A stretch of DNA of 64,000 bases, from the NCBI RefSeq assembly GCF_963676935.1, contig NZ_OY781470.1:2452680-2516679 (forward strand), read 5' to 3'. Position 1 is the first letter of the stretch. Each line of letters starts with the position of its first letter. Position numbers and translations under genes: made by a program. The stretch is from Halarcobacter sp. (GTDB taxonomy: Bacteria > Campylobacterota > Campylobacteria > Campylobacterales > Arcobacteraceae). The notes under the pieces were generated by a model. The model did no database searches and was not told where the DNA came from. It worked only from the letters and a program-made list of their open reading frames with translations. Positions 1-64,000 of the stretch are shown piece by piece.

Positions 1-621
1 GAAACAATTTCATCAGTTCCAAATATAGTATTAAATGGATATGAATCTTATACTAAATGGGGAACTGAAAAAGCTCCAGGAACTATGCTTTTTGCCATGA
101 GTGGACCAGTTAAAAATCCAGGTGTTTATGAGTTACAATATGGTGAAAAGATGATTGATGTAATTAATGAGATTGGTGGTGGAATGAAAGATGGCTTAAA
201 ACTTAAAGCTGTTATTCCTGGTGGGGCATCTTGCCCTATTTTAACTGCCGAAGAAGTTGAAAAAGCTTACTTAGATTATGAATCAATGTGGGATATAGGT
301 TCTACTTTAGGTACAGGGGGGATGATGATTATTCCTGAGGGTGTATCTATGGTAGATGTTGCTAAAAATTTAATTGAATTTTATCATCATGAATCTTGTG
401 GTCAATGTACTCCTTGTAGAGAGGGGACTGGTTGGATTGATAAAACGATCAAAAAGATTCTTGATGGGGTTGGTTCACAAGATGACATCCAGACAATTCT
501 TGATGTTTGTGAGACTATGAATGGTAAAACGATTTGTGTTTTTGCACCAGCTGTGAAAGATATTATCAAAAGTATTGTGCAAAAATATAGACATGAATTT
601 GAAGAACATTTTAATAAATAA
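1..621 (+). CDS. nuoF: NADH-quinone oxidoreductase subunit F, 3' part
   Basis: C-terminal part of the FMN/4Fe-4S subunit that takes electrons from NADH (or another donor) into complex I. The reading frame is open from base 1, so the 5' end lies outside the window. The end carries the N3 cluster motif ESCGQCTPCREGTGW and the fourth cysteine in TICVFAPA, both typical of NuoF. It is followed 18 bases later by citrate synthase with a good ribosome site, and then by nuoG, so it heads the visible part of a long co-directional operon. Identity is clear; whether NADH is the true donor cannot be judged because the FMN/NADH-binding half is mostly missing. Confidence 0.93.
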   Translation, partial: ETISSVPNIVLNGYESYTKWGTEKAPGTMLFAMSGPVKNPGVYELQYGEKMIDVINEIGGGMKDGLKLKAVIPGGASCPILTAEEVEKAYLDYESMWDIGSTLGTGGMMIIPEGVSMVDVAKNLIEFYHHESCGQCTPCREGTGWIDKTIKKILDGVGSQDDIQTILDVCETMNGKTICVFAPAVKDIIKSIVQKYRHEFEEHFNK

Positions 622-639
622 AAACTATAAGGAGAAAAA

Positions 640-1926
640 ATGGGAAAAAATACTTTTACATTAACAGATAATAGAGATGGTAGGTCTTTTGAGTATGATA
701 TTATTAGTGGTACAAGAGGACCTGACGTTGTAGATATTAGATCTTTTTATAAAGATTCAGGGATGTTTACTTATGATCCTGGATATACTTCTACAGCATC
801 TTGTGAATCAAAAATTACATTTATTGATGGTGAAAATTCTGAATTAAGATATAGAGGTATTCCTATTGAAGAATTAGCAGGTAAAAGATCATATCTAGAT
901 GTTTGTTATTTGTTAATGAGAGGTAACTTACCAACTGCTGAAGCATCTAAAAACTTTGATTTAGAGATTAGACATAGATCTTTTCTTGATGAAGGAATCT
1001 TAAGATTATTTGATGCATTACCTGATCATGCACATCCAATGGCAACAATGGGTGCAGCAACTATGGCTCTTGCGACTATTTATAAAGATCATTTAAATCT
1101 TAAATCTGATGAAGAATTTAAAGTTATGAGAAGAAGAATTTTAGCAAAAATGCCTACAATTGCAGCAATGGCTTATAGAAACTCAATTGGTGTTCCTATG
1201 ATTTATCCAGATGTAAATAGATACTTCACTGAAAACTTCTTATATATGTTAAGAGCATATCCAGGTGGAAAATTAAAATACCTTGGTGACGGGAAGAATG
1301 AAGAGATTAAACAAGTTGAAGTTGATGCTCTTGATGCAATCTTAACTTTACATGCTGATCATGAGCAAAATGCTTCTACAACAACAGTAAGAAATGTTGG
1401 TTCAACAGAAGCTCACCCTTATGTTTCAATTGCATCAGGTATCGCTGCATTATGGGGTTCTGCTCATGGTGGTGCGAATGAAAGAGTTATGGATCAGTTA
1501 AAAATGATTGGTGATGTTAAAAATGTACCAACTTATATTGCAAAAGCAAAAGACAAAAATGATCCATTTAGACTTATGGGATTCGGACATAGAGTTTATA
1601 AAAATAGAGATCCAAGAGCACAAGAACTTAAAAAATTACAAGATAAATTGAGAATTGAATTAAATCTTGACTCAAGATTATTAGATGTAGCTGCAGCAGT
1701 TGAAGAAGCAGCATTAAATGATGATTATTTCATCCAAAGAGGTTTATATCCAAATATTGACTTCTATTCAGGAGTAATTTTAACAGCTCTTAAAATTCCA
1801 GTAGAGATGTTTACTCCAATATTTGTTATTGGGAGAATCCCAGGATGGATTTCTCAATGGTCAGAATTAAAACAAGACCCAGCAGCAAAAATTGCTAGAC
1901 CAAGACAATTATACACTGGTAAATAA
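640..1926 (+). CDS. gltA: Citrate synthase (type II)
   Basis: Condenses acetyl-CoA and oxaloacetate to citrate, the entry step of the TCA cycle, in the cytosol. The 428-aa length fits hexameric type II citrate synthases. Recognisable family segments are the STEAHPYVSIASGI block, the GSAHGGANE block with its active-site histidine, and MGFGHRVYKNRDPRA near the second catalytic histidine. The start follows a GGAGAAAAA ribosome site. The odd point is its place: it lies between nuoF (18 bases upstream) and nuoG (35 bases downstream), so a TCA enzyme is apparently co-transcribed with complex I. This would couple NADH production and use. Confidence 0.95.
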   Translation: MGKNTFTLTDNRDGRSFEYDIISGTRGPDVVDIRSFYKDSGMFTYDPGYTSTASCESKITFIDGENSELRYRGIPIEELAGKRSYLDVCYLLMRGNLPTAEASKNFDLEIRHRSFLDEGILRLFDALPDHAHPMATMGAATMALATIYKDHLNLKSDEEFKVMRRRILAKMPTIAAMAYRNSIGVPMIYPDVNRYFTENFLYMLRAYPGGKLKYLGDGKNEEIKQVEVDALDAILTLHADHEQNASTTTVRNVGSTEAHPYVSIASGIAALWGSAHGGANERVMDQLKMIGDVKNVPTYIAKAKDKNDPFRLMGFGHRVYKNRDPRAQELKKLQDKLRIELNLDSRLLDVAAAVEEAALNDDYFIQRGLYPNIDFYSGVILTALKIPVEMFTPIFVIGRIPGWISQWSELKQDPAAKIARPRQLYTGK

Positions 1927-1961
1927 AATAAAAGCGGACGATTAAAAGGAGATTACACAAT

Positions 1962-3398
1962 ATGAGTGAACTTGTCAAATTTACGGTGGATGGGGAAGAG
2001 ATAGAAGCAGATAAAGGCAGTCTTTTAATAGACAGCCTTTTAGATAGAGATATCCATATTCCTCACTTTTGTTATCACCAAGCTTTAGGAAAAGATGGAA
2101 ACTGTAGGATGTGTATGGTTGAAATCGAGGGTCAAAAAAGACCACAAATTGCGTGTGATACTCCAGTAAAAGAGGGGATGATTGTAAGAACTAAAGGTGA
2201 AAATATTGAAAAAGTAAGACGTGATATACTTGAACTTGAACTTATCAATCACCCTATAGACTGTCCTACATGTGACCAAGCTGGTGAATGTAAACTACAA
2301 GACTACTATATGGAGTCTGGTTTTTATCATTCAAGAGTTGATGTTAACCAAAAAGTTACAGCTAGAAAAAGAGTTGAACTTGGAAGCAATGTAATGCTTG
2401 ACCAAGAAAGATGTGTTCTTTGTACTAGATGTGTAAGATTTTGTTCAGATATCACAGGAACAAATGAACTTGGTGTTATTAGTAGAGCAGATCACTCTGT
2501 TATTGGAACTTTCCCAGGGAAACCATTATCTAATCCATATGCAATAAATGTGGTAGATTTATGTCCTGTTGGGGCTTTAACTTCACAAGATTTTAGATTT
2601 AAACAAAGAGTTTGGTTTTTAGAGACTTTTGATGCAATTTGTAATGGATGTTCTAGAGGATGTAATATTACAGTTGATCATAGAAAAGAGAAATATAAAG
2701 ATGATCAAATATTTAGATTCAAACCAAGAGTTAATAAAGCAGTTAATGGTTGGTTTATGTGTGATGAAGGAAGACTTTCATACAAAAATGAATCTGAAAA
2801 TAGATTTGAAACTGCATTAATAGATGGAGAAGAGACTATTTTTGACAATGCAATTACAAAAGCTTTTAAAATCTTAACACAAAAAAATAAAACTTTATTT
2901 TTACTAGATCCAAGTCTTTCATTAGAAGAGATGCAAAATACTAAAAAATTAGCAGAAGCATTAAATGGAAATATTTCTGGTTATTCACCTCAATATATTG
3001 ATGAAACTTTTGGTGACGATTATTTAAAGAAAAATGATAAATCAGCAAATAGAGCCTCATTTAAAGAATTAGATATTGATGAAAGTGAAGATAACTTTAA
3101 TAAATTAGTAAAAGAATCAGATACTATTGTTATCTTAGGAAATACTTATTTTGATAAACATTTAGATCTATTATCAAATAAAAAAGTGATTAGCTTTTTC
3201 TCACATAAAGTTGAAACTGTATCGAAATCAGGAATTGCTATACCTGTAGCATCATTCTATGAAAAAAGTGGTACATATATTAACTTTGAGGGAATAAAAC
3301 AAAGAGTGATTTCAAAAATGAAGAAAGATAATCCAAAAGAGACTATCACTTCAATAATAGAATATATTAAAACTATGATAGATAAAGGTAGCCTATGA
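1962..3398 (+). CDS. nuoG: NADH-quinone oxidoreductase subunit G (short form)
   Basis: Iron-sulfur subunit that carries electrons through the peripheral arm of complex I. In order: an N-terminal 2Fe-2S ferredoxin domain (cysteines in HFCYHQALGKDGNCRMC), the His/Cys cluster segment DCPTCDQAGECKLQD, the 4Fe-4S segment CVLCTRCVRFC with a later CPVGA, and the CNGCSRGCN segment that opens the molybdopterin-type domain. The protein is only 478 aa, whereas E. coli NuoG is about 900, so most of the molybdopterin-like domain is missing. The remaining C-terminal 200 residues are weakly conserved. The frame is intact and the stop overlaps nuoH by four bases, so this looks like a native short form and not a frameshift. 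Confidence 0.9.
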   Translation: MSELVKFTVDGEEIEADKGSLLIDSLLDRDIHIPHFCYHQALGKDGNCRMCMVEIEGQKRPQIACDTPVKEGMIVRTKGENIEKVRRDILELELINHPIDCPTCDQAGECKLQDYYMESGFYHSRVDVNQKVTARKRVELGSNVMLDQERCVLCTRCVRFCSDITGTNELGVISRADHSVIGTFPGKPLSNPYAINVVDLCPVGALTSQDFRFKQRVWFLETFDAICNGCSRGCNITVDHRKEKYKDDQIFRFKPRVNKAVNGWFMCDEGRLSYKNESENRFETALIDGEETIFDNAITKAFKILTQKNKTLFLLDPSLSLEEMQNTKKLAEALNGNISGYSPQYIDETFGDDYLKKNDKSANRASFKELDIDESEDNFNKLVKESDTIVILGNTYFDKHLDLLSNKKVISFFSHKVETVSKSGIAIPVASFYEKSGTYINFEGIKQRVISKMKKDNPKETITSIIEYIKTMIDKGSL

Positions 3399-4678
3399 GT
3401 ACAGCTGCAATAGTTATTATTATAATAAATATACTTCTTGCTAAAATACTATCAGTTGGAACAACTCCAATTATGGTATGGTGGGAAAGAAGAGTTGCTG
3501 GTTTTATGCAAGATAGAACTGGTCCAAACAGAGCAGATATTGGGGGAATAAGACTTGGTGGTCTTATTCAAGCAATTGCAGATATGTTAAAACTTGTATT
3601 TAAAGAGGATTTTACTCCTGCACATATTAAATATAAATTTTTATATACAATAGCTCCTGCAATTGTATTTATTTGTTCATTTTTAACAATGGCAGTTATT
3701 CCATTTGCTGATAACTTAGTTGTTGATGGTGAAAACTTTATGATGCAAGCTATTCCAACTCAACTTGGGATCATGTGGTTCTTGGCATTTGCTGGTTTAT
3801 CAGTATTTGGTATTATACTTGGTGGTTATTCATCTCAAAATAAATATGGACTTTTAGGTGGGATTAGAGCTTCTGCACAAGTTATCTCTTATGAGGCAGC
3901 TATGTCATTATCTGTTATCTCTATTCTTTTAACTTATGGTTCAATTAACTTAAACGACATGGTTCAAGCTCAAGGTGGAACATTCTGGGGAATAATTCCA
4001 GCATGGGGTATCTTTATGCAACCATTAGCTGCACTAATTTTTATAGTTACAGCTTTTGCTGAGACAAATAGAACACCTTTTGATATTGCAGAGGGTGAAT
4101 CTGAAATTGTTGCAGGTTATCACACTGAATATTCTGCGATGAGATTTGGTTTATTCCAAGTTGGTGAATATGCAGCAATGTCAGCTTCATCAGCAATCAT
4201 TGTTACTCTATTTTTAGGTGGATATCAAATCCCTTGGATGGATACACAAACTATTCAAAGTAATATCAATTATGTAATGATTGCAATCATTATTTTACTT
4301 CCATTAAAAGCATTTTTCTTTGCTAAGTGGATGAATAAAAACTATGATTGGCTTGATAAAAACGATAAAAGACAAAAAGAAAAAAATATTCTTATAAAAG
4401 GATTCTGGGGAATTGCAATTATTATTTCTGCTATTTTAATAGCTCTAATTGCAACAGGACTAGGTGAGAATGGTGTAAACATTGCAACAGCAGTTATTCA
4501 AATAGGAACATTTGTAGCTAAATTTTTATTTATGAATTTTGTATTTATCTGGATTAGATGGACACTTCTTAGATTTAGATATGATCAACTACAAATGTTA
4601 GGATGGAAAGTACTTATTCCATTATCAATACTAAATATTGTTATAACAGCAATAATTGTAGTAGCAACAGGAAGTTAA
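3395..4678 (+). CDS. nuoH: NADH-quinone oxidoreductase subunit H (C-terminally extended)
   Basis: Membrane subunit at the junction of the two arms of complex I, forming part of the quinone-binding chamber. Typical segments include WWERRVAGFMQDRTGPNRA near the N-terminus and ETNRTPFDIAEGESEIVAGYHTEYS in the central loop. At 427 aa it is about 100 residues longer than the usual 325. After the normal last helix (KAFFFAKW...) there is a basic linker followed by further hydrophobic segments around residues 335-355, 365-385 and 405-425. The gene overlaps nuoG by four bases and is followed almost directly by nuoI. Confidence 0.93.
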   Translation: MSTAAIVIIIINILLAKILSVGTTPIMVWWERRVAGFMQDRTGPNRADIGGIRLGGLIQAIADMLKLVFKEDFTPAHIKYKFLYTIAPAIVFICSFLTMAVIPFADNLVVDGENFMMQAIPTQLGIMWFLAFAGLSVFGIILGGYSSQNKYGLLGGIRASAQVISYEAAMSLSVISILLTYGSINLNDMVQAQGGTFWGIIPAWGIFMQPLAALIFIVTAFAETNRTPFDIAEGESEIVAGYHTEYSAMRFGLFQVGEYAAMSASSAIIVTLFLGGYQIPWMDTQTIQSNINYVMIAIIILLPLKAFFFAKWMNKNYDWLDKNDKRQKEKNILIKGFWGIAIIISAILIALIATGLGENGVNIATAVIQIGTFVAKFLFMNFVFIWIRWTLLRFRYDQLQMLGWKVLIPLSILNIVITAIIVVATGS

Positions 4679-4679
4679 G

Positions 4680-5186
4680 ATGGGAATTAAAATAGTAGAA
4701 AGACATGGAAAGTCTTTAAAAGATAAATTATATATACCTGCAATTGCTGCAGGTATGAAAACTACTTTTACTCACTTTAAGAAAAATCTTGGTGATGTAT
4801 CTAACTTAAAAACGATGCAATACCCTGAAGTACAACCTACTGATATCACTGAAAGATACAGAGGGGTACATAGACTTACAAAGTGGGAAGATGAGAGTGA
4901 AAAATGTGTTGCATGTTATATGTGTGCAACAGCTTGTCCTGCTCAATGTATCTTTATTGATGCTGAAGAGAGATTTGATGGTGTAGCTGAGAAGAGACCA
5001 AAAGAGTTTAAAATTGACCTTTTAGAGTGTGTATTCTGTGGATATTGTGTAGAAGCTTGCCCTTGTGATGCAATTAGAATGGATACGGGAATTTTTAGTT
5101 TCACTGCAAGTAAAAGAGAAGACTTTGTAGTAGATAAAAAACAACTTATGTCTTATGAGCGTTCAAAGGATTTTGATGATGAGTGA
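4680..5186 (+). CDS. nuoI: NADH-quinone oxidoreductase subunit I
   Basis: Two-4Fe-4S ferredoxin-like subunit that passes electrons to the last cluster before quinone. Both motifs are visible: CVACYMCATACPAQC and CVFCGYCVEACPCDA. The length of 168 aa is normal. It starts one base after the nuoH stop and its end overlaps nuoJ. No deviation from the family was seen. Confidence 0.95.
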   Translation: MGIKIVERHGKSLKDKLYIPAIAAGMKTTFTHFKKNLGDVSNLKTMQYPEVQPTDITERYRGVHRLTKWEDESEKCVACYMCATACPAQCIFIDAEERFDGVAEKRPKEFKIDLLECVFCGYCVEACPCDAIRMDTGIFSFTASKREDFVVDKKQLMSYERSKDFDDE

Positions 5187-5694
5187 TATTATTTTTATAG
5201 GACTTAGTTTTTTTGCAATAACAGGTGGAATTGCGATGTTAGTTTATAAGAATCCTATGTATTCTGCATTGGGTTTACTTGTTTCAATTATGGCTGTTGC
5301 AGGTATGTTTGCACTTTTAAATGCAACTTTCCTTTTTATGGTTCAAATAATTGTTTATGCAGGTGCTATTATGACTCTGATTCTATTTTTATTAATGTTT
5401 CTTAATATTAAAGAAGAGAATCTTCCTAAAGAGCCTAAAAAATATTTTCTAATTGGTTTAGGTGCAGTTATAATGATCCCTTTTAATGTTGTTATATTAA
5501 AAGCAGTTTCAAACTTGCCTGATGCAAATATGAATATTGTAGAGGGTTCATTTGGAGATATTAAACCTATTGGTGGTTTATTATATGATGATTGGATTTT
5601 AGCATTTGAATTGATTTCAATTCTACTTTTAATTGCACTAGTAGGTTCAATTGTTTTAGCAAAAAGAAAAAAAACAAATAAGGAAAACGCATGA
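5179..5694 (+). CDS. nuoJ: NADH-quinone oxidoreductase subunit J
   Basis: Membrane subunit of the proton-pumping arm. Five hydrophobic segments are visible, and VQIIVYAGAIMTLILFLLMF is the characteristic conserved helix. I prefer the ATG at 5179 (MSDIIFIGL..., 171 aa) because an AAAGGA ribosome site lies eight bases upstream; longer in-frame starts exist inside nuoI. The gene overlaps nuoI by eight bases and nuoK by four, consistent with translational coupling. Confidence 0.92.
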   Translation: MSDIIFIGLSFFAITGGIAMLVYKNPMYSALGLLVSIMAVAGMFALLNATFLFMVQIIVYAGAIMTLILFLLMFLNIKEENLPKEPKKYFLIGLGAVIMIPFNVVILKAVSNLPDANMNIVEGSFGDIKPIGGLLYDDWILAFELISILLLIALVGSIVLAKRKKTNKENA

Positions 5695-6002
5695 TTAGTT
5701 TAACATCATATGCATTTGTTTCTATGATTCTTTTCTCTATAGGAGTTATAGGTGTAATTGCTAGAAGAAATATATTTGTAATCTATATGTCTATTGAGTT
5801 GATGCTAAATGGAGTAAATCTATTCCTTATTACATTTGCTAGATATCACTTTAATATGGATCCACAAATTATTACAATTATGGTTATATCAATTGCAGCA
5901 GCAGAAGCAGCAATTTTTCTTTCTGTTATTATACTTCTTTACAGATCGAAAAAATCACTTGATACAGATATCTTTACTACACTAACACAAGGAGAGAAAT
6001 AA
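5691..6002 (+). CDS. nuoK: NADH-quinone oxidoreductase subunit K
   Basis: Small three-helix membrane subunit (103 aa) of the proton-pumping arm. The conserved acidic residues in the helices are present, in SIELMLNGVNL and SIAAAEAAIFLSVI. It overlaps nuoJ by four bases and nuoL by one. The length is typical. Confidence 0.94.
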   Translation: MISLTSYAFVSMILFSIGVIGVIARRNIFVIYMSIELMLNGVNLFLITFARYHFNMDPQIITIMVISIAAAEAAIFLSVIILLYRSKKSLDTDIFTTLTQGEK

Positions 6003-7891
6003 TGATGGATACTTCGCTTCTTGTATGGATTATCTTAGCTCCATTAATTGGTGCTATTTTAAATACAGGTTTTTATTTTTATCATATAAAAAGAAAACCT
6101 ATCCCTGAATTAGTGTTTTCATTAATTGGTACAATTACACCTTTAATTGCTTTTTTAATTACACTATCACTATTTTTAAATATGGTAGATAGCGATATTA
6201 CATATAGACAAGAGTTATTTACTTGGATTAATATTGACACTTTAAATATTTCAATGGCATTTTTAGGTGATAAACTAGCTATATTTATGTCTATGTTTGT
6301 TACATTTGTTGGTTGGTTAATTCATATTTATGCAATTGGTTATATGACAAAAGATGAAGGCTTTGGTAAGTTTTTCGCATACTTTAACCTTTTCTTAGCA
6401 TCAATGTTAATTCTTGTACTTGCAGACAACCCAGTAATTTTATTTATCGGATGGGAAGGGGTAGGACTTTGTTCTTATTTACTTATTGCATTTTACTATT
6501 CAGACACAGAAAATGTTCTTGCAGGTAACAAAGCATTTATTGCAAATAGAGTTGGTGACTTTGGATTTATTTTAGGTATAGTTACTTTATTCTTTGCTTT
6601 AGGTGGAGTAAATTTAAGTTTTGGTTCGTTAGAAGCAAATATCTCTAATGCATCAACTGAGTTATTAGTACTTTCAGGTTTCTTACTATTTGTTGGTGCG
6701 ATGGGTAAATCAGCACAGATTCCATTATATGTATGGCTTCCTGATGCGATGGCAGGACCAACTCCAATTTCAGCACTTATTCACGCAGCTACAATGGTAA
6801 CAGCTGGGGTTTATATGGTTGCAAGATTCCATTTCTTATATAGTGGGATTGAAGAGATTGGTACATTTATAGCTTATATTGGTGCATTTTCAGCTTTATT
6901 TGCAGCAATTATTGCCACAAAACAACAAGATGTTAAAAAGATTCTAGCTTATTCAACTATGTCTCAATTAGGATATATGTTTATTGCAGTTGGTCTTGGT
7001 TTTTATAGTTCAGGATTATTTCATGTATTAACACATGCTTTCTTTAAGGCTATGTTATTCATGGGTGCTGGAGGTATGATTATAGCTTTACACCACGAAC
7101 AAAATATATTTAAAATGGCACAACATAGAGTGCAACTTCCAATAATTGGAATTACATTCTTAATAGGTGTAATTGCAATTTCAGGTATTCCACCATTTTC
7201 AGGTTTTTTCTCTAAAGATGCTATCCTTGCAGCAGCTTTCCAAGAGGGACAATATGGAATTTGGGCAATTGGAATGTTTACAGCATTTTTAACAGCATTT
7301 TATATGTTTAGAATGTACTTCATTCTTTTTGTTGCACCTAATAAACATACGAAACATTATGTTTATACATCAAAAACAATAACTTTACCACTACTAATAT
7401 TAGCTATCGGTGCAGTTGGAGCTGGTTTCTTAAATTTACCAGCAGCATTAGGTGGAGAACATATGGTTGATACTTGGTTAGCACAAACTAACTCAATTGA
7501 AGTTCATATGTCACATACAACGGAATATATCTTAATGGTTATTTCAGTCCTTGTTGCAGCTTCTGGTATCTTTGTAGCATATAAAAAATATGCTAACTTT
7601 GATGTTTATAAACCAGAGAGTGAAGAGGGATTAATAGCTAATAAATTCTATGTTGATGAGATTTATGATGCAGTATTTGTTAAAACTGCAAAAGTTATCT
7701 CTACATTTATAGATAAAGTGCTTGACATGAGTATCATAGATGCTCTAATTATGAATGGATGTAACCAATTTATCAATTTTGGTAAAAAAGTTGCAGAATT
7801 ACAAAATGCAAATGTAAGATTTTATGCAGTATTTATGCTAGTGGGTATGAGTTGTGTATTTATCTATCTATATTTTTCTTTAGGATTATAA
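6002..7891 (+). CDS. nuoL: NADH-quinone oxidoreductase subunit L
   Basis: Large antiporter-like proton-pumping subunit (629 aa). Family segments include WEGVGLCSYLLIAFYY, ANRVGDFGFILG, MAGPTPISALIHAATMVTAGVY and STMSQLGYMF. The C-terminus has the long amphipathic and terminal helices expected for NuoL. Two adjacent ATG codons (6002 and 6005) could both serve as start. It is followed by nuoM after one base. Confidence 0.96.
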   Translation: MMDTSLLVWIILAPLIGAILNTGFYFYHIKRKPIPELVFSLIGTITPLIAFLITLSLFLNMVDSDITYRQELFTWINIDTLNISMAFLGDKLAIFMSMFVTFVGWLIHIYAIGYMTKDEGFGKFFAYFNLFLASMLILVLADNPVILFIGWEGVGLCSYLLIAFYYSDTENVLAGNKAFIANRVGDFGFILGIVTLFFALGGVNLSFGSLEANISNASTELLVLSGFLLFVGAMGKSAQIPLYVWLPDAMAGPTPISALIHAATMVTAGVYMVARFHFLYSGIEEIGTFIAYIGAFSALFAAIIATKQQDVKKILAYSTMSQLGYMFIAVGLGFYSSGLFHVLTHAFFKAMLFMGAGGMIIALHHEQNIFKMAQHRVQLPIIGITFLIGVIAISGIPPFSGFFSKDAILAAAFQEGQYGIWAIGMFTAFLTAFYMFRMYFILFVAPNKHTKHYVYTSKTITLPLLILAIGAVGAGFLNLPAALGGEHMVDTWLAQTNSIEVHMSHTTEYILMVISVLVAASGIFVAYKKYANFDVYKPESEEGLIANKFYVDEIYDAVFVKTAKVISTFIDKVLDMSIIDALIMNGCNQFINFGKKVAELQNANVRFYAVFMLVGMSCVFIYLYFSLGL

Positions 7892-7892
7892 T

Positions 7893-9377
7893 ATGAGTGC
7901 AGATATATTATCGTTTATTATCTTTTTACCAGCAGTAGTTGCCTTTGGTTTAATGATTACAACAAAACATGTGGATACAGTTAGAAATATTGCATTTTTA
8001 ACTACTACAGTTATTTTAGCACTTGTATTAAAAATTTATGTTGATTTTGAACCAAGTGCGGGTATGCAGTTTGTAACAAATGTACCATGGATTGAATCTT
8101 ATGGTATTAATTATTACATTGGTGTTGATGGTTTTTCATTAACAATTCTTATGATGATTGCTATTTTAATCCCTACAGCATATCTTCTTTTATGGGAAGG
8201 TAGAACAAAAGGTTACTGGATAAATATGCTACTTGTACAAACAGGTGTTACAGGGGCATTATTATCTTTAGATGTAATTCTATTTTATTTTTTCTGGGAA
8301 GTTATGCTATTACCAGTTTTCTTAATGATTGGTATTTATGGATTTGGAGACAAAGTATTTACAACTATTAAAGTTACAGTTTATACAATGCTTGGTTCTT
8401 TATTAATGTTTGTAGCTATTCTTTACTTAGGTGTTAGTTATTTCAATGAGTTTGGGAACTGGTCTTTCCAATATGATTCATTAACTCAAATTACTACACT
8501 AAGCTATAATGAAAAAATTTGGTTATTTTTAGCATTCCTTTCAGCATTTGCTATTAAAATTCCAATCTTTCCATTACATACATGGATTATGGAAACGTAT
8601 AAAAATGCTCCAACTGGTGCAGTTTTCTTATTATCTTCAATTATGGCTAAACTTGGGGTTTATGCAATTGTTAGATTTATGATTCCAATTTTTCCTGATA
8701 TTTATGTTGAGTTTTCAACTTGGTTTGTATTTATTGGATTATTTGGTTTAGTTTATTTTGGTATAGCAGCGCTTATGCAAGATGATGTTAAAAGAATGTT
8801 CGCTTACTCTTCTGCATCTCACTTAAGTTTTATTGCTGCTGGTATCTTCTCACTAAATGAGTTTGGTATCAATGGAGCCTTATATTTAATCATTGCACAT
8901 GCTATTGCAACAGGTGCATTATTCTTATTAGTTGGAATTATTCATGATGAGACAGGATTTAAAACTATTAAAGATTTAGGCGGACTGGCAAAACAATCTC
9001 CAATCTTTACAACAATATTTGCAATTATGCTTTTTGCAAATATTGGACTTCCTGGAACAAATGGATTCGTTTCAGAACTTTTAATTATATTTGGTATATA
9101 TGAATTTAACCATACACTAGGTTATATCTCAGCATTAACAGTTATTATTGGAGCTTCATATATGTTGTGGATGTTCCAAAGAGCAATCTTGGTAAAAAGA
9201 GAATCTGGTGAAGATTTAAAATTTAGAGATTTAAAAATTAAAGAGATTATTGGTTTAACGCCTTGGGTTATATTGGTATTCCTAATGGGTATTTATCCAG
9301 ATATTTTTATGGATAAATTTGAGCCAACAGTAACACACTATTTAAATGATATTTTACATATTGGAGCAGCAAAATGA
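7893..9377 (+). CDS. nuoM: NADH-quinone oxidoreductase subunit M
   Basis: Antiporter-like proton-pumping subunit (494 aa, usual length). Recognised by [49 protein letters not shown] and [10 protein letters not shown]. Multiple membrane helices run throughout. It overlaps nuoN by four bases. Confidence 0.96.
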
Positions 9378-10879
9378 GTCAACTTATTCACATATTACCA
9401 GTATTAACTGTACTAATAGCGGCTGTTGCTTTAATGTTTATGAGTATGTATGAAAATAAATTTTCAATAAAAACTTTTATTACAGTTTCATCTGTAGTTT
9501 TAGTTGCTACACTTATCATGGCATTTATTCCATTTGGTGAATCATATTCAATTAGACCATATGAATCAATTTTTAATGATGTACTTATTTTTGATACATT
9601 TTCAAACTTCTTCCATGTATTATTGATTGGTGGTACTCTTTTAACATTATTAATTGGTGAACACTATTTCCAACATAGATCATATTTTAAAGGAGAATTT
9701 TTCTCTATTTTATTATTTGCTCTATTTGGAATGATGTTATTAGCAAATGCAAATGAATTAGTTACTGCATATATTGCATTAGAAATCGCATCATTTGCTG
9801 TATATATTATGGTTGGATATAACTCAGAAGATAGTAGAAGAGTTGAAGCAATTTTCAAATATTTAGTACTTGGTTCATTTATTGGAGCATTTTATTTATT
9901 AGGTGTAGTTTTAGTTTATGGTGTAACACAAACAACAAACTTAACTGAGATAGCTACATTTATTACTACAAACAATGTTGCCGATATGCCATTATTATAT
10001 ATTGGTTTAACACTAATCTTATTTACATTTCTATTTAAAATATCTGCCTTCCCATTCCAACAATGGGTATTAGATGTTTATAGAGGTGCACCTATGATTA
10101 TTACTGCATTTATGGCATCTACTTTTAAAATTGCAATTTTCTCTTTCTTCTTAAGAGCTATTTTACAAGATATTGAACCATTAATTAACTTCTGGGATTC
10201 TATTATTTATGTAATTATTGTATTTACTTTAGTATTTGGTACTTGGTTAGCAGTAACACAAAAAATTGTAAAAAGAATGCTTGCAGCTTCATCTATTGTA
10301 CATACAGGATATATGCTATTAGCTTTTATTGCTATAGGACAAAATATTGATGCAGCTTATGCTATTGTATTTTATCTAATTGCTTATCTTTTATCAGCGC
10401 TTGGTTCTTTTGGACTTGTTTCTCATATTATTTCAGAAACAAAAGTAAGAGTTACTTATGATGATTTTAAAGGTTTAGCTCATGAAAGACCATTTTTAGC
10501 AGCTATGATGACAGTATTTATGTTCTCTCTTGCAGGTATCCCTTCAACAATAGGTTTTATTGGTAAATTTTATGTATTCACTGAAGCAATTAATGCAGGA
10601 TTCACTGCTTTAGCTATCTTAGCAATTGTTGCTACATTTGTATCTGTTTACTACTATTTTAAACTTATTGCAATGATGTACTTCTACCCTACAAAAGAGG
10701 AATGTGTATCAAATGACTTCAATGATAAAAGAATCTCAACTTATGCAATTGCATTCTTAGCGATTGCAACTGTTGTAGGTGGTATTGGTAGTGTAATAGT
10801 ATTCTTTATACCAGCACTTAATATCGATTCATTAATCAATTTAACTCAAATCTCAATTCAATCACTATTTATCAAATAG
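9374..10879 (+). CDS. nuoN: NADH-quinone oxidoreductase subunit N
   Basis: Third antiporter-like subunit (501 aa) and last gene of the complex I operon. Characteristic parts are [37 protein letters not shown] and [17 protein letters not shown]. The stop codon lies inside a perfect hairpin (10861-10883), which may mark the operon end. Confidence 0.95.
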
Positions 10880-10883
10880 TGAT
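10861..10883 (+). terminator. Hairpin across the nuoN stop codon
   Basis: Perfect inverted repeat with 10-base arms (10861-10870 and 10874-10883) and a 3-base loop, overlapping the nuoN stop. No T-tract follows, so intrinsic termination is uncertain. It could instead stabilise the mRNA 3' end. Confidence 0.45.
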
Positions 10884-10897
10884 GTGTTGATAGGTAA

Positions 10898-10933
10898 CAT
10901 ATATGCATAATATTTTAAAATTATGCATATATG
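10898..10933. promoter_or_regulatory. 14-bp perfect inverted repeat between nuoN and frdC
   Basis: Arms 10898-10911 and 10920-10933 (CATATATGCATAAT and its complement) are perfectly complementary around an 8-base centre. No T-run follows. It lies about 120 bases upstream of the likely frd promoter, so it may be a 3' hairpin of the nuo transcript or a protein-binding site. The role is inferred only. Confidence 0.4.
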
Positions 10934-10990
10934 CTTAACCTTTAACAAACCCCATAAAATGGGACAATCTATTTTATAAATGTACACTTC

Positions 10991-11059
10991 GTACAATAAT
11001 TGTACATAGGTTTTACATAATTTTGCACCCCAATATAAGGGGAATTTCGCTATTATAAT
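10991..11059 (+). promoter_or_regulatory. Likely frdCAB promoter with upstream dyad
   Basis: A consensus TATAAT at 11054-11059 precedes frdC by 42 bases. Campylobacterota promoters often show a clear -10 and a poor -35, as here. Upstream, GTACAA/TTGTAC arms at 10991-10996 and 11000-11005 form a short dyad, and a further TGTACA-like element lies at 10981. The dyad is a candidate operator; no regulator is identified. Confidence 0.5.
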
Positions 11060-11101
11060 GCTATTAAACAGACGAAAAAATTCATTAAGAAAGGATGTCA
11101 A

Positions 11102-11893
11102 ATGAGTGACCTAATAGAAGGTTATTTAGGTAAGACTGTAGAGAGAAAAAAGAGTAGAGTTCCAGCAAAACTTGATTATATTCAAAGTGCAACTGGTTTA
11201 TTTCTAGGTCTTTTTATGTGGGGACATATGTTTATGGTGTCTTCTATTTTAGTTAGTAAAGATTTTATGTACGCTGTTACAAAATTCTTTGAAGCAAGTT
11301 TTATTTTTGATGGAGGTAATCCTTTATTAGTATCAATACTTGCCTTCGTTGTATTTGTTATATTTATTACACATGCTGCTATGGGGATGAGAAAACTTCC
11401 TGCTAACTTTAAACAATATCAAGTTATGAAGGCTCATGCAGATAATATGGGACATGAAGACACGAAATTGTGGTTTATTCAAGCTTTTACAGGTTTTGCT
11501 ATGTTCTTCTTAGGTTCAGTACATATATATATCATTATGACTCAAGCAGATGCAATTGGACCATATGCAAGTTCAGATAGAGTTTGGTCTAACTGGATGT
11601 GGCCTTTATATATTCTATTATTACTAGCAGTAGAATTCCATGGTACAATTGGACTATATAGACTTGCTATTAAATGGGGATGGTTTGACGGGAAAGACCC
11701 TAAAGCAACTAGAAAAAAACTTAAAACATATAAAAAAGCCTTAACTTGGTTCTTCTTAATCTTAGGTTTTGCTACATTGGCAGCTTATATGAAAATAGGA
11801 TATGAAAATAAACAAGCAGGAAAAGTTGGTGAAAGATATGTTCCAACTGCTCAAATTATGGAATATAAAATTAATGATGGGAGAGTTGCATAA
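11102..11893 (+). CDS. frdC: Fumarate reductase / succinate dehydrogenase cytochrome b subunit
   Basis: Di-haem membrane anchor (263 aa, five helices) of a menaquinol:fumarate reductase of the Wolinella succinogenes type. The sequence follows Wolinella FrdC closely. Four histidines at positions matching its haem ligands are present (H42, H91, H141, H180), and Glu178 corresponds to the E-pathway glutamate that couples proton movement. The start has an AAAGGA site. It overlaps frdA by one base. In organisms with an oxidative TCA cycle this complex may also run as succinate dehydrogenase; the direction cannot be read from the sequence. Confidence 0.93.
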
Positions 11894-13878
11894 TGAAAAT
11901 TAATTATTGTGATGCATTAGTTATTGGTGGAGGACTAGCAGGACTTAGAGCTGCTGTTGCTGCACAGAAAAAAGGATTAAGTACAATTGTTTTATCATTA
12001 GTTCCTGTTAAAAGATCTCACAGTGCTGCTGCACAAGGTGGTATGCAAGCATCTTTAGGTAATGCAAAGATGGCTGATGGTGATAATGAAGATTTACACT
12101 TTGCAGATACAGTAAAAGGTTCAGACTGGGGATGTGATCAAGATGTAGCTAGAATGTTCGTTACTACTGCACCTAAAGCAATTAGAGAATTAGCTAGCTG
12201 GGGTGTGCCTTGGTCTAGAGTTAAAGCTGGTCCACATGACGCAGTTATCAATGCTAAAAAAACAACTATTACTGAAGAAGAAGATAGACATGGTCTTATT
12301 ACTTCAAGAGACTTTGGTGGTACTAAAAAATGGAGAACATGTTATACAGCAGATGCAACAGGTCATACAATGTTATTTGGTGTTGCAAATGAAGCTTTAA
12401 AACATGATGTTGATATTAGAGATAGAAAAGAAGCACTTTCAATCATCCATGAAGATGGTAGATGTTATGGTGCAGTTGTAAGAGATTTAATTACTGGTGA
12501 ATTAGAAGCTTATGTTTCTAAAGGAACTTGTATTGCAACTGGTGGATATGGTAGAGTATTTAAACAAACAACAAATGCAGTTATCTGTGAAGGTACAGGT
12601 GCAGCAATTGCTCTTGAGACTGGTGTTGCAACACTTTCAAATATGGAAGCTGTACAATTCCACCCTACTCCAATCGTACCATCAGGTATTCTTTTAACAG
12701 AAGGTTGTAGAGGTGATGGTGGAGTTCTAAGAGATGTTGATGGACATAGATTTATGCCAGATTACGAACCAGAGAAAAAAGAACTTGCATCTAGAGACGT
12801 TGTTTCAAGAAGAATGATTGAGCATATTAGAAATGGTAAAGGTGTACCTTCTCCATATGGTTTCCACGTATGGTTAGATATTTCTATTTTAGGTAGAGAG
12901 CATATTGAAAGAAACTTAAGAGATGTACAAGAGATTTGTCAAATCTTTAATGGTATTGATCCAGCTGACGAAGGTCCAAAAGGTTGGGCTCCAGTACTTC
13001 CAATGCAACACTACTCTATGGGTGGTATTAGAACAAAACCAACTGGTGAGTCAACTAGATTATCTGGTTTATTTGCTTGTGGTGAAGCTTCTTGTTGGGA
13101 TATGCATGGATTTAACAGACTTGGAGGAAACTCAGTTTCTGAAACAGTTGTTGCTGGTATGATTATTGGTAACTATTTTGCTGATTTCTGTTTAGAAAAT
13201 GATGTTACAATCCCTACTGCTACAGTACAAAAATTTGTTGATGAACAAGATGCTTATCTTGATGAATTATTATCTTACAATGGAAGTGAAGATATCTTCA
13301 GAATCAAAAACAGAATGAAAGAACTTATGGATGAAAAAGTTGGTATCTTTAGATCTGGGCAACCTCTAGCTGAAGCAGTTGAAGAATTAAAAGAGTTATT
13401 ACAAAAAACTAAACAAATCACTGTTAAATCTAAAGAGAGAGCTGGTAACCCAGAACTTGAAGAAGCATATAGAGTTCCTAAGATGTTAAAAGTTGCATTA
13501 TGTGTAGCTAAAGGTGCTAGAGATAGAACTGAATCAAGAGGTGCACACTATAGAGAAGATTACCTAAAAAGAGATGATGCAAACTGGCTAAAAAGAACAC
13601 TTTGTACTTGGCCAAATAAAGATGATTTAGAACCAACAATTGAATATGCAGATTTAGACATCATGAAAATGGAAATGCCTCCAGCATTTAGAGGTTATGG
13701 TGCTAAGGGAATGATTATAGAAAATGAATTATCTATAAAAAGACAAGAAGAAGTTGATTCAATTAGAGAAAAAATGGAAGCTGAAGGTAAAGATAGACAT
13801 GAGATCCAAGATGCACTTATGCCATTTGAATTACCAATGAACTATAAAGAGAAAAATGAAAGAGCAGGAGACAAGTAA
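11893..13878 (+). CDS. frdA: Fumarate reductase / succinate dehydrogenase flavoprotein subunit
   Basis: Catalytic subunit with covalently bound FAD that interconverts fumarate and succinate at the membrane face. The N-terminus has the dinucleotide motif [12 protein letters not shown], and [10 protein letters not shown] contains the flavin-linking histidine. [13 protein letters not shown] and the C-terminal helical domain with [11 protein letters not shown] also fit the family. The length of 661 aa matches the Wolinella enzyme. It overlaps frdC and frdB by one base each, so the three are translationally coupled. Confidence 0.96.
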
Positions 13879-14609
13879 TGAGTACACAAAAAGGTAGAGA
13901 AATTACAATTAAAGTACTTAAATTTAATCCAAGAAGTGCGGTTTCTAAACCTCACTATGTAGACTATAAATTAGAAGAAACTCCAGGGATGACTCTTTTT
14001 ATAGCATTAACATATATAAGAGAACATTTAGACCCAGATTTATCATTTGACTTTGTTTGTAGAGCAGGTATTTGTGGTTCTTGTGGTATGGTTGTAAATG
14101 GTAAACCTGCATTAGCTTGTAGAACACTGATTGCAAACTACCCTGATGGAGTTATTACATTACTTCCAATGCCAGCATTTGAATTAATCAAAGATTTATC
14201 TGTAAATACTGGTAAATGGATGGATGCAATGTCAAAAAGAGTTGAATCATGGGTTGTAACAAATGAAGAAACTGATATTACTAAACTTGAAGAGAGAATT
14301 GATCCTGAAGTTGCAAATGATACATTTGAATTAGATAGATGTATAGAATGTGGTATTTGTGTAGCTTCTTGTGGTACTATGCTTATGAGACCAAATTTCG
14401 TTGGTCCAGTAGGAATGAACAGAGTAGCAAGATTTGAAATTGACCCACATGATAAAAGAACAGCTGATGATTTCTATGAATTAATCGGTGATGATGATGG
14501 TATTTTTGGTTGTATGTCATTAATGGCTTGTGAAGACCATTGTCCAAAACACTTACCATTACAAAACAAAATAGCTTATCTAAGAAGAAAACTAGTTTCA
14601 CTTAGATAA
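13878..14609 (+). CDS. frdB: Fumarate reductase / succinate dehydrogenase iron-sulfur subunit
   Basis: Electron-transfer subunit (243 aa) linking FAD to the haem anchor. Three cluster motifs are visible: 2Fe-2S in [21 protein letters not shown]-type spacing near residues 62-80, [11 protein letters not shown], and [16 protein letters not shown]. It is the last gene of the operon and is followed by two hairpins, the second a strong terminator. Confidence 0.95.
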
Positions 14610-14610
14610 T

Positions 14611-14635
14611 TATATGAGAGGATTCCTCTCATATA
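14611..14635 (+). terminator. Hairpin after frdB
   Basis: Perfect 11-base arms (14611-14621, 14625-14635) with a 3-base loop directly after the frdB stop. No T-run follows. It is probably an mRNA-end hairpin preceding the stronger terminator. Confidence 0.5.
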
Positions 14636-14645
14636 AAATACAAGT

Positions 14646-14685
14646 AGAAAAAGTCAATTACTCTTAGGAGTAATTGGCTTTTTCT
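14646..14685 (+). terminator. Strong intrinsic terminator of frdCAB
   Basis: 18-base arms (14646-14663 and 14668-14685) with a single G-U type mismatch and a TTAG loop. The right arm ends in a T-rich stretch, giving a classic Rho-independent shape. Confidence 0.85.
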
Positions 14686-14832
14686 ATTTAAGAGGAAAAA
14701 AAATTAGTTTTAAAACTTAATTTTACTTTAAAAAATCATTTTTATACTTTTATAAGAATGCCCAATTAAAGTCATTTAACTAAGATATTATTACATCTTT
14801 ATTAAAAAAGATAAGAAAGAGAGGTTAATAAT

Positions 14833-17175
14833 TTGAGTTTAGCAAGTGATTATTTTTTATTATATCATGGTATAAGTGATATAGAACAAACCACAACTTA
14901 TGGTACAAATGAAAACAAAGAGAAAGATGAATTTTTTGATATAGCATCATTAATACTTTGTGCAACAAGAAAAGATTATGAAAAGTTTATTACTCTCGAA
15001 AGTTTTAAAAATTTAACATCTCAAATCACTAATAAAACTGTAAATAATTTAGATGAGCTTTATCAACTCCAATTTTGTTTGATAGATTCAATTGAAAATG
15101 ATACAAGAAATTGTAATATAGAAAAAATGCATGAAAGTTTTGAGTATTTAAAAAATGAACATATAATTGGACATTTTGAATATAACAAATTAATCTCACT
15201 TTTTGATCCAGAAGAGTTAGCTTCTTGTGATGATGAAATTGCAGTTGAAGATGAACTTCAAGTTGATGAAAAACGACCATTTAGAGAAGCAAAAGCTTAT
15301 CTAGAAGAACTTATAACGGAATTACAAGAAATATTTATAACTGAAGATTTTAAAGAAGAATTAACTAATACTAAAAATTATCTTGAAAATCAAAAATTTT
15401 CTATTGGTATAACTGGTGTAATGAATGCAGGTAAATCTACAATGCTTAATGCCCTAATGGGACAAGAGATATTGGGAAGTGCAGTTGTACCGGAGACAGC
15501 TAATTTAACAATTGTAAAACACGGTAAACCTGAAGCAAAAGTTTTCTACTGGAATAAAGAAGAATGGAAAAAGATTGAACAAAGTTCAAATCAAATAGAA
15601 TCTATTAAAGAGTTTGTAGATGAAACTAAAAAAATCTTTGGCAATGAACTAGATAATCTAATAAAAGATGATTCAGTAAGTGAAAAAGTTGATATAAATA
15701 ATTTAGCTGCATATACATCAGCTGAAGCTAGTGGAAAAAAATGTAATTTAGTTAAATATGTAGAATTAAAATCTGATTTAAACTTTTTAAGTGATGGTAT
15801 AGAAATTGTAGATACTCCCGGACTAGATGACCCAGTTATACAAAGAGAAGAGATTACAAAAGAGTATTTATCTGCTTGTGATTTAATGATACATCTAATG
15901 AATGTAAGCCAAAGTGCAACATTAAAAGATGTAGAGTTTATTATTGATGCTCTACTTTATCAAAATATAACAAAACTTTTAATAGTTATTACAAGAGCTG
16001 ATACTGTTTCAAAAGAACAATTAGAAGAGGTAATAAACTATACAAAATCATCAATTGAACAACAACTAAAACTACAAAATAAAGATAGCAAATTAAACTA
16101 CATACTAGAACATATAAAATTTATTCCTATCTCAGGTAAAATGGCACTATACCATAGAACAGGCAGAAGTGAAGATGCAATAAATGCTGGTTATAAACTA
16201 GAAGATACAGGAATTTTAGAAATTGAAGAATATCTAGATGAAACACTATTTGGAGTAAACTCTTCTAAATCAGAATTAATAATAAAAGGTGCTCAAAATC
16301 AAATCCAAAAAACAATAATAAAAGAATTAAAATCTTTTAATTATGAGCTTGTATTATTATCAAAAACAAAAGATGAATTACTTGTTGATTTGGAAAATTT
16401 CACCAAAAAGAAAGACACAAACAAAAGAATTTTTGCTTCATTAAATGAAGATATAAATCTTTATAAAAATGATGCTAAAGCATATGTTGATACACTTGAA
16501 ACTTTTCTTTCAACTGAATTAATTGATTTACAAAATATTATTAAACAAAGAGTATTTAGTGATGTAAAGTATTCTTTTGAAAAAACAAAAAAGCGACCTG
16601 AAAGTTCAAGGATTAGAACTATTATAGAAACAGCTATAAAAGATGGGATTATCGATATTATTAGAGATTATAGATATAAATTTATTAAAAAATCTCAAAG
16701 TATTGGTGAAATTTGTGAACAAAAATATCAAGATTTAGGTTTTGTTATTGGTCACAAAAATGACAACTTTGATGCAAGAGGTTTTTTTCAAGATGATTTT
16801 AAATCGGGATTCTTAACCTCTTCAAATGAAGTTTTAATAAATAGAATTATTAATGAAGTTAGTAAAACTAAAGAGAGTAAGCTACTAGAATTTGATAGGA
16901 CAATAGAAAACTATATAAAAGAAGAGTTTTCTTATATTGAAAAAACAATCAAAGAAAAAGCAAAAGCTGTATCAAAAATTTTAATTGATAACTTCTTTAA
17001 AGAGATTGCTGAACCACTAAAAGTGTTTGAACACAAACTAAAAAAAGATGAAAAAATATTACAAGATAGAATCCAAAACTTTGAAGAAAAAGAGTCTAAT
17101 AAAGAAACTGTAACCATAGAGATTCATAAAAAAATAAAAAGACTAGAAGCAATCAACAAAGGACTTAAATCATGA
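14833..17175 (+). CDS. Dynamin-like GTPase, first of a tandem pair
   Basis: Large dynamin-superfamily GTPase (780 aa) expected to act in membrane remodelling or fission. The P-loop GVMNAGKST is at residues 195-203, DTPGLDDP is the G3 motif and TRAD the G4 motif. About 150 residues precede the GTPase domain and long helical regions follow it. The start is TTG at 14833, with an AGAGAGG ribosome site about nine bases upstream; no in-frame ATG close by fits. It overlaps the second dynamin gene by four bases. The arrangement matches the C. jejuni DLP1/DLP2 pair, which form a hetero-oligomer (family knowledge). The in vivo role is not established. Confidence 0.85.
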   Translation: MSLASDYFLLYHGISDIEQTTTYGTNENKEKDEFFDIASLILCATRKDYEKFITLESFKNLTSQITNKTVNNLDELYQLQFCLIDSIENDTRNCNIEKMHESFEYLKNEHIIGHFEYNKLISLFDPEELASCDDEIAVEDELQVDEKRPFREAKAYLEELITELQEIFITEDFKEELTNTKNYLENQKFSIGITGVMNAGKSTMLNALMGQEILGSAVVPETANLTIVKHGKPEAKVFYWNKEEWKKIEQSSNQIESIKEFVDETKKIFGNELDNLIKDDSVSEKVDINNLAAYTSAEASGKKCNLVKYVELKSDLNFLSDGIEIVDTPGLDDPVIQREEITKEYLSACDLMIHLMNVSQSATLKDVEFIIDALLYQNITKLLIVITRADTVSKEQLEEVINYTKSSIEQQLKLQNKDSKLNYILEHIKFIPISGKMALYHRTGRSEDAINAGYKLEDTGILEIEEYLDETLFGVNSSKSELIIKGAQNQIQKTIIKELKSFNYELVLLSKTKDELLVDLENFTKKKDTNKRIFASLNEDINLYKNDAKAYVDTLETFLSTELIDLQNIIKQRVFSDVKYSFEKTKKRPESSRIRTIIETAIKDGIIDIIRDYRYKFIKKSQSIGEICEQKYQDLGFVIGHKNDNFDARGFFQDDFKSGFLTSSNEVLINRIINEVSKTKESKLLEFDRTIENYIKEEFSYIEKTIKEKAKAVSKILIDNFFKEIAEPLKVFEHKLKKDEKILQDRIQNFEEKESNKETVTIEIHKKIKRLEAINKGLKS

Positions 17176-19187
17176 GTATCTTAAATGGATTTATAAAAGA
17201 ATACAATGAAAAGTTTGTAAAAAAAGAGGAAGAGTTTGAAAAGGGTTTAGCTGGAGATATAAAAAGAATAAAAGCAAAACTATTAGATGAAAAATTTTTA
17301 CCCTCTATACAATTAAAAAATATTCTTGATAAGCAAATTAGAAGGGCAAGATACCCTATGGAAGTTGCAATTACTGGTCAATTTTCTTCAGGTAAATCAA
17401 CATTTTTAAATGCTCTACTATCAAAAAATATCTTGCCAACAGGTATTACTCCTGTTACTTCAAAAGTAAATTTTATAAATTATGGTGAAGAGTATAAACT
17501 TAAAATCACATACTATTCTGGTGCGCAAGAATATGCACCAATTGAGGCGATTGCAGATTTTACAGATCAAAGAAAACATGATATGAGAGATATAAAATAT
17601 CTAACTTTATATGCACCAATGGATATTTTAAAAGATATCTCTTTTGTTGACACTCCAGGTCTAAACTCACAATCACAAAGTGATACAGATACTACAAGAA
17701 GAGTCTTAAGGGATGTTGGAGGAATAATTTGGTTAACTCTTATTGATAATGCAGGAAAACTAAGTGAAGCACAAGTTTTAGAAGAATATATGCAACACTT
17801 TAAAAACAAATCACTTTGTGTATTAAATCAAAAAGATAAGTTTACCCAAGAGCAAATTGAAACAACAACAAAATATATCAAAGATAAATTTGGTAAATAT
17901 TTTGCTAAAGTTGTTCCTATTTCGGCTAAAATGGCTCTTGAATCAAGGTCAGCACATAGTGATATTTTAATCCATGATGAATACGAAAAGTTTATTAAAA
18001 AATTTAAAGAAGACCTGAAAATAAATGATGTTAATTCTTTGAACTTTTTTGAAAAAGATTTTGAAGATTATAAAAATAAAATTCAACAAATAAAAGAAAC
18101 AGATTCTTCTGGGAATACAAAACTTTTAGAAGAATCAAATATACAAAATGTACTAGATTTTATAGATAATACAATAAGACCCCAAGCTGCTGAGTCAAAA
18201 GAGTATGCAATTAAAAAAGACCTAAAAAGTATTTGTGATATTTTAGTAAAAGAATATGAAACAATTATTGCAGTATATGATTCTTTAATTGAGATATTAA
18301 AAAATGCAGAAAATGATATATTAGAGGCTTTTGAAAATATTCACAAAACATATTCAAAAGAGCTATTCTCAGTTTATAATTCTTTAGAATCGATTATGGA
18401 AAAAATGGCTCATGAAACATACAAAAGTATAAAAAAACAAAAAGCTTCTAGATATGAAGAAAAAAGTGGTTTTTTACATAAAGATAGCTATGAAAAAATT
18501 GAATATGAAACATATTGGATTGATTCAGATAATGTATATAAAAATCTTTTTTATGACGATCAAACTATTGATAAAATGTTTAAAAGAGCAATAAAAGAAT
18601 TGAAACAGGTTGAATTAGACAGTAATGAAGCGTATAGAAATGTATACCGAGATATAAAACATAGAATTCATAGATGGCAAGAACCATATGAACAAATAAA
18701 AAAACACAGAGAGATTGCATCAGACATGGAATTTTCATCAACTAGACACTTTGCAGCAAAAGTTTATGAAAATGTGTTAAGAAGTTTCCACCGAGCAATT
18801 TTAGAAAATATATCTGCATTAAGAAAAAAGTTTGCTTATTTTAATGGTGCCTTATCTTATTCATATATACAAACAACACAAGCAACAATTGCACACTTTG
18901 AACAACAAATTGCTGAATCAGTATCATTATACGAAAAAGAACCAACAAAATTCACAATATACCACCCAAGAGAAGATGAGATATTGACAAAATTAAAAGC
19001 AAATTTTGGTTTTGAGAAAATTGAAGACTTCTTAACATCAAAAAGAAATTACTTATTTAAAATCATTCAATATTCGAAAAAACAATATCTAGATATCAAT
19101 AAAGACCGAATTGAATTTGTTGAATCAAAAAAACTTGAATATATTAAAAAAATAGAGGATATAAAAATTATCAAAAACGATATTTAA
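17172..19187 (+). CDS. Dynamin-like GTPase, second of a tandem pair
   Basis: Second dynamin-like protein (671 aa), translationally coupled to the first by a four-base overlap. The P-loop GQFSSGKST is at residues 69-77, DTPGLNSQ is G3 and NQKD is G4. The C-terminal half is charged and helical. The GTPase domain sits near the N-terminus, unlike its partner, so the two are divergent paralogues and not a recent duplicate. Partner-dependent assembly is inferred from the Campylobacter pair. Confidence 0.85.
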   Translation: MSILNGFIKEYNEKFVKKEEEFEKGLAGDIKRIKAKLLDEKFLPSIQLKNILDKQIRRARYPMEVAITGQFSSGKSTFLNALLSKNILPTGITPVTSKVNFINYGEEYKLKITYYSGAQEYAPIEAIADFTDQRKHDMRDIKYLTLYAPMDILKDISFVDTPGLNSQSQSDTDTTRRVLRDVGGIIWLTLIDNAGKLSEAQVLEEYMQHFKNKSLCVLNQKDKFTQEQIETTTKYIKDKFGKYFAKVVPISAKMALESRSAHSDILIHDEYEKFIKKFKEDLKINDVNSLNFFEKDFEDYKNKIQQIKETDSSGNTKLLEESNIQNVLDFIDNTIRPQAAESKEYAIKKDLKSICDILVKEYETIIAVYDSLIEILKNAENDILEAFENIHKTYSKELFSVYNSLESIMEKMAHETYKSIKKQKASRYEEKSGFLHKDSYEKIEYETYWIDSDNVYKNLFYDDQTIDKMFKRAIKELKQVELDSNEAYRNVYRDIKHRIHRWQEPYEQIKKHREIASDMEFSSTRHFAAKVYENVLRSFHRAILENISALRKKFAYFNGALSYSYIQTTQATIAHFEQQIAESVSLYEKEPTKFTIYHPREDEILTKLKANFGFEKIEDFLTSKRNYLFKIIQYSKKQYLDINKDRIEFVESKKLEYIKKIEDIKIIKNDI

Positions 19188-19261
19188 TATATCCTTTACT
19201 TAAATAAAATTTAATTTTTTATCTTATATAATTTTATGAATTATAGGTTAAGGATTAAATT

Positions 19262-20287
19262 ATGTATGAAAAAATATTTGTTTCAACTTTTGATTCTATT
19301 TTCAAAAATTTTAACAACTTATTTCAAAAACTTTTAATACCTATTTTATTAATAATTATAATTGATTATTTTTTCATTAACTCTTTAAATACAAGTAGTA
19401 TTTCTGCTCTAAAAGAGGGGAATTTTAATTTTAATCAACTTATTACAATTTTTTTAATAAGTTTTCTACTAATGATGCTTAATATTTCAATAGCAATCAC
19501 AACACACAGAGTTTCTATATTAGGAAATAATGCTGTATCAAATTATGGTTCACCAATATTAGGGAAAAGAGAATTTAAATTTTTATTAAAATCTATACAA
19601 TTATGTTTCATAATAGCAATACCAACTATTTTACTTTCACTAATACCAACTGTAGGTATTTTTATTGCTATAGGTGTTGCAGTTATCCTAAGTAGTCGAT
19701 TGTCACTTGTATTTCCAGCTATTGCATGTGATTACAATATGAGTTTTAAACAAAGTTGGAACATAACTAAAAAATATAAACTACTAACTTTTGTTATGAT
19801 AATTATTTTTCCTATTATCTTTTCACTTAGTGTAAGTTTTGTCTATAATTTAGCTATAGGTTTTTTAGTAAAAGTTGTAAGTGAATACTTTTCAATTTTC
19901 TACTCTTTGTTAAATATATTTATTATGATATTTACAATTAGTGTTATATCAAGTGTTTATAAATATATAAATAATATACCTTTAAATAATATAAAAAAAG
20001 AAAAAGATGAAGAAGTAAATGAGATTATTGAATCTTCTGATAAAAATTTTCAAAAAATTGAAATAAAAAATTTTAAGAATATTTCATTTGAATCTTTAAA
20101 AAATGAATTATATTCACAATGTAAAAAAATTAATTTTTGTGAAATTGTGTTTGATAGACGTAACGCATGGATAATTAAAAATCCTGAAGATGAAGAGTCT
20201 TATCTATCATTGAGATATGACAAAAATATCTATACAATCATCGCTAAAAACTGTAGTATACCAAGAATAAATATCCTCAAAAAATAG
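19262..20287 (+). CDS. Unrecognised polytopic membrane protein
   Basis: 341 aa with about six hydrophobic segments (near residues 22-40, 60-80, 113-143, 174-200 and 209-233) and a charged cytosolic tail of about 100 residues. The segment RLSLVFPAIACDYNMSFKQS, with a following W, resembles the R-x-S-L...P-A...D...S-W pattern of the membrane domain found in glycerophosphodiester phosphodiesterase-associated proteins; this is a weak resemblance. The start has an AAGGA site. It lies 74 bases after the dynamin pair with a TATAAT-like element between, so it may or may not belong to that operon. No function assigned. Confidence 0.7.
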   Translation: MYEKIFVSTFDSIFKNFNNLFQKLLIPILLIIIIDYFFINSLNTSSISALKEGNFNFNQLITIFLISFLLMMLNISIAITTHRVSILGNNAVSNYGSPILGKREFKFLLKSIQLCFIIAIPTILLSLIPTVGIFIAIGVAVILSSRLSLVFPAIACDYNMSFKQSWNITKKYKLLTFVMIIIFPIIFSLSVSFVYNLAIGFLVKVVSEYFSIFYSLLNIFIMIFTISVISSVYKYINNIPLNNIKKEKDEEVNEIIESSDKNFQKIEIKNFKNISFESLKNELYSQCKKINFCEIVFDRRNAWIIKNPEDEESYLSLRYDKNIYTIIAKNCSIPRINILKK

Positions 20288-20374
20288 TAAATTTTACTTA
20301 TATTTTTTTAATATTATAAATTGATTTTAAATAAATAATTTAAACAAAATATAATATTATAAGAGCGACTGTGT

Positions 20375-20475
20375 CGAATATTCGCATTTGTTACAAAAAA
20401 GATATAAAGTGGTAACATAATTGTGATACTTAACATCAATTTAAAACAAAATGTGTGAAAATCCAAACATATAAT
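20375..20475 (+). promoter_or_regulatory. Upstream region of the ThDP-enzyme gene with two dyads and a -10 box
   Basis: A TATAAT at 20470-20475 lies 26 bases before the start codon and is the likely -10. Upstream are a perfect 10-base palindrome CGAATATTCG (20375-20384) and an inverted repeat TGTTAC-N17-GTAACA (20389-20394, 20412-20417). Either could be an operator for the PuuR-like or OmpR-type regulator of the island; this is inference. Confidence 0.4.
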
Positions 20476-20501
20476 TTAATATAAAATAAAATGGAGATAA
20501 G

Positions 20502-22148
20502 ATGAAAGCATCTGACTTATTTGTAAAAGCGTTAGAAAACGAAGGTGTTGAATATATTTTTGGTATTCCCGGTGAAGAAAACTTAGACTTTTTAGAATCA
20601 TTAAGAAAATCAAATATTAAACTAATTTTAACAAGACATGAACAAGGTGCAGGTTTTATGGCTGCAACTTATGGAAGATTAACAGGAAAAGTTGGTGTTT
20701 GTATTTCAACTTTAGGACCTGGTGCAACAAACTTTGCGACAGCTGCAGCATATGCACAACTTGGTGGTATGCCAATGATGATGATTACTGGTCAAAAACC
20801 AATTAAAAAATCTAAACAAGGAAGATTCCAAATTGTTGATATTGTTGGTATGATGAAACCAATGACTAAATATGCAAAACAAGTTGTAAATGGAAATAAT
20901 ATTCCATCTATGGTTAGAGAAGCATTTAAAATTGCAACAACTGAAAGACCAGGTGCAGTTCATATTGAACTTCCTGAAGATATTGCTGAAGAAGAAGTTG
21001 AAGAAAATATCTATCCAGTTAGACCTTATAAAAGACCATATGCAGATAAAACTGCTATTTTAGATGCAGTTAAAATGATTGAAAAAGCAGAAAGACCTCT
21101 ACTTTTAATTGCAGCAGGTGCAAATAGAACAAGAATTGGTGATGCATTAACTAACTTTGTAAACGAAACTGGTATTCCATTCTTCTCTACTCAAATGGGT
21201 AAAGGGGTAATTGATGAAAATCACAAACTTTGTTTATCAACTGCAGCATTATCAGCTGACGATTTTATCCACTGCGCAATTGAAAGAGCAGATTTAATTA
21301 TCAATGTAGGACATGATGTAATTGAAAAACCACCATTCTTTATGGAAAATGAAGAGGGTTCTACAAAAGTTTTACATGTAAACTTTTTCCCATCTGAAGT
21401 TGATGATACATACTTTCCACAATTAGACTTAATTGGTGATATTGCTAAAAATGTTGAACAAATGACTAATGCAATATCTAAACAAGAACATTGGGACTTT
21501 GATTATTATATAAGATTAGCAGATGAGATTAGAACTAGACTTTCTAAATACTTTGGTGATACAAGATTCCCAATTTTACCTCAAAAAGCAGTTAGAACTA
21601 TTAGACAAACGTTAGATGATAAAGATATTGTAACACTTGATAATGGAGTATATAAAATCTGGTTTGCAAGAAATTATAGATGTGCACAACCAAATACTTT
21701 ATTATTAGATAATGCTCTTGCAACCATGGGAGCTGGTTTACCATCTGGTATGGCAGCAAAAATGGTTAATCCAGATTCAAAAGTTGTTGCCGTTTGCGGT
21801 GATGGTGGATTTATGATGAACTCTCAAGAGATGGAAACTGCAGTTAGATTAGGATTAGACTTAACAGTAATTATCCTAAATGATAATGCATATGGAATGA
21901 TTAAATGGAAACAAACAGGTATGGGATTTGATACATATGGTCTTGACCTTGATAATCCAGATTTCGTTAAATATGCAGAATCTTATGGAGCAACTGGACA
22001 CAGACCACAGTCTTGTGAAGAGTTTGAAGAAACATTAGAAAAATGTGTTAACGGAAAAGGTGTTCACTTAATTGACCTTGCAGTAGATTACTCATTAAAT
22101 CATTCGATTTTAAATGAGTTACTAGCTAAAAAAGAGTGTTTATTATAA
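20502..22148 (+). CDS. ThDP-dependent enzyme of the acetolactate synthase family (possible 2-oxo acid decarboxylase)
   Basis: 548-aa thiamine-diphosphate enzyme resembling catabolic acetolactate synthase large subunits. The catalytic glutamate is E47 in RHEQGAGFMA. The ThDP-binding segment runs from GDGGFMMNSQEMETA to NDNAYGM. There is no neighbouring small subunit (ilvN), so a role in branched-chain amino acid synthesis is unlikely. The ALDH start lies 27 bases downstream with its own ribosome site. An ALS-like gene beside an ALDH gene is the arrangement of the cyanobacterial 2-oxoglutarate decarboxylase / succinic semialdehyde dehydrogenase pair. With gabT and sucCD close by, decarboxylation of 2-oxoglutarate is my preferred guess. 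Alternatives are true acetolactate synthase or another 2-oxo acid decarboxylase. Confidence 0.85.
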   Translation: MKASDLFVKALENEGVEYIFGIPGEENLDFLESLRKSNIKLILTRHEQGAGFMAATYGRLTGKVGVCISTLGPGATNFATAAAYAQLGGMPMMMITGQKPIKKSKQGRFQIVDIVGMMKPMTKYAKQVVNGNNIPSMVREAFKIATTERPGAVHIELPEDIAEEEVEENIYPVRPYKRPYADKTAILDAVKMIEKAERPLLLIAAGANRTRIGDALTNFVNETGIPFFSTQMGKGVIDENHKLCLSTAALSADDFIHCAIERADLIINVGHDVIEKPPFFMENEEGSTKVLHVNFFPSEVDDTYFPQLDLIGDIAKNVEQMTNAISKQEHWDFDYYIRLADEIRTRLSKYFGDTRFPILPQKAVRTIRQTLDDKDIVTLDNGVYKIWFARNYRCAQPNTLLLDNALATMGAGLPSGMAAKMVNPDSKVVAVCGDGGFMMNSQEMETAVRLGLDLTVIILNDNAYGMIKWKQTGMGFDTYGLDLDNPDFVKYAESYGATGHRPQSCEEFEETLEKCVNGKGVHLIDLAVDYSLNHSILNELLAKKECLL

Positions 22149-22164
22149 TTAGAATTTAAAAGGA

Positions 22165-23573
22165 GAAAAAAACAAATGAGTACAATAGAAGTAACATCAC
22201 CATATGATGACAGCGTAGTAGGGACAGTTCCATTTAGTACAAATGAAGAAGTACAAGCAGCAATAGATTTAGCACATGAAACTTTTTTAGATCATGAAAA
22301 TCATCTACCAAAATATAAAAGAGTTGCTATCTTAGAAAAAGTTGCTGAAATTATGTCTTCACAAGTTGAAGAATTAACTAAACTTTGTGCTTCTGAAGGT
22401 GGTAAACCTTGGATGGATTCTGAAGTTGAAGTTTACAGAGCTATCAATGGTGTTAAGCTTGCAATTGAAGCTTTAGGTTCTTTAGAAGGTAAAGAGGTTG
22501 CTATGGGGCATACTGCTTCATCTGCTAATAGAATGGCTTATACATTTAAAGAACCTATTGGGGTTGTTGCTGCAATTTCTGCTTTTAACCACCCTTTTAA
22601 CTTAGCTATTCACCAAGTTATCCCTGCAATTGCTGTTGGGTGTCCTGTTGTTATTAAACCTGCAACTCAAACTCCTATGTCTGCTATTAGACTTGTTGAA
22701 ATCTTAGAAGAAGCTGGTCTTCCTAAAGGTTGGGCTCAAGCTGTTGTTTGTGACAGAACTGGTGGGGAATTATTAGCTACATCTCCTAAAGTTAGTTTCT
22801 TAACTTTTATTGGTTCTGGTGCTGTTGGTTGGTATTTAAATTCTAAAGTTAACAATGGTACACGTGTAGCATTAGAGCATGGTGGGGTTGCTCCTGTTAT
22901 TGTTGAGCCTGATGCTGACATTGATGCTATGATTCCTGATTTAGGTAAAGGTGGTTTCTATCATGCTGGTCAAGTTTGTGTTTCTGTTCAAAGAGTTTAC
23001 GTACACGAATCTATTGTTGATGAAGTAGCTTCTAAACTTTCTGATTATGCTTCTAAGTTAGTTGTTGGTAATCAACTTGATCCTAAAACTGAAGTTGGTC
23101 CACTTATTAACAACAATGAAGTTAACAGAGTTGAAGAGTGGGTTAATGAAGCTGTTGAAAAAGGTGCTAAGGTATTAACTGGTGGTAAGAGAATCTCTAA
23201 TTCTTGTTATGAGCCTACTGTTTTACTAAATCCTGCTGATGATGCTTTAGTTTCTACTAAAGAGGTATTTGGTCCTGTTGTTTGTGTTTATTCATATTCT
23301 GACATGGAAGAGGCTATTGACAGAGCTAACTCTTTAGAGGTTTCTTTCCAAGCTGCTGTATTTACTAAGAATCTTGACAAAGCTTTAAGAGCTGTTAAGA
23401 GAATCAACGGTACTACTGTGATGGTTAACGACCACACTGCATTTAGAGTTGACTGGATGCCATTTGGTGGTGCTAAGGCTTCTGGTCTTGGTGTTGGTGG
23501 TATTCACGACTCTATGGAAGAAATGACTAACGAAAAACTTCTTGTTATCAAGTCTCCTGTTTTATAATATTTT
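22165..23573 (+). repeat. Gene-sized direct repeat, ALDH copy 1
   Basis: This 1,409-base stretch matches 36168-37576 with two substitutions seen by eye. Identity begins 11 bases before the start codon and ends six bases after the stop; the flanks are unrelated. Confidence 0.9.
22176..23567 (+). CDS. NAD(P)-dependent aldehyde dehydrogenase, copy 1
   Basis: 463-aa aldehyde dehydrogenase superfamily enzyme that oxidises an aldehyde to its acid. Catalytic residues are visible: N138 in SAFNHPFN, E234 in LEHGGVAP and nucleophile C268 in GQVCVSV. The protein is identical to that of copy 2 at 36179, and the DNA differs at only two silent third-codon positions that I could find (22223, 23420). Codon choice is strongly biased to GCT/GGT/CCT compared with neighbours, which suggests high expression. 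It is probably co-transcribed with the ThDP enzyme. Likely substrate: succinic semialdehyde or a similar small acidic aldehyde. Sulfoacetaldehyde-type substrates are an alternative. Confidence 0.9.
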   Translation: MSTIEVTSPYDDSVVGTVPFSTNEEVQAAIDLAHETFLDHENHLPKYKRVAILEKVAEIMSSQVEELTKLCASEGGKPWMDSEVEVYRAINGVKLAIEALGSLEGKEVAMGHTASSANRMAYTFKEPIGVVAAISAFNHPFNLAIHQVIPAIAVGCPVVIKPATQTPMSAIRLVEILEEAGLPKGWAQAVVCDRTGGELLATSPKVSFLTFIGSGAVGWYLNSKVNNGTRVALEHGGVAPVIVEPDADIDAMIPDLGKGGFYHAGQVCVSVQRVYVHESIVDEVASKLSDYASKLVVGNQLDPKTEVGPLINNNEVNRVEEWVNEAVEKGAKVLTGGKRISNSCYEPTVLLNPADDALVSTKEVFGPVVCVYSYSDMEEAIDRANSLEVSFQAAVFTKNLDKALRAVKRINGTTVMVNDHTAFRVDWMPFGGAKASGLGVGGIHDSMEEMTNEKLLVIKSPVL

Positions 23574-23604
23574 AGTGAAGAGTTCTTCTCTTCACTAATT
23601 TTTT
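23572..23604 (+). terminator. Terminator after ALDH copy 1
   Basis: Perfect 11-base arms (23572-23582, 23588-23598) with a 5-base loop, followed by six T residues. It ends the ThDP-ALDH operon just before the convergent response-regulator gene. Confidence 0.85.
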
Positions 23605-23607
23605 ATT

Positions 23608-24342
23608 CTATTTTATTTCGTGAGTATATCCCATACCATATATATTTTTAATATGTAAACCTGGAACTTTTTTTCGTAGTCTATAAATAAGACTTTTCAA
23701 GTGAGAGATATCTGGATTTAAATCAAATTCTTCATACCAAATAATATTTATAAGTTCATCAACAGTACATATTTTTCCATTATTATTTAAAATTGTATCT
23801 ACAAAACGTATCTCATTTTTAGTTAAGTCTATAGCTTTATCATTTTGTATCAATTTCTTTTTATTTTTATCCCAAATTAAAGACTCATTAATTCTTAGAA
23901 TACCATCATCTTTATTTAAATTAGTATGATAAATTTGATTACACAATTTAAAAATATCATTTAAAAAATAATTGTAATCAATTGGTTTTGTAAAGAATTG
24001 ATGTATCCCTAAATTAACCAAAGGCAATAAATATTCAAATTCATTTCTTGCAGAAAGGATTATTATTAATTGTTTATCATTGATTTTATATACAGAATCT
24101 ACTAATTGTACTCCATCAAAATTTGGCATTTTTATATCAGAAATTATTAAATCATAGTATTTGCCAGTACTATTATTATAATCTTTATATTTATTAAGTG
24201 CATCTATCCCATCAACTGCCGTGGTAACTTTAGGAAAAATATCTTGAAGTAATTCAGAAAACTCTTTTCTAAAATCAATATCATCTTCTACAAAAAGTAC
24301 ATTTAAATCTCTTGTATATTTCTTTAATAAACCATAGTCCAT
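23608..24342 (-). CDS. OmpR/PhoB-type response regulator
   Basis: 244 aa. The N-terminal receiver domain has acidic residues E19/D20/D21, phospho-acceptor D69 in IISDIKMP and a lysine in FFTKPIDY. The C-terminal winged-helix DNA-binding domain spans about residues 150-240 (KNEIRFVDTIL, SHLKSLIYRLRKK, NIYGMGYTHEI). It is divergent from the hybrid kinase gene, with 171 bases between. It probably controls the flanking catabolic genes in response to the neighbouring kinases; this is inferred from position. Confidence 0.9.
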   Translation of the reverse strand: MDYGLLKKYTRDLNVLFVEDDIDFRKEFSELLQDIFPKVTTAVDGIDALNKYKDYNNSTGKYYDLIISDIKMPNFDGVQLVDSVYKINDKQLIIILSARNEFEYLLPLVNLGIHQFFTKPIDYNYFLNDIFKLCNQIYHTNLNKDDGILRINESLIWDKNKKKLIQNDKAIDLTKNEIRFVDTILNNNGKICTVDELINIIWYEEFDLNPDISHLKSLIYRLRKKVPGLHIKNIYGMGYTHEIK

Positions 24343-24513
24343 TAAGTTCCTTTTACATGGGTGTTTAGAGAATATTATATTATCATTTTAAGACTTTAAA
24401 TATGCAATAAAAGCATATTAATATTATAATCATATATACTATTATATACTAATGGGTAATATTATTTGACTACTATTTAGTGATATACTATTCAAAACGC
24501 CAAAAGAGATATT

Positions 24514-25704
24514 ATGATAAATAACAAAATTTTAGAAAATATAACAGTACTTTATGCCGAAGATGAGTCAATTATCCAAAAAGGTATTACTGAAACTCTA
24601 AATCTATTTGAAATAGATGTAATATGTGCGAAAGATGGACAAGAGGGTTTGTCTATTTTTAAATCAGGTGAAAAAAAAATTGACCTAATTTTAACTGATA
24701 TAAAAATGCCAAAGCTTGATGGTCTTGAGATGATTAAAAAGATTAGAGAAATAGATAAAGATATTCCAGTAATTGTTACAACTGCCCATCAAGAAACTAC
24801 ATATTTAATGCAATCTATAGAGTTAAACATTAGCTCTTATGTACTAAAACCTATTGATATTTACAAACTAGAAGAGTGTTTAATAAAAGCTATAGAACCT
24901 AAAGTATTAAGAGAAGAATTAATAGAGAAAAATAAAAAACTTGAGATTGAGATTAAAAAAAATGAAGAAAAACAAAAAGTTATGGAAGCTCAATCAAGAT
25001 TTGCAGCAATGGGTGAAATGATAAGTATGATTGCCCACCAATGGAGACAACCTTTAGCTTCTATTGGTACAGCTTCATTTAATCTAAAATATAAACTCTT
25101 ATCAGGAAAATTTGATTTAGAAACAAAACAAGGAAGAGATGAACAATCTGAATTTTTTACTAACAAACTTGATGAGATAGAGTTTTATGTACAAAATTTA
25201 ACTACAACAATTGATGATTTTAGAAACTTTTATAAAACAGATAAAATTTTAGTTTTAGAAAACATAGAAAAACCTATAAAAAATGCTTTAAAAATCATTC
25301 AAAAAGATTTACAAACAAATAATATAGAAGTTATCCTTGATTTTAAAAGTGAAAAGAAAATCAATATTTATGAGAATGAAATAATTCATGTAATCATCAA
25401 TTTACTAAAAAATGCACAAGATAAATTTTTAGAAAAAGAGATAAAAAATTCAAAAATTGAAGTGAAAACTGAAGATATAGATAATGGTATTAAAATAGAA
25501 ATTTATGATAATGGTGGAGGAATAGAGGAAAAAAATATCGATTTTATTTTTGAACCATATTTCTCAACAAAAAAAGAAAAAAATGGCACAGGTATTGGTC
25601 TTTATATGTCAAAAATAATTATAGAAAAGAATCATCATGGGCAAATCTATGTAACTAATACCAAAGATGGAGTTACTTTTTCTATAATCTTGGAATGCGT
25701 GTGA
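24514..25704 (+). CDS. Receiver-histidine kinase hybrid, cytosolic
   Basis: 396 aa with no membrane segment. The N-terminal receiver domain has D62 in LTDIKMP and K112 in VLKPIDIY. A coiled coil spans about residues 135-160. The kinase domain has H175 in MIAHQWRQPL, N-box NLLKNAQDKF and G-boxes DNGGGIE and GTGIGLYMSK. A receiver in front of a kinase suggests an intermediate step in a relay, perhaps from the SBP-type sensor kinase downstream to the OmpR-type regulator. It is separated from the next kinase by 31 bases, so likely co-transcribed. Confidence 0.9.
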   Translation: MINNKILENITVLYAEDESIIQKGITETLNLFEIDVICAKDGQEGLSIFKSGEKKIDLILTDIKMPKLDGLEMIKKIREIDKDIPVIVTTAHQETTYLMQSIELNISSYVLKPIDIYKLEECLIKAIEPKVLREELIEKNKKLEIEIKKNEEKQKVMEAQSRFAAMGEMISMIAHQWRQPLASIGTASFNLKYKLLSGKFDLETKQGRDEQSEFFTNKLDEIEFYVQNLTTTIDDFRNFYKTDKILVLENIEKPIKNALKIIQKDLQTNNIEVILDFKSEKKINIYENEIIHVIINLLKNAQDKFLEKEIKNSKIEVKTEDIDNGIKIEIYDNGGGIEEKNIDFIFEPYFSTKKEKNGTGIGLYMSKIIIEKNHHGQIYVTNTKDGVTFSIILECV

Positions 25705-25735
25705 TATAATTATTAAAATATTTTGGAGTCGTTAT

Positions 25736-28207
25736 TTGAGGTTTGTTTTTTTTATTTTTATTTTTTTAAATATTTTATATGCAGATTCTTCTGCACTTAC
25801 TGAAGATGAAAAGCTATGGCTAGAGAATAATGAAATAAAAATAGGTGTATCTGAACTTTATCCTTTAACTTATATAAATAAAGATAATAAAATTGATGGA
25901 TTTGTAAGTGATATACTAAAAAATATAATAAAAAAATATAATATAAAAATAAAACCTATAAAAGTTAAACAAGAACAAATTCCTTTAGCAATAAAAGAGG
26001 AAACAATTGATTTAGCACCAATGATTAATAATGATAGTATTGAAAATGATTTAGGAGTATATTCTTCAGAAATTTTACAAATCAAAAGAATTTTATTTGT
26101 TAGAAAAGAAGATAATAAAATCAACTCTTTTAGTGATTTAATAAATAAAAAAGTTGCAGTAGTAAATCAATTAGGTACAATTCCTAATTTAAAAGAGAAA
26201 TTATCCAATATAAAAGTTGAAAGAACTAATAATATGAAAGAGTCTGTTCAAAAACTTTTAGCAGGAGAAGTTGATGCACTTATTGCTTCACCAATTATTA
26301 TTCAAGAATATTTAGAAAACAATTTAATCATTGATCTAAAAGCTATCCCATCTATAAGTTTTCAACCATCAAAACTATTTATTTTTACAAGCAAAAATAA
26401 AATATATCTTCAATCAATTTTAGAAAAAGGATTAAATTCAATTTCTATAAAAGAGGAAAAAGAGCTTTTTGATAAATGGTTTTTAAAAGATTTAGCAAAT
26501 TTACCTATAATTTTCACAAAAGATGAGATAGATTATTTAGATAAAAAATCCCATATAAATCTATGTGTAGATCCCGATTGGATGCCATATGAAAAAATAG
26601 AAAACCATAAACATATTGGTATAGTTGCTGATTATATGAAAGATTTTGAGAAAAAAATTGGAATCCCACTAAAACTAATAGAAACAAAAGATTGGACTCA
26701 GTCTTTAGAATATATGAAAAATAGAAGATGTGATATTTTATCTTTTGTTATGGATATTAAATCAAGACAAGGTTATATGAATTTCACAAAACCTTATGTA
26801 AAAGCACCCCTTGTTTTAGTTACAAAAAGAAATGTGAGTTTTATTAGTGATTTAAGTGCTCTAAAAAATAAAAAAATTGGTATTCAAAAAAACTTTGCAT
26901 ACAATGAAATAATAAGACGAAAATACCCCGACTTAGAGATTGTAGATGTAAACCATTTAAGAGATGGGTTAAAAAGAGTTGAAAGGGGAGAGATATTTGG
27001 TCAAGTTACAACTCACCTAAATGTAGCTTATGCATTTCAAGAGGAGTATTATGGAAGTTTACAAATTTCAGGAAAATTTGATGAGCAATGGAAACTATCT
27101 GTAGGGGTAAGAAATGATGACCCAATACTTCTAAGTATTTTTGAAAAAATAATAGACTCAATAAGTGATGAAACAAAACAAAAAATCATTAATAAATGGG
27201 TTACTATTAAATATGAAAAAAGCATCGATTATAAACTGTTTTGGAGTATTATAACTTTTTTATTTTTTATTCTCTTGCTAATTTTATACACATATATACT
27301 TCAACGAAGATATATTAGAAAATTAACAAAAGTGAAAGAAGAGATTGAGATGTTAAATAGTACTTTAGAGAAAAAAGTACAAATTAGAACTCAAGAGTTA
27401 GAACTTTCAAATAGAAAACTGAAATTAAAAACTCGTGAATTAGAACATCTAAACAATACTTTGGATGTAAGAATAAAAGAAGAAATTAATAATAGAAAAA
27501 AACAAGAGCAATTTTTAATTCAACAATCAAAGTTAGCAGAAATGGGTGAGATGATAAGTATGATTGCCCACCAATGGAGACAACCACTTAGTGCCCTAAG
27601 CACAATCATACAAAATATACATCTTCGTTACTCACTAAATAAACTTAATAAAGAATATTTAGATAAACAAATAGTATTAAGTAATGCCTTAACAGAAAAG
27701 ATGTCAAAAACTATTGATGACTTTAGAAACTTCTTTAAACCAAATAAAGAAAAAAAATCTTTTTCTGTAAAAGATGCTATTCAACAAACAATTTTTCTAA
27801 TAGATGATAGCTTTAAAAGTAACAGTATTAAAATTGAAAATAAAATATCTGATGATGTTTTAATTTATGGCTTTGAAAGTGAACTTTCTCAAGTTTTATT
27901 AAATATAATTACAAACTCTAAGGATTCTTTTTTAGAAAAAAACATTGATAATCCCCACATTTTAATAAGAACTAAACGAATCCATACACATATTAAAATT
28001 ATGATTTCAGATAATGCTGGAGGCATTAGTGAATCAATTATAAACAAAGTTTTTGAACCTTATTTTACAACAAAAGATAGCTACAATGGAACAGGTCTTG
28101 GTTTATATATGAGTAAAATAATTATAGAACAAAATATGAAAGGACAATTAAGTGTTAAAAATATTAATCAAGGAGTAGAATTTTCTATTTATATTCCTAT
28201 CAATTAA
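25736..28207 (+). CDS. Sensor histidine kinase with two periplasmic solute-binding domains
   Basis: 823 aa. Signal-type N-terminus, two tandem family-3 solute-binding domains (about residues 28-252 and 262-492), one membrane helix (501-522), a coiled coil (530-595) and a kinase domain with H612 in MIAHQWRQPL, plus DNAGGIS and GTGLGLYMSK. The start is TTG at 25736 with GGAG eight bases upstream. Two binding domains of this fold suggest direct sensing of an amino acid or similar polar solute in the periplasm. It lies just upstream of the TRAP transporter and gabT, so it may sense their substrate; this is inference. Confidence 0.9.
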   Translation: MRFVFFIFIFLNILYADSSALTEDEKLWLENNEIKIGVSELYPLTYINKDNKIDGFVSDILKNIIKKYNIKIKPIKVKQEQIPLAIKEETIDLAPMINNDSIENDLGVYSSEILQIKRILFVRKEDNKINSFSDLINKKVAVVNQLGTIPNLKEKLSNIKVERTNNMKESVQKLLAGEVDALIASPIIIQEYLENNLIIDLKAIPSISFQPSKLFIFTSKNKIYLQSILEKGLNSISIKEEKELFDKWFLKDLANLPIIFTKDEIDYLDKKSHINLCVDPDWMPYEKIENHKHIGIVADYMKDFEKKIGIPLKLIETKDWTQSLEYMKNRRCDILSFVMDIKSRQGYMNFTKPYVKAPLVLVTKRNVSFISDLSALKNKKIGIQKNFAYNEIIRRKYPDLEIVDVNHLRDGLKRVERGEIFGQVTTHLNVAYAFQEEYYGSLQISGKFDEQWKLSVGVRNDDPILLSIFEKIIDSISDETKQKIINKWVTIKYEKSIDYKLFWSIITFLFFILLLILYTYILQRRYIRKLTKVKEEIEMLNSTLEKKVQIRTQELELSNRKLKLKTRELEHLNNTLDVRIKEEINNRKKQEQFLIQQSKLAEMGEMISMIAHQWRQPLSALSTIIQNIHLRYSLNKLNKEYLDKQIVLSNALTEKMSKTIDDFRNFFKPNKEKKSFSVKDAIQQTIFLIDDSFKSNSIKIENKISDDVLIYGFESELSQVLLNIITNSKDSFLEKNIDNPHILIRTKRIHTHIKIMISDNAGGISESIINKVFEPYFTTKDSYNGTGLGLYMSKIIIEQNMKGQLSVKNINQGVEFSIYIPIN

Positions 28208-28343
28208 TATAAATGTTACTTTATAAAACCTAATAATTCTTTATACTTAGTTATCTAAAAAAAACGTTTTAATGGTTACTTTTTCACTACTCTTTTCAGC
28301 AATAATTAAATTATCTGAAATATTCATATTTTACTTGTTTGAT

Positions 28344-28349
28344 TATAAT
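28344..28349 (+). promoter_or_regulatory. -10 element upstream of dctP copy 1
   Basis: TATAAT 92 bases before the preferred dctP start, in the 228-base gap after the sensor kinase. No clear -35 or sigma-54 element was seen. Confidence 0.4.
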
Positions 28350-28435
28350 CTTTAACTCCCAAATAAGTACGGTATGAATACTTTCGATAAAACTATTTAC
28401 AAATGGTAAAAAATAAAACAAGGGAAGGGAACAAG

Positions 28436-29449
28436 ATGTTTACTAACATGAAAAGAAATATAGTAATGACTACATTAGTTGTACTATTAGGTGTAATGTC
28501 AGTTGCGCAAACAGCAGCAGCTGCTCAAAATTGGAGATTTTCAAATCTATACGGTAGAGGAACTGCATTTGGTGATTTATATCAACAATTAGCAAAAGAT
28601 ATTGAAAAAAATACAAATGGTGAAATTAAAGTTCAAGTATTATTTTCAGGTGAAGGTGTAGGTACTTCTGGTCTTTTAGGTGCTACTAAATCTGGGCTTA
28701 TTACTATGGCTGCTCCTTTTCAATCTATGCATGCTGGTGAATTACCTGCTGGTGTAGTTGAAATTGGTTTACCAGGTGGTACTGCTGATACTGATAAATT
28801 ATACAAACTTTTCCATGAAGATGGTTGGGATAAAATTCTTAAAAAAGCTTATGGTTCTCAAGGTTTAGTATGGTTAGAGCCTTACATTCAACCACCAGTT
28901 TATATCATCACTAAAAAACCTATTAAATCTGTTGCTGATTTCCAAGGTCTTAAAATTAGAGCTCCTGGTGCATATGGTAAATTCTTAAGAAACTTAGGTG
29001 CTTCTCCTGTTTCATTAGCTTGGAGTGAAATTTATACTAGTTTAGCTACTGGTGTTATTGATGGTTCTATTGGTTCTAATATGATTGACCACAGAGATGG
29101 AAACCATGTTGAAGTTGCAAAATATATGTATAGACTTCCTTTAGCTGGTGCTCAAGTTTTACCAATCGTTGTAAATAGAAATGCATGGAATAAATTAACT
29201 GATGCTCAGAAAAAAGGTGTTTATGATGCTACAGTTGCTCACGCTAAAAACCAATTAACTATGTCTAGAAAATGGGAAAAAGAAGCTGTTGCTCAAATGG
29301 AAGCTAAAGGTTTAAAATGGTCTCCAGAACCTTCTGAAGCGGATAAAAAAGCTTGGCATGATGCAGGTGCTGGTCTATGGGACGAGTACTCTTCTAAAGA
29401 TAAATACAGCAAACAGTTAATTGATGTATTAAGAAATCAAGCTAAATAA
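28436..29449 (+). CDS. dctP: TRAP transporter substrate-binding protein, copy 1
   Basis: Periplasmic binding protein of a TRAP-type transporter, 337 aa from the preferred ATG at 28436 (AGGGAAGGGA ribosome site just upstream; an earlier in-frame ATG at 28403 lacks one and would spoil the signal peptide). The signal peptide has basic MKRN, a hydrophobic core and cleavage near AQTAAAAQ. KIRAPGAYGKFLRNLGASP carries the conserved arginine that usually contacts a substrate carboxylate. From its third base of codon 1 onward the sequence is identical to copy 2 at 30845. The gene stands directly before gabT and not before the membrane subunits. Substrate unknown. Confidence 0.9.
   Translation: MFTNMKRNIVMTTLVVLLGVMSVAQTAAAAQNWRFSNLYGRGTAFGDLYQQLAKDIEKNTNGEIKVQVLFSGEGVGTSGLLGATKSGLITMAAPFQSMHAGELPAGVVEIGLPGGTADTDKLYKLFHEDGWDKILKKAYGSQGLVWLEPYIQPPVYIITKKPIKSVADFQGLKIRAPGAYGKFLRNLGASPVSLAWSEIYTSLATGVIDGSIGSNMIDHRDGNHVEVAKYMYRLPLAGAQVLPIVVNRNAWNKLTDAQKKGVYDATVAHAKNQLTMSRKWEKEAVAQMEAKGLKWSPEPSEADKKAWHDAGAGLWDEYSSKDKYSKQLIDVLRNQAK
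28439..29448 (+). repeat. Gene-sized direct repeat, dctP copy 1
   Basis: 1,010 bases, identical by eye to 30857-31866. Identity starts right after the start codon and ends on the second base of the stop codon (TAA here, TAG in copy 2). Flanks are unrelated. Confidence 0.92.
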
Positions 29450-29474
29450 TTAAATTTATATAAGGATTCAATCA

Positions 29475-30779
29475 ATGAATAAAGAGGTAAAAGTAACAAA
29501 CAATAATGACCTTCAAGAAAGAAAAAATAAAGTTTTCGCTAGAGGTCAAGGTAATGCTTACCCTGTATATATTAAAGAGGCTAAAAACTCTGAAGTTTGG
29601 GATGTTGAAGGTAATAGATTAATTGACTTTGGAACAGGTATTGCTGTATGTAATACTGGACACAGCCATCCAAAAATTATTGAAGCAGTTAAAGCACAAA
29701 TTGAAAATTTCAGTCACACATGTTTTACAGTTACTCCATATGAAGTAGGTGTTGAATTAGCTGAAAAATTAACTAAAGTAGCTCCAGGTGAAACTGAGAA
29801 AAAAGCTATGTTTGTAACAACAGGTGCTGAAGCTGTTGAAAACTGTGTAAAAATTGCAAGAGCTCACACAGGAAGAAGAGGTATTATTGCATTTAATGGT
29901 GGTTTCCACGGAAGAACTAATATGACTATGGCTCTTACTGGAAAAACTATGCCTTATAAAAAAGGGTTTGGTCCATTTCCTGCTGAAATTTATCACTTAC
30001 CATATCCAACAAGCTTTAATGGAACTAGCGTTAAAGATACTTTAACTGCATTAAAAAATCTATTTAAAGTAGATATTCTAGCTGAAGATGTTGCGGCAAT
30101 TATCATTGAACCAATTCAAGGTGAAGGTGGTTTTTACCAAACTCCAGTAGAACTATTACAAGAACTAAGAAAAATTTGTGATGATAATGGAATTGTATTA
30201 ATCATAGATGAGATTCAAACTGGATTTGCTAGAACAGGTAAAATGTTCAATATTGAATATGCTGGTATTGAACCAGATTTAATGACAATGGCTAAAGGTA
30301 TTGCTGGTGGTTACCCACTATCTGGAGTTGTTGGAAAAGCTGAAATTATGGATTCTGCTATTCCTGGTGGACTTGGTGGAACTTATGGTGGTTCACCTGT
30401 TGGTTGTGCAGCAGGATTAGCTGTTTTAGAAATAATTGAGGAAGAAGACTTAATTAACAGAGCAAATCAAATTGGTGATATCTTCAATAAAAGATTAAAT
30501 GAATTGAAAGCTCAATTCCCAGATTTAATTTGTGATGTAAGAAATAAAGGTGCAATGATTGCTTTAGAATTAATGAAAGATGGTGATTTTGAAAAACCAA
30601 ATGCAGAGTTAACTAAAGCACTTACTGCAAAAGCTACTGAATATGGATTAATTCTATTATCTTGTGGTTTTAACAGCAATGTAATTAGATTTTTACCTGC
30701 TTTAACAATTAGTGATGAAATTGTAAATGAAGGACTAGATAAATTCCAAGAATTATTTAAAGACGTAGTGAAAAACTAA
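29475..30779 (+). CDS. gabT: 4-aminobutyrate aminotransferase family (class III)
   Basis: 434-aa PLP enzyme aligning closely with E. coli GabT. By a constant offset of six residues, PLP lysine K268 is K274, D239 is D245, R141 is R147, E211 is E217 and I50 is I56; the second substrate arginine (E. coli R398) is R405. Keeping R141, E211 and I50 supports an omega-amino acid with a carboxylate, such as GABA, with 2-oxoglutarate as acceptor, giving succinic semialdehyde and glutamate. 5-Aminovalerate, beta-alanine or taurine cannot be excluded. It is sandwiched between two identical dctP genes. Confidence 0.9.
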   Translation: MNKEVKVTNNNDLQERKNKVFARGQGNAYPVYIKEAKNSEVWDVEGNRLIDFGTGIAVCNTGHSHPKIIEAVKAQIENFSHTCFTVTPYEVGVELAEKLTKVAPGETEKKAMFVTTGAEAVENCVKIARAHTGRRGIIAFNGGFHGRTNMTMALTGKTMPYKKGFGPFPAEIYHLPYPTSFNGTSVKDTLTALKNLFKVDILAEDVAAIIIEPIQGEGGFYQTPVELLQELRKICDDNGIVLIIDEIQTGFARTGKMFNIEYAGIEPDLMTMAKGIAGGYPLSGVVGKAEIMDSAIPGGLGGTYGGSPVGCAAGLAVLEIIEEEDLINRANQIGDIFNKRLNELKAQFPDLICDVRNKGAMIALELMKDGDFEKPNAELTKALTAKATEYGLILLSCGFNSNVIRFLPALTISDEIVNEGLDKFQELFKDVVKN

Positions 30780-30844
30780 TATATAGAATTTACTAAAAAA
30801 GACAAATGCTAGAGAAAGAAATAAAACAAAAGAAAGGGATACTT

Positions 30845-31867
30845 ATGTTAAATTTATTTACTAACATGAAAAGAAATATAGTAATGACTACATTAGTTGT
30901 ACTATTAGGTGTAATGTCAGTTGCGCAAACAGCAGCAGCTGCTCAAAATTGGAGATTTTCAAATCTATACGGTAGAGGAACTGCATTTGGTGATTTATAT
31001 CAACAATTAGCAAAAGATATTGAAAAAAATACAAATGGTGAAATTAAAGTTCAAGTATTATTTTCAGGTGAAGGTGTAGGTACTTCTGGTCTTTTAGGTG
31101 CTACTAAATCTGGGCTTATTACTATGGCTGCTCCTTTTCAATCTATGCATGCTGGTGAATTACCTGCTGGTGTAGTTGAAATTGGTTTACCAGGTGGTAC
31201 TGCTGATACTGATAAATTATACAAACTTTTCCATGAAGATGGTTGGGATAAAATTCTTAAAAAAGCTTATGGTTCTCAAGGTTTAGTATGGTTAGAGCCT
31301 TACATTCAACCACCAGTTTATATCATCACTAAAAAACCTATTAAATCTGTTGCTGATTTCCAAGGTCTTAAAATTAGAGCTCCTGGTGCATATGGTAAAT
31401 TCTTAAGAAACTTAGGTGCTTCTCCTGTTTCATTAGCTTGGAGTGAAATTTATACTAGTTTAGCTACTGGTGTTATTGATGGTTCTATTGGTTCTAATAT
31501 GATTGACCACAGAGATGGAAACCATGTTGAAGTTGCAAAATATATGTATAGACTTCCTTTAGCTGGTGCTCAAGTTTTACCAATCGTTGTAAATAGAAAT
31601 GCATGGAATAAATTAACTGATGCTCAGAAAAAAGGTGTTTATGATGCTACAGTTGCTCACGCTAAAAACCAATTAACTATGTCTAGAAAATGGGAAAAAG
31701 AAGCTGTTGCTCAAATGGAAGCTAAAGGTTTAAAATGGTCTCCAGAACCTTCTGAAGCGGATAAAAAAGCTTGGCATGATGCAGGTGCTGGTCTATGGGA
31801 CGAGTACTCTTCTAAAGATAAATACAGCAAACAGTTAATTGATGTATTAAGAAATCAAGCTAAATAG
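30845..31867 (+). CDS. dctP: TRAP transporter substrate-binding protein, copy 2
   Basis: 340 aa from the ATG at 30845 (AAAGGGA ribosome site five bases upstream). The first five residues (MLNLF) differ from copy 1 in origin; from FTNMKRN on the protein is the same, including signal peptide and the conserved RAPGAYGKF region. This copy is followed by dctQ and dctM, so it is the one in the usual TRAP operon order. Two gene copies may raise the amount of binding protein relative to the membrane subunits. Confidence 0.92.
   Translation: MLNLFTNMKRNIVMTTLVVLLGVMSVAQTAAAAQNWRFSNLYGRGTAFGDLYQQLAKDIEKNTNGEIKVQVLFSGEGVGTSGLLGATKSGLITMAAPFQSMHAGELPAGVVEIGLPGGTADTDKLYKLFHEDGWDKILKKAYGSQGLVWLEPYIQPPVYIITKKPIKSVADFQGLKIRAPGAYGKFLRNLGASPVSLAWSEIYTSLATGVIDGSIGSNMIDHRDGNHVEVAKYMYRLPLAGAQVLPIVVNRNAWNKLTDAQKKGVYDATVAHAKNQLTMSRKWEKEAVAQMEAKGLKWSPEPSEADKKAWHDAGAGLWDEYSSKDKYSKQLIDVLRNQAK
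30857..31866 (+). repeat. Gene-sized direct repeat, dctP copy 2
   Basis: 1,010 bases identical by eye to 28439-29448. The two repeats have the same orientation, 2,418 bases apart, and enclose gabT. Confidence 0.92.
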
Positions 31868-31889
31868 TTAGAATTTGACAGGTATTACC

Positions 31890-32432
31890 ATGTTTAAAAA
31901 ATTCTTACAAATTTTTTGCAAGACAATTGATACAATTGTCATGTGGTTAGGGAAAGGGACATCTTTATTGATGCCCGTCCTTGCGTTTATTGTTGCTTTT
32001 GAAGTAGTTGCAAGATATGTATTTGATGCACCAACAATTTGGGCATACGATTTATCACTGTTTCTATTTGGATATATTGCTGCTTTAGGGGGAGCTTATG
32101 CTCAACAAAAAAAATCTCATATTAATGTTGATATTCTTTATTTATCAGTTTCGCCTAAAGTTAAAAATATCTTTAATTTAATCTCTTATTCATTGGGGAT
32201 ATTTTTCCTAATAATTGTATGTTATATGGCCATAACAAAATTTAATGAAGCTATAGAGTTTGATTATAGACGTCAAAGTGAATGGGCACCAGTAATGTGG
32301 CATTTTTGGGTAATGTTAGGTGTGGCAAGTGTAGTTTTTGCTATCCAATTACTTAGAGATATTATTGAAGAGGCTTACCATTTATTTACTGGTTTACCTT
32401 TAATTGAAAAGGAGTCTAAGGATGAGTATTGA
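31890..32432 (+). CDS. dctQ: TRAP transporter small membrane subunit
   Basis: 180 aa from the ATG at 31890, which has ACAGG seven bases upstream; an in-frame TTG at 31875 is less likely. Four hydrophobic segments are visible, with the typical WAYDLSLFLFGYIAALGGAY and HINVDIL segments of the DctQ family. It overlaps dctM by 11 bases. It works with the large subunit in ion-driven uptake of the ligand delivered by DctP. Confidence 0.92.
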   Translation: MFKKFLQIFCKTIDTIVMWLGKGTSLLMPVLAFIVAFEVVARYVFDAPTIWAYDLSLFLFGYIAALGGAYAQQKKSHINVDILYLSVSPKVKNIFNLISYSLGIFFLIIVCYMAITKFNEAIEFDYRRQSEWAPVMWHFWVMLGVASVVFAIQLLRDIIEEAYHLFTGLPLIEKESKDEY

Positions 32433-33747
32433 ATTATTAACAGTGGTATTATTATTTTGTATTTTAATATTCTTTGCATTAGGTGCTCCTGTTGGTTTAG
32501 CTTTAGGTGGAATTGCTATGTTAATAGGATATTTCACTTGGGGAGATGGAATTTTTAATGTAATCCCAACTACAGTTGAATCAACATTTTTTAGTTTTAT
32601 TTTATTAGCTATTCCGCTTTATATCTATATGGGACAACTCTTAACCCAATCTGGTATAGGTGATGCTATGTTTAAAGCAAGCCAATTACTAATTGGAAAA
32701 ATCAGAGGTTCTTTAGCAATAAGTGTTGTTTTTATTTGTTCAATGATTGGAGCTATGGTTGGAATTATTGGTGCAGGGATTATGAGTTCAGGAAGTATTG
32801 CTTTAAAACCAATGCTTGATGCTGGATATAATAAAAGACTTGCATTAGGTACAATTATGGCAGGTGGAGCTTTAGGTATTTTAATTCCACCAAGTATTCC
32901 AATGATTATGTTTGCAGCTTCAACTCAAAACTCAGTAGGTAGAATGTTCTTAGGTGCAATGGTTCCAGCGCTTGTAACAATTATTTTATTAATTACATAT
33001 ATTATAATTAGTTCAAGAATCAAACCTGAAAATGCTCCACTACTTAGTGAAAACAATCCTGGTTTACCAAAACTAAAAGGTAAAGAGAAATTAAGAGTAT
33101 TTAGAGATGGTTTTCTTTCTATTGGATTAATTTTTGTTGTACTAGGAAGTATTATTAGTGGTGTTGCAACTCCAACTGAATCTGGAGCATTAGGTGTAGT
33201 AGGAGCAATTTTACTTGCCATATTCTTTAAAAGATTTAAATTGGAGATGATGAGAACTGTTGGTTTACAAACAGGTATCTTAGTAAGTGTTGCAATGTGG
33301 ATTATTTTAGGTGCTTCTGTATTTAGTAACTTCCATTTACTAATGGGGATTCAAGGGATGATTGCAGATTTTACTCATGGATTAGATTTACCTCCAATTA
33401 TGATTATTATTATGTTTCAACTTATTATGCTTTTCCTTGGATTTATTATAGATGAGTTTATTATTGTATTGATGTGTGCACCACTATTTACACCAATTGC
33501 TGTAAGTTTAGGGTATGATCCAATTTGGTTTGGTGTTTTAATGATTATTAATATTTTAATTGCGGTACAAACTCCACCTTATGGATTTGCATTATTTTAC
33601 CTTAAAGGTATTGCACCACCAGAAGTTGGTATGGGTGAAATTTATAAATCAGTTACACCTTTTATTTTAGTAAATTTAACAGTTCTAATTATTTGTATGC
33701 TTTTTCCAGAGATTGTTCTTTGGTTACCAGATAAAGTTATGGGATAA
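32422..33747 (+). CDS. dctM: TRAP transporter large membrane subunit
   Basis: 441 aa from the ATG at 32422, chosen for AGGAG seven bases upstream; a TTG at 32404 lies inside dctQ. Many membrane helices. Family segments include AIPLYIYMGQLLTQSG, GAGIMSSGSIALKPML, GGALGILIPPSIPMI and TPTESGALG. Forms the transport channel driven by the sodium or proton gradient. It is followed by a hairpin and then the alcohol dehydrogenase. Confidence 0.94.
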   Translation: MSIELLTVVLLFCILIFFALGAPVGLALGGIAMLIGYFTWGDGIFNVIPTTVESTFFSFILLAIPLYIYMGQLLTQSGIGDAMFKASQLLIGKIRGSLAISVVFICSMIGAMVGIIGAGIMSSGSIALKPMLDAGYNKRLALGTIMAGGALGILIPPSIPMIMFAASTQNSVGRMFLGAMVPALVTIILLITYIIISSRIKPENAPLLSENNPGLPKLKGKEKLRVFRDGFLSIGLIFVVLGSIISGVATPTESGALGVVGAILLAIFFKRFKLEMMRTVGLQTGILVSVAMWIILGASVFSNFHLLMGIQGMIADFTHGLDLPPIMIIIMFQLIMLFLGFIIDEFIIVLMCAPLFTPIAVSLGYDPIWFGVLMIINILIAVQTPPYGFALFYLKGIAPPEVGMGEIYKSVTPFILVNLTVLIICMLFPEIVLWLPDKVMG

Positions 33748-33770
33748 AGGGATTTAATATATTAAATTCC

Positions 33771-33799
33771 TTTCAGAAAGGTATAAAATCTTTCTGAAA
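33771..33799 (+). terminator. Hairpin after dctM
   Basis: Perfect 10-base arms (33771-33780, 33790-33799) with a 9-base loop and an A/T-rich tail. It may partly terminate the TRAP operon or attenuate read-through into the alcohol dehydrogenase gene. Confidence 0.55.
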
Positions 33800-33835
33800 A
33801 ATTATTAAATTAAAAATTTCTAAAGAAGGAAAAAA

Positions 33836-34969
33836 ATGGAATTTTCATATTTAAATCCTACTCGAATCGAGTTTGGTCAAGGTAAAATTAGCACTATATC
33901 TTCATTTATTCCAAAAAACTACAAAGTATTATTTATATATGGTGGGGGAAGTATAAAAAGAAATGGTGTTTACCAACAAGTTGTAGACTCTTTAGAAGGA
34001 TACACTTGGTATGAATTTAGTGGAGTAGAACCAAACCCTACAAAAGAAAATCTTGATAATGCAATAAAATTAGCAAAAGAAAAAAATGTTGATTATATAT
34101 TAGCTGTAGGTGGAGGTTCTGTAATTGATGGCGCAAAATATGTAGCTAATTCTTATTATTATGATGGAGATGGTTGGGATATACTTGAAGGTAAACACAT
34201 TTCAACACAAGCTTTACCAATCGGAGCTATTTTAACTTTGGCTGCAACAGGAAGTGAATCAAATACAGGTTCAGTTATCACTAAAAGTGAAACAAAAGAG
34301 AAAAGATTTTTTAGATCTGAACACTCTTTTCCAAAGTTTGCAATTTTAGACCCTGATGTATTAAAAAGTTTAGATGAAAGACAAATAGTAAATGGACTTA
34401 TTGATTCTTTTATTCATACTTGTGAACAATATCTTACTTATAAACATGGTATGTTGGCACAAGATAATTATAGTGAAGGGATTTTAAAAGCTTTACTTAA
34501 ATTAGCTTCAACAATAGAAAACAAAGATGACCTTTGGTACGCAAACTTAATGTGGTTGGCAAATCAAGCTTTAAATGGTCTTATTTGTTTAGGTGTACCT
34601 CAAGATTGGGCAACACACTATATTGGACATGAACTTAGTGGACTTTATGGAATTGACCATGCTAGAACACTTGCCATTATTCAACCTAACCTATTAAGAG
34701 TGTTAAAAGAGCATAAAAGAGATAAACTTCTTCAAATGGGTAAAAATGTATTTAATATGGATACTCAAAATCCTGATGAAGTGATAAATAAAATTGAAAA
34801 TCTTTATAAATCATTAGGTGTTGAATTAAAAATCTCAAAATATACTGATGATAAAGAGATTAAAGAAAAAGTTATCCCTTTATTGAAAAAACATGGTTTT
34901 AGTGAATTTGGTGAAAACAATATAGTTAATTCTGCTATTGTAGAAAAAATACTTGATAAATCAATCTAA
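33836..34969 (+). CDS. Iron-type alcohol dehydrogenase, YqhD-like aldehyde reductase
   Basis: 377 aa. The N-terminus has the NAD(P)-binding segment GGGSIKRNGVY as in NADPH-preferring YqhD and butanol dehydrogenases, and VGGGSVIDGAK. Metal ligands by analogy with YqhD are D190, H194, H261 and H275, within GLIDSFIHTCEQ and QDWATHYIGHEL...DHARTLA. It probably reduces a small aldehyde to an alcohol, for instance succinic semialdehyde to 4-hydroxybutyrate as an overflow or detoxifying step, or oxidises a hydroxy acid. The universal stress gene follows after 10 bases. Confidence 0.88.
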   Translation: MEFSYLNPTRIEFGQGKISTISSFIPKNYKVLFIYGGGSIKRNGVYQQVVDSLEGYTWYEFSGVEPNPTKENLDNAIKLAKEKNVDYILAVGGGSVIDGAKYVANSYYYDGDGWDILEGKHISTQALPIGAILTLAATGSESNTGSVITKSETKEKRFFRSEHSFPKFAILDPDVLKSLDERQIVNGLIDSFIHTCEQYLTYKHGMLAQDNYSEGILKALLKLASTIENKDDLWYANLMWLANQALNGLICLGVPQDWATHYIGHELSGLYGIDHARTLAIIQPNLLRVLKEHKRDKLLQMGKNVFNMDTQNPDEVINKIENLYKSLGVELKISKYTDDKEIKEKVIPLLKKHGFSEFGENNIVNSAIVEKILDKSI

Positions 34970-34979
34970 AGGATAAATA

Positions 34980-35420
34980 ATGTTTAAAAATATTTTAGTA
35001 CCATTGCATTTAGATTATATAGATAATCACGAAAAACTTTTTGCAGGTGCATTAGAAGTACTAAATAATGAAGATGGAAAATTATCTTTATTATATGTTA
35101 ATGAAAATAGAACCCATGGCTCTGTTTACCCGATTCTTGATGATGAAAATGAAAAACATTATAATCATGATGCATTTATTGAGTTGAAAAAAATCGCTAA
35201 GAAACACTCTTTGCCTGAAGATAAAGTTACTTTTAATATTAGAGATGGTTCAGCACATAGGGAGATTCTAGAAGAGGCTAGAAGAATTAAAGCAGATGCT
35301 ATTGTTATGATGGCAACAAAACCGGGACTTGGAAGTTACTTTATAAGTAGTACTTCAGAACGTGTTATGAGACATGCTGCATGTTCAGTATTTGTAATAA
35401 GATTAACTGATTATCAATAA
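34980..35420 (+). CDS. Universal stress protein (UspA family)
   Basis: 146 aa with the family fold signatures: N-terminal KNILVPLHLD, central ILEEARRIKADAIVMMATKPG and the C-terminal STSERVMRHAACSVFVIR. The usual ATP-binding pattern G-x2-G-x9-G(S/T) is not clearly complete. USPs encoded with TRAP transporters (TeaD of the ectoine system TeaABC in Halomonas) modulate transport; a similar role here is inference from position. It probably shares an operon with the alcohol dehydrogenase. Confidence 0.88.
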   Translation: MFKNILVPLHLDYIDNHEKLFAGALEVLNNEDGKLSLLYVNENRTHGSVYPILDDENEKHYNHDAFIELKKIAKKHSLPEDKVTFNIRDGSAHREILEEARRIKADAIVMMATKPGLGSYFISSTSERVMRHAACSVFVIRLTDYQ

Positions 35421-35439
35421 ATAACCAATATTATATCTA

Positions 35440-35469
35440 AAAAAGTGAAGGAGTTTTCCTTTACTTTTT
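35440..35469 (+). terminator. Terminator after the universal stress gene
   Basis: 13-base arms (35440-35452, 35457-35469) with one mismatch and a GTTT loop; the right arm ends in a T-run. Good intrinsic terminator form. Confidence 0.75.
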
Positions 35470-35623
35470 ATAAAAATTTTTAAGATACGATTTGATATAA
35501 ATAGTTTTCCTTTATGGATTATCTTTATTTTTTATCATTTCAAAATAGCTAAAAAGAAAACTTTATTCTTTTAAAACAAAGTTATAAATATATTGAAATT
35601 AATACAATATAAGGATATTCAAA

Positions 35624-36136
35624 ATGGAAAATTTAATATCTACAAAAAATACAGATTATAGTTTAAGAATGGCAACAACTGAAGATTCACAATTAATTGT
35701 AACTTTCATGAAAAAACTTGGAAGTTATCAAAAAATGGAAGATGCTATAACAGCAACACCAAAACGTATAAAAAGATTGTTAGAAGAGGGATTGGGAGAA
35801 GCAGTTTTTGGTATTTATAAAAATGAGATATGCTCTTTTGCATATTTTCATCAAAAAAGTTCTGCTTTTTCTGGTCGAAAAGGACTATATATTGATGCAT
35901 TTTTTATAGATGATAATGTAAGAGGTAAAGGTTTAGGGAAAATTATGTTTCAATATCTTGCAAAATATTCTATTGATAAAAAGTGTGAATATTTAGAATG
36001 GGCATGTTTAGATTGGAATAAATCAGCAATGAAATTTTATGAAAAACAAGGTGCTTATTGTATAGATAACTTGAAACTATATAGATTATCTCCAGATGAT
36101 TTATCTTTTAATGCAAAAAATTTTGCACAAAACTAA
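35624..36136 (+). CDS. GNAT acetyltransferase, diamine (spermidine/thialysine) acetyltransferase-like
   Basis: 170 aa. Acetyl-CoA-binding motif A is seen in VRGKGLGKIMF, and the C-terminal W..LDWNKSAMKFYEKQGA segment fits motif B. The N-terminal YQKMEDAITAT segment and the LYIDAFFIDDNVRG block closely recall the SSAT family that acetylates spermidine, putrescine or thialysine. Acetylation would start polyamine breakdown towards GABA, which fits gabT and the PuuR-like regulator nearby. Own promoter likely (203-base gap upstream). It precedes ALDH copy 2 by 42 bases. Confidence 0.8.
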   Translation: MENLISTKNTDYSLRMATTEDSQLIVTFMKKLGSYQKMEDAITATPKRIKRLLEEGLGEAVFGIYKNEICSFAYFHQKSSAFSGRKGLYIDAFFIDDNVRGKGLGKIMFQYLAKYSIDKKCEYLEWACLDWNKSAMKFYEKQGAYCIDNLKLYRLSPDDLSFNAKNFAQN

Positions 36137-36167
36137 TTAATAAATATAAATTAAATTTTTAAATAAG

Positions 36168-37576
36168 GAAAAAAACAAATGAGTACAATAGAAGTAACAT
36201 CACCATATGATGACAGCGTAGTAGGAACAGTTCCATTTAGTACAAATGAAGAAGTACAAGCAGCAATAGATTTAGCACATGAAACTTTTTTAGATCATGA
36301 AAATCATCTACCAAAATATAAAAGAGTTGCTATCTTAGAAAAAGTTGCTGAAATTATGTCTTCACAAGTTGAAGAATTAACTAAACTTTGTGCTTCTGAA
36401 GGTGGTAAACCTTGGATGGATTCTGAAGTTGAAGTTTACAGAGCTATCAATGGTGTTAAGCTTGCAATTGAAGCTTTAGGTTCTTTAGAAGGTAAAGAGG
36501 TTGCTATGGGGCATACTGCTTCATCTGCTAATAGAATGGCTTATACATTTAAAGAACCTATTGGGGTTGTTGCTGCAATTTCTGCTTTTAACCACCCTTT
36601 TAACTTAGCTATTCACCAAGTTATCCCTGCAATTGCTGTTGGGTGTCCTGTTGTTATTAAACCTGCAACTCAAACTCCTATGTCTGCTATTAGACTTGTT
36701 GAAATCTTAGAAGAAGCTGGTCTTCCTAAAGGTTGGGCTCAAGCTGTTGTTTGTGACAGAACTGGTGGGGAATTATTAGCTACATCTCCTAAAGTTAGTT
36801 TCTTAACTTTTATTGGTTCTGGTGCTGTTGGTTGGTATTTAAATTCTAAAGTTAACAATGGTACACGTGTAGCATTAGAGCATGGTGGGGTTGCTCCTGT
36901 TATTGTTGAGCCTGATGCTGACATTGATGCTATGATTCCTGATTTAGGTAAAGGTGGTTTCTATCATGCTGGTCAAGTTTGTGTTTCTGTTCAAAGAGTT
37001 TACGTACACGAATCTATTGTTGATGAAGTAGCTTCTAAACTTTCTGATTATGCTTCTAAGTTAGTTGTTGGTAATCAACTTGATCCTAAAACTGAAGTTG
37101 GTCCACTTATTAACAACAATGAAGTTAACAGAGTTGAAGAGTGGGTTAATGAAGCTGTTGAAAAAGGTGCTAAGGTATTAACTGGTGGTAAGAGAATCTC
37201 TAATTCTTGTTATGAGCCTACTGTTTTACTAAATCCTGCTGATGATGCTTTAGTTTCTACTAAAGAGGTATTTGGTCCTGTTGTTTGTGTTTATTCATAT
37301 TCTGACATGGAAGAGGCTATTGACAGAGCTAACTCTTTAGAGGTTTCTTTCCAAGCTGCTGTATTTACTAAGAATCTTGACAAAGCTTTAAGAGCTGTTA
37401 AGAGAATCAACGGTACTACTGTAATGGTTAACGACCACACTGCATTTAGAGTTGACTGGATGCCATTTGGTGGTGCTAAGGCTTCTGGTCTTGGTGTTGG
37501 TGGTATTCACGACTCTATGGAAGAAATGACTAACGAAAAACTTCTTGTTATCAAGTCTCCTGTTTTATAATATTTT
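36168..37576 (+). repeat. Gene-sized direct repeat, ALDH copy 2
   Basis: Matches 22165-23573 over 1,409 bases with two substitutions seen. Same orientation, offset 14,003 bases. Confidence 0.9.
36179..37570 (+). CDS. NAD(P)-dependent aldehyde dehydrogenase, copy 2
   Basis: Protein identical to copy 1 (463 aa; N138, E234, C268). The two DNA differences found are both third-codon positions (36226, 37423). Its ribosome site and terminator differ from those of copy 1, so the two genes are separately expressed: copy 1 with the ThDP enzyme, copy 2 with the acetyltransferase. The same enzyme could thereby be induced by two inputs that both yield its substrate aldehyde. Confidence 0.9.
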   Translation: MSTIEVTSPYDDSVVGTVPFSTNEEVQAAIDLAHETFLDHENHLPKYKRVAILEKVAEIMSSQVEELTKLCASEGGKPWMDSEVEVYRAINGVKLAIEALGSLEGKEVAMGHTASSANRMAYTFKEPIGVVAAISAFNHPFNLAIHQVIPAIAVGCPVVIKPATQTPMSAIRLVEILEEAGLPKGWAQAVVCDRTGGELLATSPKVSFLTFIGSGAVGWYLNSKVNNGTRVALEHGGVAPVIVEPDADIDAMIPDLGKGGFYHAGQVCVSVQRVYVHESIVDEVASKLSDYASKLVVGNQLDPKTEVGPLINNNEVNRVEEWVNEAVEKGAKVLTGGKRISNSCYEPTVLLNPADDALVSTKEVFGPVVCVYSYSDMEEAIDRANSLEVSFQAAVFTKNLDKALRAVKRINGTTVMVNDHTAFRVDWMPFGGAKASGLGVGGIHDSMEEMTNEKLLVIKSPVL

Positions 37577-37601
37577 GTAAAAGAGGTATCCCCTCTTTTA
37601 C
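37577..37601 (+). terminator. Hairpin after ALDH copy 2
   Basis: Perfect 10-base arms (37577-37586, 37592-37601) with a 5-base loop. It starts exactly where identity to copy 1 ends. No T-run follows, so strength is uncertain. Confidence 0.55.
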
Positions 37602-37705
37602 TACCTTCTATTAGTAATACTTATACTTAACTTAAGCCCACTTATATTATTATTTTGGTATAAGCATCTATTCAAAACTTAACAATTAAATAATTTAGGA
37701 AAACT

Positions 37706-38875
37706 ATGAACTTACATGAGTATCAAGCAAAAAATTTATTTAGAAAATATGATATACCAACTACTAAAGGTAAACTGCTAACTCACCCTTCACAACTTGA
37801 TGACATATTAAGAAAACTTGGTGGAGACAGATGGGTTATAAAAGCCCAAGTTCACGCTGGAGGAAGAGGAAAAGCTGGAGGAGTTGTATTAGTAGATTCA
37901 AAAACTGAAGCAAATGAAGAGGTTAGAAGACTTTTAGGAAGTAACCTTGTAACTTACCAAACAACTAAAGAGGGTCAACCTGTAAACTCTATATATATTG
38001 AACAACCTTGCGATATTATTGATGAGATATATTTAGCATTTGTTGTAGATAGAACAACCCAAAGAATTATGATAATCACTTCAAGTGAAGGTGGGGTAGA
38101 GATTGAAGAGGTTGCAGCAAAAACTCCTGAAAAGATATTAAGAAACCCTATCAATCCTGTTGTTGGTATTATGCCTGCACAATGTAGACAAATCTGTGAT
38201 GATTTAGGATTAGATAAAACTTTAAGTGCACAAATGATTGATTTGATGCAAAAAGTTTATAAAATGTTTGTAAAAAATGACCTTTCATTAATAGAAGTAA
38301 ACCCACTTGTTGTTACAAAACAAGGAACAATTTTATGTCTTGATGGAAAAGTTGTGGTAGATAACTCAGCACTTTACAGACAAGCAAAAATAAATGAAAT
38401 CAGAGATGAAACCCAAGAGGATGCAAAAGAGTTAAAAGCTGAAAAACTAGACTTAAACTATGTTACTTTAGATGGAAATATCGCTTGTATGGTAAATGGT
38501 GCAGGTTTAGCAATGGCAACTATGGATTTAATCAAAACTCATGGTGGAGAGCCAGCTAACTTTTTAGATGTAGGTGGGAGTGTAAATGAAAAAAGAGTTA
38601 TTGAAGCTTTTGAGATAATTTTATCAGATGAAAAGGTAAACGGAATATTAGTTAATATTTTTGGTGGTATTGTAAGATGTGATATCATAGCTTCAGGTAT
38701 TATTGAAGCAGCAAGAAAAATGAATCTATCTATTCCAATTGTAGTAAGACTTGAAGGTACAAATGCAAAAGAGGGATTAGAATTGATTAGACAATCAGAT
38801 GTATCTGTTTATGAAGAAGCTGACTTAGACAAAGCAGCACAAAAAATTATTGAATTAACACAAGGAGCTAACTAA
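37706..38875 (+). CDS. sucC: Succinyl-CoA synthetase beta subunit (ADP-forming)
   Basis: 389 aa, normal for the family. N-terminal ATP-grasp domain with [16 protein letters not shown]-terminal domain with [14 protein letters not shown] and [12 protein letters not shown]. Interconverts succinate + CoA + ATP and succinyl-CoA + ADP + Pi with SucD. It overlaps sucD by one base. The sequence is close to canonical TCA-cycle enzymes. In this island it would feed succinate from the semialdehyde step into succinyl-CoA. Related ADP-forming ligases acting on other acids exist, so substrate is inferred. Confidence 0.93.
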
Positions 38876-39744
38876 TGGCTATTTTAATTGATAAAAATAC
38901 TAAAGTGTTAGTTCAAGGTTTAACAGGTTCACAAGCAAGTTTCCATACAAAAAGAGCAATTGCATACGGAACAAATGTAGTAAGTGGTGTAGTTCCAGGT
39001 AAACGAGGTCAAAGACACTTAGATTTACCAATTTACAACACAGTTGAATGTGCAAAAAGATTAACAGGAGCAAATGCTTCAATTATCTATGTTCCAGCTC
39101 CATTTTGTAAAGATGCTATTATTGAAGCTAGTGAAAATGGTATTGAAACCATTGTTTGTATAACAGAAGGTATTCCAACAATTGATATGCTTGATGTAAA
39201 AGCAGCAGTTGATTTAAATGGTTCAAGACTAATAGGACCTAATTGTCCAGGGATAATCACTCCAGGTCAATGTAAAATGGGTATTATGCCCGAATCAATC
39301 CATATGCCAGGAAGTGTTGGGATTGTATCAAGATCGGGTACTTTAACTTATGAAGCTGTAAACCAATCAACTTTAGCAGGATTTGGACAAAGTACTTGTG
39401 TGGGAATTGGTGGAGACCCTGTTCCAGGTTCAGACTTTATTGATATTTTAAAAATGTTTGAAGAGGATGAAGATACAAAAGCAATCGTTATGATTGGTGA
39501 AATTGGTGGGGCAAAAGAGGAAGCTGCTGCTGAATTTATCAAACACCATGTTACAAAACCTGTTGTTTCTTATATAGCTGGTGTTACTGCACCAAAAGGA
39601 AAAAGAATGGGACATGCAGGCGCAATTATTGATGGGGGAAAAGGAACTGCACAAGAAAAATATTCAGCTTTAGAAAATGCTGGGGTATGTACAGTTAGAA
39701 CTATTACTTCAATTGCAAATGCACTAAAAGAGGTACATCCATAA
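38875..39744 (+). CDS. sucD: Succinyl-CoA synthetase alpha subunit
   Basis: 289 aa. CoA-binding N-terminal domain ([18 protein letters not shown]), [14 protein letters not shown], and the phosphorylated histidine H247 in KRMGHAGAI. Forms the active enzyme with SucC. It converges on the regulator gene at 39746, with one base between the stop codons, leaving no room for an independent terminator. Confidence 0.94.
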
Positions 39745-39745
39745 A

Positions 39746-40342
39746 CTAAAAAGAAACAGGAGTGATAATAGAAAGATAAGAAGCTTTTTTTGAACTTCTG
39801 TTTTCAATTTTATGGGGGATTTCAGGATTAAATCTAATTGAGTCCCCTTTTTTAAGTTCAAACTCTTTGTTATTTAAGGTAACTACAATCTCTCCTTCAA
39901 GAACATAATCACACTCTTCACCACCTTTTGTATGTGGTATTAAATCATCCGTAATTCTATTTGGTTCCATATTTACTTGTAATAACTCTATTTCTCCTTG
40001 CAAATCAGGAACTAAAAGTTCACAAGTATATAAAGGATCAGGAAAAGAGATTTTCTTTCTTTCATCTTTTCTTACTACATAGAATTTTTCATTTTCAATA
40101 TTTTCTAAAGTATTTATTGTAGGTTCATCAGTATTATTAGTAAATAGATGGGCTAAAGTAACATCTAGTACTTTTGCTATTTTTCTTAGTGTTTCAACTG
40201 AACCTTGAGTTGAGCCTTTTTCAAGCTGAGATAACATTCCAAAAGAGATACCTGCTTCCCCTGCAAGTTGTTTTGCAGCCATATTTTTTGCTACTCTTAA
40301 ACTCTTAATTTTTTTACCTACTTCAAACTCTTCTTCTAACAC
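39746..40342 (-). CDS. XRE-cupin transcriptional regulator, PuuR-like
   Basis: 198 aa. Helix-turn-helix at about residues 10-65 (KQLAGEAGISFGMLSQLEKG, then SVETLRKIAKVLDV), cupin domain at about 125-195 (HTKGGEECDYVLEGEIVV, PEIPHKIEN). The start is GTG with AAGG eight bases upstream. This domain pair is that of PuuR, the repressor of putrescine catabolism, and of many amino acid/amine regulators. It is a candidate local regulator of the island; ligand unknown. Confidence 0.9.
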   Translation of the reverse strand: MLEEEFEVGKKIKSLRVAKNMAAKQLAGEAGISFGMLSQLEKGSTQGSVETLRKIAKVLDVTLAHLFTNNTDEPTINTLENIENEKFYVVRKDERKKISFPDPLYTCELLVPDLQGEIELLQVNMEPNRITDDLIPHTKGGEECDYVLEGEIVVTLNNKEFELKKGDSIRFNPEIPHKIENRSSKKASYLSIITPVSF

Positions 40343-40449
40343 TTCTATTTACCTTGATGTTTCTTTTAGTATACCTAAAAATAATTGAAATTATAAATTT
40401 AGACTTTAAAATCATTATATATTTTAATAAGCTTAAAATTATAAAATCT

Positions 40450-40478
40450 AATTTAAGAGGAAAAATTCCTCTTAAATT
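40450..40478 (-). terminator. Terminator of the small exported-protein gene
   Basis: Perfect 11-base arms (40450-40460, 40468-40478) with a 7-base loop just past the stop at 40481; on the minus strand it is followed by a moderately T-rich stretch. Confidence 0.65.
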
Positions 40479-40480
40479 TT

Positions 40481-40906
40481 TTAGTAACTTAAAGTAGTAA
40501 AATCACTATTTAATAATTGTTTTGCAACATTTTGTGGGTTAGCAACAGTAATACCATCTAATAAAACAGATTTATCTAAATTAGCATTTGGTAAATATAA
40601 TGGACAAACTTCAACTTTTGCTCCACTTTTAATAAGACCTTGTAGCAACATTTTTGGAGATTTATTTTTAGGTTTAAGAAGTGGACTCTCTTTACCTTTT
40701 ACAGCTAAATCACCTGCACTTGAACATAAAGTAATATTCACAGCTTTTTTTTGTTTTATCGTCATCATAGATAAAACCATAGCCATCATTTGAGTTTGTG
40801 CGTCATTTGCTGTTAATACAACATTTAATCCCTTATTATCTTCTGCAAAAGCATTTGAAGAGAATAGAAATAAACCTAAAGTTACAACTGATAAAAACTT
40901 TTTCAT
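40481..40906 (-). CDS. Small exported protein, possibly DsrE-like
   Basis: 141 aa from the ATG at 40906, chosen because AAAAAGGA precedes it and it begins a signal peptide (MKKFLSVVTLGLFLFSSNAFA); an in-frame ATG 30 bases earlier would bury it. The mature part has two cysteines (VNITLCSSAGDL and KVEVCPLYLP) and an alternating pattern like the DsrE/YchN fold, proteins often linked to sulfur chemistry. This resemblance is by eye and not strong. Monocistronic, divergent from the dioxygenase gene. Confidence 0.75.
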   Translation of the reverse strand: MKKFLSVVTLGLFLFSSNAFAEDNKGLNVVLTANDAQTQMMAMVLSMMTIKQKKAVNITLCSSAGDLAVKGKESPLLKPKNKSPKMLLQGLIKSGAKVEVCPLYLPNANLDKSVLLDGITVANPQNVAKQLLNSDFTTLSY

Positions 40907-41093
40907 TAAGTTTCCTTTTTGATTTGTTTTAATCAATTACATGCATGAAGGGATTATATGTAATAAAAACTTAGATAAAAATTTAATTTTTAATCTATAT
41001 TTTCATCTGAATAAAACTATATTAAATTTAACCTTCCTAACATCAAAATTAAAGTAAAATACCGATCTAAATTTAATAGGTATTGAGATAAAA

Positions 41094-41831
41094 ATGGAAC
41101 TTACAAAAGAACAAGTAAACAAATTTAATGAAGATGGATTTTTAATCATAAAAAACTTTGCCCAAAAAGATTTATGTGATAAAATTTTAGAAAAAGCAAA
41201 AATCCATTTGGAGAAAAAACAAGCTCCAATAGAGAGTGAACAAGAGTATATGAGTCTAAATGAGGACAAAATAACAGTAAGAAGATTAAGACAAGTATAT
41301 GATAGAGAAGAGATATTTAAAGAATGGATGACAAATCTTGAGATAAGACCTATGTTAAAACAAGTTTTAAATGATACTCCTGTATTAACTTTAGCCCATC
41401 ACAACTCTATTATGACTAAACTACCCCATGAAAGTACTAGAACATTTTGGCACCAAGATAGAAGATATTGGAATTTTCAAAATGATGATTTAGTATCTGT
41501 TTGGTTAGCTTTAGATGAGGAGTTTTTAGACAATGGTTTATTAGAGTTTATTCCAGGAACCCATAAAATCAATTTTGAAAAAAGCTCATTTGATGAGGAT
41601 TCAAACTTTGTTGATGAGAACGAATACAATCAAGAGATTATAAAAAATAGAGTTCACCAAAATCTAGAAAAAGGTGATATTGTTTTATTTCATTGTAAAA
41701 CACTTCACCACGCAAATAAAAACAGTACAGATAAAGCTAAAATCTCTTTTGTATACACAGTAAGAGCAAAAAGTAATAAACCTTTAGAAAATACAAGAAG
41801 TGATTTCAAGGAAATTATACTTGAGTGCTAA
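41094..41831 (+). CDS. Phytanoyl-CoA dioxygenase (PhyH) family protein
   Basis: 245 aa, a non-haem Fe(II)/2-oxoglutarate oxygenase by family. The metal-binding HxD is H120/D122 in FWHQDRRYW; the distal histidine is H205 or H206 in TLHHANKNS, and an arginine in VYTVRAK fits 2-oxoglutarate binding. Substrate unknown; the family hydroxylates small molecules and lipids. It overlaps tex by 11 bases. Confidence 0.85.
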   Translation: MELTKEQVNKFNEDGFLIIKNFAQKDLCDKILEKAKIHLEKKQAPIESEQEYMSLNEDKITVRRLRQVYDREEIFKEWMTNLEIRPMLKQVLNDTPVLTLAHHNSIMTKLPHESTRTFWHQDRRYWNFQNDDLVSVWLALDEEFLDNGLLEFIPGTHKINFEKSSFDEDSNFVDENEYNQEIIKNRVHQNLEKGDIVLFHCKTLHHANKNSTDKAKISFVYTVRAKSNKPLENTRSDFKEIILEC

Positions 41832-43935
41832 TATTACAAATCTATTAGTACAAAAAACATCCCTATCAAAAAAAGTTATTGAAAACATAATCAAACTTCT
41901 TGATGAGGGGTGTACTATCCCTTTTATCGCTAGATATAGAAAAGAGTTTACAAATAGTGCAACAGATGAAGATTTAAGAGTTTTTGAAGAGGTTTATTCA
42001 TACTCAAAAAAACTACTTCAAAGAAAAAATGAGATTTTAGAACTACTAAAAGAGAAAAACTTTTTAAATGAAAGAGTTGAAAAAAGTTTAAATGAAGCTA
42101 CAACTTTACAAGCCCTAGAAGATATATACACACCTTTTAAAGATAAAAAATCTTCAAGAACTTCACAAGCGATTGAAAATGGATTAGAGCCTTTGGCAAA
42201 TATTATTCAATCAATGAAATATGATGAAAATGAAGTTTTACAAAAAGCAAAAAACTTTACAAATAAAGATGTTAAATCTATAGATGAAGCTATACAGGGG
42301 GCAAAAGATATTATTGCCCAAAGATATGCTGATGATTTCAAATCAAAAGAGGTTTTAAGAAACCTTATTTCCAATTGGGGAATAATAGAGATAAAAGAGG
42401 CAAAAGAGTTTAAAAAAGATGGTGTTTATACAAGTTTTGTAGAGCAAAATGAGAAAATAAAATATATAAAACCCCACAGAGTTTTAGCCATATTAAGAGC
42501 AGTAAATGAAAAAGAGTTATCAATAAAAGTTGATATCGATGAAAAACATATTTTAGAAAATATAAAAAAATACAAAATCCCAACTTGGGCAAAATCCTCT
42601 AGCACTTTTGTTTTTGAAGCCTATAAAGATGGGTTAAAAAGATTACTTCTTCCCAGCTTAAAAAGGGAAGCAATAGCAAACCTAAAAGAGAAAGCCTCAA
42701 AAGAAGCCATTGAACTTTTTGGTAAAAACCTAAAAGAGTTACTTTTAACAGCACCACTAGTTAATCACATAATCTTAGGAATGGACCCAGGATATAAAAC
42801 TGGTTGTAAGCTTGCAGTGATTGACGAAAATGGGGAGTATTTGGATTCAAGTGTTATCTATCCAACAAAACCAAAAGAGGATATAAAAACCTCATCAAAA
42901 ATAGTTTTGGAGCTTATTAAAAAACACAAGATAACTTCAATAGCAATAGGAAATGGTACAGCTTCTAGGGAAACTGCAAGCTTCATCTCAAATCTTATAA
43001 AAGAAAACAACCTTACTATAAACTATGCAATAGTTAGTGAAATAGGAGCAAGTGTATATTCTGCTTCAAAAATAGCAACCCAAGAGTATCCAAATCTTGA
43101 TGTTACAATTAGAGGTGCTATTTCAATTGCAAGTAGATTAAGAGACCCTATGGCAGCCTTAGTTAAAATAGACCCAAAATCACTTGGAATAGGACAATAT
43201 CAACACGATGTAAACCAAAAAGAGTTAAGTTTAAAACTTGAAAATATAACAGTAGATTTAGTAAATAAAGTTGGAGTTGATTTAAATTCCGCTTCATTTA
43301 AACTTTTATCTTTTGTTTCTGGTATTACGGAAACTTTAGCAAAAAATATTGTTGAACATAGAAAAAAGCTAGGAATATTTACATCTAAAAAACAACTTCT
43401 TGATGTGAAAGGTGTTGGAGCAAAAGCGTATGAGCAAAGTGTTGGGTTCCTTAGAATCAAAAAAGGTGATTCTATCTTAGATAACACAGCTATTCACCCT
43501 GAAGATTATGATTTAGTAAAAAGATTAGAGAAAACTTGTGATATAAAAACTGTAGAAAAGCAACAATACCAAATGTTAGCAAATAGTTTAAACACTTCAC
43601 TAATTAAAATAGAAGACATAATAAATGAGCTTCAAAAACCAGGCTTTGATATAAGAGAAAACTTCAATCAAGTAAAATTTGCAAGTGATATAACTAAAAT
43701 AGAGGATTTAAAAGAAGGCTTTACCCTTTCAGGAATAGTTAGAAATATAACAGATTTTGGAGCCTTTGTAGATATAGGACTTAAAAACGATGCCCTACTT
43801 CATATCTCACAAATAAGCCATAAAAGAATCTCTCATCCAAGTGAAGTTTTAAGTATAAATCAAAACCTTGAAAATATAAAAGTTGTTAGTATTGATTTGG
43901 AGAAACAAAGGGTAGGATTGAGTTTAAAAAATTAG
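41821..43935 (+). CDS. tex: Tex, S1-domain RNA-binding transcription accessory protein
   Basis: 704 aa from a TTG at 41821, with AAGGA eight bases upstream; a GTG at 41800 inside the dioxygenase gene is less likely. Domains in order: Tex N-terminal helical domain, YqgF/RNase-H-like domain (ILGMDPGYKTGCKLAVID), helix-hairpin-helix region (LLDVKGVGAKAYEQS) and a C-terminal S1 domain (GFTLSGIVRNITDFGAFVD). A conserved, broadly acting RNA/transcription protein. Its overlap with the dioxygenase suggests co-transcription but probably not a shared function. Confidence 0.94.
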   Translation: MSANITNLLVQKTSLSKKVIENIIKLLDEGCTIPFIARYRKEFTNSATDEDLRVFEEVYSYSKKLLQRKNEILELLKEKNFLNERVEKSLNEATTLQALEDIYTPFKDKKSSRTSQAIENGLEPLANIIQSMKYDENEVLQKAKNFTNKDVKSIDEAIQGAKDIIAQRYADDFKSKEVLRNLISNWGIIEIKEAKEFKKDGVYTSFVEQNEKIKYIKPHRVLAILRAVNEKELSIKVDIDEKHILENIKKYKIPTWAKSSSTFVFEAYKDGLKRLLLPSLKREAIANLKEKASKEAIELFGKNLKELLLTAPLVNHIILGMDPGYKTGCKLAVIDENGEYLDSSVIYPTKPKEDIKTSSKIVLELIKKHKITSIAIGNGTASRETASFISNLIKENNLTINYAIVSEIGASVYSASKIATQEYPNLDVTIRGAISIASRLRDPMAALVKIDPKSLGIGQYQHDVNQKELSLKLENITVDLVNKVGVDLNSASFKLLSFVSGITETLAKNIVEHRKKLGIFTSKKQLLDVKGVGAKAYEQSVGFLRIKKGDSILDNTAIHPEDYDLVKRLEKTCDIKTVEKQQYQMLANSLNTSLIKIEDIINELQKPGFDIRENFNQVKFASDITKIEDLKEGFTLSGIVRNITDFGAFVDIGLKNDALLHISQISHKRISHPSEVLSINQNLENIKVVSIDLEKQRVGLSLKN

Positions 43936-44005
43936 AATTTTAATATATATTTTAATTTTTTATACTTTTTTTTGAGTATAGTTTAGTTTGAATTGAAAAA
44001 GAGTA

Positions 44006-44845
44006 TCATGTTATTTTAGTAAGGTTACATAAACCTTTAAATTGTGGGAAATTATTTGAACCTTTTACAAATCTATTTGGTGTATCATTAGTAAAGTGTC
44101 TAAACTCTCTTATAAAATGGGATTGATCTGAAAAATTATATTCAAAAGCCAATTCACTAAACTCAATATTAAACTGTCTGAATTTCATTTGCTCTAAAAT
44201 TGAGTAAAATCTAGCTATTCTACTTATATTTTTTGGGGTCAATCCTGTATAATTTTTTACTTTTCTTTCTAATTGTCTAATAGATAAATTTTGTTCTGAA
44301 AAAAAATTATCTAAATTACCAACTTTATAAAGTTGACTTATATTATAAATTATCTCATCTGCATAAAAATTTTTTTTATTAAAGAGGTCAATAAAAAAAT
44401 TGTTTAACTCATTATAAAGCTTTATATTATTATCTTTTTTTTCATAAAGCTTTTCCAATATTGATTTATCAAACTTTAGAGAAAGGTCATTGAACGTATA
44501 TAGTTTATTTGAAAAATTAATTACAGGGAATTTAAATAACTTAAAAAAAATACTAGGTTTTAACTGTATATCAATGACTTTTATATCATCAGACATTGCT
44601 ACTTTATATGAGCTACAAATTGGAGGAACAATATATATGCCCTTATTTAATCTACTATCTATATATTCATTACCTTCACTAAAATTTATAGTTCCATTAA
44701 AGACCATAAAAATGGTAGCACATCCATCAGGTATAAAAATTTTATGAAAATGATTCTTTCCTTTCCCATTCCCTTCTAGGAACCAATATACTTTTATCCA
44801 TTCTTTTAATTTTAAATCTGGAAGGAACATTTTTGACGAATACAT
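44006..44845 (-). CDS. qhpR: AraC-family regulator, probable QhpR
   Basis: 279 aa. The C-terminal AraC DNA-binding domain has two helix-turn-helix units (LSIRQLERKVKNYTGLTPKN and FSELAFEYNFSDQSHFIREF, then GxTPxxF-like NDTPNRF). The N-terminal 150 residues are a cupin-like sensor region with PDGCATIFM. It is divergent from qhpA across 283 bases. In Paracoccus the qhp operon is controlled by an AraC-family QhpR, so the symbol rests on position and family. It likely activates qhp genes when an amine is present. Confidence 0.85.
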   Translation of the reverse strand: MYSSKMFLPDLKLKEWIKVYWFLEGNGKGKNHFHKIFIPDGCATIFMVFNGTINFSEGNEYIDSRLNKGIYIVPPICSSYKVAMSDDIKVIDIQLKPSIFFKLFKFPVINFSNKLYTFNDLSLKFDKSILEKLYEKKDNNIKLYNELNNFFIDLFNKKNFYADEIIYNISQLYKVGNLDNFFSEQNLSIRQLERKVKNYTGLTPKNISRIARFYSILEQMKFRQFNIEFSELAFEYNFSDQSHFIREFRHFTNDTPNRFVKGSNNFPQFKGLCNLTKIT

Positions 44846-44964
44846 TTTATCTCCTAAATAAATAATTGAAATTATAAGTATAACTTTTAAAAATCAATTT
44901 CTTAAGAGATTAATGTGTAAAAAAAAATCAATAAAATGAATTAATTAACAAAAAATATTTAAAT

Positions 44965-45087
44965 ATGTCGTTTTTTTACAAAAATATTCTTTTGAAAAGA
45001 AAAAATTAAGATGAGATGTTTATTGTATAAAAAATATACAGAAATGTCGTTTTTTTTCTATACATATTTTTTCTTTATTCTTATAAT
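44965..45087 (+). promoter_or_regulatory. qhp promoter region with two direct repeats
   Basis: The 13-base element ATGTCGTTTTTTT occurs at 44965-44977 and again from 45044, 79 bases apart and in the same orientation. A TATAAT is at 45082-45087. The second repeat would lie at roughly -50 to -37 relative to the start site, which is where AraC-type activators commonly bind. Operator function is inferred. Confidence 0.55.
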
Positions 45088-45128
45088 TTTATCAATCATT
45101 TGATTAGTTAAATAAAAAGGAGAGAAGT

Positions 45129-46712
45129 TTGAAAACTACTTATTTAAGTTCAATGTTGAAATTTAGTGTTGGGTTCTTAATATCTTCTGCAAGTCTTTAT
45201 GGAACAGACTTTAATGCAGGCAAAAATATTATTGACACTAAATGTATAGCATGTCATGTTGGAAATACAGATATCGGATTAAGTCGTATTTCAGATCAGA
45301 GAAAAACACCTGAAGGGTGGTATATGACAGTCCATAGAATGAAAAATCATGGACTATCACTTTCTGAAGAAGAGATAAAATCAGTTGTAAAATATTTATC
45401 TGATACACAAGGTTTAAATCCTAATGAGAGTGAACCATATAGATATATTTTAGAACAGACACCTAATTATCAGGAAACACATAAAAATTCTCTGTTAACT
45501 GAAGTTTGTGCTAGATGTCATAGTGAAGCAAGGTTTAGTGTTCAAAGAAGAACATCTAGTGAATGGAGTCACTTAGTAGATTTTCATGTAGGTCAGTTTC
45601 CTACATTAGAGTTTCAAGCTCTGTCTAGAGACAGAGATTGGTTTAGTATTGCAAAAGATGAAATTGTTCCACTCTTAAGTAAAAGCTTTGGAAATGATAC
45701 AAATTTTGAAAAAATTGATGCAAATTATGAAGGTACATGGAGTTTATACGGTCATAAATTAGGTGACGGAGATTTCAGTGCAACAATGAGTGCTAAAAAA
45801 GTTTCAAATGATGTTTATAAACTGACTTTAAAAGGTAATTATTTAGATGGTAGAGAGTTTAATGCTACAGGTGAAGCTGTTGTATATTCAGGTTATGAAT
45901 GGAGAGCAAAACTTGACTTAGATGGGATTGCTTTTAATCAAGTATTTAAAATGAATCCTAAAAGCCAAGAGTTAAAAGGTAGTATGTTTGAAACTCTGCA
46001 CTCAGAAGAGTATTCTTATATCAAAGGGGTAAAAAGCAGTAATACCAAAAGTGTAGTTTTAGGAGTTTATCCAAAATCAATTAAAGCAGGTGAGAGTGAA
46101 GTTATTACCATAAGTGGAAATAATCTTGACGGAAAAGTAAAACTCTCTTCAGGGCTTAAAATAAATAAAATTTTGGAAAAAACAGCTTCCAAAATTGTAT
46201 TAGATGTAACGGCAAGTTCTAAATATGATTCAAAACAAGTTGATTTATCGGTTGGTTCAATTAAATTAGATAAAGAATTAACAGTTTATAAAAAAATTGA
46301 TGCTTTAAAAGTATTCCCATCTTATGCTATTGCAAGAGTAGGTGACGGTGGCGGAGTTATGCCAAAGCAGCATGCTATTTTTGAAGCAATTGGATATTTA
46401 GTAGGAAACGATGGAAAACTAGGAACAAATGATGATATTTCATTAGGAAAAGTCGATGCAAAATGGAGTGTTGCTCCTTTTGATAAAAGAGCTAAAGAGG
46501 ATCAAGATATTAAATTTGCAGGAACAATGGACTCTTTTAGCGGAAGATTTACTCCCTCTTTTGCAGGACCGAATCCATTAAGAAGATTTGGAACAAATAA
46601 CGCAGGAAATCTAAAAGTTATAGCAACATATAAAGATGAAAACGAGACTCTAAAAGCAGATTCTCATCTAATGGTAACAGTTCAAAAATGGGTGAACTCT
46701 CCAATTAATTAA
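45129..46712 (+). CDS. qhpA: Quinohemoprotein amine dehydrogenase alpha subunit
   Basis: 527-aa periplasmic di-haem c subunit that takes electrons from the quinone cofactor of the gamma subunit. Start TTG at 45129 with AGGAGA just upstream. Signal peptide over about 25 residues (MLKFSVGFLISSASLYG). Two haem c motifs: C39-x-x-C42-H43 (CIACH) and C127-x-x-C130-H131 (CARCH). The C-terminal half has the beta-rich domains of the family (VVLGVYPKSIKAGESEVITI). First gene of the qhp operon; oxidises primary amines to aldehydes and ammonia. Confidence 0.93.
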   Translation: MKTTYLSSMLKFSVGFLISSASLYGTDFNAGKNIIDTKCIACHVGNTDIGLSRISDQRKTPEGWYMTVHRMKNHGLSLSEEEIKSVVKYLSDTQGLNPNESEPYRYILEQTPNYQETHKNSLLTEVCARCHSEARFSVQRRTSSEWSHLVDFHVGQFPTLEFQALSRDRDWFSIAKDEIVPLLSKSFGNDTNFEKIDANYEGTWSLYGHKLGDGDFSATMSAKKVSNDVYKLTLKGNYLDGREFNATGEAVVYSGYEWRAKLDLDGIAFNQVFKMNPKSQELKGSMFETLHSEEYSYIKGVKSSNTKSVVLGVYPKSIKAGESEVITISGNNLDGKVKLSSGLKINKILEKTASKIVLDVTASSKYDSKQVDLSVGSIKLDKELTVYKKIDALKVFPSYAIARVGDGGGVMPKQHAIFEAIGYLVGNDGKLGTNDDISLGKVDAKWSVAPFDKRAKEDQDIKFAGTMDSFSGRFTPSFAGPNPLRRFGTNNAGNLKVIATYKDENETLKADSHLMVTVQKWVNSPIN

Positions 46713-46722
46713 GGAGATTAAT

Positions 46723-48123
46723 ATGAGTGATAATGAGTTTAAAGTAAATAATCATAACTATAAAATAATAAAAAATGAAGGAGAAAATCTACTTTTTCAT
46801 GTACCTTCAAGTGCTCTTTATGAGTTAGATAAAGAAGCACAAAGTTTACTAAAAAAAGTTGAAAATAGAAACTTATCTAAAAAAGATTTTTATAGTGAAG
46901 ACTTGCAAATGCTGGAAAAATTGAATGTTATAGGAGATGAGGAGCCAACAGAGTATATAGAGGTTAAAAATTTTCCTGCAACTACATTGATTTTAAATAT
47001 AGCATCTGGTTGTAACTTAAGTTGTACATACTGTTATAAAGCAGATTTAGAGACTTTGAAAAACAGTGGTAATATGAGCTTTGATACAGCACTTCAAGCT
47101 ATAAAACATCTTTATGAAGGAGCACCAAATCAGAAACTTTATAATGTAACTTTTTTTGGAGGTGAGCCTTTAAGTAATTTTGAACTAATAAAAGACGTAA
47201 CTATGTATGCAACACAATTTTTTAAACAAAGGGGTGCAAATGTGGATTTCACAATTACAACAAATGCAACTCTTTTAACAAAAGAGATAATCTCTTTTTT
47301 AAAAAAATATCAGTTTGGAATAACTATTAGTATAGATGGTCCTAAAGCAATACATGATAAGACCAGACTTACAAACAGTGGAGCAGGTAGTTATGAAATG
47401 GTTAGAAAAAAAGTAGAATTGCTTTTAAGTATGTACAAAGAGAGACAAATTGGAGCAAGGGTTACTTTAACAAGAGGTATTACTCAAGTTGATGAAATTT
47501 GGAATCATCTATTTAATGAATTACATTTTAGTGAAGTAGGCTTCGCACCTGCAACTGCAAGTGATAATGCTGTGTTTAACTTAAGTGAAAAAGAGCTTTT
47601 AGAAGTTTTTAAAGGGTTTAAAAAACTTGGTGAGAAATATGTTGAGGCAGCATTAAAAGGTGACTATAACGGTTTTTCAAACCTACATAGAGTAATAGGA
47701 GATATTCATGCAGGAAGAAAGAAAAAGCTTCCATGTGGTGCAGGAGTAGGACTTTTATCGGTTAGTTATGAAGGAAAGTTTGATTTATGCCACAGATTTA
47801 CAGGAAGTGATTTTATGCAGTTTGGAGATGTTCAAACAGGTCTTGATAAACCGAAACTTTCAAACTTTATTGAAAAAAGATTAAATACAAATGACGGAGA
47901 TTGTTCAACTTGTCATATTAGAAACTTGTGTGCAGGCGGGTGTTACCATGAGAGTTATATAAGATATAACGATCCTACAAAAGCGGTACTTCACTACTGC
48001 GATATTATGAGAGACTGGATTGATTTTGCTTTATTATCTTATTCAAAAATAAGAAACGGCAATCCAGAATTTTTTGACAAATATTTAAAAGAAGAAAAAG
48101 GAGATACAAATGGGCTTATTTAA
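46723..48123 (+). CDS. qhpD: Radical SAM/SPASM maturase forming the thioether cross-links
   Basis: 466 aa. The radical-SAM cluster is C97-x3-C101-x2-C104 ([13 protein letters not shown]). The C-terminal SPASM region has further cysteines ([36 protein letters not shown]) for auxiliary clusters. By family it makes the Cys-Asp/Glu thioether bonds in QhpC in the cytosol. It overlaps qhpC by 14 bases, so enzyme and substrate peptide are translationally coupled. Confidence 0.93.
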
Positions 48124-48430
48124 ACCTTTAAATCCAAAAGCAGATTTATTAAATAAATCTATAAAAGAGGGAAAACAAAAAGAAGTTGTTGCAATGCAGA
48201 GCATTGTCGGTTGTTCATCAACCTTTGATCCTGGATGGGAAGTTGATGCCTTTGGCGGGGTTGGAGGTCTATGCCAACCAATGGAAGCTGACCTTTATGG
48301 GTGTTCTGAACCATGCTGGTGGCCTACGCAAGTACCTGATATTATAAGTAATCCAGAGTGGAGTGCAAAATCTCCTTCGGCAGGTAGAGACTGGAGAAAA
48401 TTATCTTCTGTATATCCATTAGAAAAATAA
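48110..48430 (+). CDS. qhpC: Quinohemoprotein amine dehydrogenase gamma subunit (CTQ-bearing peptide)
   Basis: 106-aa precursor. Residue spacing matches the Paracoccus/Pseudomonas subunit exactly with an offset of 28: C35-E44, C55-D61 and C69-D77 are the thioether pairs, and C65-W71 forms cysteine tryptophylquinone (CTQ), the catalytic cofactor. The offset implies a 28-residue leader to be removed, with maturation starting near Met29. The segment [10 protein letters not shown] and [14 protein letters not shown] are highly conserved. No Sec signal; export is expected through QhpF. Confidence 0.95.
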
Positions 48431-48446
48431 GAGAGGAGGTTTTAAT

Positions 48447-49583
48447 ATGAAAAAAATTTATTTGATAACAACAGTATTGTTAGGATTATTAGTTAGTGGG
48501 TGCAGTATAAATGAACCTAATATAGCAGATAATAAGGTTAACAATAAACAATTAAAAAAAGATAGAGATTATATTGTCTCTATAAGTAAAAAGAATGAAC
48601 TTCATATCGTAGATGGAAAAACTGAAAAATTATATAAAACTTGTAAGTTAAAGGGAACTTTTAGTACTGCTGCTATGGTTGTTTCTCCTGATGGAACAAA
48701 AGTTTATGCATTACAAGATGCTTGGCAAGCAATTTATGGTTATGATTTAAATAGTTGTGAAAACTTTTTTAGTGCAAAATTATCTTCTGATGGAGTAAGG
48801 GCTCCATCTATTTTTTCTTTAGCATTAAGTAATGATGGTAAAAAGTTATATTCAATTTCAAATCCTACAAAAATATTAAAAGATAGATATCAAGTTATGG
48901 ATTCAGTCTTTAAAACTTTTAATACAAATGATGGATTAGATGCAGAGGCAATGGATAGTTTTAAAGTTCCAAGACAAATAACAATAATGATGACTGCAAA
49001 AGATGGCTCAGTGTATGCGGCAGGTCCAAATCTATATAAAATTGACCCTGCATTACACAAGGTTGAAATAGCTTCAAAATTAAGATTTTGGGATAGACCT
49101 AATTATTCTGTACCCGATATCTTAGCTTTATGGCCATCTGGTCAAATATCAAATGAGATGTTATTACTATATGTAGCATCAAAATATGATGATAGTACAC
49201 AAAAAGAAGATACTGCTAAACAAGTGTGGGGTGCTACAAGAGTTAATTTAAATACAGGAAAAATAGAACAAGGTGATTTTGCACCATTAGAAAATTTAAT
49301 GTTTACAGGTATGACAGATCCTAATGATTCAAATATTTTATTTGGTGTCTTAACTGATTTAACAAAATTTGATAGAAAAAATCAAAAAGTATTAAAAAGA
49401 GTTTGGTTAGATCATACATATTATCAAATAAATTTTTCAACTGACGGTTCCAAAATATATTTAGGCGGTACATATAATGATATTGCTGTATATGATCCAA
49501 AAACATTGAAAAAATTAAATAATATTCAACTTCCAAAAGGAGATGTCGCTTTAGGTACAATGCAGGTATTTAGGGTTAAATAA
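48447..49583 (+). CDS. qhpB: Quinohemoprotein amine dehydrogenase beta subunit (predicted lipoprotein)
   Basis: 378 aa. Beta-propeller subunit that forms the active-site wall with QhpC; repeats such as VVSPDGTKVYALQD, ALSNDGKKLYSIS and NFSTDGSKIYLGG match propeller blades. The N-terminus MKKIYLITTVLLGLLVSGCS ends in a lipobox (V-S-G-C), so the mature subunit is predicted to be lipid-anchored, although well-studied enzymes are soluble and periplasmic. Preceded by GGAGG. Fourth gene of the operon. Confidence 0.9.
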   Translation: MKKIYLITTVLLGLLVSGCSINEPNIADNKVNNKQLKKDRDYIVSISKKNELHIVDGKTEKLYKTCKLKGTFSTAAMVVSPDGTKVYALQDAWQAIYGYDLNSCENFFSAKLSSDGVRAPSIFSLALSNDGKKLYSISNPTKILKDRYQVMDSVFKTFNTNDGLDAEAMDSFKVPRQITIMMTAKDGSVYAAGPNLYKIDPALHKVEIASKLRFWDRPNYSVPDILALWPSGQISNEMLLLYVASKYDDSTQKEDTAKQVWGATRVNLNTGKIEQGDFAPLENLMFTGMTDPNDSNILFGVLTDLTKFDRKNQKVLKRVWLDHTYYQINFSTDGSKIYLGGTYNDIAVYDPKTLKKLNNIQLPKGDVALGTMQVFRVK

Positions 49584-49584
49584 G

Positions 49585-51237
49585 ATGAAAAAAAACAGAG
49601 CTTTAGATAGTTTAAAATATTACCTTTCTAAAGAAAAAAGAGCTATTTCTATACTTCTTGGTATCTCTATGATATCAAGCGGTATTGCTGTTGTTCAACC
49701 TTTATTAATGCAAAATTTTATTGATAACGCATTGATATTAAAAGATATAGACAGCTTTTATTATTTTGTTCTTCTTATTGTGTTTGTTTCTATTTTAGGA
49801 GTAGCTCTTTCTGTTTTTTTACAATATAACTATACAAAACTCTCTATAAAGGTTTTGTATAGTTTAAGACTTGATGTTTTTGAAAAGATATTTTTTAATA
49901 ATAAACTTTTTTTTCAAAAAAATCGTGTTGGGGATTTGCTTTCAAGACTTGAAGGGGATATTAGTGAACTTCAAAGATTTGGAATTGATTCTTTGTTTGC
50001 TCTGTTTTCTGCACTATTAGGATTAATAGGTGCTGTTGTTATTATGCTATTTTATGATTTGTCTTTGGCAATATTTGCTTTGATTTTATTTCCCCTTGAA
50101 TTTTTTTTATTAAAACCTATGTATTCAAAAATGCATAATATAACAAAAGATGTTAGACAAAGCAGTTCCATAATGGGAAGTTTTATAATAGAGTCTTTAA
50201 GATATGTAAGTTTTCTAAAAAAATTCAATGCAGTAAAAGATAGAAAAAATATTTTAAGTTCTCTTCAAAAAGAGAATAAAAATAAAATTCTTCTTCAACA
50301 AAAACTTCAAATAGTTTTTACTCAAATACCTCTGCTTATAAGTTTAACTGCAAGAGTTGTTTTGATATTTTTGGGTGGATTAAAAGTTATAAACGGTGAG
50401 ATAACAATAGGGCAGTTAATAGCTTTTTTAAGTTATTTTTCTATGGTTTTAGCTCCTGTGCATACGGTTTTGGGAATTTTAAATAATATTCCAAAATTAA
50501 AAGTTAGTATAAATAGATTAGATGAGATTTTACCTCAAAATAGAAGTTTAGCAATAATTGATAAACTACCAAAAAGTATTGATATAGAGTTTAAAAATGT
50601 AAATTTTGCTTATGAAAACTATTACGATATTTTTAGAAATTTAAACCTGAAAATCGCTTTTAAAGATAAAATTGTTTTAATGGGTTCAAACGGTATAGGA
50701 AAAACTACATTAATAGAGCTGCTTTTAAATGAACACTTATTAAAGCAAGGTGAAATTTTATTAAATAACACAAATATACAAGAGATAAAAAATGAGACTT
50801 TACAAAATCATATTGCTTTAGTAGAGCAAAATCCCGTGATTTTATCAACAACATTAAAAGAGAATCTACTTATAGCCAATAAAAATGCCAATGAAGATGA
50901 GCTTTTAAATGTATTGGAAAAAGTAGGGCTTTTATTTTGGTTTAAAAGTTTAGAAAGAGGGTTTCAAACAGTTTTAAGTGAGGATGGGCAAAATCTTTCA
51001 GGAGGGCAAAAACAGCGCTTGGCAATTGCAAGAGTTATACTTAAAAAACCTTCAATAGTAATTATGGATGAACCTACATCTTCATTGGATAAGGATTTTA
51101 TAAAAGTTATGGATGGTTTAATTGATGAAAACTTTAAAGAGTCTACAAAGATTATTATTTCTCACCATTTTTGTTATAAGAATGCAAAGTATCTAAAAAT
51201 TAAAGATAAAAAAATAGTTGAGTTAAAAGATGAATAA
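49585..51237 (+). CDS. qhpF: ABC exporter for the gamma subunit
   Basis: 550-aa half-transporter with an N-terminal six-helix domain (about residues 15-300) and a C-terminal ATPase domain: Walker A GSNGIGKTT, signature LSGGQKQR, Walker B IVIMDEP. By family it carries the cross-linked QhpC to the periplasm. It begins one base after qhpB and overlaps qhpE by eight bases. Confidence 0.9.
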   Translation: MKKNRALDSLKYYLSKEKRAISILLGISMISSGIAVVQPLLMQNFIDNALILKDIDSFYYFVLLIVFVSILGVALSVFLQYNYTKLSIKVLYSLRLDVFEKIFFNNKLFFQKNRVGDLLSRLEGDISELQRFGIDSLFALFSALLGLIGAVVIMLFYDLSLAIFALILFPLEFFLLKPMYSKMHNITKDVRQSSSIMGSFIIESLRYVSFLKKFNAVKDRKNILSSLQKENKNKILLQQKLQIVFTQIPLLISLTARVVLIFLGGLKVINGEITIGQLIAFLSYFSMVLAPVHTVLGILNNIPKLKVSINRLDEILPQNRSLAIIDKLPKSIDIEFKNVNFAYENYYDIFRNLNLKIAFKDKIVLMGSNGIGKTTLIELLLNEHLLKQGEILLNNTNIQEIKNETLQNHIALVEQNPVILSTTLKENLLIANKNANEDELLNVLEKVGLLFWFKSLERGFQTVLSEDGQNLSGGQKQRLAIARVILKKPSIVIMDEPTSSLDKDFIKVMDGLIDENFKESTKIIISHHFCYKNAKYLKIKDKKIVELKDE

Positions 51238-51871
51238 AGAAGTCTATGTGGCAATCCTTGACAGCGGTTGTAGTTTTAAAACTTATGAAAAGTTCTCTCT
51301 TTCCTTTGATGAAAAACAAAAACCTGTTTTTAAAGAGCAAAAAAATATTAATTTTTTGCATGGGGATGTTATTGCAAATATTATAAAACAAAAGGGTGTA
51401 AATATCTACGATATACAGATATTTAATGAAAAACTTTTGACAACACCTTTGCATATTTATTATGCTTTAAAATATCTCCTTGATAAAAAAATAGATGTAA
51501 TAAGTTTAAGTCTGGGATTTAATACAAACTATAAAGAAATAGAAGAAGTTTGTAATGAACTTCTTAAAAAAGGAGTAACAATAGTTGCTTCATATCCTAG
51601 ACGTTCAAAAGTGCATACATATCCAGCTTCTTATGAGAAAGTTATAAAAGTAACTTCTGAAGGGATGTGTAAAGATGATAAAGTTGTTTCTTTAGAGGCT
51701 TCAAAACTCTTTTTTGGAGCCAATCCTTTTTCAAATAAAAAAGAGGTTGCAGGTTCTAGTGTAGCAGTTGCAAAGTTTACAAGTGAGTATTGTGCTTACT
51801 TACAAAAAGGATTTACAAAAGAGCAGATTTTAAAAGAGTTTGAAAAAAGGAGAGTAAATGAACCCTACTAA
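51230..51871 (+). CDS. qhpE: Subtilisin-like protease removing the QhpC leader
   Basis: 213 aa, a small subtilase. The catalytic triad is visible: D11 in ILDSGC, H44 in FLHGD and S177 in AGSSVAVAKF. No signal peptide, consistent with a cytosolic protease acting on the leader of cross-linked QhpC. It overlaps qhpF by eight and qhpG by 14 bases. The small size and context agree with QhpE; a general subtilisin is unlikely. Confidence 0.88.
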   Translation: MNKEVYVAILDSGCSFKTYEKFSLSFDEKQKPVFKEQKNINFLHGDVIANIIKQKGVNIYDIQIFNEKLLTTPLHIYYALKYLLDKKIDVISLSLGFNTNYKEIEEVCNELLKKGVTIVASYPRRSKVHTYPASYEKVIKVTSEGMCKDDKVVSLEASKLFFGANPFSNKKEVAGSSVAVAKFTSEYCAYLQKGFTKEQILKEFEKRRVNEPY

Positions 51872-53168
51872 AAAAATCGTGGTATTAGGTGCTGGCGTAG
51901 CAGGAGTTACCACTGCAATTGGATTAAAAAAATTAGGATTTGATGTAACAATTATATATAAAAACCGTCCCTTTAGGGCATATGAGGGACTTAGTCAAAA
52001 AACAAAAGATGGCTTCTCTTTACTTGATTGTAAAAACTGCTTTTCACAATTAAATACCCAATCTGTAAGAAACTCAAATTGGGCAGAGATGAATAGTAAA
52101 GTAAATTATGAATATGTAGTTTGTAGAGATGACTTTGATATGGCTTTGTTACAAGATGCAAAGGAACATAATATTTCACTTATAAGGGGAAATATTCTTG
52201 GAAAAATAGATTTTCAAGATAAAGTAAGTGTGAAATATAAAAGTGAAAATATTAAAAATACCTTTATAGCAGACTTTGTTGTAGATGCTAGAGGAAGATT
52301 TACTCCATATAAAAGTGAATATAAGCATGGACCTAAAAGTTTTTCTATTTTACAAGAGTTAGAATTAGATAGTATGAGTCAAAGCAAAACTTCAATTGAT
52401 ACCGTAGAAAACGGTTGGGTTTGGCAAGCTTATGTGGGAGAAAATAGAGGATATATTCAATTTACCTGCGATGAAGAACTTGCAAAAAAAATAGAGAGTT
52501 TTGAAGATGTAAAGCCATTTTTAGAGAATCAAGGTATCGATTTATGGAGTTTAAAAAATCATAAATTAAAAGGCTCTTTAGTAAAAAGAGATTCCTATTG
52601 TAAAGTACATAAAACAATTGTTACAGATAAAATGATATTAGTTGGAGATAGTGCTTCAAGTATTGACCCACTTTCAGGGAATGGAGTTTTTCAATCATTG
52701 AGTATGTCAAGTATTGCTCCGTATGTGATAAATACTATTTTAAATAGAGAAGAAAATAAAGAGATTGCAATAGAGTTTTATAAAAAAAGAGTAAATTATA
52801 TTTTTGAAAAGTTTTCAAAGGTTGGTAAAGATTTTTATTCTTTAGAAAAAAGATTTAAAACAAATTTTTGGATAAAAAGACAAACTTATCCTTTAAATAC
52901 AATACAAGATGAGAGTATAAAGATTGAAAATTATGCCATTGTAAGAGATGGATTTATAGAACCTAAAGAGGTAGTTATAACAAAAGATAACCCCCTTGGT
53001 ATTTATTTTTTAGGAAATATTGAAATAGTTGAATTGGTTAAATATTGTTTAAATAATAGTGTAGAAAAAGCCTTAAACTTTTTTGATAATTTTTGTGAGA
53101 AAAAAAGTTTATCTTTAGATAGTAGGATATTTTTGAAAAAATGGTTACTGAATCAAAGTATAATATAA
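51858..53168 (+). CDS. qhpG: Flavin monooxygenase for CTQ biogenesis
   Basis: 436-aa FAD-dependent monooxygenase. Rossmann motif VVLGAGVAGVTTAIG at the N-terminus, DARGRFTPY (DG-type motif region) and LVGDSASSIDPLSGNG (second FAD motif). By family it hydroxylates the tryptophan of QhpC that becomes the quinone. Last gene of the qhp operon, followed by a bidirectional terminator. Confidence 0.9.
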   Translation: MNPTKKIVVLGAGVAGVTTAIGLKKLGFDVTIIYKNRPFRAYEGLSQKTKDGFSLLDCKNCFSQLNTQSVRNSNWAEMNSKVNYEYVVCRDDFDMALLQDAKEHNISLIRGNILGKIDFQDKVSVKYKSENIKNTFIADFVVDARGRFTPYKSEYKHGPKSFSILQELELDSMSQSKTSIDTVENGWVWQAYVGENRGYIQFTCDEELAKKIESFEDVKPFLENQGIDLWSLKNHKLKGSLVKRDSYCKVHKTIVTDKMILVGDSASSIDPLSGNGVFQSLSMSSIAPYVINTILNREENKEIAIEFYKKRVNYIFEKFSKVGKDFYSLEKRFKTNFWIKRQTYPLNTIQDESIKIENYAIVRDGFIEPKEVVITKDNPLGIYFLGNIEIVELVKYCLNNSVEKALNFFDNFCEKKSLSLDSRIFLKKWLLNQSII

Positions 53169-53170
53169 AT

Positions 53171-53200
53171 TAAAAACTAGAAGAATCCTTCTAGTTTTTA
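53171..53200. terminator. Bidirectional terminator between qhpG and ridA
   Basis: Perfect 13-base arms (53171-53183, 53188-53200) with a 4-base loop; A-run on one side and T-run on the other, so it can act on both strands. The ridA stop codon lies in its right arm. Confidence 0.85.
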
Positions 53201-53574
53201 TATGCAATTACATCTACTTCAACTAAAACATTTTTTGGTAATGTTTTAACTGCTACAGTTGCTCTTGCGGGTGCTGTTTCGGCTTTAAAATATTGGGCAT
53301 ATACTTCATTAAAAGCTACAAAGTTATCCATATCAGATAGATAACAAGTTGTTTTAAGAACATTGTCAAAAGATGAGTTTGCTTCTTTTAGTACTTCAGC
53401 AAGGTTTTCCATAACTTTTGCAGTTTGTTCTTTGATTCCACCCTCAACTATTTCCATTGTTTCTGGGTTTAATGGAATTTGTCCTGATAAAAATACTAAT
53501 TTTTCAAATGATGTTCCTTGGTTGTATGGTCCAATTGCTGCTGGAGCTTTTGGTGTTGATATTATTTCTTTCAT
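53191..53574 (-). CDS. ridA: RidA family enamine/imine deaminase
   Basis: 127 aa. Typical segments: GPYNQG, FLSGQIPLNPET, CYLSDMDNF, and APARATVAVKTLP, which carries the active-site arginine. Hydrolyses reactive enamines/imines, such as 2-aminoacrylate, formed by PLP enzymes. Converges on the amine dehydrogenase operon, whose products are also imine-related, but a functional link is only suggestive. Confidence 0.93.
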   Translation of the reverse strand: MKEIISTPKAPAAIGPYNQGTSFEKLVFLSGQIPLNPETMEIVEGGIKEQTAKVMENLAEVLKEANSSFDNVLKTTCYLSDMDNFVAFNEVYAQYFKAETAPARATVAVKTLPKNVLVEVDVIAYKN

Positions 53575-53624
53575 ATTAATCCTTTATATATTTTATAAAA
53601 ATTTATTATACTGCCTTCTTACTT

Positions 53625-54383
53625 TTAATCTCTTGGAAAAAACAGCTCAAAATCTCTTTTTATGTGAGTTAATGTTTCTTGATTTGCTCTTATAAAGCCC
53701 TCTTCTTTTAATGCAGCTTTTACAATAGCTTTTGAATAATCAAGTACATTCTCATCATTTAAGTATTCTTCTACACCTACCCACTTAGCATCTTCTATCT
53801 CTTGAGTATCTTTTATATTTATCTCATAAGTTAAAGGTTTAGCCAAACATAAGACATATAGATTTGATTTATGAAATTGATGGGGATAAAAATGTCCTAA
53901 AGAGATTACAGATTTAAATTCAACTTTTATTCCTGTTTCTTCAAAAACCTCTCTACAAGCTGCTGTAGTTATCATCTCTTTATCATCTATATGACCACCT
54001 GGTATTTTATAGCCAACTCTTGAGATTCTTTCTTTAATAACTAAAACTTCATTTTTATCATTTATTGTAACGACACCTACTCCCAAAGTATGATTTGCAG
54101 CTGTTGGAATAATCGCATTCTTTTTTTGTCTCTTTACTACTAAAATATAATCTTCACCGCAAGAATGAAAAAAGAACCCTTTTTTTGTTGCACATGATAT
54201 AAAATCTGATTTTTCTATATTTATATAAATCCAAATAAGATTTCTAATATCTTTTGTTTTTTCAATTAAAGTATCTAAATTTTTATCAAATAAATTAAAA
54301 TTATCAGGTAAGTCTTTGTGATCTATTGTTATTCCATTATATGGATCTAATACAGTTTTAAAACCTGCTATATCTTCTACCAT
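53625..54383 (-). CDS. Nudix hydrolase, NUDT6-like
   Basis: 252 aa. The Nudix box is complete: GGHIDDKEM...REVFEETGI around residues 155-180. The N-terminal ~110 residues resemble the extra domain of NUDT6-type proteins. Hydrolyses a nucleoside-diphosphate-linked substrate that is not identifiable. End of a minus-strand run that includes LysE, MarC and the amino acid ABC genes. Confidence 0.87.
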   Translation of the reverse strand: MVEDIAGFKTVLDPYNGITIDHKDLPDNFNLFDKNLDTLIEKTKDIRNLIWIYINIEKSDFISCATKKGFFFHSCGEDYILVVKRQKKNAIIPTAANHTLGVGVVTINDKNEVLVIKERISRVGYKIPGGHIDDKEMITTAACREVFEETGIKVEFKSVISLGHFYPHQFHKSNLYVLCLAKPLTYEINIKDTQEIEDAKWVGVEEYLNDENVLDYSKAIVKAALKEEGFIRANQETLTHIKRDFELFFPRD

Positions 54384-54393
54384 TTTTACTCTT

Positions 54394-55011
54394 TTATAAA
54401 ATTATTAAATCTTTTAATGAATATGCTATATAAAGCATTAAAAAACCAATTGATATATCCAAAACTTTCCATGTAATTGGTTTTTTAAATAAAGGGATTA
54501 AAAGTCTAGCTCCAAATCCCAAAGATAAAAACCAAACAGATGAAGCTAAAGAACAACCTACTATAAAATAGATTTTCATATTTTCATCAATATTCGCACC
54601 GATTCCGCCTATTAAAAGAACTGTATCCAAATAAGTATGAGGATTTAGATAAGTAAACACAAAAAGTAAAGTTATTACTTGTCTTAATGGATTTGTCTTT
54701 ATTTGATCATCAATTTTTAAAGACTCATTTTTTAAAGCTGATTTAAAAGAAGTAAAAGCATAAAAACACAAAAAGGCTATTCCAAATATGGCAATACCAT
54801 TTATAAAAAGTTGTTCCCCTTTTATAAGAAAACCAAGACCTAAAACACCTGCACTTATTAGAAGAATATCTGAAAAAATACAAAACAATACAGCTTTTAA
54901 TACATGTTGTCTTAAAAGTCCAAGTTTTAAAATATAAGCATTTTGAGCTCCTATTGCTACAATCAAAGTGATTGTAATAATAAAACCTCTTAAAAGAGTA
55001 TCAAATTCCAT
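54394..55011 (-). CDS. LysE/ArgO-type amino acid exporter
   Basis: 205 aa, about six helices. Family segment IVAIGAQNAYILKLGLLR near the N-terminus, FTYLNPHTYLDTVLLIGG and SLGFGARLL. Exports basic amino acids by family. It shares one base with marC upstream (55011) and follows an amino acid importer in the same run, which suggests overflow protection. Confidence 0.9.
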   Translation of the reverse strand: MEFDTLLRGFIITITLIVAIGAQNAYILKLGLLRQHVLKAVLFCIFSDILLISAGVLGLGFLIKGEQLFINGIAIFGIAFLCFYAFTSFKSALKNESLKIDDQIKTNPLRQVITLLFVFTYLNPHTYLDTVLLIGGIGANIDENMKIYFIVGCSLASSVWFLSLGFGARLLIPLFKKPITWKVLDISIGFLMLYIAYSLKDLIIL

Positions 55012-55634
55012 TATAAATAGCTTTGCGAAAGATGTACAACACCTGAGATTATAAACTGTACTGCTAATGCACCAACTATAAGTCCCATTAATTTAGTAAT
55101 AATATTTTGTCCAGTTAATCCTAAATATTTTTTTATATAAATAGAATTTTTTAAGACTAAATAAAAAATCAAAGCATTTATACAAAAAGCTACAACCAAA
55201 GAAAAAAGTTCAACACTATTTTCAACTTGATTTTTAAAAATGATTATTGTAGTAAAAAGTCCTGTACCAAACGCAATAGGAATACCTATTGGAATAATTG
55301 CCAATTCTTCATCATTTTTATCACTATCTTGTTTTTTACTCTCTGTTTTACTTCCTCTAACCATAGTAATTGCCATAAGTAGAAGTATAATACCACCCAT
55401 AACTTTTAGTGAATCTTCATGTATACCAAAAAGCTTTAAAACTAAATCTCCAGTGGTTAAAACAACAAAAAATGCTATTAAAATAGTTTTAGTTGTTTTT
55501 TTTGCAATAATTGCAATTTGAGTTTTTGTAATATTAGTACTTAAAAGAGATAGTGCTATTGCACTAACTCCTATAGGATCCATAATAGCAAAGAAAGTAA
55601 TAGTTTGCTGTAAAAAATTTTGAAAAAGTTCCAA
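55011..55634 (-). CDS. MarC/SNARE-type membrane protein
   Basis: 207 aa with six hydrophobic segments. FFAIMDPIGVSAIALSL and PIGIPIAFGTGLFTTII fit the MarC family, sometimes linked with amino acid export but of unclear function. A charged loop (SKTESKKQDSDKNDEE) separates the halves. Tightly packed between the ABC permease and LysE. Confidence 0.87.
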   Translation of the reverse strand: MELFQNFLQQTITFFAIMDPIGVSAIALSLLSTNITKTQIAIIAKKTTKTILIAFFVVLTTGDLVLKLFGIHEDSLKVMGGIILLLMAITMVRGSKTESKKQDSDKNDEELAIIPIGIPIAFGTGLFTTIIIFKNQVENSVELFSLVVAFCINALIFYLVLKNSIYIKKYLGLTGQNIITKLMGLIVGALAVQFIISGVVHLSQSYL

Positions 55635-55636
55635 GA

Positions 55637-56602
55637 TTAACTCATCCCACCTTTTTCTGCCATTCTTTTTTCTATTCTATGTCCAATGAAACTAAGTGTA
55701 GATGTTATAGTAAGATATAAAAGTGCAACTACTATCCATGTTTCAAAGGGTGAAAAAGTGTTTGCAACAATCTCTTTACCAACTTTTGTTAAATCTGTAA
55801 TTGAAATAACTGAAACTAAAGATGAATCTTTTACTAATGCAATCATCTCTCCAACTAAAGTTGGTAAAGCTCTTTTAAAAGCCTGAGGCAGAATAATATA
55901 TCTCATAGCTTGGAATTTTGTAATTCCTAAAGAACTTGCAGCTTCTTGTTGACCTTTATCAATTGATTGAATTGCACCTCTTAAAATCTCTGCCATGTAA
56001 GCACCAAAGAAAATTCCAAGAGATAATACCCCAGCTACAAATCTATCCAATTCAAAAATATTTGCAACAATAAAATAAAATAAGAATATCTGAACAAGAA
56101 GAGGCGTACCTCTAACTATTGTAATATACACAGTAGCTATATCTTTTAAAAACTGATACGAGGAAAGCTTCATAAAAGCGACAACTACTCCAATTATAAA
56201 AGTTAAAATTGCTGCAAAAAATGAGATTTTTAAAGTTATCCAAAGTCCATTTAATATAGGCCCTGTTCTCATCTCTGTTTTAGTAGCTAAATAATCACCT
56301 TCATAAACTTGTTCTCCAACTTTATAATCAAATGAAAAACTACTATCTAATTTTTTTAATTCTACTCTTTCATCACCATCAATAATATACTTATTATTCT
56401 CAAACAGTAGTTTTCCATCTACAGGAGCCTCTATTGTAATAGTCTCTTCATAAGCAAAATATTTAGGAACAGAATTCCACTTCCAAACATAATTCATGTT
56501 TGAAGCTGCCATATAAAAGAAATACCCTATAAGTAGGTAAAAACCTACGGCAATAATATGCCCTAGGTTTTTATTTTGTGTCCATGATTCTTTTCTAGCC
56601 AT
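55637..56602 (-). CDS. Polar amino acid ABC transporter permease
   Basis: 321 aa. The core permease domain (about residues 115-315) has the EAA loop segment EAASSLGITKFQAMRYIILPQA. One N-terminal helix (15-33) is followed by a periplasmic insertion of about 80 residues before the core, longer than in HisM/GlnP. No second permease gene is present, so it probably works as a homodimer with the ATPase at 58296. Confidence 0.92.
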   Translation of the reverse strand: MARKESWTQNKNLGHIIAVGFYLLIGYFFYMAASNMNYVWKWNSVPKYFAYEETITIEAPVDGKLLFENNKYIIDGDERVELKKLDSSFSFDYKVGEQVYEGDYLATKTEMRTGPILNGLWITLKISFFAAILTFIIGVVVAFMKLSSYQFLKDIATVYITIVRGTPLLVQIFLFYFIVANIFELDRFVAGVLSLGIFFGAYMAEILRGAIQSIDKGQQEAASSLGITKFQAMRYIILPQAFKRALPTLVGEMIALVKDSSLVSVISITDLTKVGKEIVANTFSPFETWIVVALLYLTITSTLSFIGHRIEKRMAEKGGMS

Positions 56603-56605
56603 AAA

Positions 56606-57421
56606 CTATTGAACTCTTTTTAACCAGTCTGTTTCAACTAGCCATTTTTGATATAATTCATCAGAGAATCCAACAACTTTATCTTCTTGCATTTGTCTTA
56701 AAAAGTTATTTAACCAGTTAATAAAGTCTGGATCACCTTTTCTAATTGCCCATGCAAGTGGTTCATAAGTAAGTGGCTTATCTAAGTGAATAAGTTTACC
56801 TTTACCTTTATCTGACATAAATAATACGTTATAAGGTTGGTCATAAACAAAAGCATCTGCTTTACCATTTAATACTTCAGCAGCTGCATCTGCTTCAGTT
56901 TCAAAAGTCACAATTTTAGCTTTTTTGAAAAATTTTCTTGTTGCAACTTCACCTGTAACACCAAGTTTAGTAACAATAGTATATTCAGGTTTATCTAAAT
57001 CTTTTGCAGTATTAACTTTACCTTTTAATTCTTTTTTCATTAAAATTGTTTGACCAACAACAACATAAGGATTAGCAAAATTAATTTTTAAATTTCTTTG
57101 TTGAGTAATAGTCATGCCAGACATAATAATATCACATTTACCAGTAACTAATGCAGCAATAATCCCATCCCATGCTGTTGGAAGAAGTTTTAGTTTAACT
57201 CCCATCTCTTTTGACATTTTTTTAGCAAAATCCACATCATAACCAATAATTCTACCTTTTTTATCTTTCATTTCAAAAGGCATATAACCAGGTTCCATAC
57301 AAACTTGTAACTCCCCTCTTTCTAAAATCTGATTTAATGTAGACTTTTTCCATAAATTGATATCATCTGCAAAAACAGATAAACTTAAAAAGGCAACTAA
57401 TGCCAACATAATTTTTTTCAT
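56606..57421 (-). CDS. Amino acid ABC transporter binding protein, second paralogue
   Basis: 271 aa, signal peptide MKKIMLALVAFLSLSVFA, then a family-3 solute-binding domain (PGYMPFEMKDKKGRIIGYDV, MSGMTITQQRNLKINFANPY). Highly similar along its length to the neighbour at 57448, so a tandem duplication with divergence. Differences lie in the ligand lobe, which could broaden specificity. Confidence 0.93.
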   Translation of the reverse strand: MKKIMLALVAFLSLSVFADDINLWKKSTLNQILERGELQVCMEPGYMPFEMKDKKGRIIGYDVDFAKKMSKEMGVKLKLLPTAWDGIIAALVTGKCDIIMSGMTITQQRNLKINFANPYVVVGQTILMKKELKGKVNTAKDLDKPEYTIVTKLGVTGEVATRKFFKKAKIVTFETEADAAAEVLNGKADAFVYDQPYNVLFMSDKGKGKLIHLDKPLTYEPLAWAIRKGDPDFINWLNNFLRQMQEDKVVGFSDELYQKWLVETDWLKRVQ

Positions 57422-57447
57422 CTTTACTCCTATATTTTAAGATTGAA

Positions 57448-58269
57448 TTATTGTAGTTTGTCTAACCATTTAGTATCAACAAACCATTTTTGATAAAGTA
57501 TTTCATGTAAATTTACAACTTTATCTTCTTTTATTTGTCTTAAAAAGTTATTTAACCAATTAAGAAAATCTGGGTCGCCTTTTCTAATTGCAAAAGCAAG
57601 TGGCTCATACGTTAAAGGTTTATCTAAATGTACTAATTTGCCTTTACCTTTATCATCTGCAAAAATTGCATTATAAGGTTGATCATTTATAAATGCAGTA
57701 GCTTTACCATTTAAAACCTCTGCAACAGCTTCAGCTTCTGTATCAAAAGTATTTATTTTCGCATTTTTAAAGAATTTTTTAGCAACAATTTCACCTGTTT
57801 GCCCAAGCTTTGCTGTAATAACATATTTTTTATCATCTAAATCTTTTGCAGATTTAATCTTTTGTTCAAATTCTTTATTTAGTAAAACTGTTTGTCCAAC
57901 AACAAGGTATGGATCAGAAAAATTAATTTTAAGATTTCTTTGTTGTGTGATTGTCATTCCTGCAATGATAATATCAAATTTCCCAGTTAATAACCCAGCA
58001 ATTATCCCATCAAATGCTGTTGGAACAATTTCTAGTTTAACTCCCATCGCTTTTGCCATTGCTTTTGCAATGTCAACATCATAACCAATAATTCTACCTT
58101 TTCTATCTTTCATTTCAAAAGGCATATAACCTGGTTCTAAACCAACTTTTAAAACACCTTTATCTAAAATTTTATTTAGTGTTGATTTTTTCCATAAATT
58201 TATATCTTCTGCATATAAACTATTTATTGCAAAAAAAGTTAATAATCCAAGTAAAATTTTTTTAAGCAT
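57448..58269 (-). CDS. Amino acid ABC transporter binding protein, first paralogue
   Basis: 273 aa, signal peptide MLKKILLGLLTFFAINSLYA, family-3 solute-binding domain (LKVGLEPGYMPFEMKDRKG, IAGMTITQQRNLKINFSDPY). Between the ATPase gene (27 bases upstream) and the paralogue (26 bases downstream), all in one run. Ligand likely a polar amino acid; which one cannot be told. Confidence 0.93.
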   Translation of the reverse strand: MLKKILLGLLTFFAINSLYAEDINLWKKSTLNKILDKGVLKVGLEPGYMPFEMKDRKGRIIGYDVDIAKAMAKAMGVKLEIVPTAFDGIIAGLLTGKFDIIIAGMTITQQRNLKINFSDPYLVVGQTVLLNKEFEQKIKSAKDLDDKKYVITAKLGQTGEIVAKKFFKNAKINTFDTEAEAVAEVLNGKATAFINDQPYNAIFADDKGKGKLVHLDKPLTYEPLAFAIRKGDPDFLNWLNNFLRQIKEDKVVNLHEILYQKWFVDTKWLDKLQ

Positions 58270-58295
58270 TTAAAATATTCCTTATATAATGTGAA

Positions 58296-59036
58296 TTAAT
58301 GTGTTAAAATCTCTTTTAGAAAATCTTTTGCTCTTTGACTTTTTGGATTTTCAAAGAACTCTTTTGGAGTGTTTTCTTCCACAATTACTCCATGATCCAT
58401 AAAAACAATTCTATCACCAACCTCTTTTGCAAACCCCATTTCATGAGTTACACAAACAATTGTAAAATTTTCAAGTGCTAAATCTTTCATAACAGAAAGA
58501 ACATCACCAATTGTTTCTGGGTCTAATGCTGATGTAGGTTCATCAAAAAGTATAACTTTTGGTTTCATAGCCAAAGATCTAGCTATTGCAACTCTTTGTT
58601 TTTGTCCCCCACTTAAATCCCCTGGGTAAGAATCAGCTTTATGCTCTAATTTTACTTTTGCAAGTAATTCCATAGCAATTTTTTTAGCTTCATCCTTTTT
58701 TACATTTTTAACTAAACCTGGAGCTAATGTAATATTTTCTAATATTGTTAAGTGTGGGAAAAGATTAAAGTGTTGAAATACCATTCCAACTTCACCTCTA
58801 ATTGCTTGTAGATTTTTTCTACTCTCATTGATATCAATATTATCAACAATTATTGTTCCACTATCAATCTCTTCTAAACCATTAATACACCTAATAAGCG
58901 TAGATTTACCAGAACCTGATGGTCCACAAACAACTACGATTTCACCTTTTTTAACATAAAAATTGATACCTTTTAAAACGTGAAAATCATCAAAATACTT
59001 ATCAATTTTATCCATACTTATAATATTACTAGCCAT
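58296..59036 (-). CDS. Amino acid ABC transporter ATP-binding protein
   Basis: 246 aa, GlnQ/HisP type. Walker [12 protein letters not shown]-loop [13 protein letters not shown], signature [16 protein letters not shown], Walker [13 protein letters not shown], switch histidine in VTHEMGF. First gene of the minus-strand run; 150 bases separate it from the divergent exporter gene. Confidence 0.95.
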
Positions 59037-59186
59037 GCTCTCTCTTTTTTTAGTCTAAACGATTATAATATAATAAATAGATTTAAACTAAAATATAAAT
59101 GTGTAACAATTATACAATTTTTAAAAAACTAATAATTTAATAAACTTAAATGTATAATTCTCATCTTTATTTTTAGGAGAATTAAT

Positions 59187-60065
59187 TTGAATAGAAAAAA
59201 ACTTTTAGAGTTAAGAGCAGATTTTCTACTTTTAACAGTTGCAATTGCATGGGGAGTTACTTTCTTGATGGTTCAAGAAGCTATAGAAACTGTGCCTGTG
59301 TATTCTTTTTTATTTTATAGATTTTTAATTGCAACAATACTTATGGCAATAATCGCTTATAAATTTTACGATAAAATAAATAAACAAACAATATTTTATG
59401 GATTTGTTTTAGGAACTTTTCTCTTTTCTGCATTTGCTACACAAACTTTTGGATTAGCCTATACAAAAAGTTCAATTGTAGCTTTTATCACTGGTTTAAA
59501 TGTAATCTTAGTTCCATTTTTTGCTTATGTTATATTTAAAGACCATGTTAGAAAGATGGTTTTTATTGGTTCAATTGTAGCTGTAATAGGATTATATCTT
59601 CTAACTATGAGTGGAGAATTAACACTTGGTTTTGGAGAATTATTAACCCTTATTTGCTCTGCATTATTTGCACTACAAATTCTTTTTACCGATAAATATT
59701 CAAAAAAAGTAAATGTATTTATGCTGGTTTTATTTCAATTTTTAACCGTTACAATCTATTCACTAATTTTTTCACTTACATTAGATGAAGTAACATTTAA
59801 CGTTAGTATGGATGGTGCATTTTTAAAAGCTGTAATAGTTACTTCAGTTTTTGCTACTGTTTATGCTTTTTTAATCCAAACCTATATGCAACAATTTACA
59901 ACACCAACAAAAACTGCAATTATATTTACTATGGAACCTGTAAGTGCAGGTGTTTATGGTTATTTTGTAGGAAATGAATTATTAACATCAATACAAATTT
60001 TAGGTGCAGTATTTATTATATTTGCAGTACTTTTAGCAGAACTAAAACTAAAAAGAGAGAAATAA
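59187..60065 (+). CDS. EamA/DMT-type transporter
   Basis: 292 aa with ten hydrophobic segments in two EamA repeats (AIAWGVTFLMVQEAIETVP; TKTAIIFTMEPVSAGVYGYF). Start TTG at 59187 with AGGAG eight bases upstream. Drug/metabolite transporter family; substrate unknown. Ends at a bidirectional terminator. Confidence 0.9.
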   Translation: MNRKKLLELRADFLLLTVAIAWGVTFLMVQEAIETVPVYSFLFYRFLIATILMAIIAYKFYDKINKQTIFYGFVLGTFLFSAFATQTFGLAYTKSSIVAFITGLNVILVPFFAYVIFKDHVRKMVFIGSIVAVIGLYLLTMSGELTLGFGELLTLICSALFALQILFTDKYSKKVNVFMLVLFQFLTVTIYSLIFSLTLDEVTFNVSMDGAFLKAVIVTSVFATVYAFLIQTYMQQFTTPTKTAIIFTMEPVSAGVYGYFVGNELLTSIQILGAVFIIFAVLLAELKLKREK

Positions 60066-60094
60066 ACTAAAATAGAAAAATCTATTTTAGTTTA
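60063..60094. terminator. Bidirectional terminator between EamA and Fe-alcohol dehydrogenase
   Basis: 13-base arms (60063-60075, 60082-60094), 6-base loop, A/T-rich on both sides. Separates convergent genes. Confidence 0.8.
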
Positions 60095-60098
60095 ATAT

Positions 60099-61265
60099 TT
60101 AAAAGTCTACTTTTTTACCTTCAAAAGTGCATATAAACAACTCTTTCATAGTTTTATCATCTATAGTTCTTGGATTTGCTCCTGTACAAGCATCAAGTAC
60201 AGCATTATGTGAAATAAAATCTAAATGCTCTTCAAACTCATTTTTATTTATACCATACTCTTCCATTGAGTGAGGGATATTTAATTTATTATTTAATTCA
60301 TCAATAAAATCAATATAAGAATCAACTAACTGTTTTGAAGTTTCACCTTCTAGTTTCAAATATTTTGCAATATCAGCATATCTATCCTCACAAGCTTTTC
60401 TATTATAAGAGATAACATAAGGTAAAAATATTGCATTTGCACAACCATGAGGTATTCCAAAAACTGCACCAACTTTATGAGCCATTGAGTGGGTAATCCC
60501 CAGTAATGCATTTGAAAAAGCCATTCCTGCTAAACATTGTGCTTCATGCATCAACTCTTTTGCTTTTTCGTCTCCATTATATGAATCTATCAATGATTCT
60601 TTTATCATCTCAAGAGATTTTAAAGCTAAAGGATCTGAAAAGTTGCTATGAAGTGCAGCTACATATGCTTCAGTTGCATGTGTTAAAGCATCCATTCCTG
60701 TATGTGCTACTAATTTTTGTGGCATTGTTTTTGCAATATTTGGATCTACAATTGCGATGTCTGGAGTGATATTAAAATCTGCCATAGGGTATTTGATTTT
60801 TTCTTTATAATCTGTAATAACTGAAAAAGCCGTAACTTCTGTAGCTGTACCACTTGTAGAGGGGATAGCTACAAAAATAGCTTTTTGTCTTAATGTAGGT
60901 AGATTAAAAGGGATAACTGCTTCTTTAAAAGTAAAATCTGGATATTCATAAAAAATCCACATCGCTTTTGCTGCATCTATTGCTGAACCTCCACCCATTG
61001 AGATTATAATATCTGGTTCAAACTCAAGCATTTTTTTTGCACCATCCATAACAGTATCAACACCAGGATCTGGTTCAATACCTTCAATAGTTTGAACTTC
61101 TAAATCTGCTTCTTTTAAATATGAAATTGCTTTATCTAAAAAACCAAATTTTTTCATTGAGTTTCCACCAACAATCAAAATTGCTTTTTTACCTTTTAAA
61201 TTTTTTAATTCTTCTAATGAACCTGCGCCATGATAAATATCTCTTGGTAATGTAAAACGAGCCAT
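60099..61265 (-). CDS. Iron-containing alcohol dehydrogenase (AdhE C-domain/butanol dehydrogenase type)
   Basis: 388 aa. NAD-binding SMGGGSAIDAAK; SGTATEVTAFSVITD; metal ligands by analogy with AdhE are D192, H196, H259 and H273 (HTGMDALTHATEAY, THSMAHKVGA, GIPHG). Interconverts alcohols and aldehydes. Different subfamily from the YqhD-like enzyme at 33836. It could reduce aldehydes from the amine dehydrogenase, but this is only proximity (about 7 kb). Own promoter; monocistronic. Confidence 0.92.
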   Translation of the reverse strand: MARFTLPRDIYHGAGSLEELKNLKGKKAILIVGGNSMKKFGFLDKAISYLKEADLEVQTIEGIEPDPGVDTVMDGAKKMLEFEPDIIISMGGGSAIDAAKAMWIFYEYPDFTFKEAVIPFNLPTLRQKAIFVAIPSTSGTATEVTAFSVITDYKEKIKYPMADFNITPDIAIVDPNIAKTMPQKLVAHTGMDALTHATEAYVAALHSNFSDPLALKSLEMIKESLIDSYNGDEKAKELMHEAQCLAGMAFSNALLGITHSMAHKVGAVFGIPHGCANAIFLPYVISYNRKACEDRYADIAKYLKLEGETSKQLVDSYIDFIDELNNKLNIPHSMEEYGINKNEFEEHLDFISHNAVLDACTGANPRTIDDKTMKELFICTFEGKKVDF

Positions 61266-61400
61266 AATATATTCCTTTATTTATTTAATATTTCTATATT
61301 AATCCAATCTAACTTAAATAAACTTTTTAAAAAGCTATCTTATTTGTAGTCAAATATTAAAAAAAAGATAAAATGCTTTTTTATTGCAACGCTATAGATA

Positions 61401-61406
61401 TATAAT
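61401..61406 (+). promoter_or_regulatory. -10 element of the glycosyltransferase gene
   Basis: TATAAT 29 bases before the start codon, with an AGGAGA ribosome site between; no convincing -35. Confidence 0.45.
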
Positions 61407-61435
61407 TTGATTATTCCAATTTAGGAGAGATATGC

Positions 61436-62548
61436 ATGAAAAAGTTTTTATATATTACAGATCAAGATGAATATACAGACCACAGTTTTATTGGGCCTCT
61501 ATTTGAAAAATACTTACAAGATCATTTCGAAGTAAACATAGTGTATTTTAGTGAATTTAAAGCAGAATTTGAAAAAAAAGATGAAAAAAGATTTATTCTT
61601 CCTATTGCAGCTAAAACAAAAGTTATCAAAGAACTAAAAAATGCAAATATTGATATTGGTTCATATTCATACATTGTAGTTAGAAATAGTTCAGAGATAT
61701 TAAAAGATGTGTTATCAAATAGTAGAGCTTATGATTATAAAGTTGGATATAGACTATCTTTTCCAAAAAGAAGAGCAAAAATACAAGCTGATAAAGCTAA
61801 TAACAAATCAAACTTTTTTAAAGATTTAAACAATACTTTAGCTACTTATTCAGAAACAAAACTTATAAATCAATGTGATTTATTTCTTCCAACTTCAAGA
61901 CAAATGCATGAAGAATATTTTAAAGATGTAAATATAAAAACTTATATCTGTCCTCCTGCTCTTGACCCTGAGATATTACATGATAATATTCAACATGAAG
62001 GGAGTGAAAAAAGATTTTTTTATGCAGGGACACTTGACAAGCTTAGAGAATTTGAAACAGTTTTAGAAGCTTTTGACTCTCTTAACACTAAAGATTGGAC
62101 TTTAACTATTTCTACAAAAGACCCTAAATATACAAAAGAGGTAATAGATAGTTTTGATAATCTAAAAGAAAGAGTTAAAATCCAAAATGCAAAAACAAAA
62201 GAGGAATTACTAAACCTAATTGCTAAAGCAGATATAGGAGTTTCAATTTTACCTGATATTCCACTATTTAATACCTCAACACCAGTTAAAATAATGGATT
62301 ATTATGCTTCAGCAGTACCTTGTATTATGACAAATAATGCAAATAACAGTGAGATTTTTGAAGAAGATAAAGATGCTTGGTTTTGTGAATTTTCAAAAAA
62401 AGCTATAAAAGAAAAACTTGAATATATTTTAGATTTACCAAAAGATGAAGTAGCTCAAGTTGGTTTAAATGGACAAGAAAGACTGTTAGCAGTTAGGAAC
62501 TACAAAAGAATTGCAGCAGACTTAGCTCACCAATTAAATATTTTATAA
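61436..62548 (+). CDS. Glycosyltransferase (GT4-like)
   Basis: 370 aa. The C-terminal Rossmann half has the pattern of GT-B enzymes: FFYAGTLDKLREFETVLEAF, ADIGVSILPDIPLFNTSTPVKIMDYYASAVPCI (residue ~275-300) and an acidic region following. The N-terminal half is less conserved. Donor and acceptor unknown; no other glycan genes are near, so it is an isolated transferase. Its stop lies within a hairpin. Confidence 0.82.
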   Translation: MKKFLYITDQDEYTDHSFIGPLFEKYLQDHFEVNIVYFSEFKAEFEKKDEKRFILPIAAKTKVIKELKNANIDIGSYSYIVVRNSSEILKDVLSNSRAYDYKVGYRLSFPKRRAKIQADKANNKSNFFKDLNNTLATYSETKLINQCDLFLPTSRQMHEEYFKDVNIKTYICPPALDPEILHDNIQHEGSEKRFFYAGTLDKLREFETVLEAFDSLNTKDWTLTISTKDPKYTKEVIDSFDNLKERVKIQNAKTKEELLNLIAKADIGVSILPDIPLFNTSTPVKIMDYYASAVPCIMTNNANNSEIFEEDKDAWFCEFSKKAIKEKLEYILDLPKDEVAQVGLNGQERLLAVRNYKRIAADLAHQLNIL

Positions 62549-62569
62549 GAGAATTTTTCTCTTATAAAA
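62541..62569 (+). terminator. Hairpin at the end of the glycosyltransferase gene
   Basis: 12-base arms (62541-62552, 62558-62569), 5-base loop; the stop codon is in the left arm. A/T-rich tail. Confidence 0.65.
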
Positions 62570-62703
62570 AACTACATTTTTGCTTATTTTTAGTAAAGCA
62601 GATATATAATTCCATTTTAATAGACCATTATAAAACATTTTCTCACAAGTTTTAAAGTTTATTAAAAAATCAAATCTTATATTTTAATACTCAAGAGAAA
62701 AAA

Positions 62704-63603
62704 ATGAATTATTTTGGAATGTTTTTACTTACAATTGCAATGTTTATATGGGGTAGTTCTTTTATTGCTTTAAAAATTGCAATGGTAGATTTAGGACCAC
62801 TTACTGTTATATTTTTTAGAATGCTTATTGCATCTATGTGTTTTTTATATTTTATAAAAGATTTTATGAAATTTAATTTCACTAAAAAAAATATTCAACT
62901 GCTTTTACTTTTAGCTTTTTTTGAGCCTTGTCTTTATTTTATTTTTGAGGCCAAAGCTTTACAAAATACAACTGTTTCCCAAGCGGGTATGATAACTTCA
63001 CTTTTACCAATAATAGCAGGTGTAGCAGCTGGATATTTTTTAAAAGAGAAAATCACAAAAAGACTAATACTAGGTTCTATTATTGCTCTAACAGGAGCTA
63101 TTGTTTTAAGCTCACAAGCAACAGCTTCACACAGTGCACCTAATCCAATATTAGGGAATATCTATGAATTTCTTGCTATGGTTTGTGGGGCAGGATATAC
63201 AATAGTTGCTAGATATCTAACAAAAGAGTTTTCAGCACTGTTTATTACTGCTTTTCAAGTTTTTATAGGAGCTATTTTCTTTTTACCATTTTTCATTTTT
63301 GAATTAACACATTTAGAGTTGAATTTTACTTTTAATTCTGTTGCTTCTTTATTTTATTTAGGTATTATAGTTACTCTAGGTGGATATGGTTTATATAATT
63401 ATGCTTTGACAAAAATAGAGGCTTCTAAGGCTGCTGTGTTTATCTATCTTATTCCTATTTTTACTTTGATTTTAGCTAATATAATTTTAAATGAAGTTAT
63501 CTCTTTTGTAGAGATACTAGCCTCAGCTATTATTCTTCTAGGTGTATTTATTAGTGAGTTTTCACCTTCAAAATTTAAAATAAAAAAAACTAAGAGTGTT
63601 TAA
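62704..63603 (+). CDS. EamA/DMT-type transporter
   Basis: 299 aa, ten hydrophobic segments in two EamA repeats (AMFIWGSSFIALKIAMVDLG; KIEASKAAVFIYLIPIFTLI). Distinct from the exporter at 59187. The ribosome site is weak. The end overlaps the convergent methyltransferase-like gene by 14 bases. Substrate unknown. Confidence 0.9.
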   Translation: MNYFGMFLLTIAMFIWGSSFIALKIAMVDLGPLTVIFFRMLIASMCFLYFIKDFMKFNFTKKNIQLLLLLAFFEPCLYFIFEAKALQNTTVSQAGMITSLLPIIAGVAAGYFLKEKITKRLILGSIIALTGAIVLSSQATASHSAPNPILGNIYEFLAMVCGAGYTIVARYLTKEFSALFITAFQVFIGAIFFLPFFIFELTHLELNFTFNSVASLFYLGIIVTLGGYGLYNYALTKIEASKAAVFIYLIPIFTLILANIILNEVISFVEILASAIILLGVFISEFSPSKFKIKKTKSV

Positions 63604-64000
63604 CTCTTTTATCCCAAGAGATGATAGCCCAATAAACATACTCTTCTTGAGGTTCTTTTTTTATAAGAACCTCATTGTAATAAGTGCATAAATTTTGAAT
63701 ATCATCTGCATTTAAACTTCCAATACTCCAAGTTATAGAATCTACAAAATCTCCAAAAGAATCTATTTTTTTCTGTTTGTTTTCACTTCTAATAAAATCA
63801 ACTTTTGCATTAATTCCCATTTGATAAAGAATATTAACTAAGTAGATATAATCAGGCTTTTTTATAATATCTTTGTTAAGAACAGCTAATATCTCTTCTG
63901 AAACAAAAGAACCACCAACTTTATAAGATAAAACAACTTTTTTCTTTGCTTTAGAGTTTAATTTTGTTAAAGCTTTTTTCATATCTGCAACCTCTAAAGA
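63590..64000 (-). CDS. Probable SAM-dependent methyltransferase, 3' part
   Basis: The frame is open to the window edge: six more codons precede the ATG at 63982. The visible ~136 residues resemble the C-terminal part of class I methyltransferases by pattern (ALTKLNSKAKKKVVLSYKVG, IYLVNILYQMGINAKVDFI, YVYWAIISWDKR). The SAM-binding half would lie outside the window. If the ATG at 63982 were the true start, it would be a 130-aa protein of unknown function; the AGAGG upstream is compatible but weak. Confidence 0.6.
   Translation of the reverse strand, partial: SLEVADMKKALTKLNSKAKKKVVLSYKVGGSFVSEEILAVLNKDIIKKPDYIYLVNILYQMGINAKVDFIRSENKQKKIDSFGDFVDSITWSIGSLNADDIQNLCTYYNEVLIKKEPQEEYVYWAIISWDKRVKHS

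Follow-up and report, generated by a model that had tools for sequence, protein, structure and literature searches.

AraC-family activators are known to use class II sites such as araI2, and araO2-araI is a looped operator pair. The NtrC box is TGCACC-N5-GGTGCA, and the box of TyrR, a relative of the sigma54 activators that works with sigma70, is TGTAAA-N6-TTTACA. In Rhodobacter capsulatus and Caulobacter (PMC10274813), NtrC lacks the GAFTGA motif, and its action at sigma70 promoters has been reported or inferred; it carries an aspartate that is phosphorylated and has NtrB as its partner kinase, and the expression of glnA in Caulobacter requires it.

For amine dehydrogenase (qhp) operons, PMC5023235 describes a rise of the qhpRADCBFE cluster of Methyloversatilis on methylamine, which supports amine induction in that organism. 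In A. butzleri, PMC2147049 reports no growth on n-butylamine, benzylamine or methylamine as the sole carbon source, leaves open the substrate of the amine dehydrogenase, and describes the species as lacking NtrB/NtrC and RpoN. Among the open-licence matches listed, no paper on a QhpR operator or on an Arcobacter nitrogen regulator was found.

The qhp locus and its TGTCG repeats

The window analyzed here is a 64,000-nucleotide stretch of the 3.1-Mb genome of Halarcobacter sp. It contains a complete qhp operon that ends at position 53168; the families TIGR03908, TIGR03906, NF037958, TIGR03907, NF049966 and NF049967 are matched above their cut-offs, and the ABC transporter gene was identified via Pfam. 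The intergenic gap 44846-45128 separates qhpA on the plus strand from a divergent gene on the minus strand, named qhpR by its position adjoining qhpA. The DNA-binding domain of QhpR is of the AraC type (HTH_18, 44.0 bits; HTH_AraC, 38.0 bits; both above the Pfam cut-offs). The features of the locus are collected in the table.

Features of the qhpR-qhpA region and of the candidate nitrogen regulator row
Feature	Position	Strand	Remarks
qhpR, AraC-type regulator	44006-44845	-	DUF6597 and HTH_18/HTH_AraC, Pfam matches over cut-offs
qhpR -10 hexamer TATACT	44877-44882	-	promoter scan: TTAAGA-17-TATACT
Putative degenerate nitrogen box at the qhpR promoter	44914-44930	-	reverse complement TGATTTTTTTTTACACA, 8/12 positions; 31 bp before the divergent -10
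Distal TGTCG-T7-AC, proposed QhpR site of the divergent qhpR promoter	44966-44979	+	6/6 clade A loci
Palindrome TGTATAAAAAATATACA (TGTATA-N5-TATACA), proposed nitrogen box	45024-45040	.	centre about -62; 4 bp before TGTCG
Proximal TGTCG-T8-C, putative QhpR site at the qhpA promoter	45045-45058	+	about -49 to -36; 15/15 loci in register
qhpA -35-like hexamer TATACA	45059-45064	+	17-bp spacer to TATAAT; 10/12 consensus matches
qhpA -10 hexamer TATAAT	45082-45087	+	exact in 14/15 loci; TAAACT in L015
qhpA	45129-46712	+	first gene of operon qhpA-D-C-B, ABC transporter gene, qhpE, qhpG
291-aa protein, 252-aa NtrC-like protein, GlnD row	L095:342-4522 = G000:C1:2649841-2654021		beside amtB-glnK

QhpA matches were found at 15 loci in 12 of 104 Arcobacteraceae genomes. 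In a sample of 397 genomes of the phylum QhpA exceeds the family cut-off in eight, every one from Arcobacteraceae; one single QhpA sequence used as a query against genome contigs gave no match. Clade A comprises the window locus (L001) and five loci whose QhpA is 63-68% identical to that of the window (L002, L004, L005, L006, L007); the remaining loci show 45-50% identity and include the eight loci of clade B, plus L015. A qhpR homolog is linked to qhpA in all 12 genomes. Two diverged qhpA copies are present in each of G025, G036 and G045 (L004/L013, L009/L015 and L005/L014, respectively), and the paired copies in G036 and G045 are about 5.5 kb apart. In three of the six clade A loci (G026, G045, G090) a porin gene, oriented as qhpR, is located between qhpR and qhpA. 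Its TorF family (TIGR02001) was tested in G026 (L052, NCBIfam); the porins of G045 and G090 are similar by eye (L051, L053). In G036 (L050) an Opr porin gene (NCBIfam) occupies this place, with one TGTCG copy preceding it and another preceding qhpA.

The first-pass annotation had pointed to ATGTCG followed by a T run, occurring twice in the qhpR-qhpA gap at a distance of 79 bp, with the second copy touching the -35 region. The sequence bears this out: the copies are at 44965-44977 (seven T) and 45044-45057 (eight T), 79 bp apart from start to start, and only a single C separates the end of the second T run from the -35-like hexamer. Taken alone, the rarity of the repeats within one window is modest, as 0.32 matches to the 13-mer with at most one mismatch are expected and two or more matches occurred in 6 of 100 shuffles. 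We judge the repeats to be real because of their conservation. When both strands of the window are scanned with a 14-bp matrix derived from the proximal sites at the other 14 loci, the two copies are the best-scoring of 127,974 positions, with 23.6 and 22.4 bits, compared to 11.1 for the third-best position. The exact TGTCGYTTTTTTWC occurs twice in the whole genome, both times in this gap, and the similarity between the copies stretches to 37 bp at 78%. The element is kept before qhpA in 15 of 15 loci from 12 genomes when related qhp loci are compared, as had been proposed as a check. A chance AT-rich repeat is ruled out by this conservation across loci.

Positions of the two copies relative to the divergent promoters

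The proximal copy retains an exact TGTCG in 14 of the 15 family loci, reads AGTCG in L002, and lies 37 bp (13 loci) or 38 bp (two loci) from the start of the -10 hexamer; the flanks between and outside the conserved blocks are less conserved. The gap is AT-rich and carries several A/T tracts and inverted repeats, so the T-tracts could be intrinsic bends or an UP element next to an incidental TGTCG. We consider this very unlikely, since TGTCG is the invariant part of nearly all proximal sites, whereas the T run is broken in L003, L004, L005, L010, L011, L012 and L013.

The 12 qhp genomes contain 14 exact copies of TGTCGYTTTTTTWC, 11 of them at qhp loci; one of the other three is inside an open frame. 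Exact matches to the composite TATACANNNNTGTCGYT in G016-G055 are at qhp loci in nine of ten cases, the tenth (G040) being elsewhere, while the same search with one mismatch is uninformative, with matches in 95 of 104 genomes. In G013 there are 249 matches to TATACANNNNTGTCGYT at up to one mismatch, probably a repeat family.

The element might instead be bound by another, for example unlinked, factor, the linkage to qhpR being mere gene order. The three exact copies outside qhp loci, as well as the torF-type and Opr porin genes that adjoin copies in some genomes, would suit such a factor, but the concentration of exact copies at qhp loci, the presence of qhpR beside qhpA in all 12 genomes, and the occurrence of the palindrome described below at other genes without TGTCG make it unlikely. 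The repeats are conserved and are most probably recognized by QhpR, the regulator encoded beside the operon, and the proximal copy is well supported as a predicted QhpR site. The earlier proposal of the repeats as QhpR operators thus holds with respect to their conservation, their location mostly at qhp loci and the constant linkage to an AraC-type gene, but the copies do not behave like a single pair.

The second copy has a narrower distribution. In a leave-one-out scan of 600 bp before qhpA, it was found in all six clade A loci (15.5-23.6 bits) and was absent in all nine other loci, where the next best score is at most 4.6 bits. The distance between the distal and proximal copies in clade A is 79, 70, 70, 99, 69 and 99 bp. 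The distance from the distal copy to a AATGTTTAAAA-like motif near the divergent promoter, picked by eye, is 52, 51, 52, 52, 52 and 52 bp, and in all six loci this motif and a -10 hexamer (TATACT, TATAAT or TAGAAT) are 37-38 bp apart.

We regard a single looped operator pair in the style of araO2-araI, in which the distal copy would have no separate function at qhpR, as rather unlikely. The 79-bp value, noted in the first pass as close to 7.5 helical turns, is not conserved, although the clade A spacings are roughly in helical phase with one another (period 10.5: R 0.82, P 0.01, or 0.04 with four distinct values). This phasing is statistically modest, its P value depends on the period (0.0002 at 10.0, 0.13 at 11.0), and the genomes are related. 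Moreover, nine of the 15 loci have a single copy inside 600 bp, and the copy-to-copy distance varies by 30 bp whereas the distal copy remains 51-52 bp from the motif of the divergent promoter. The two copies as a fixed pair are therefore unsupported: each copy keeps a constant distance to its own promoter while their mutual spacing varies, which suggests that each belongs to its own promoter. The distal copy is probably the element of qhpR itself.

The palindrome and a candidate nitrogen regulator

The conserved block that holds the proximal copy also includes a palindrome, overlooked in the first pass. At qhpA it is complete (12/12 positions) in 11 of the 15 loci and matches 11/12 in two; the poorest versions are in L002 (8/12) and L015 (1/12 in register). 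The exact box is found 3-10 times per genome in the 12 qhp genomes (70 in total), and a reversed control pattern 0-4 times. Out of 59 exact boxes away from qhp loci, 47 were examined; the selection was non-random, as boxes that came in recurrent pairs with a spacing of about 1.7 kb, later recognized as those of amtB-glnK, were chosen first. These 47 boxes precede amtB-glnK, a second amtB, glnA, gltB, porin, binding-protein and other genes, part of them genes without an evident nitrogen role; amtB, glnA and gltB were identified by Pfam in single examples and the remaining genes were named by eye.

A -10-like hexamer is located 30-33 bp to one side of 37 of the 47 boxes, with a peak at 31-32 bp, and ten boxes have none at this distance; off-peak four-bp bins contain hexamers at 2-13 of the 47 boxes. 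At qhpA the distance is 41-42 bp, one helical turn above the usual value, and the extra turn is the space occupied by the TGTCG element. Since the palindrome is common to promoters of nitrogen genes, qhpA appears to be under the joint control of amine and nitrogen status.

The box could also act at qhpR. In all eight clade B loci, a -10-like hexamer for qhpR is found 31-32 or 41-43 bp from the other side of the palindrome, with 1.2 loci expected for shuffled flanks; these gap values were picked post hoc, and L003 and L014 also have an equal or better hexamer at 22. With hexamers on both sides, a single box may serve both the qhpA and qhpR promoters in clade B. The degenerate box at qhpR in the window is weak by itself (shuffle P 0.22); jointly, the boxes of six loci exceed all 2000 shuffles, but these loci are related and their register was chosen visually from a conserved ACA. 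In L050 an 11/12 box lies 31 bp ahead of TACAAT.

The candidate regulator of this box is encoded in a row adjoining amtB-glnK, which consists of a 291-aa protein without a Pfam match, a 252-aa NtrC-like protein, and GlnD. The Pfam matches of the 252-aa protein to AAA+ and Fis-type domains are below the cut-off, except for Sigma54_activat in L072 (20.8 vs 20.2). Comparison with PDB gave an NtrC-family chain (4e-07) and a Fis-like one (0.0086), and the top NCBIfam match is ntrC NR(I) (1.4e-09, well under the cut-off). No receiver domain was matched in five of five proteins scanned at E 0.01, and the GAFTGA loop is missing, as judged by eye, in five of five aligned sequences.

The box and the NtrC-like protein tend to occur together. 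In 29 genomes of the genus g2, leaving out the two incomplete genomes G033 and G035, the 16 with the protein have 3-9 boxes and the 13 without it have none, except for one genome with a single box. Across 57 family genomes, the mean is 5.8 boxes (minimum 1) in the 41 with the protein and 0.3 (maximum 2) in the 16 without it. These co-occurrence statistics, like those for glnA below, ignore kinship, and the joint loss of the box and the protein in g2 may represent few loss events. The glnA gene has an 11-12/12 box at -82 to -84 in all ten genomes having the protein, and 7-9/12, the chance level, in all nine genomes without it. The protein is present in all 12 qhp genomes. Its relatives occur in 166 of the 397 sampled genomes of the phylum, so the nitrogen system may be general in this phylum.

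The palindrome at qhpA could still be a general AT-rich promoter feature unrelated to nitrogen, given that these genomes are AT-rich and the reversed control sometimes equals or exceeds the box count. However, in g2 the box counts track the NtrC-like protein and the control pattern does not, and among the 19 genomes compared the glnA box is found only where the protein is present; such a feature is a highly improbable explanation.

Regulatory model and comparison with known systems

We consider it likely, on the evidence of sequence comparison, that the locus is under two-input control, with QhpR sites at divergent sigma70-type promoters and a nitrogen box for the NtrC-like protein. TGTCG-T7-AC would be the recognition element of QhpR, and the proximal copy, placed against the -35 hexamer of qhpA, would take a class II activator position. 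The distal copy would act at the qhpR promoter (autoregulation), possibly touching the proximal complex too. A nitrogen regulator, most likely the small NtrC-like protein, putatively of the Fis type, encoded between the 291-aa protein and GlnD, would act on TGTATA-N5-TATACA. The operon would then be on when amine is present (through QhpR) and nitrogen is short (through the NtrC-like protein), and the oxidation of amine under nitrogen shortage would supply ammonia. From the geometry of the sites we infer activation instead of repression; the inducer, the identities of the binding proteins and the AND logic are to be taken in the same conditional sense.

The position of the qhpA promoter site beside a switch of nitrogen genes suggests that the role of the enzyme is nitrogen scavenging. 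On balance, we lean towards a wider scheme for Arcobacteraceae, at least one of which reportedly lacks RpoN. Nitrogen control would be exerted by a stripped-down NtrC relative, without receiver and GAFTGA, activating sigma70 promoters via TGTATA-N5-TATACA; the qhp operon would be wired in beside QhpR, and the enzyme would be a nitrogen scavenger, not a carbon-catabolic one. This provides a testable reason for the Arcobacter amine dehydrogenase, and the nitrogen box predicts the use of amines as a nitrogen source in A. butzleri. For a group with a member reported to have neither NtrB/NtrC nor RpoN, the analysis also puts forward a candidate for the nitrogen regulator and the site to which it would bind.

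The same enzyme is encoded by the qhp operons found in Pseudomonas, Marinobacterium and elsewhere. We compared 79 gamma- and beta-proteobacterial loci (L097-L175), the best 80 of 311 relatives minus one Aliarcobacter locus, many of them from closely related Pseudomonas. Neither TGTCGYTTTT nor the exact box was found within 450 bp of qhpA in any of the 79, which speaks against the TGTCG element as a general feature of qhp operons. TGTC...GACA is present within 450 bp of qhpA in 12 of these loci. The pattern TGGCAC-N6-TG[CT] occurs within 300 bp in 64 of the 79 loci (0.2 expected in shuffles) and a stricter sigma54 pattern in eight, so the count depends on the pattern used; the qhpA promoters of the 64 loci look sigma54-dependent. 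The same operon would thus have sigma54-like promoters in gamma- and beta-proteobacteria and sigma70-type ones in Arcobacteraceae.

The qhpA site resembles AraC class II sites in being asymmetric, in abutting the -35 hexamer, in its location in the gap between regulator and operon, and, in clade A, in having a second copy upstream. It differs in lacking an equal second half-site at a distance of about 21 bp, in having as its neighbor a palindrome common to nitrogen genes, and in that the distal copy goes with the promoter of the regulator gene. With the NtrC box, the palindrome shares the 17-bp 6-5-6 architecture, and with the NtrC system the glnA and amtB-glnK targets, a putative, distant Fis-type DNA-binding part and GlnD in the neighborhood. 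In contrast to them, the letters here are TGTATA/TATACA, the box precedes sigma70-type -10 hexamers by 31-32 bp, and the protein has 252 aa with neither a receiver domain nor GAFTGA. The absence of GAFTGA is shared with the sigma70-acting NtrC of R. capsulatus and Caulobacter, from which the NtrC-like protein differs by having no receiver match. The TyrR box is a similar palindrome, and there too a relative of sigma54 activators works with sigma70; however, the spacer is five nucleotides here and six in the TyrR box, and the genes are those of nitrogen metabolism here and of aromatic amino acids in the TyrR system.
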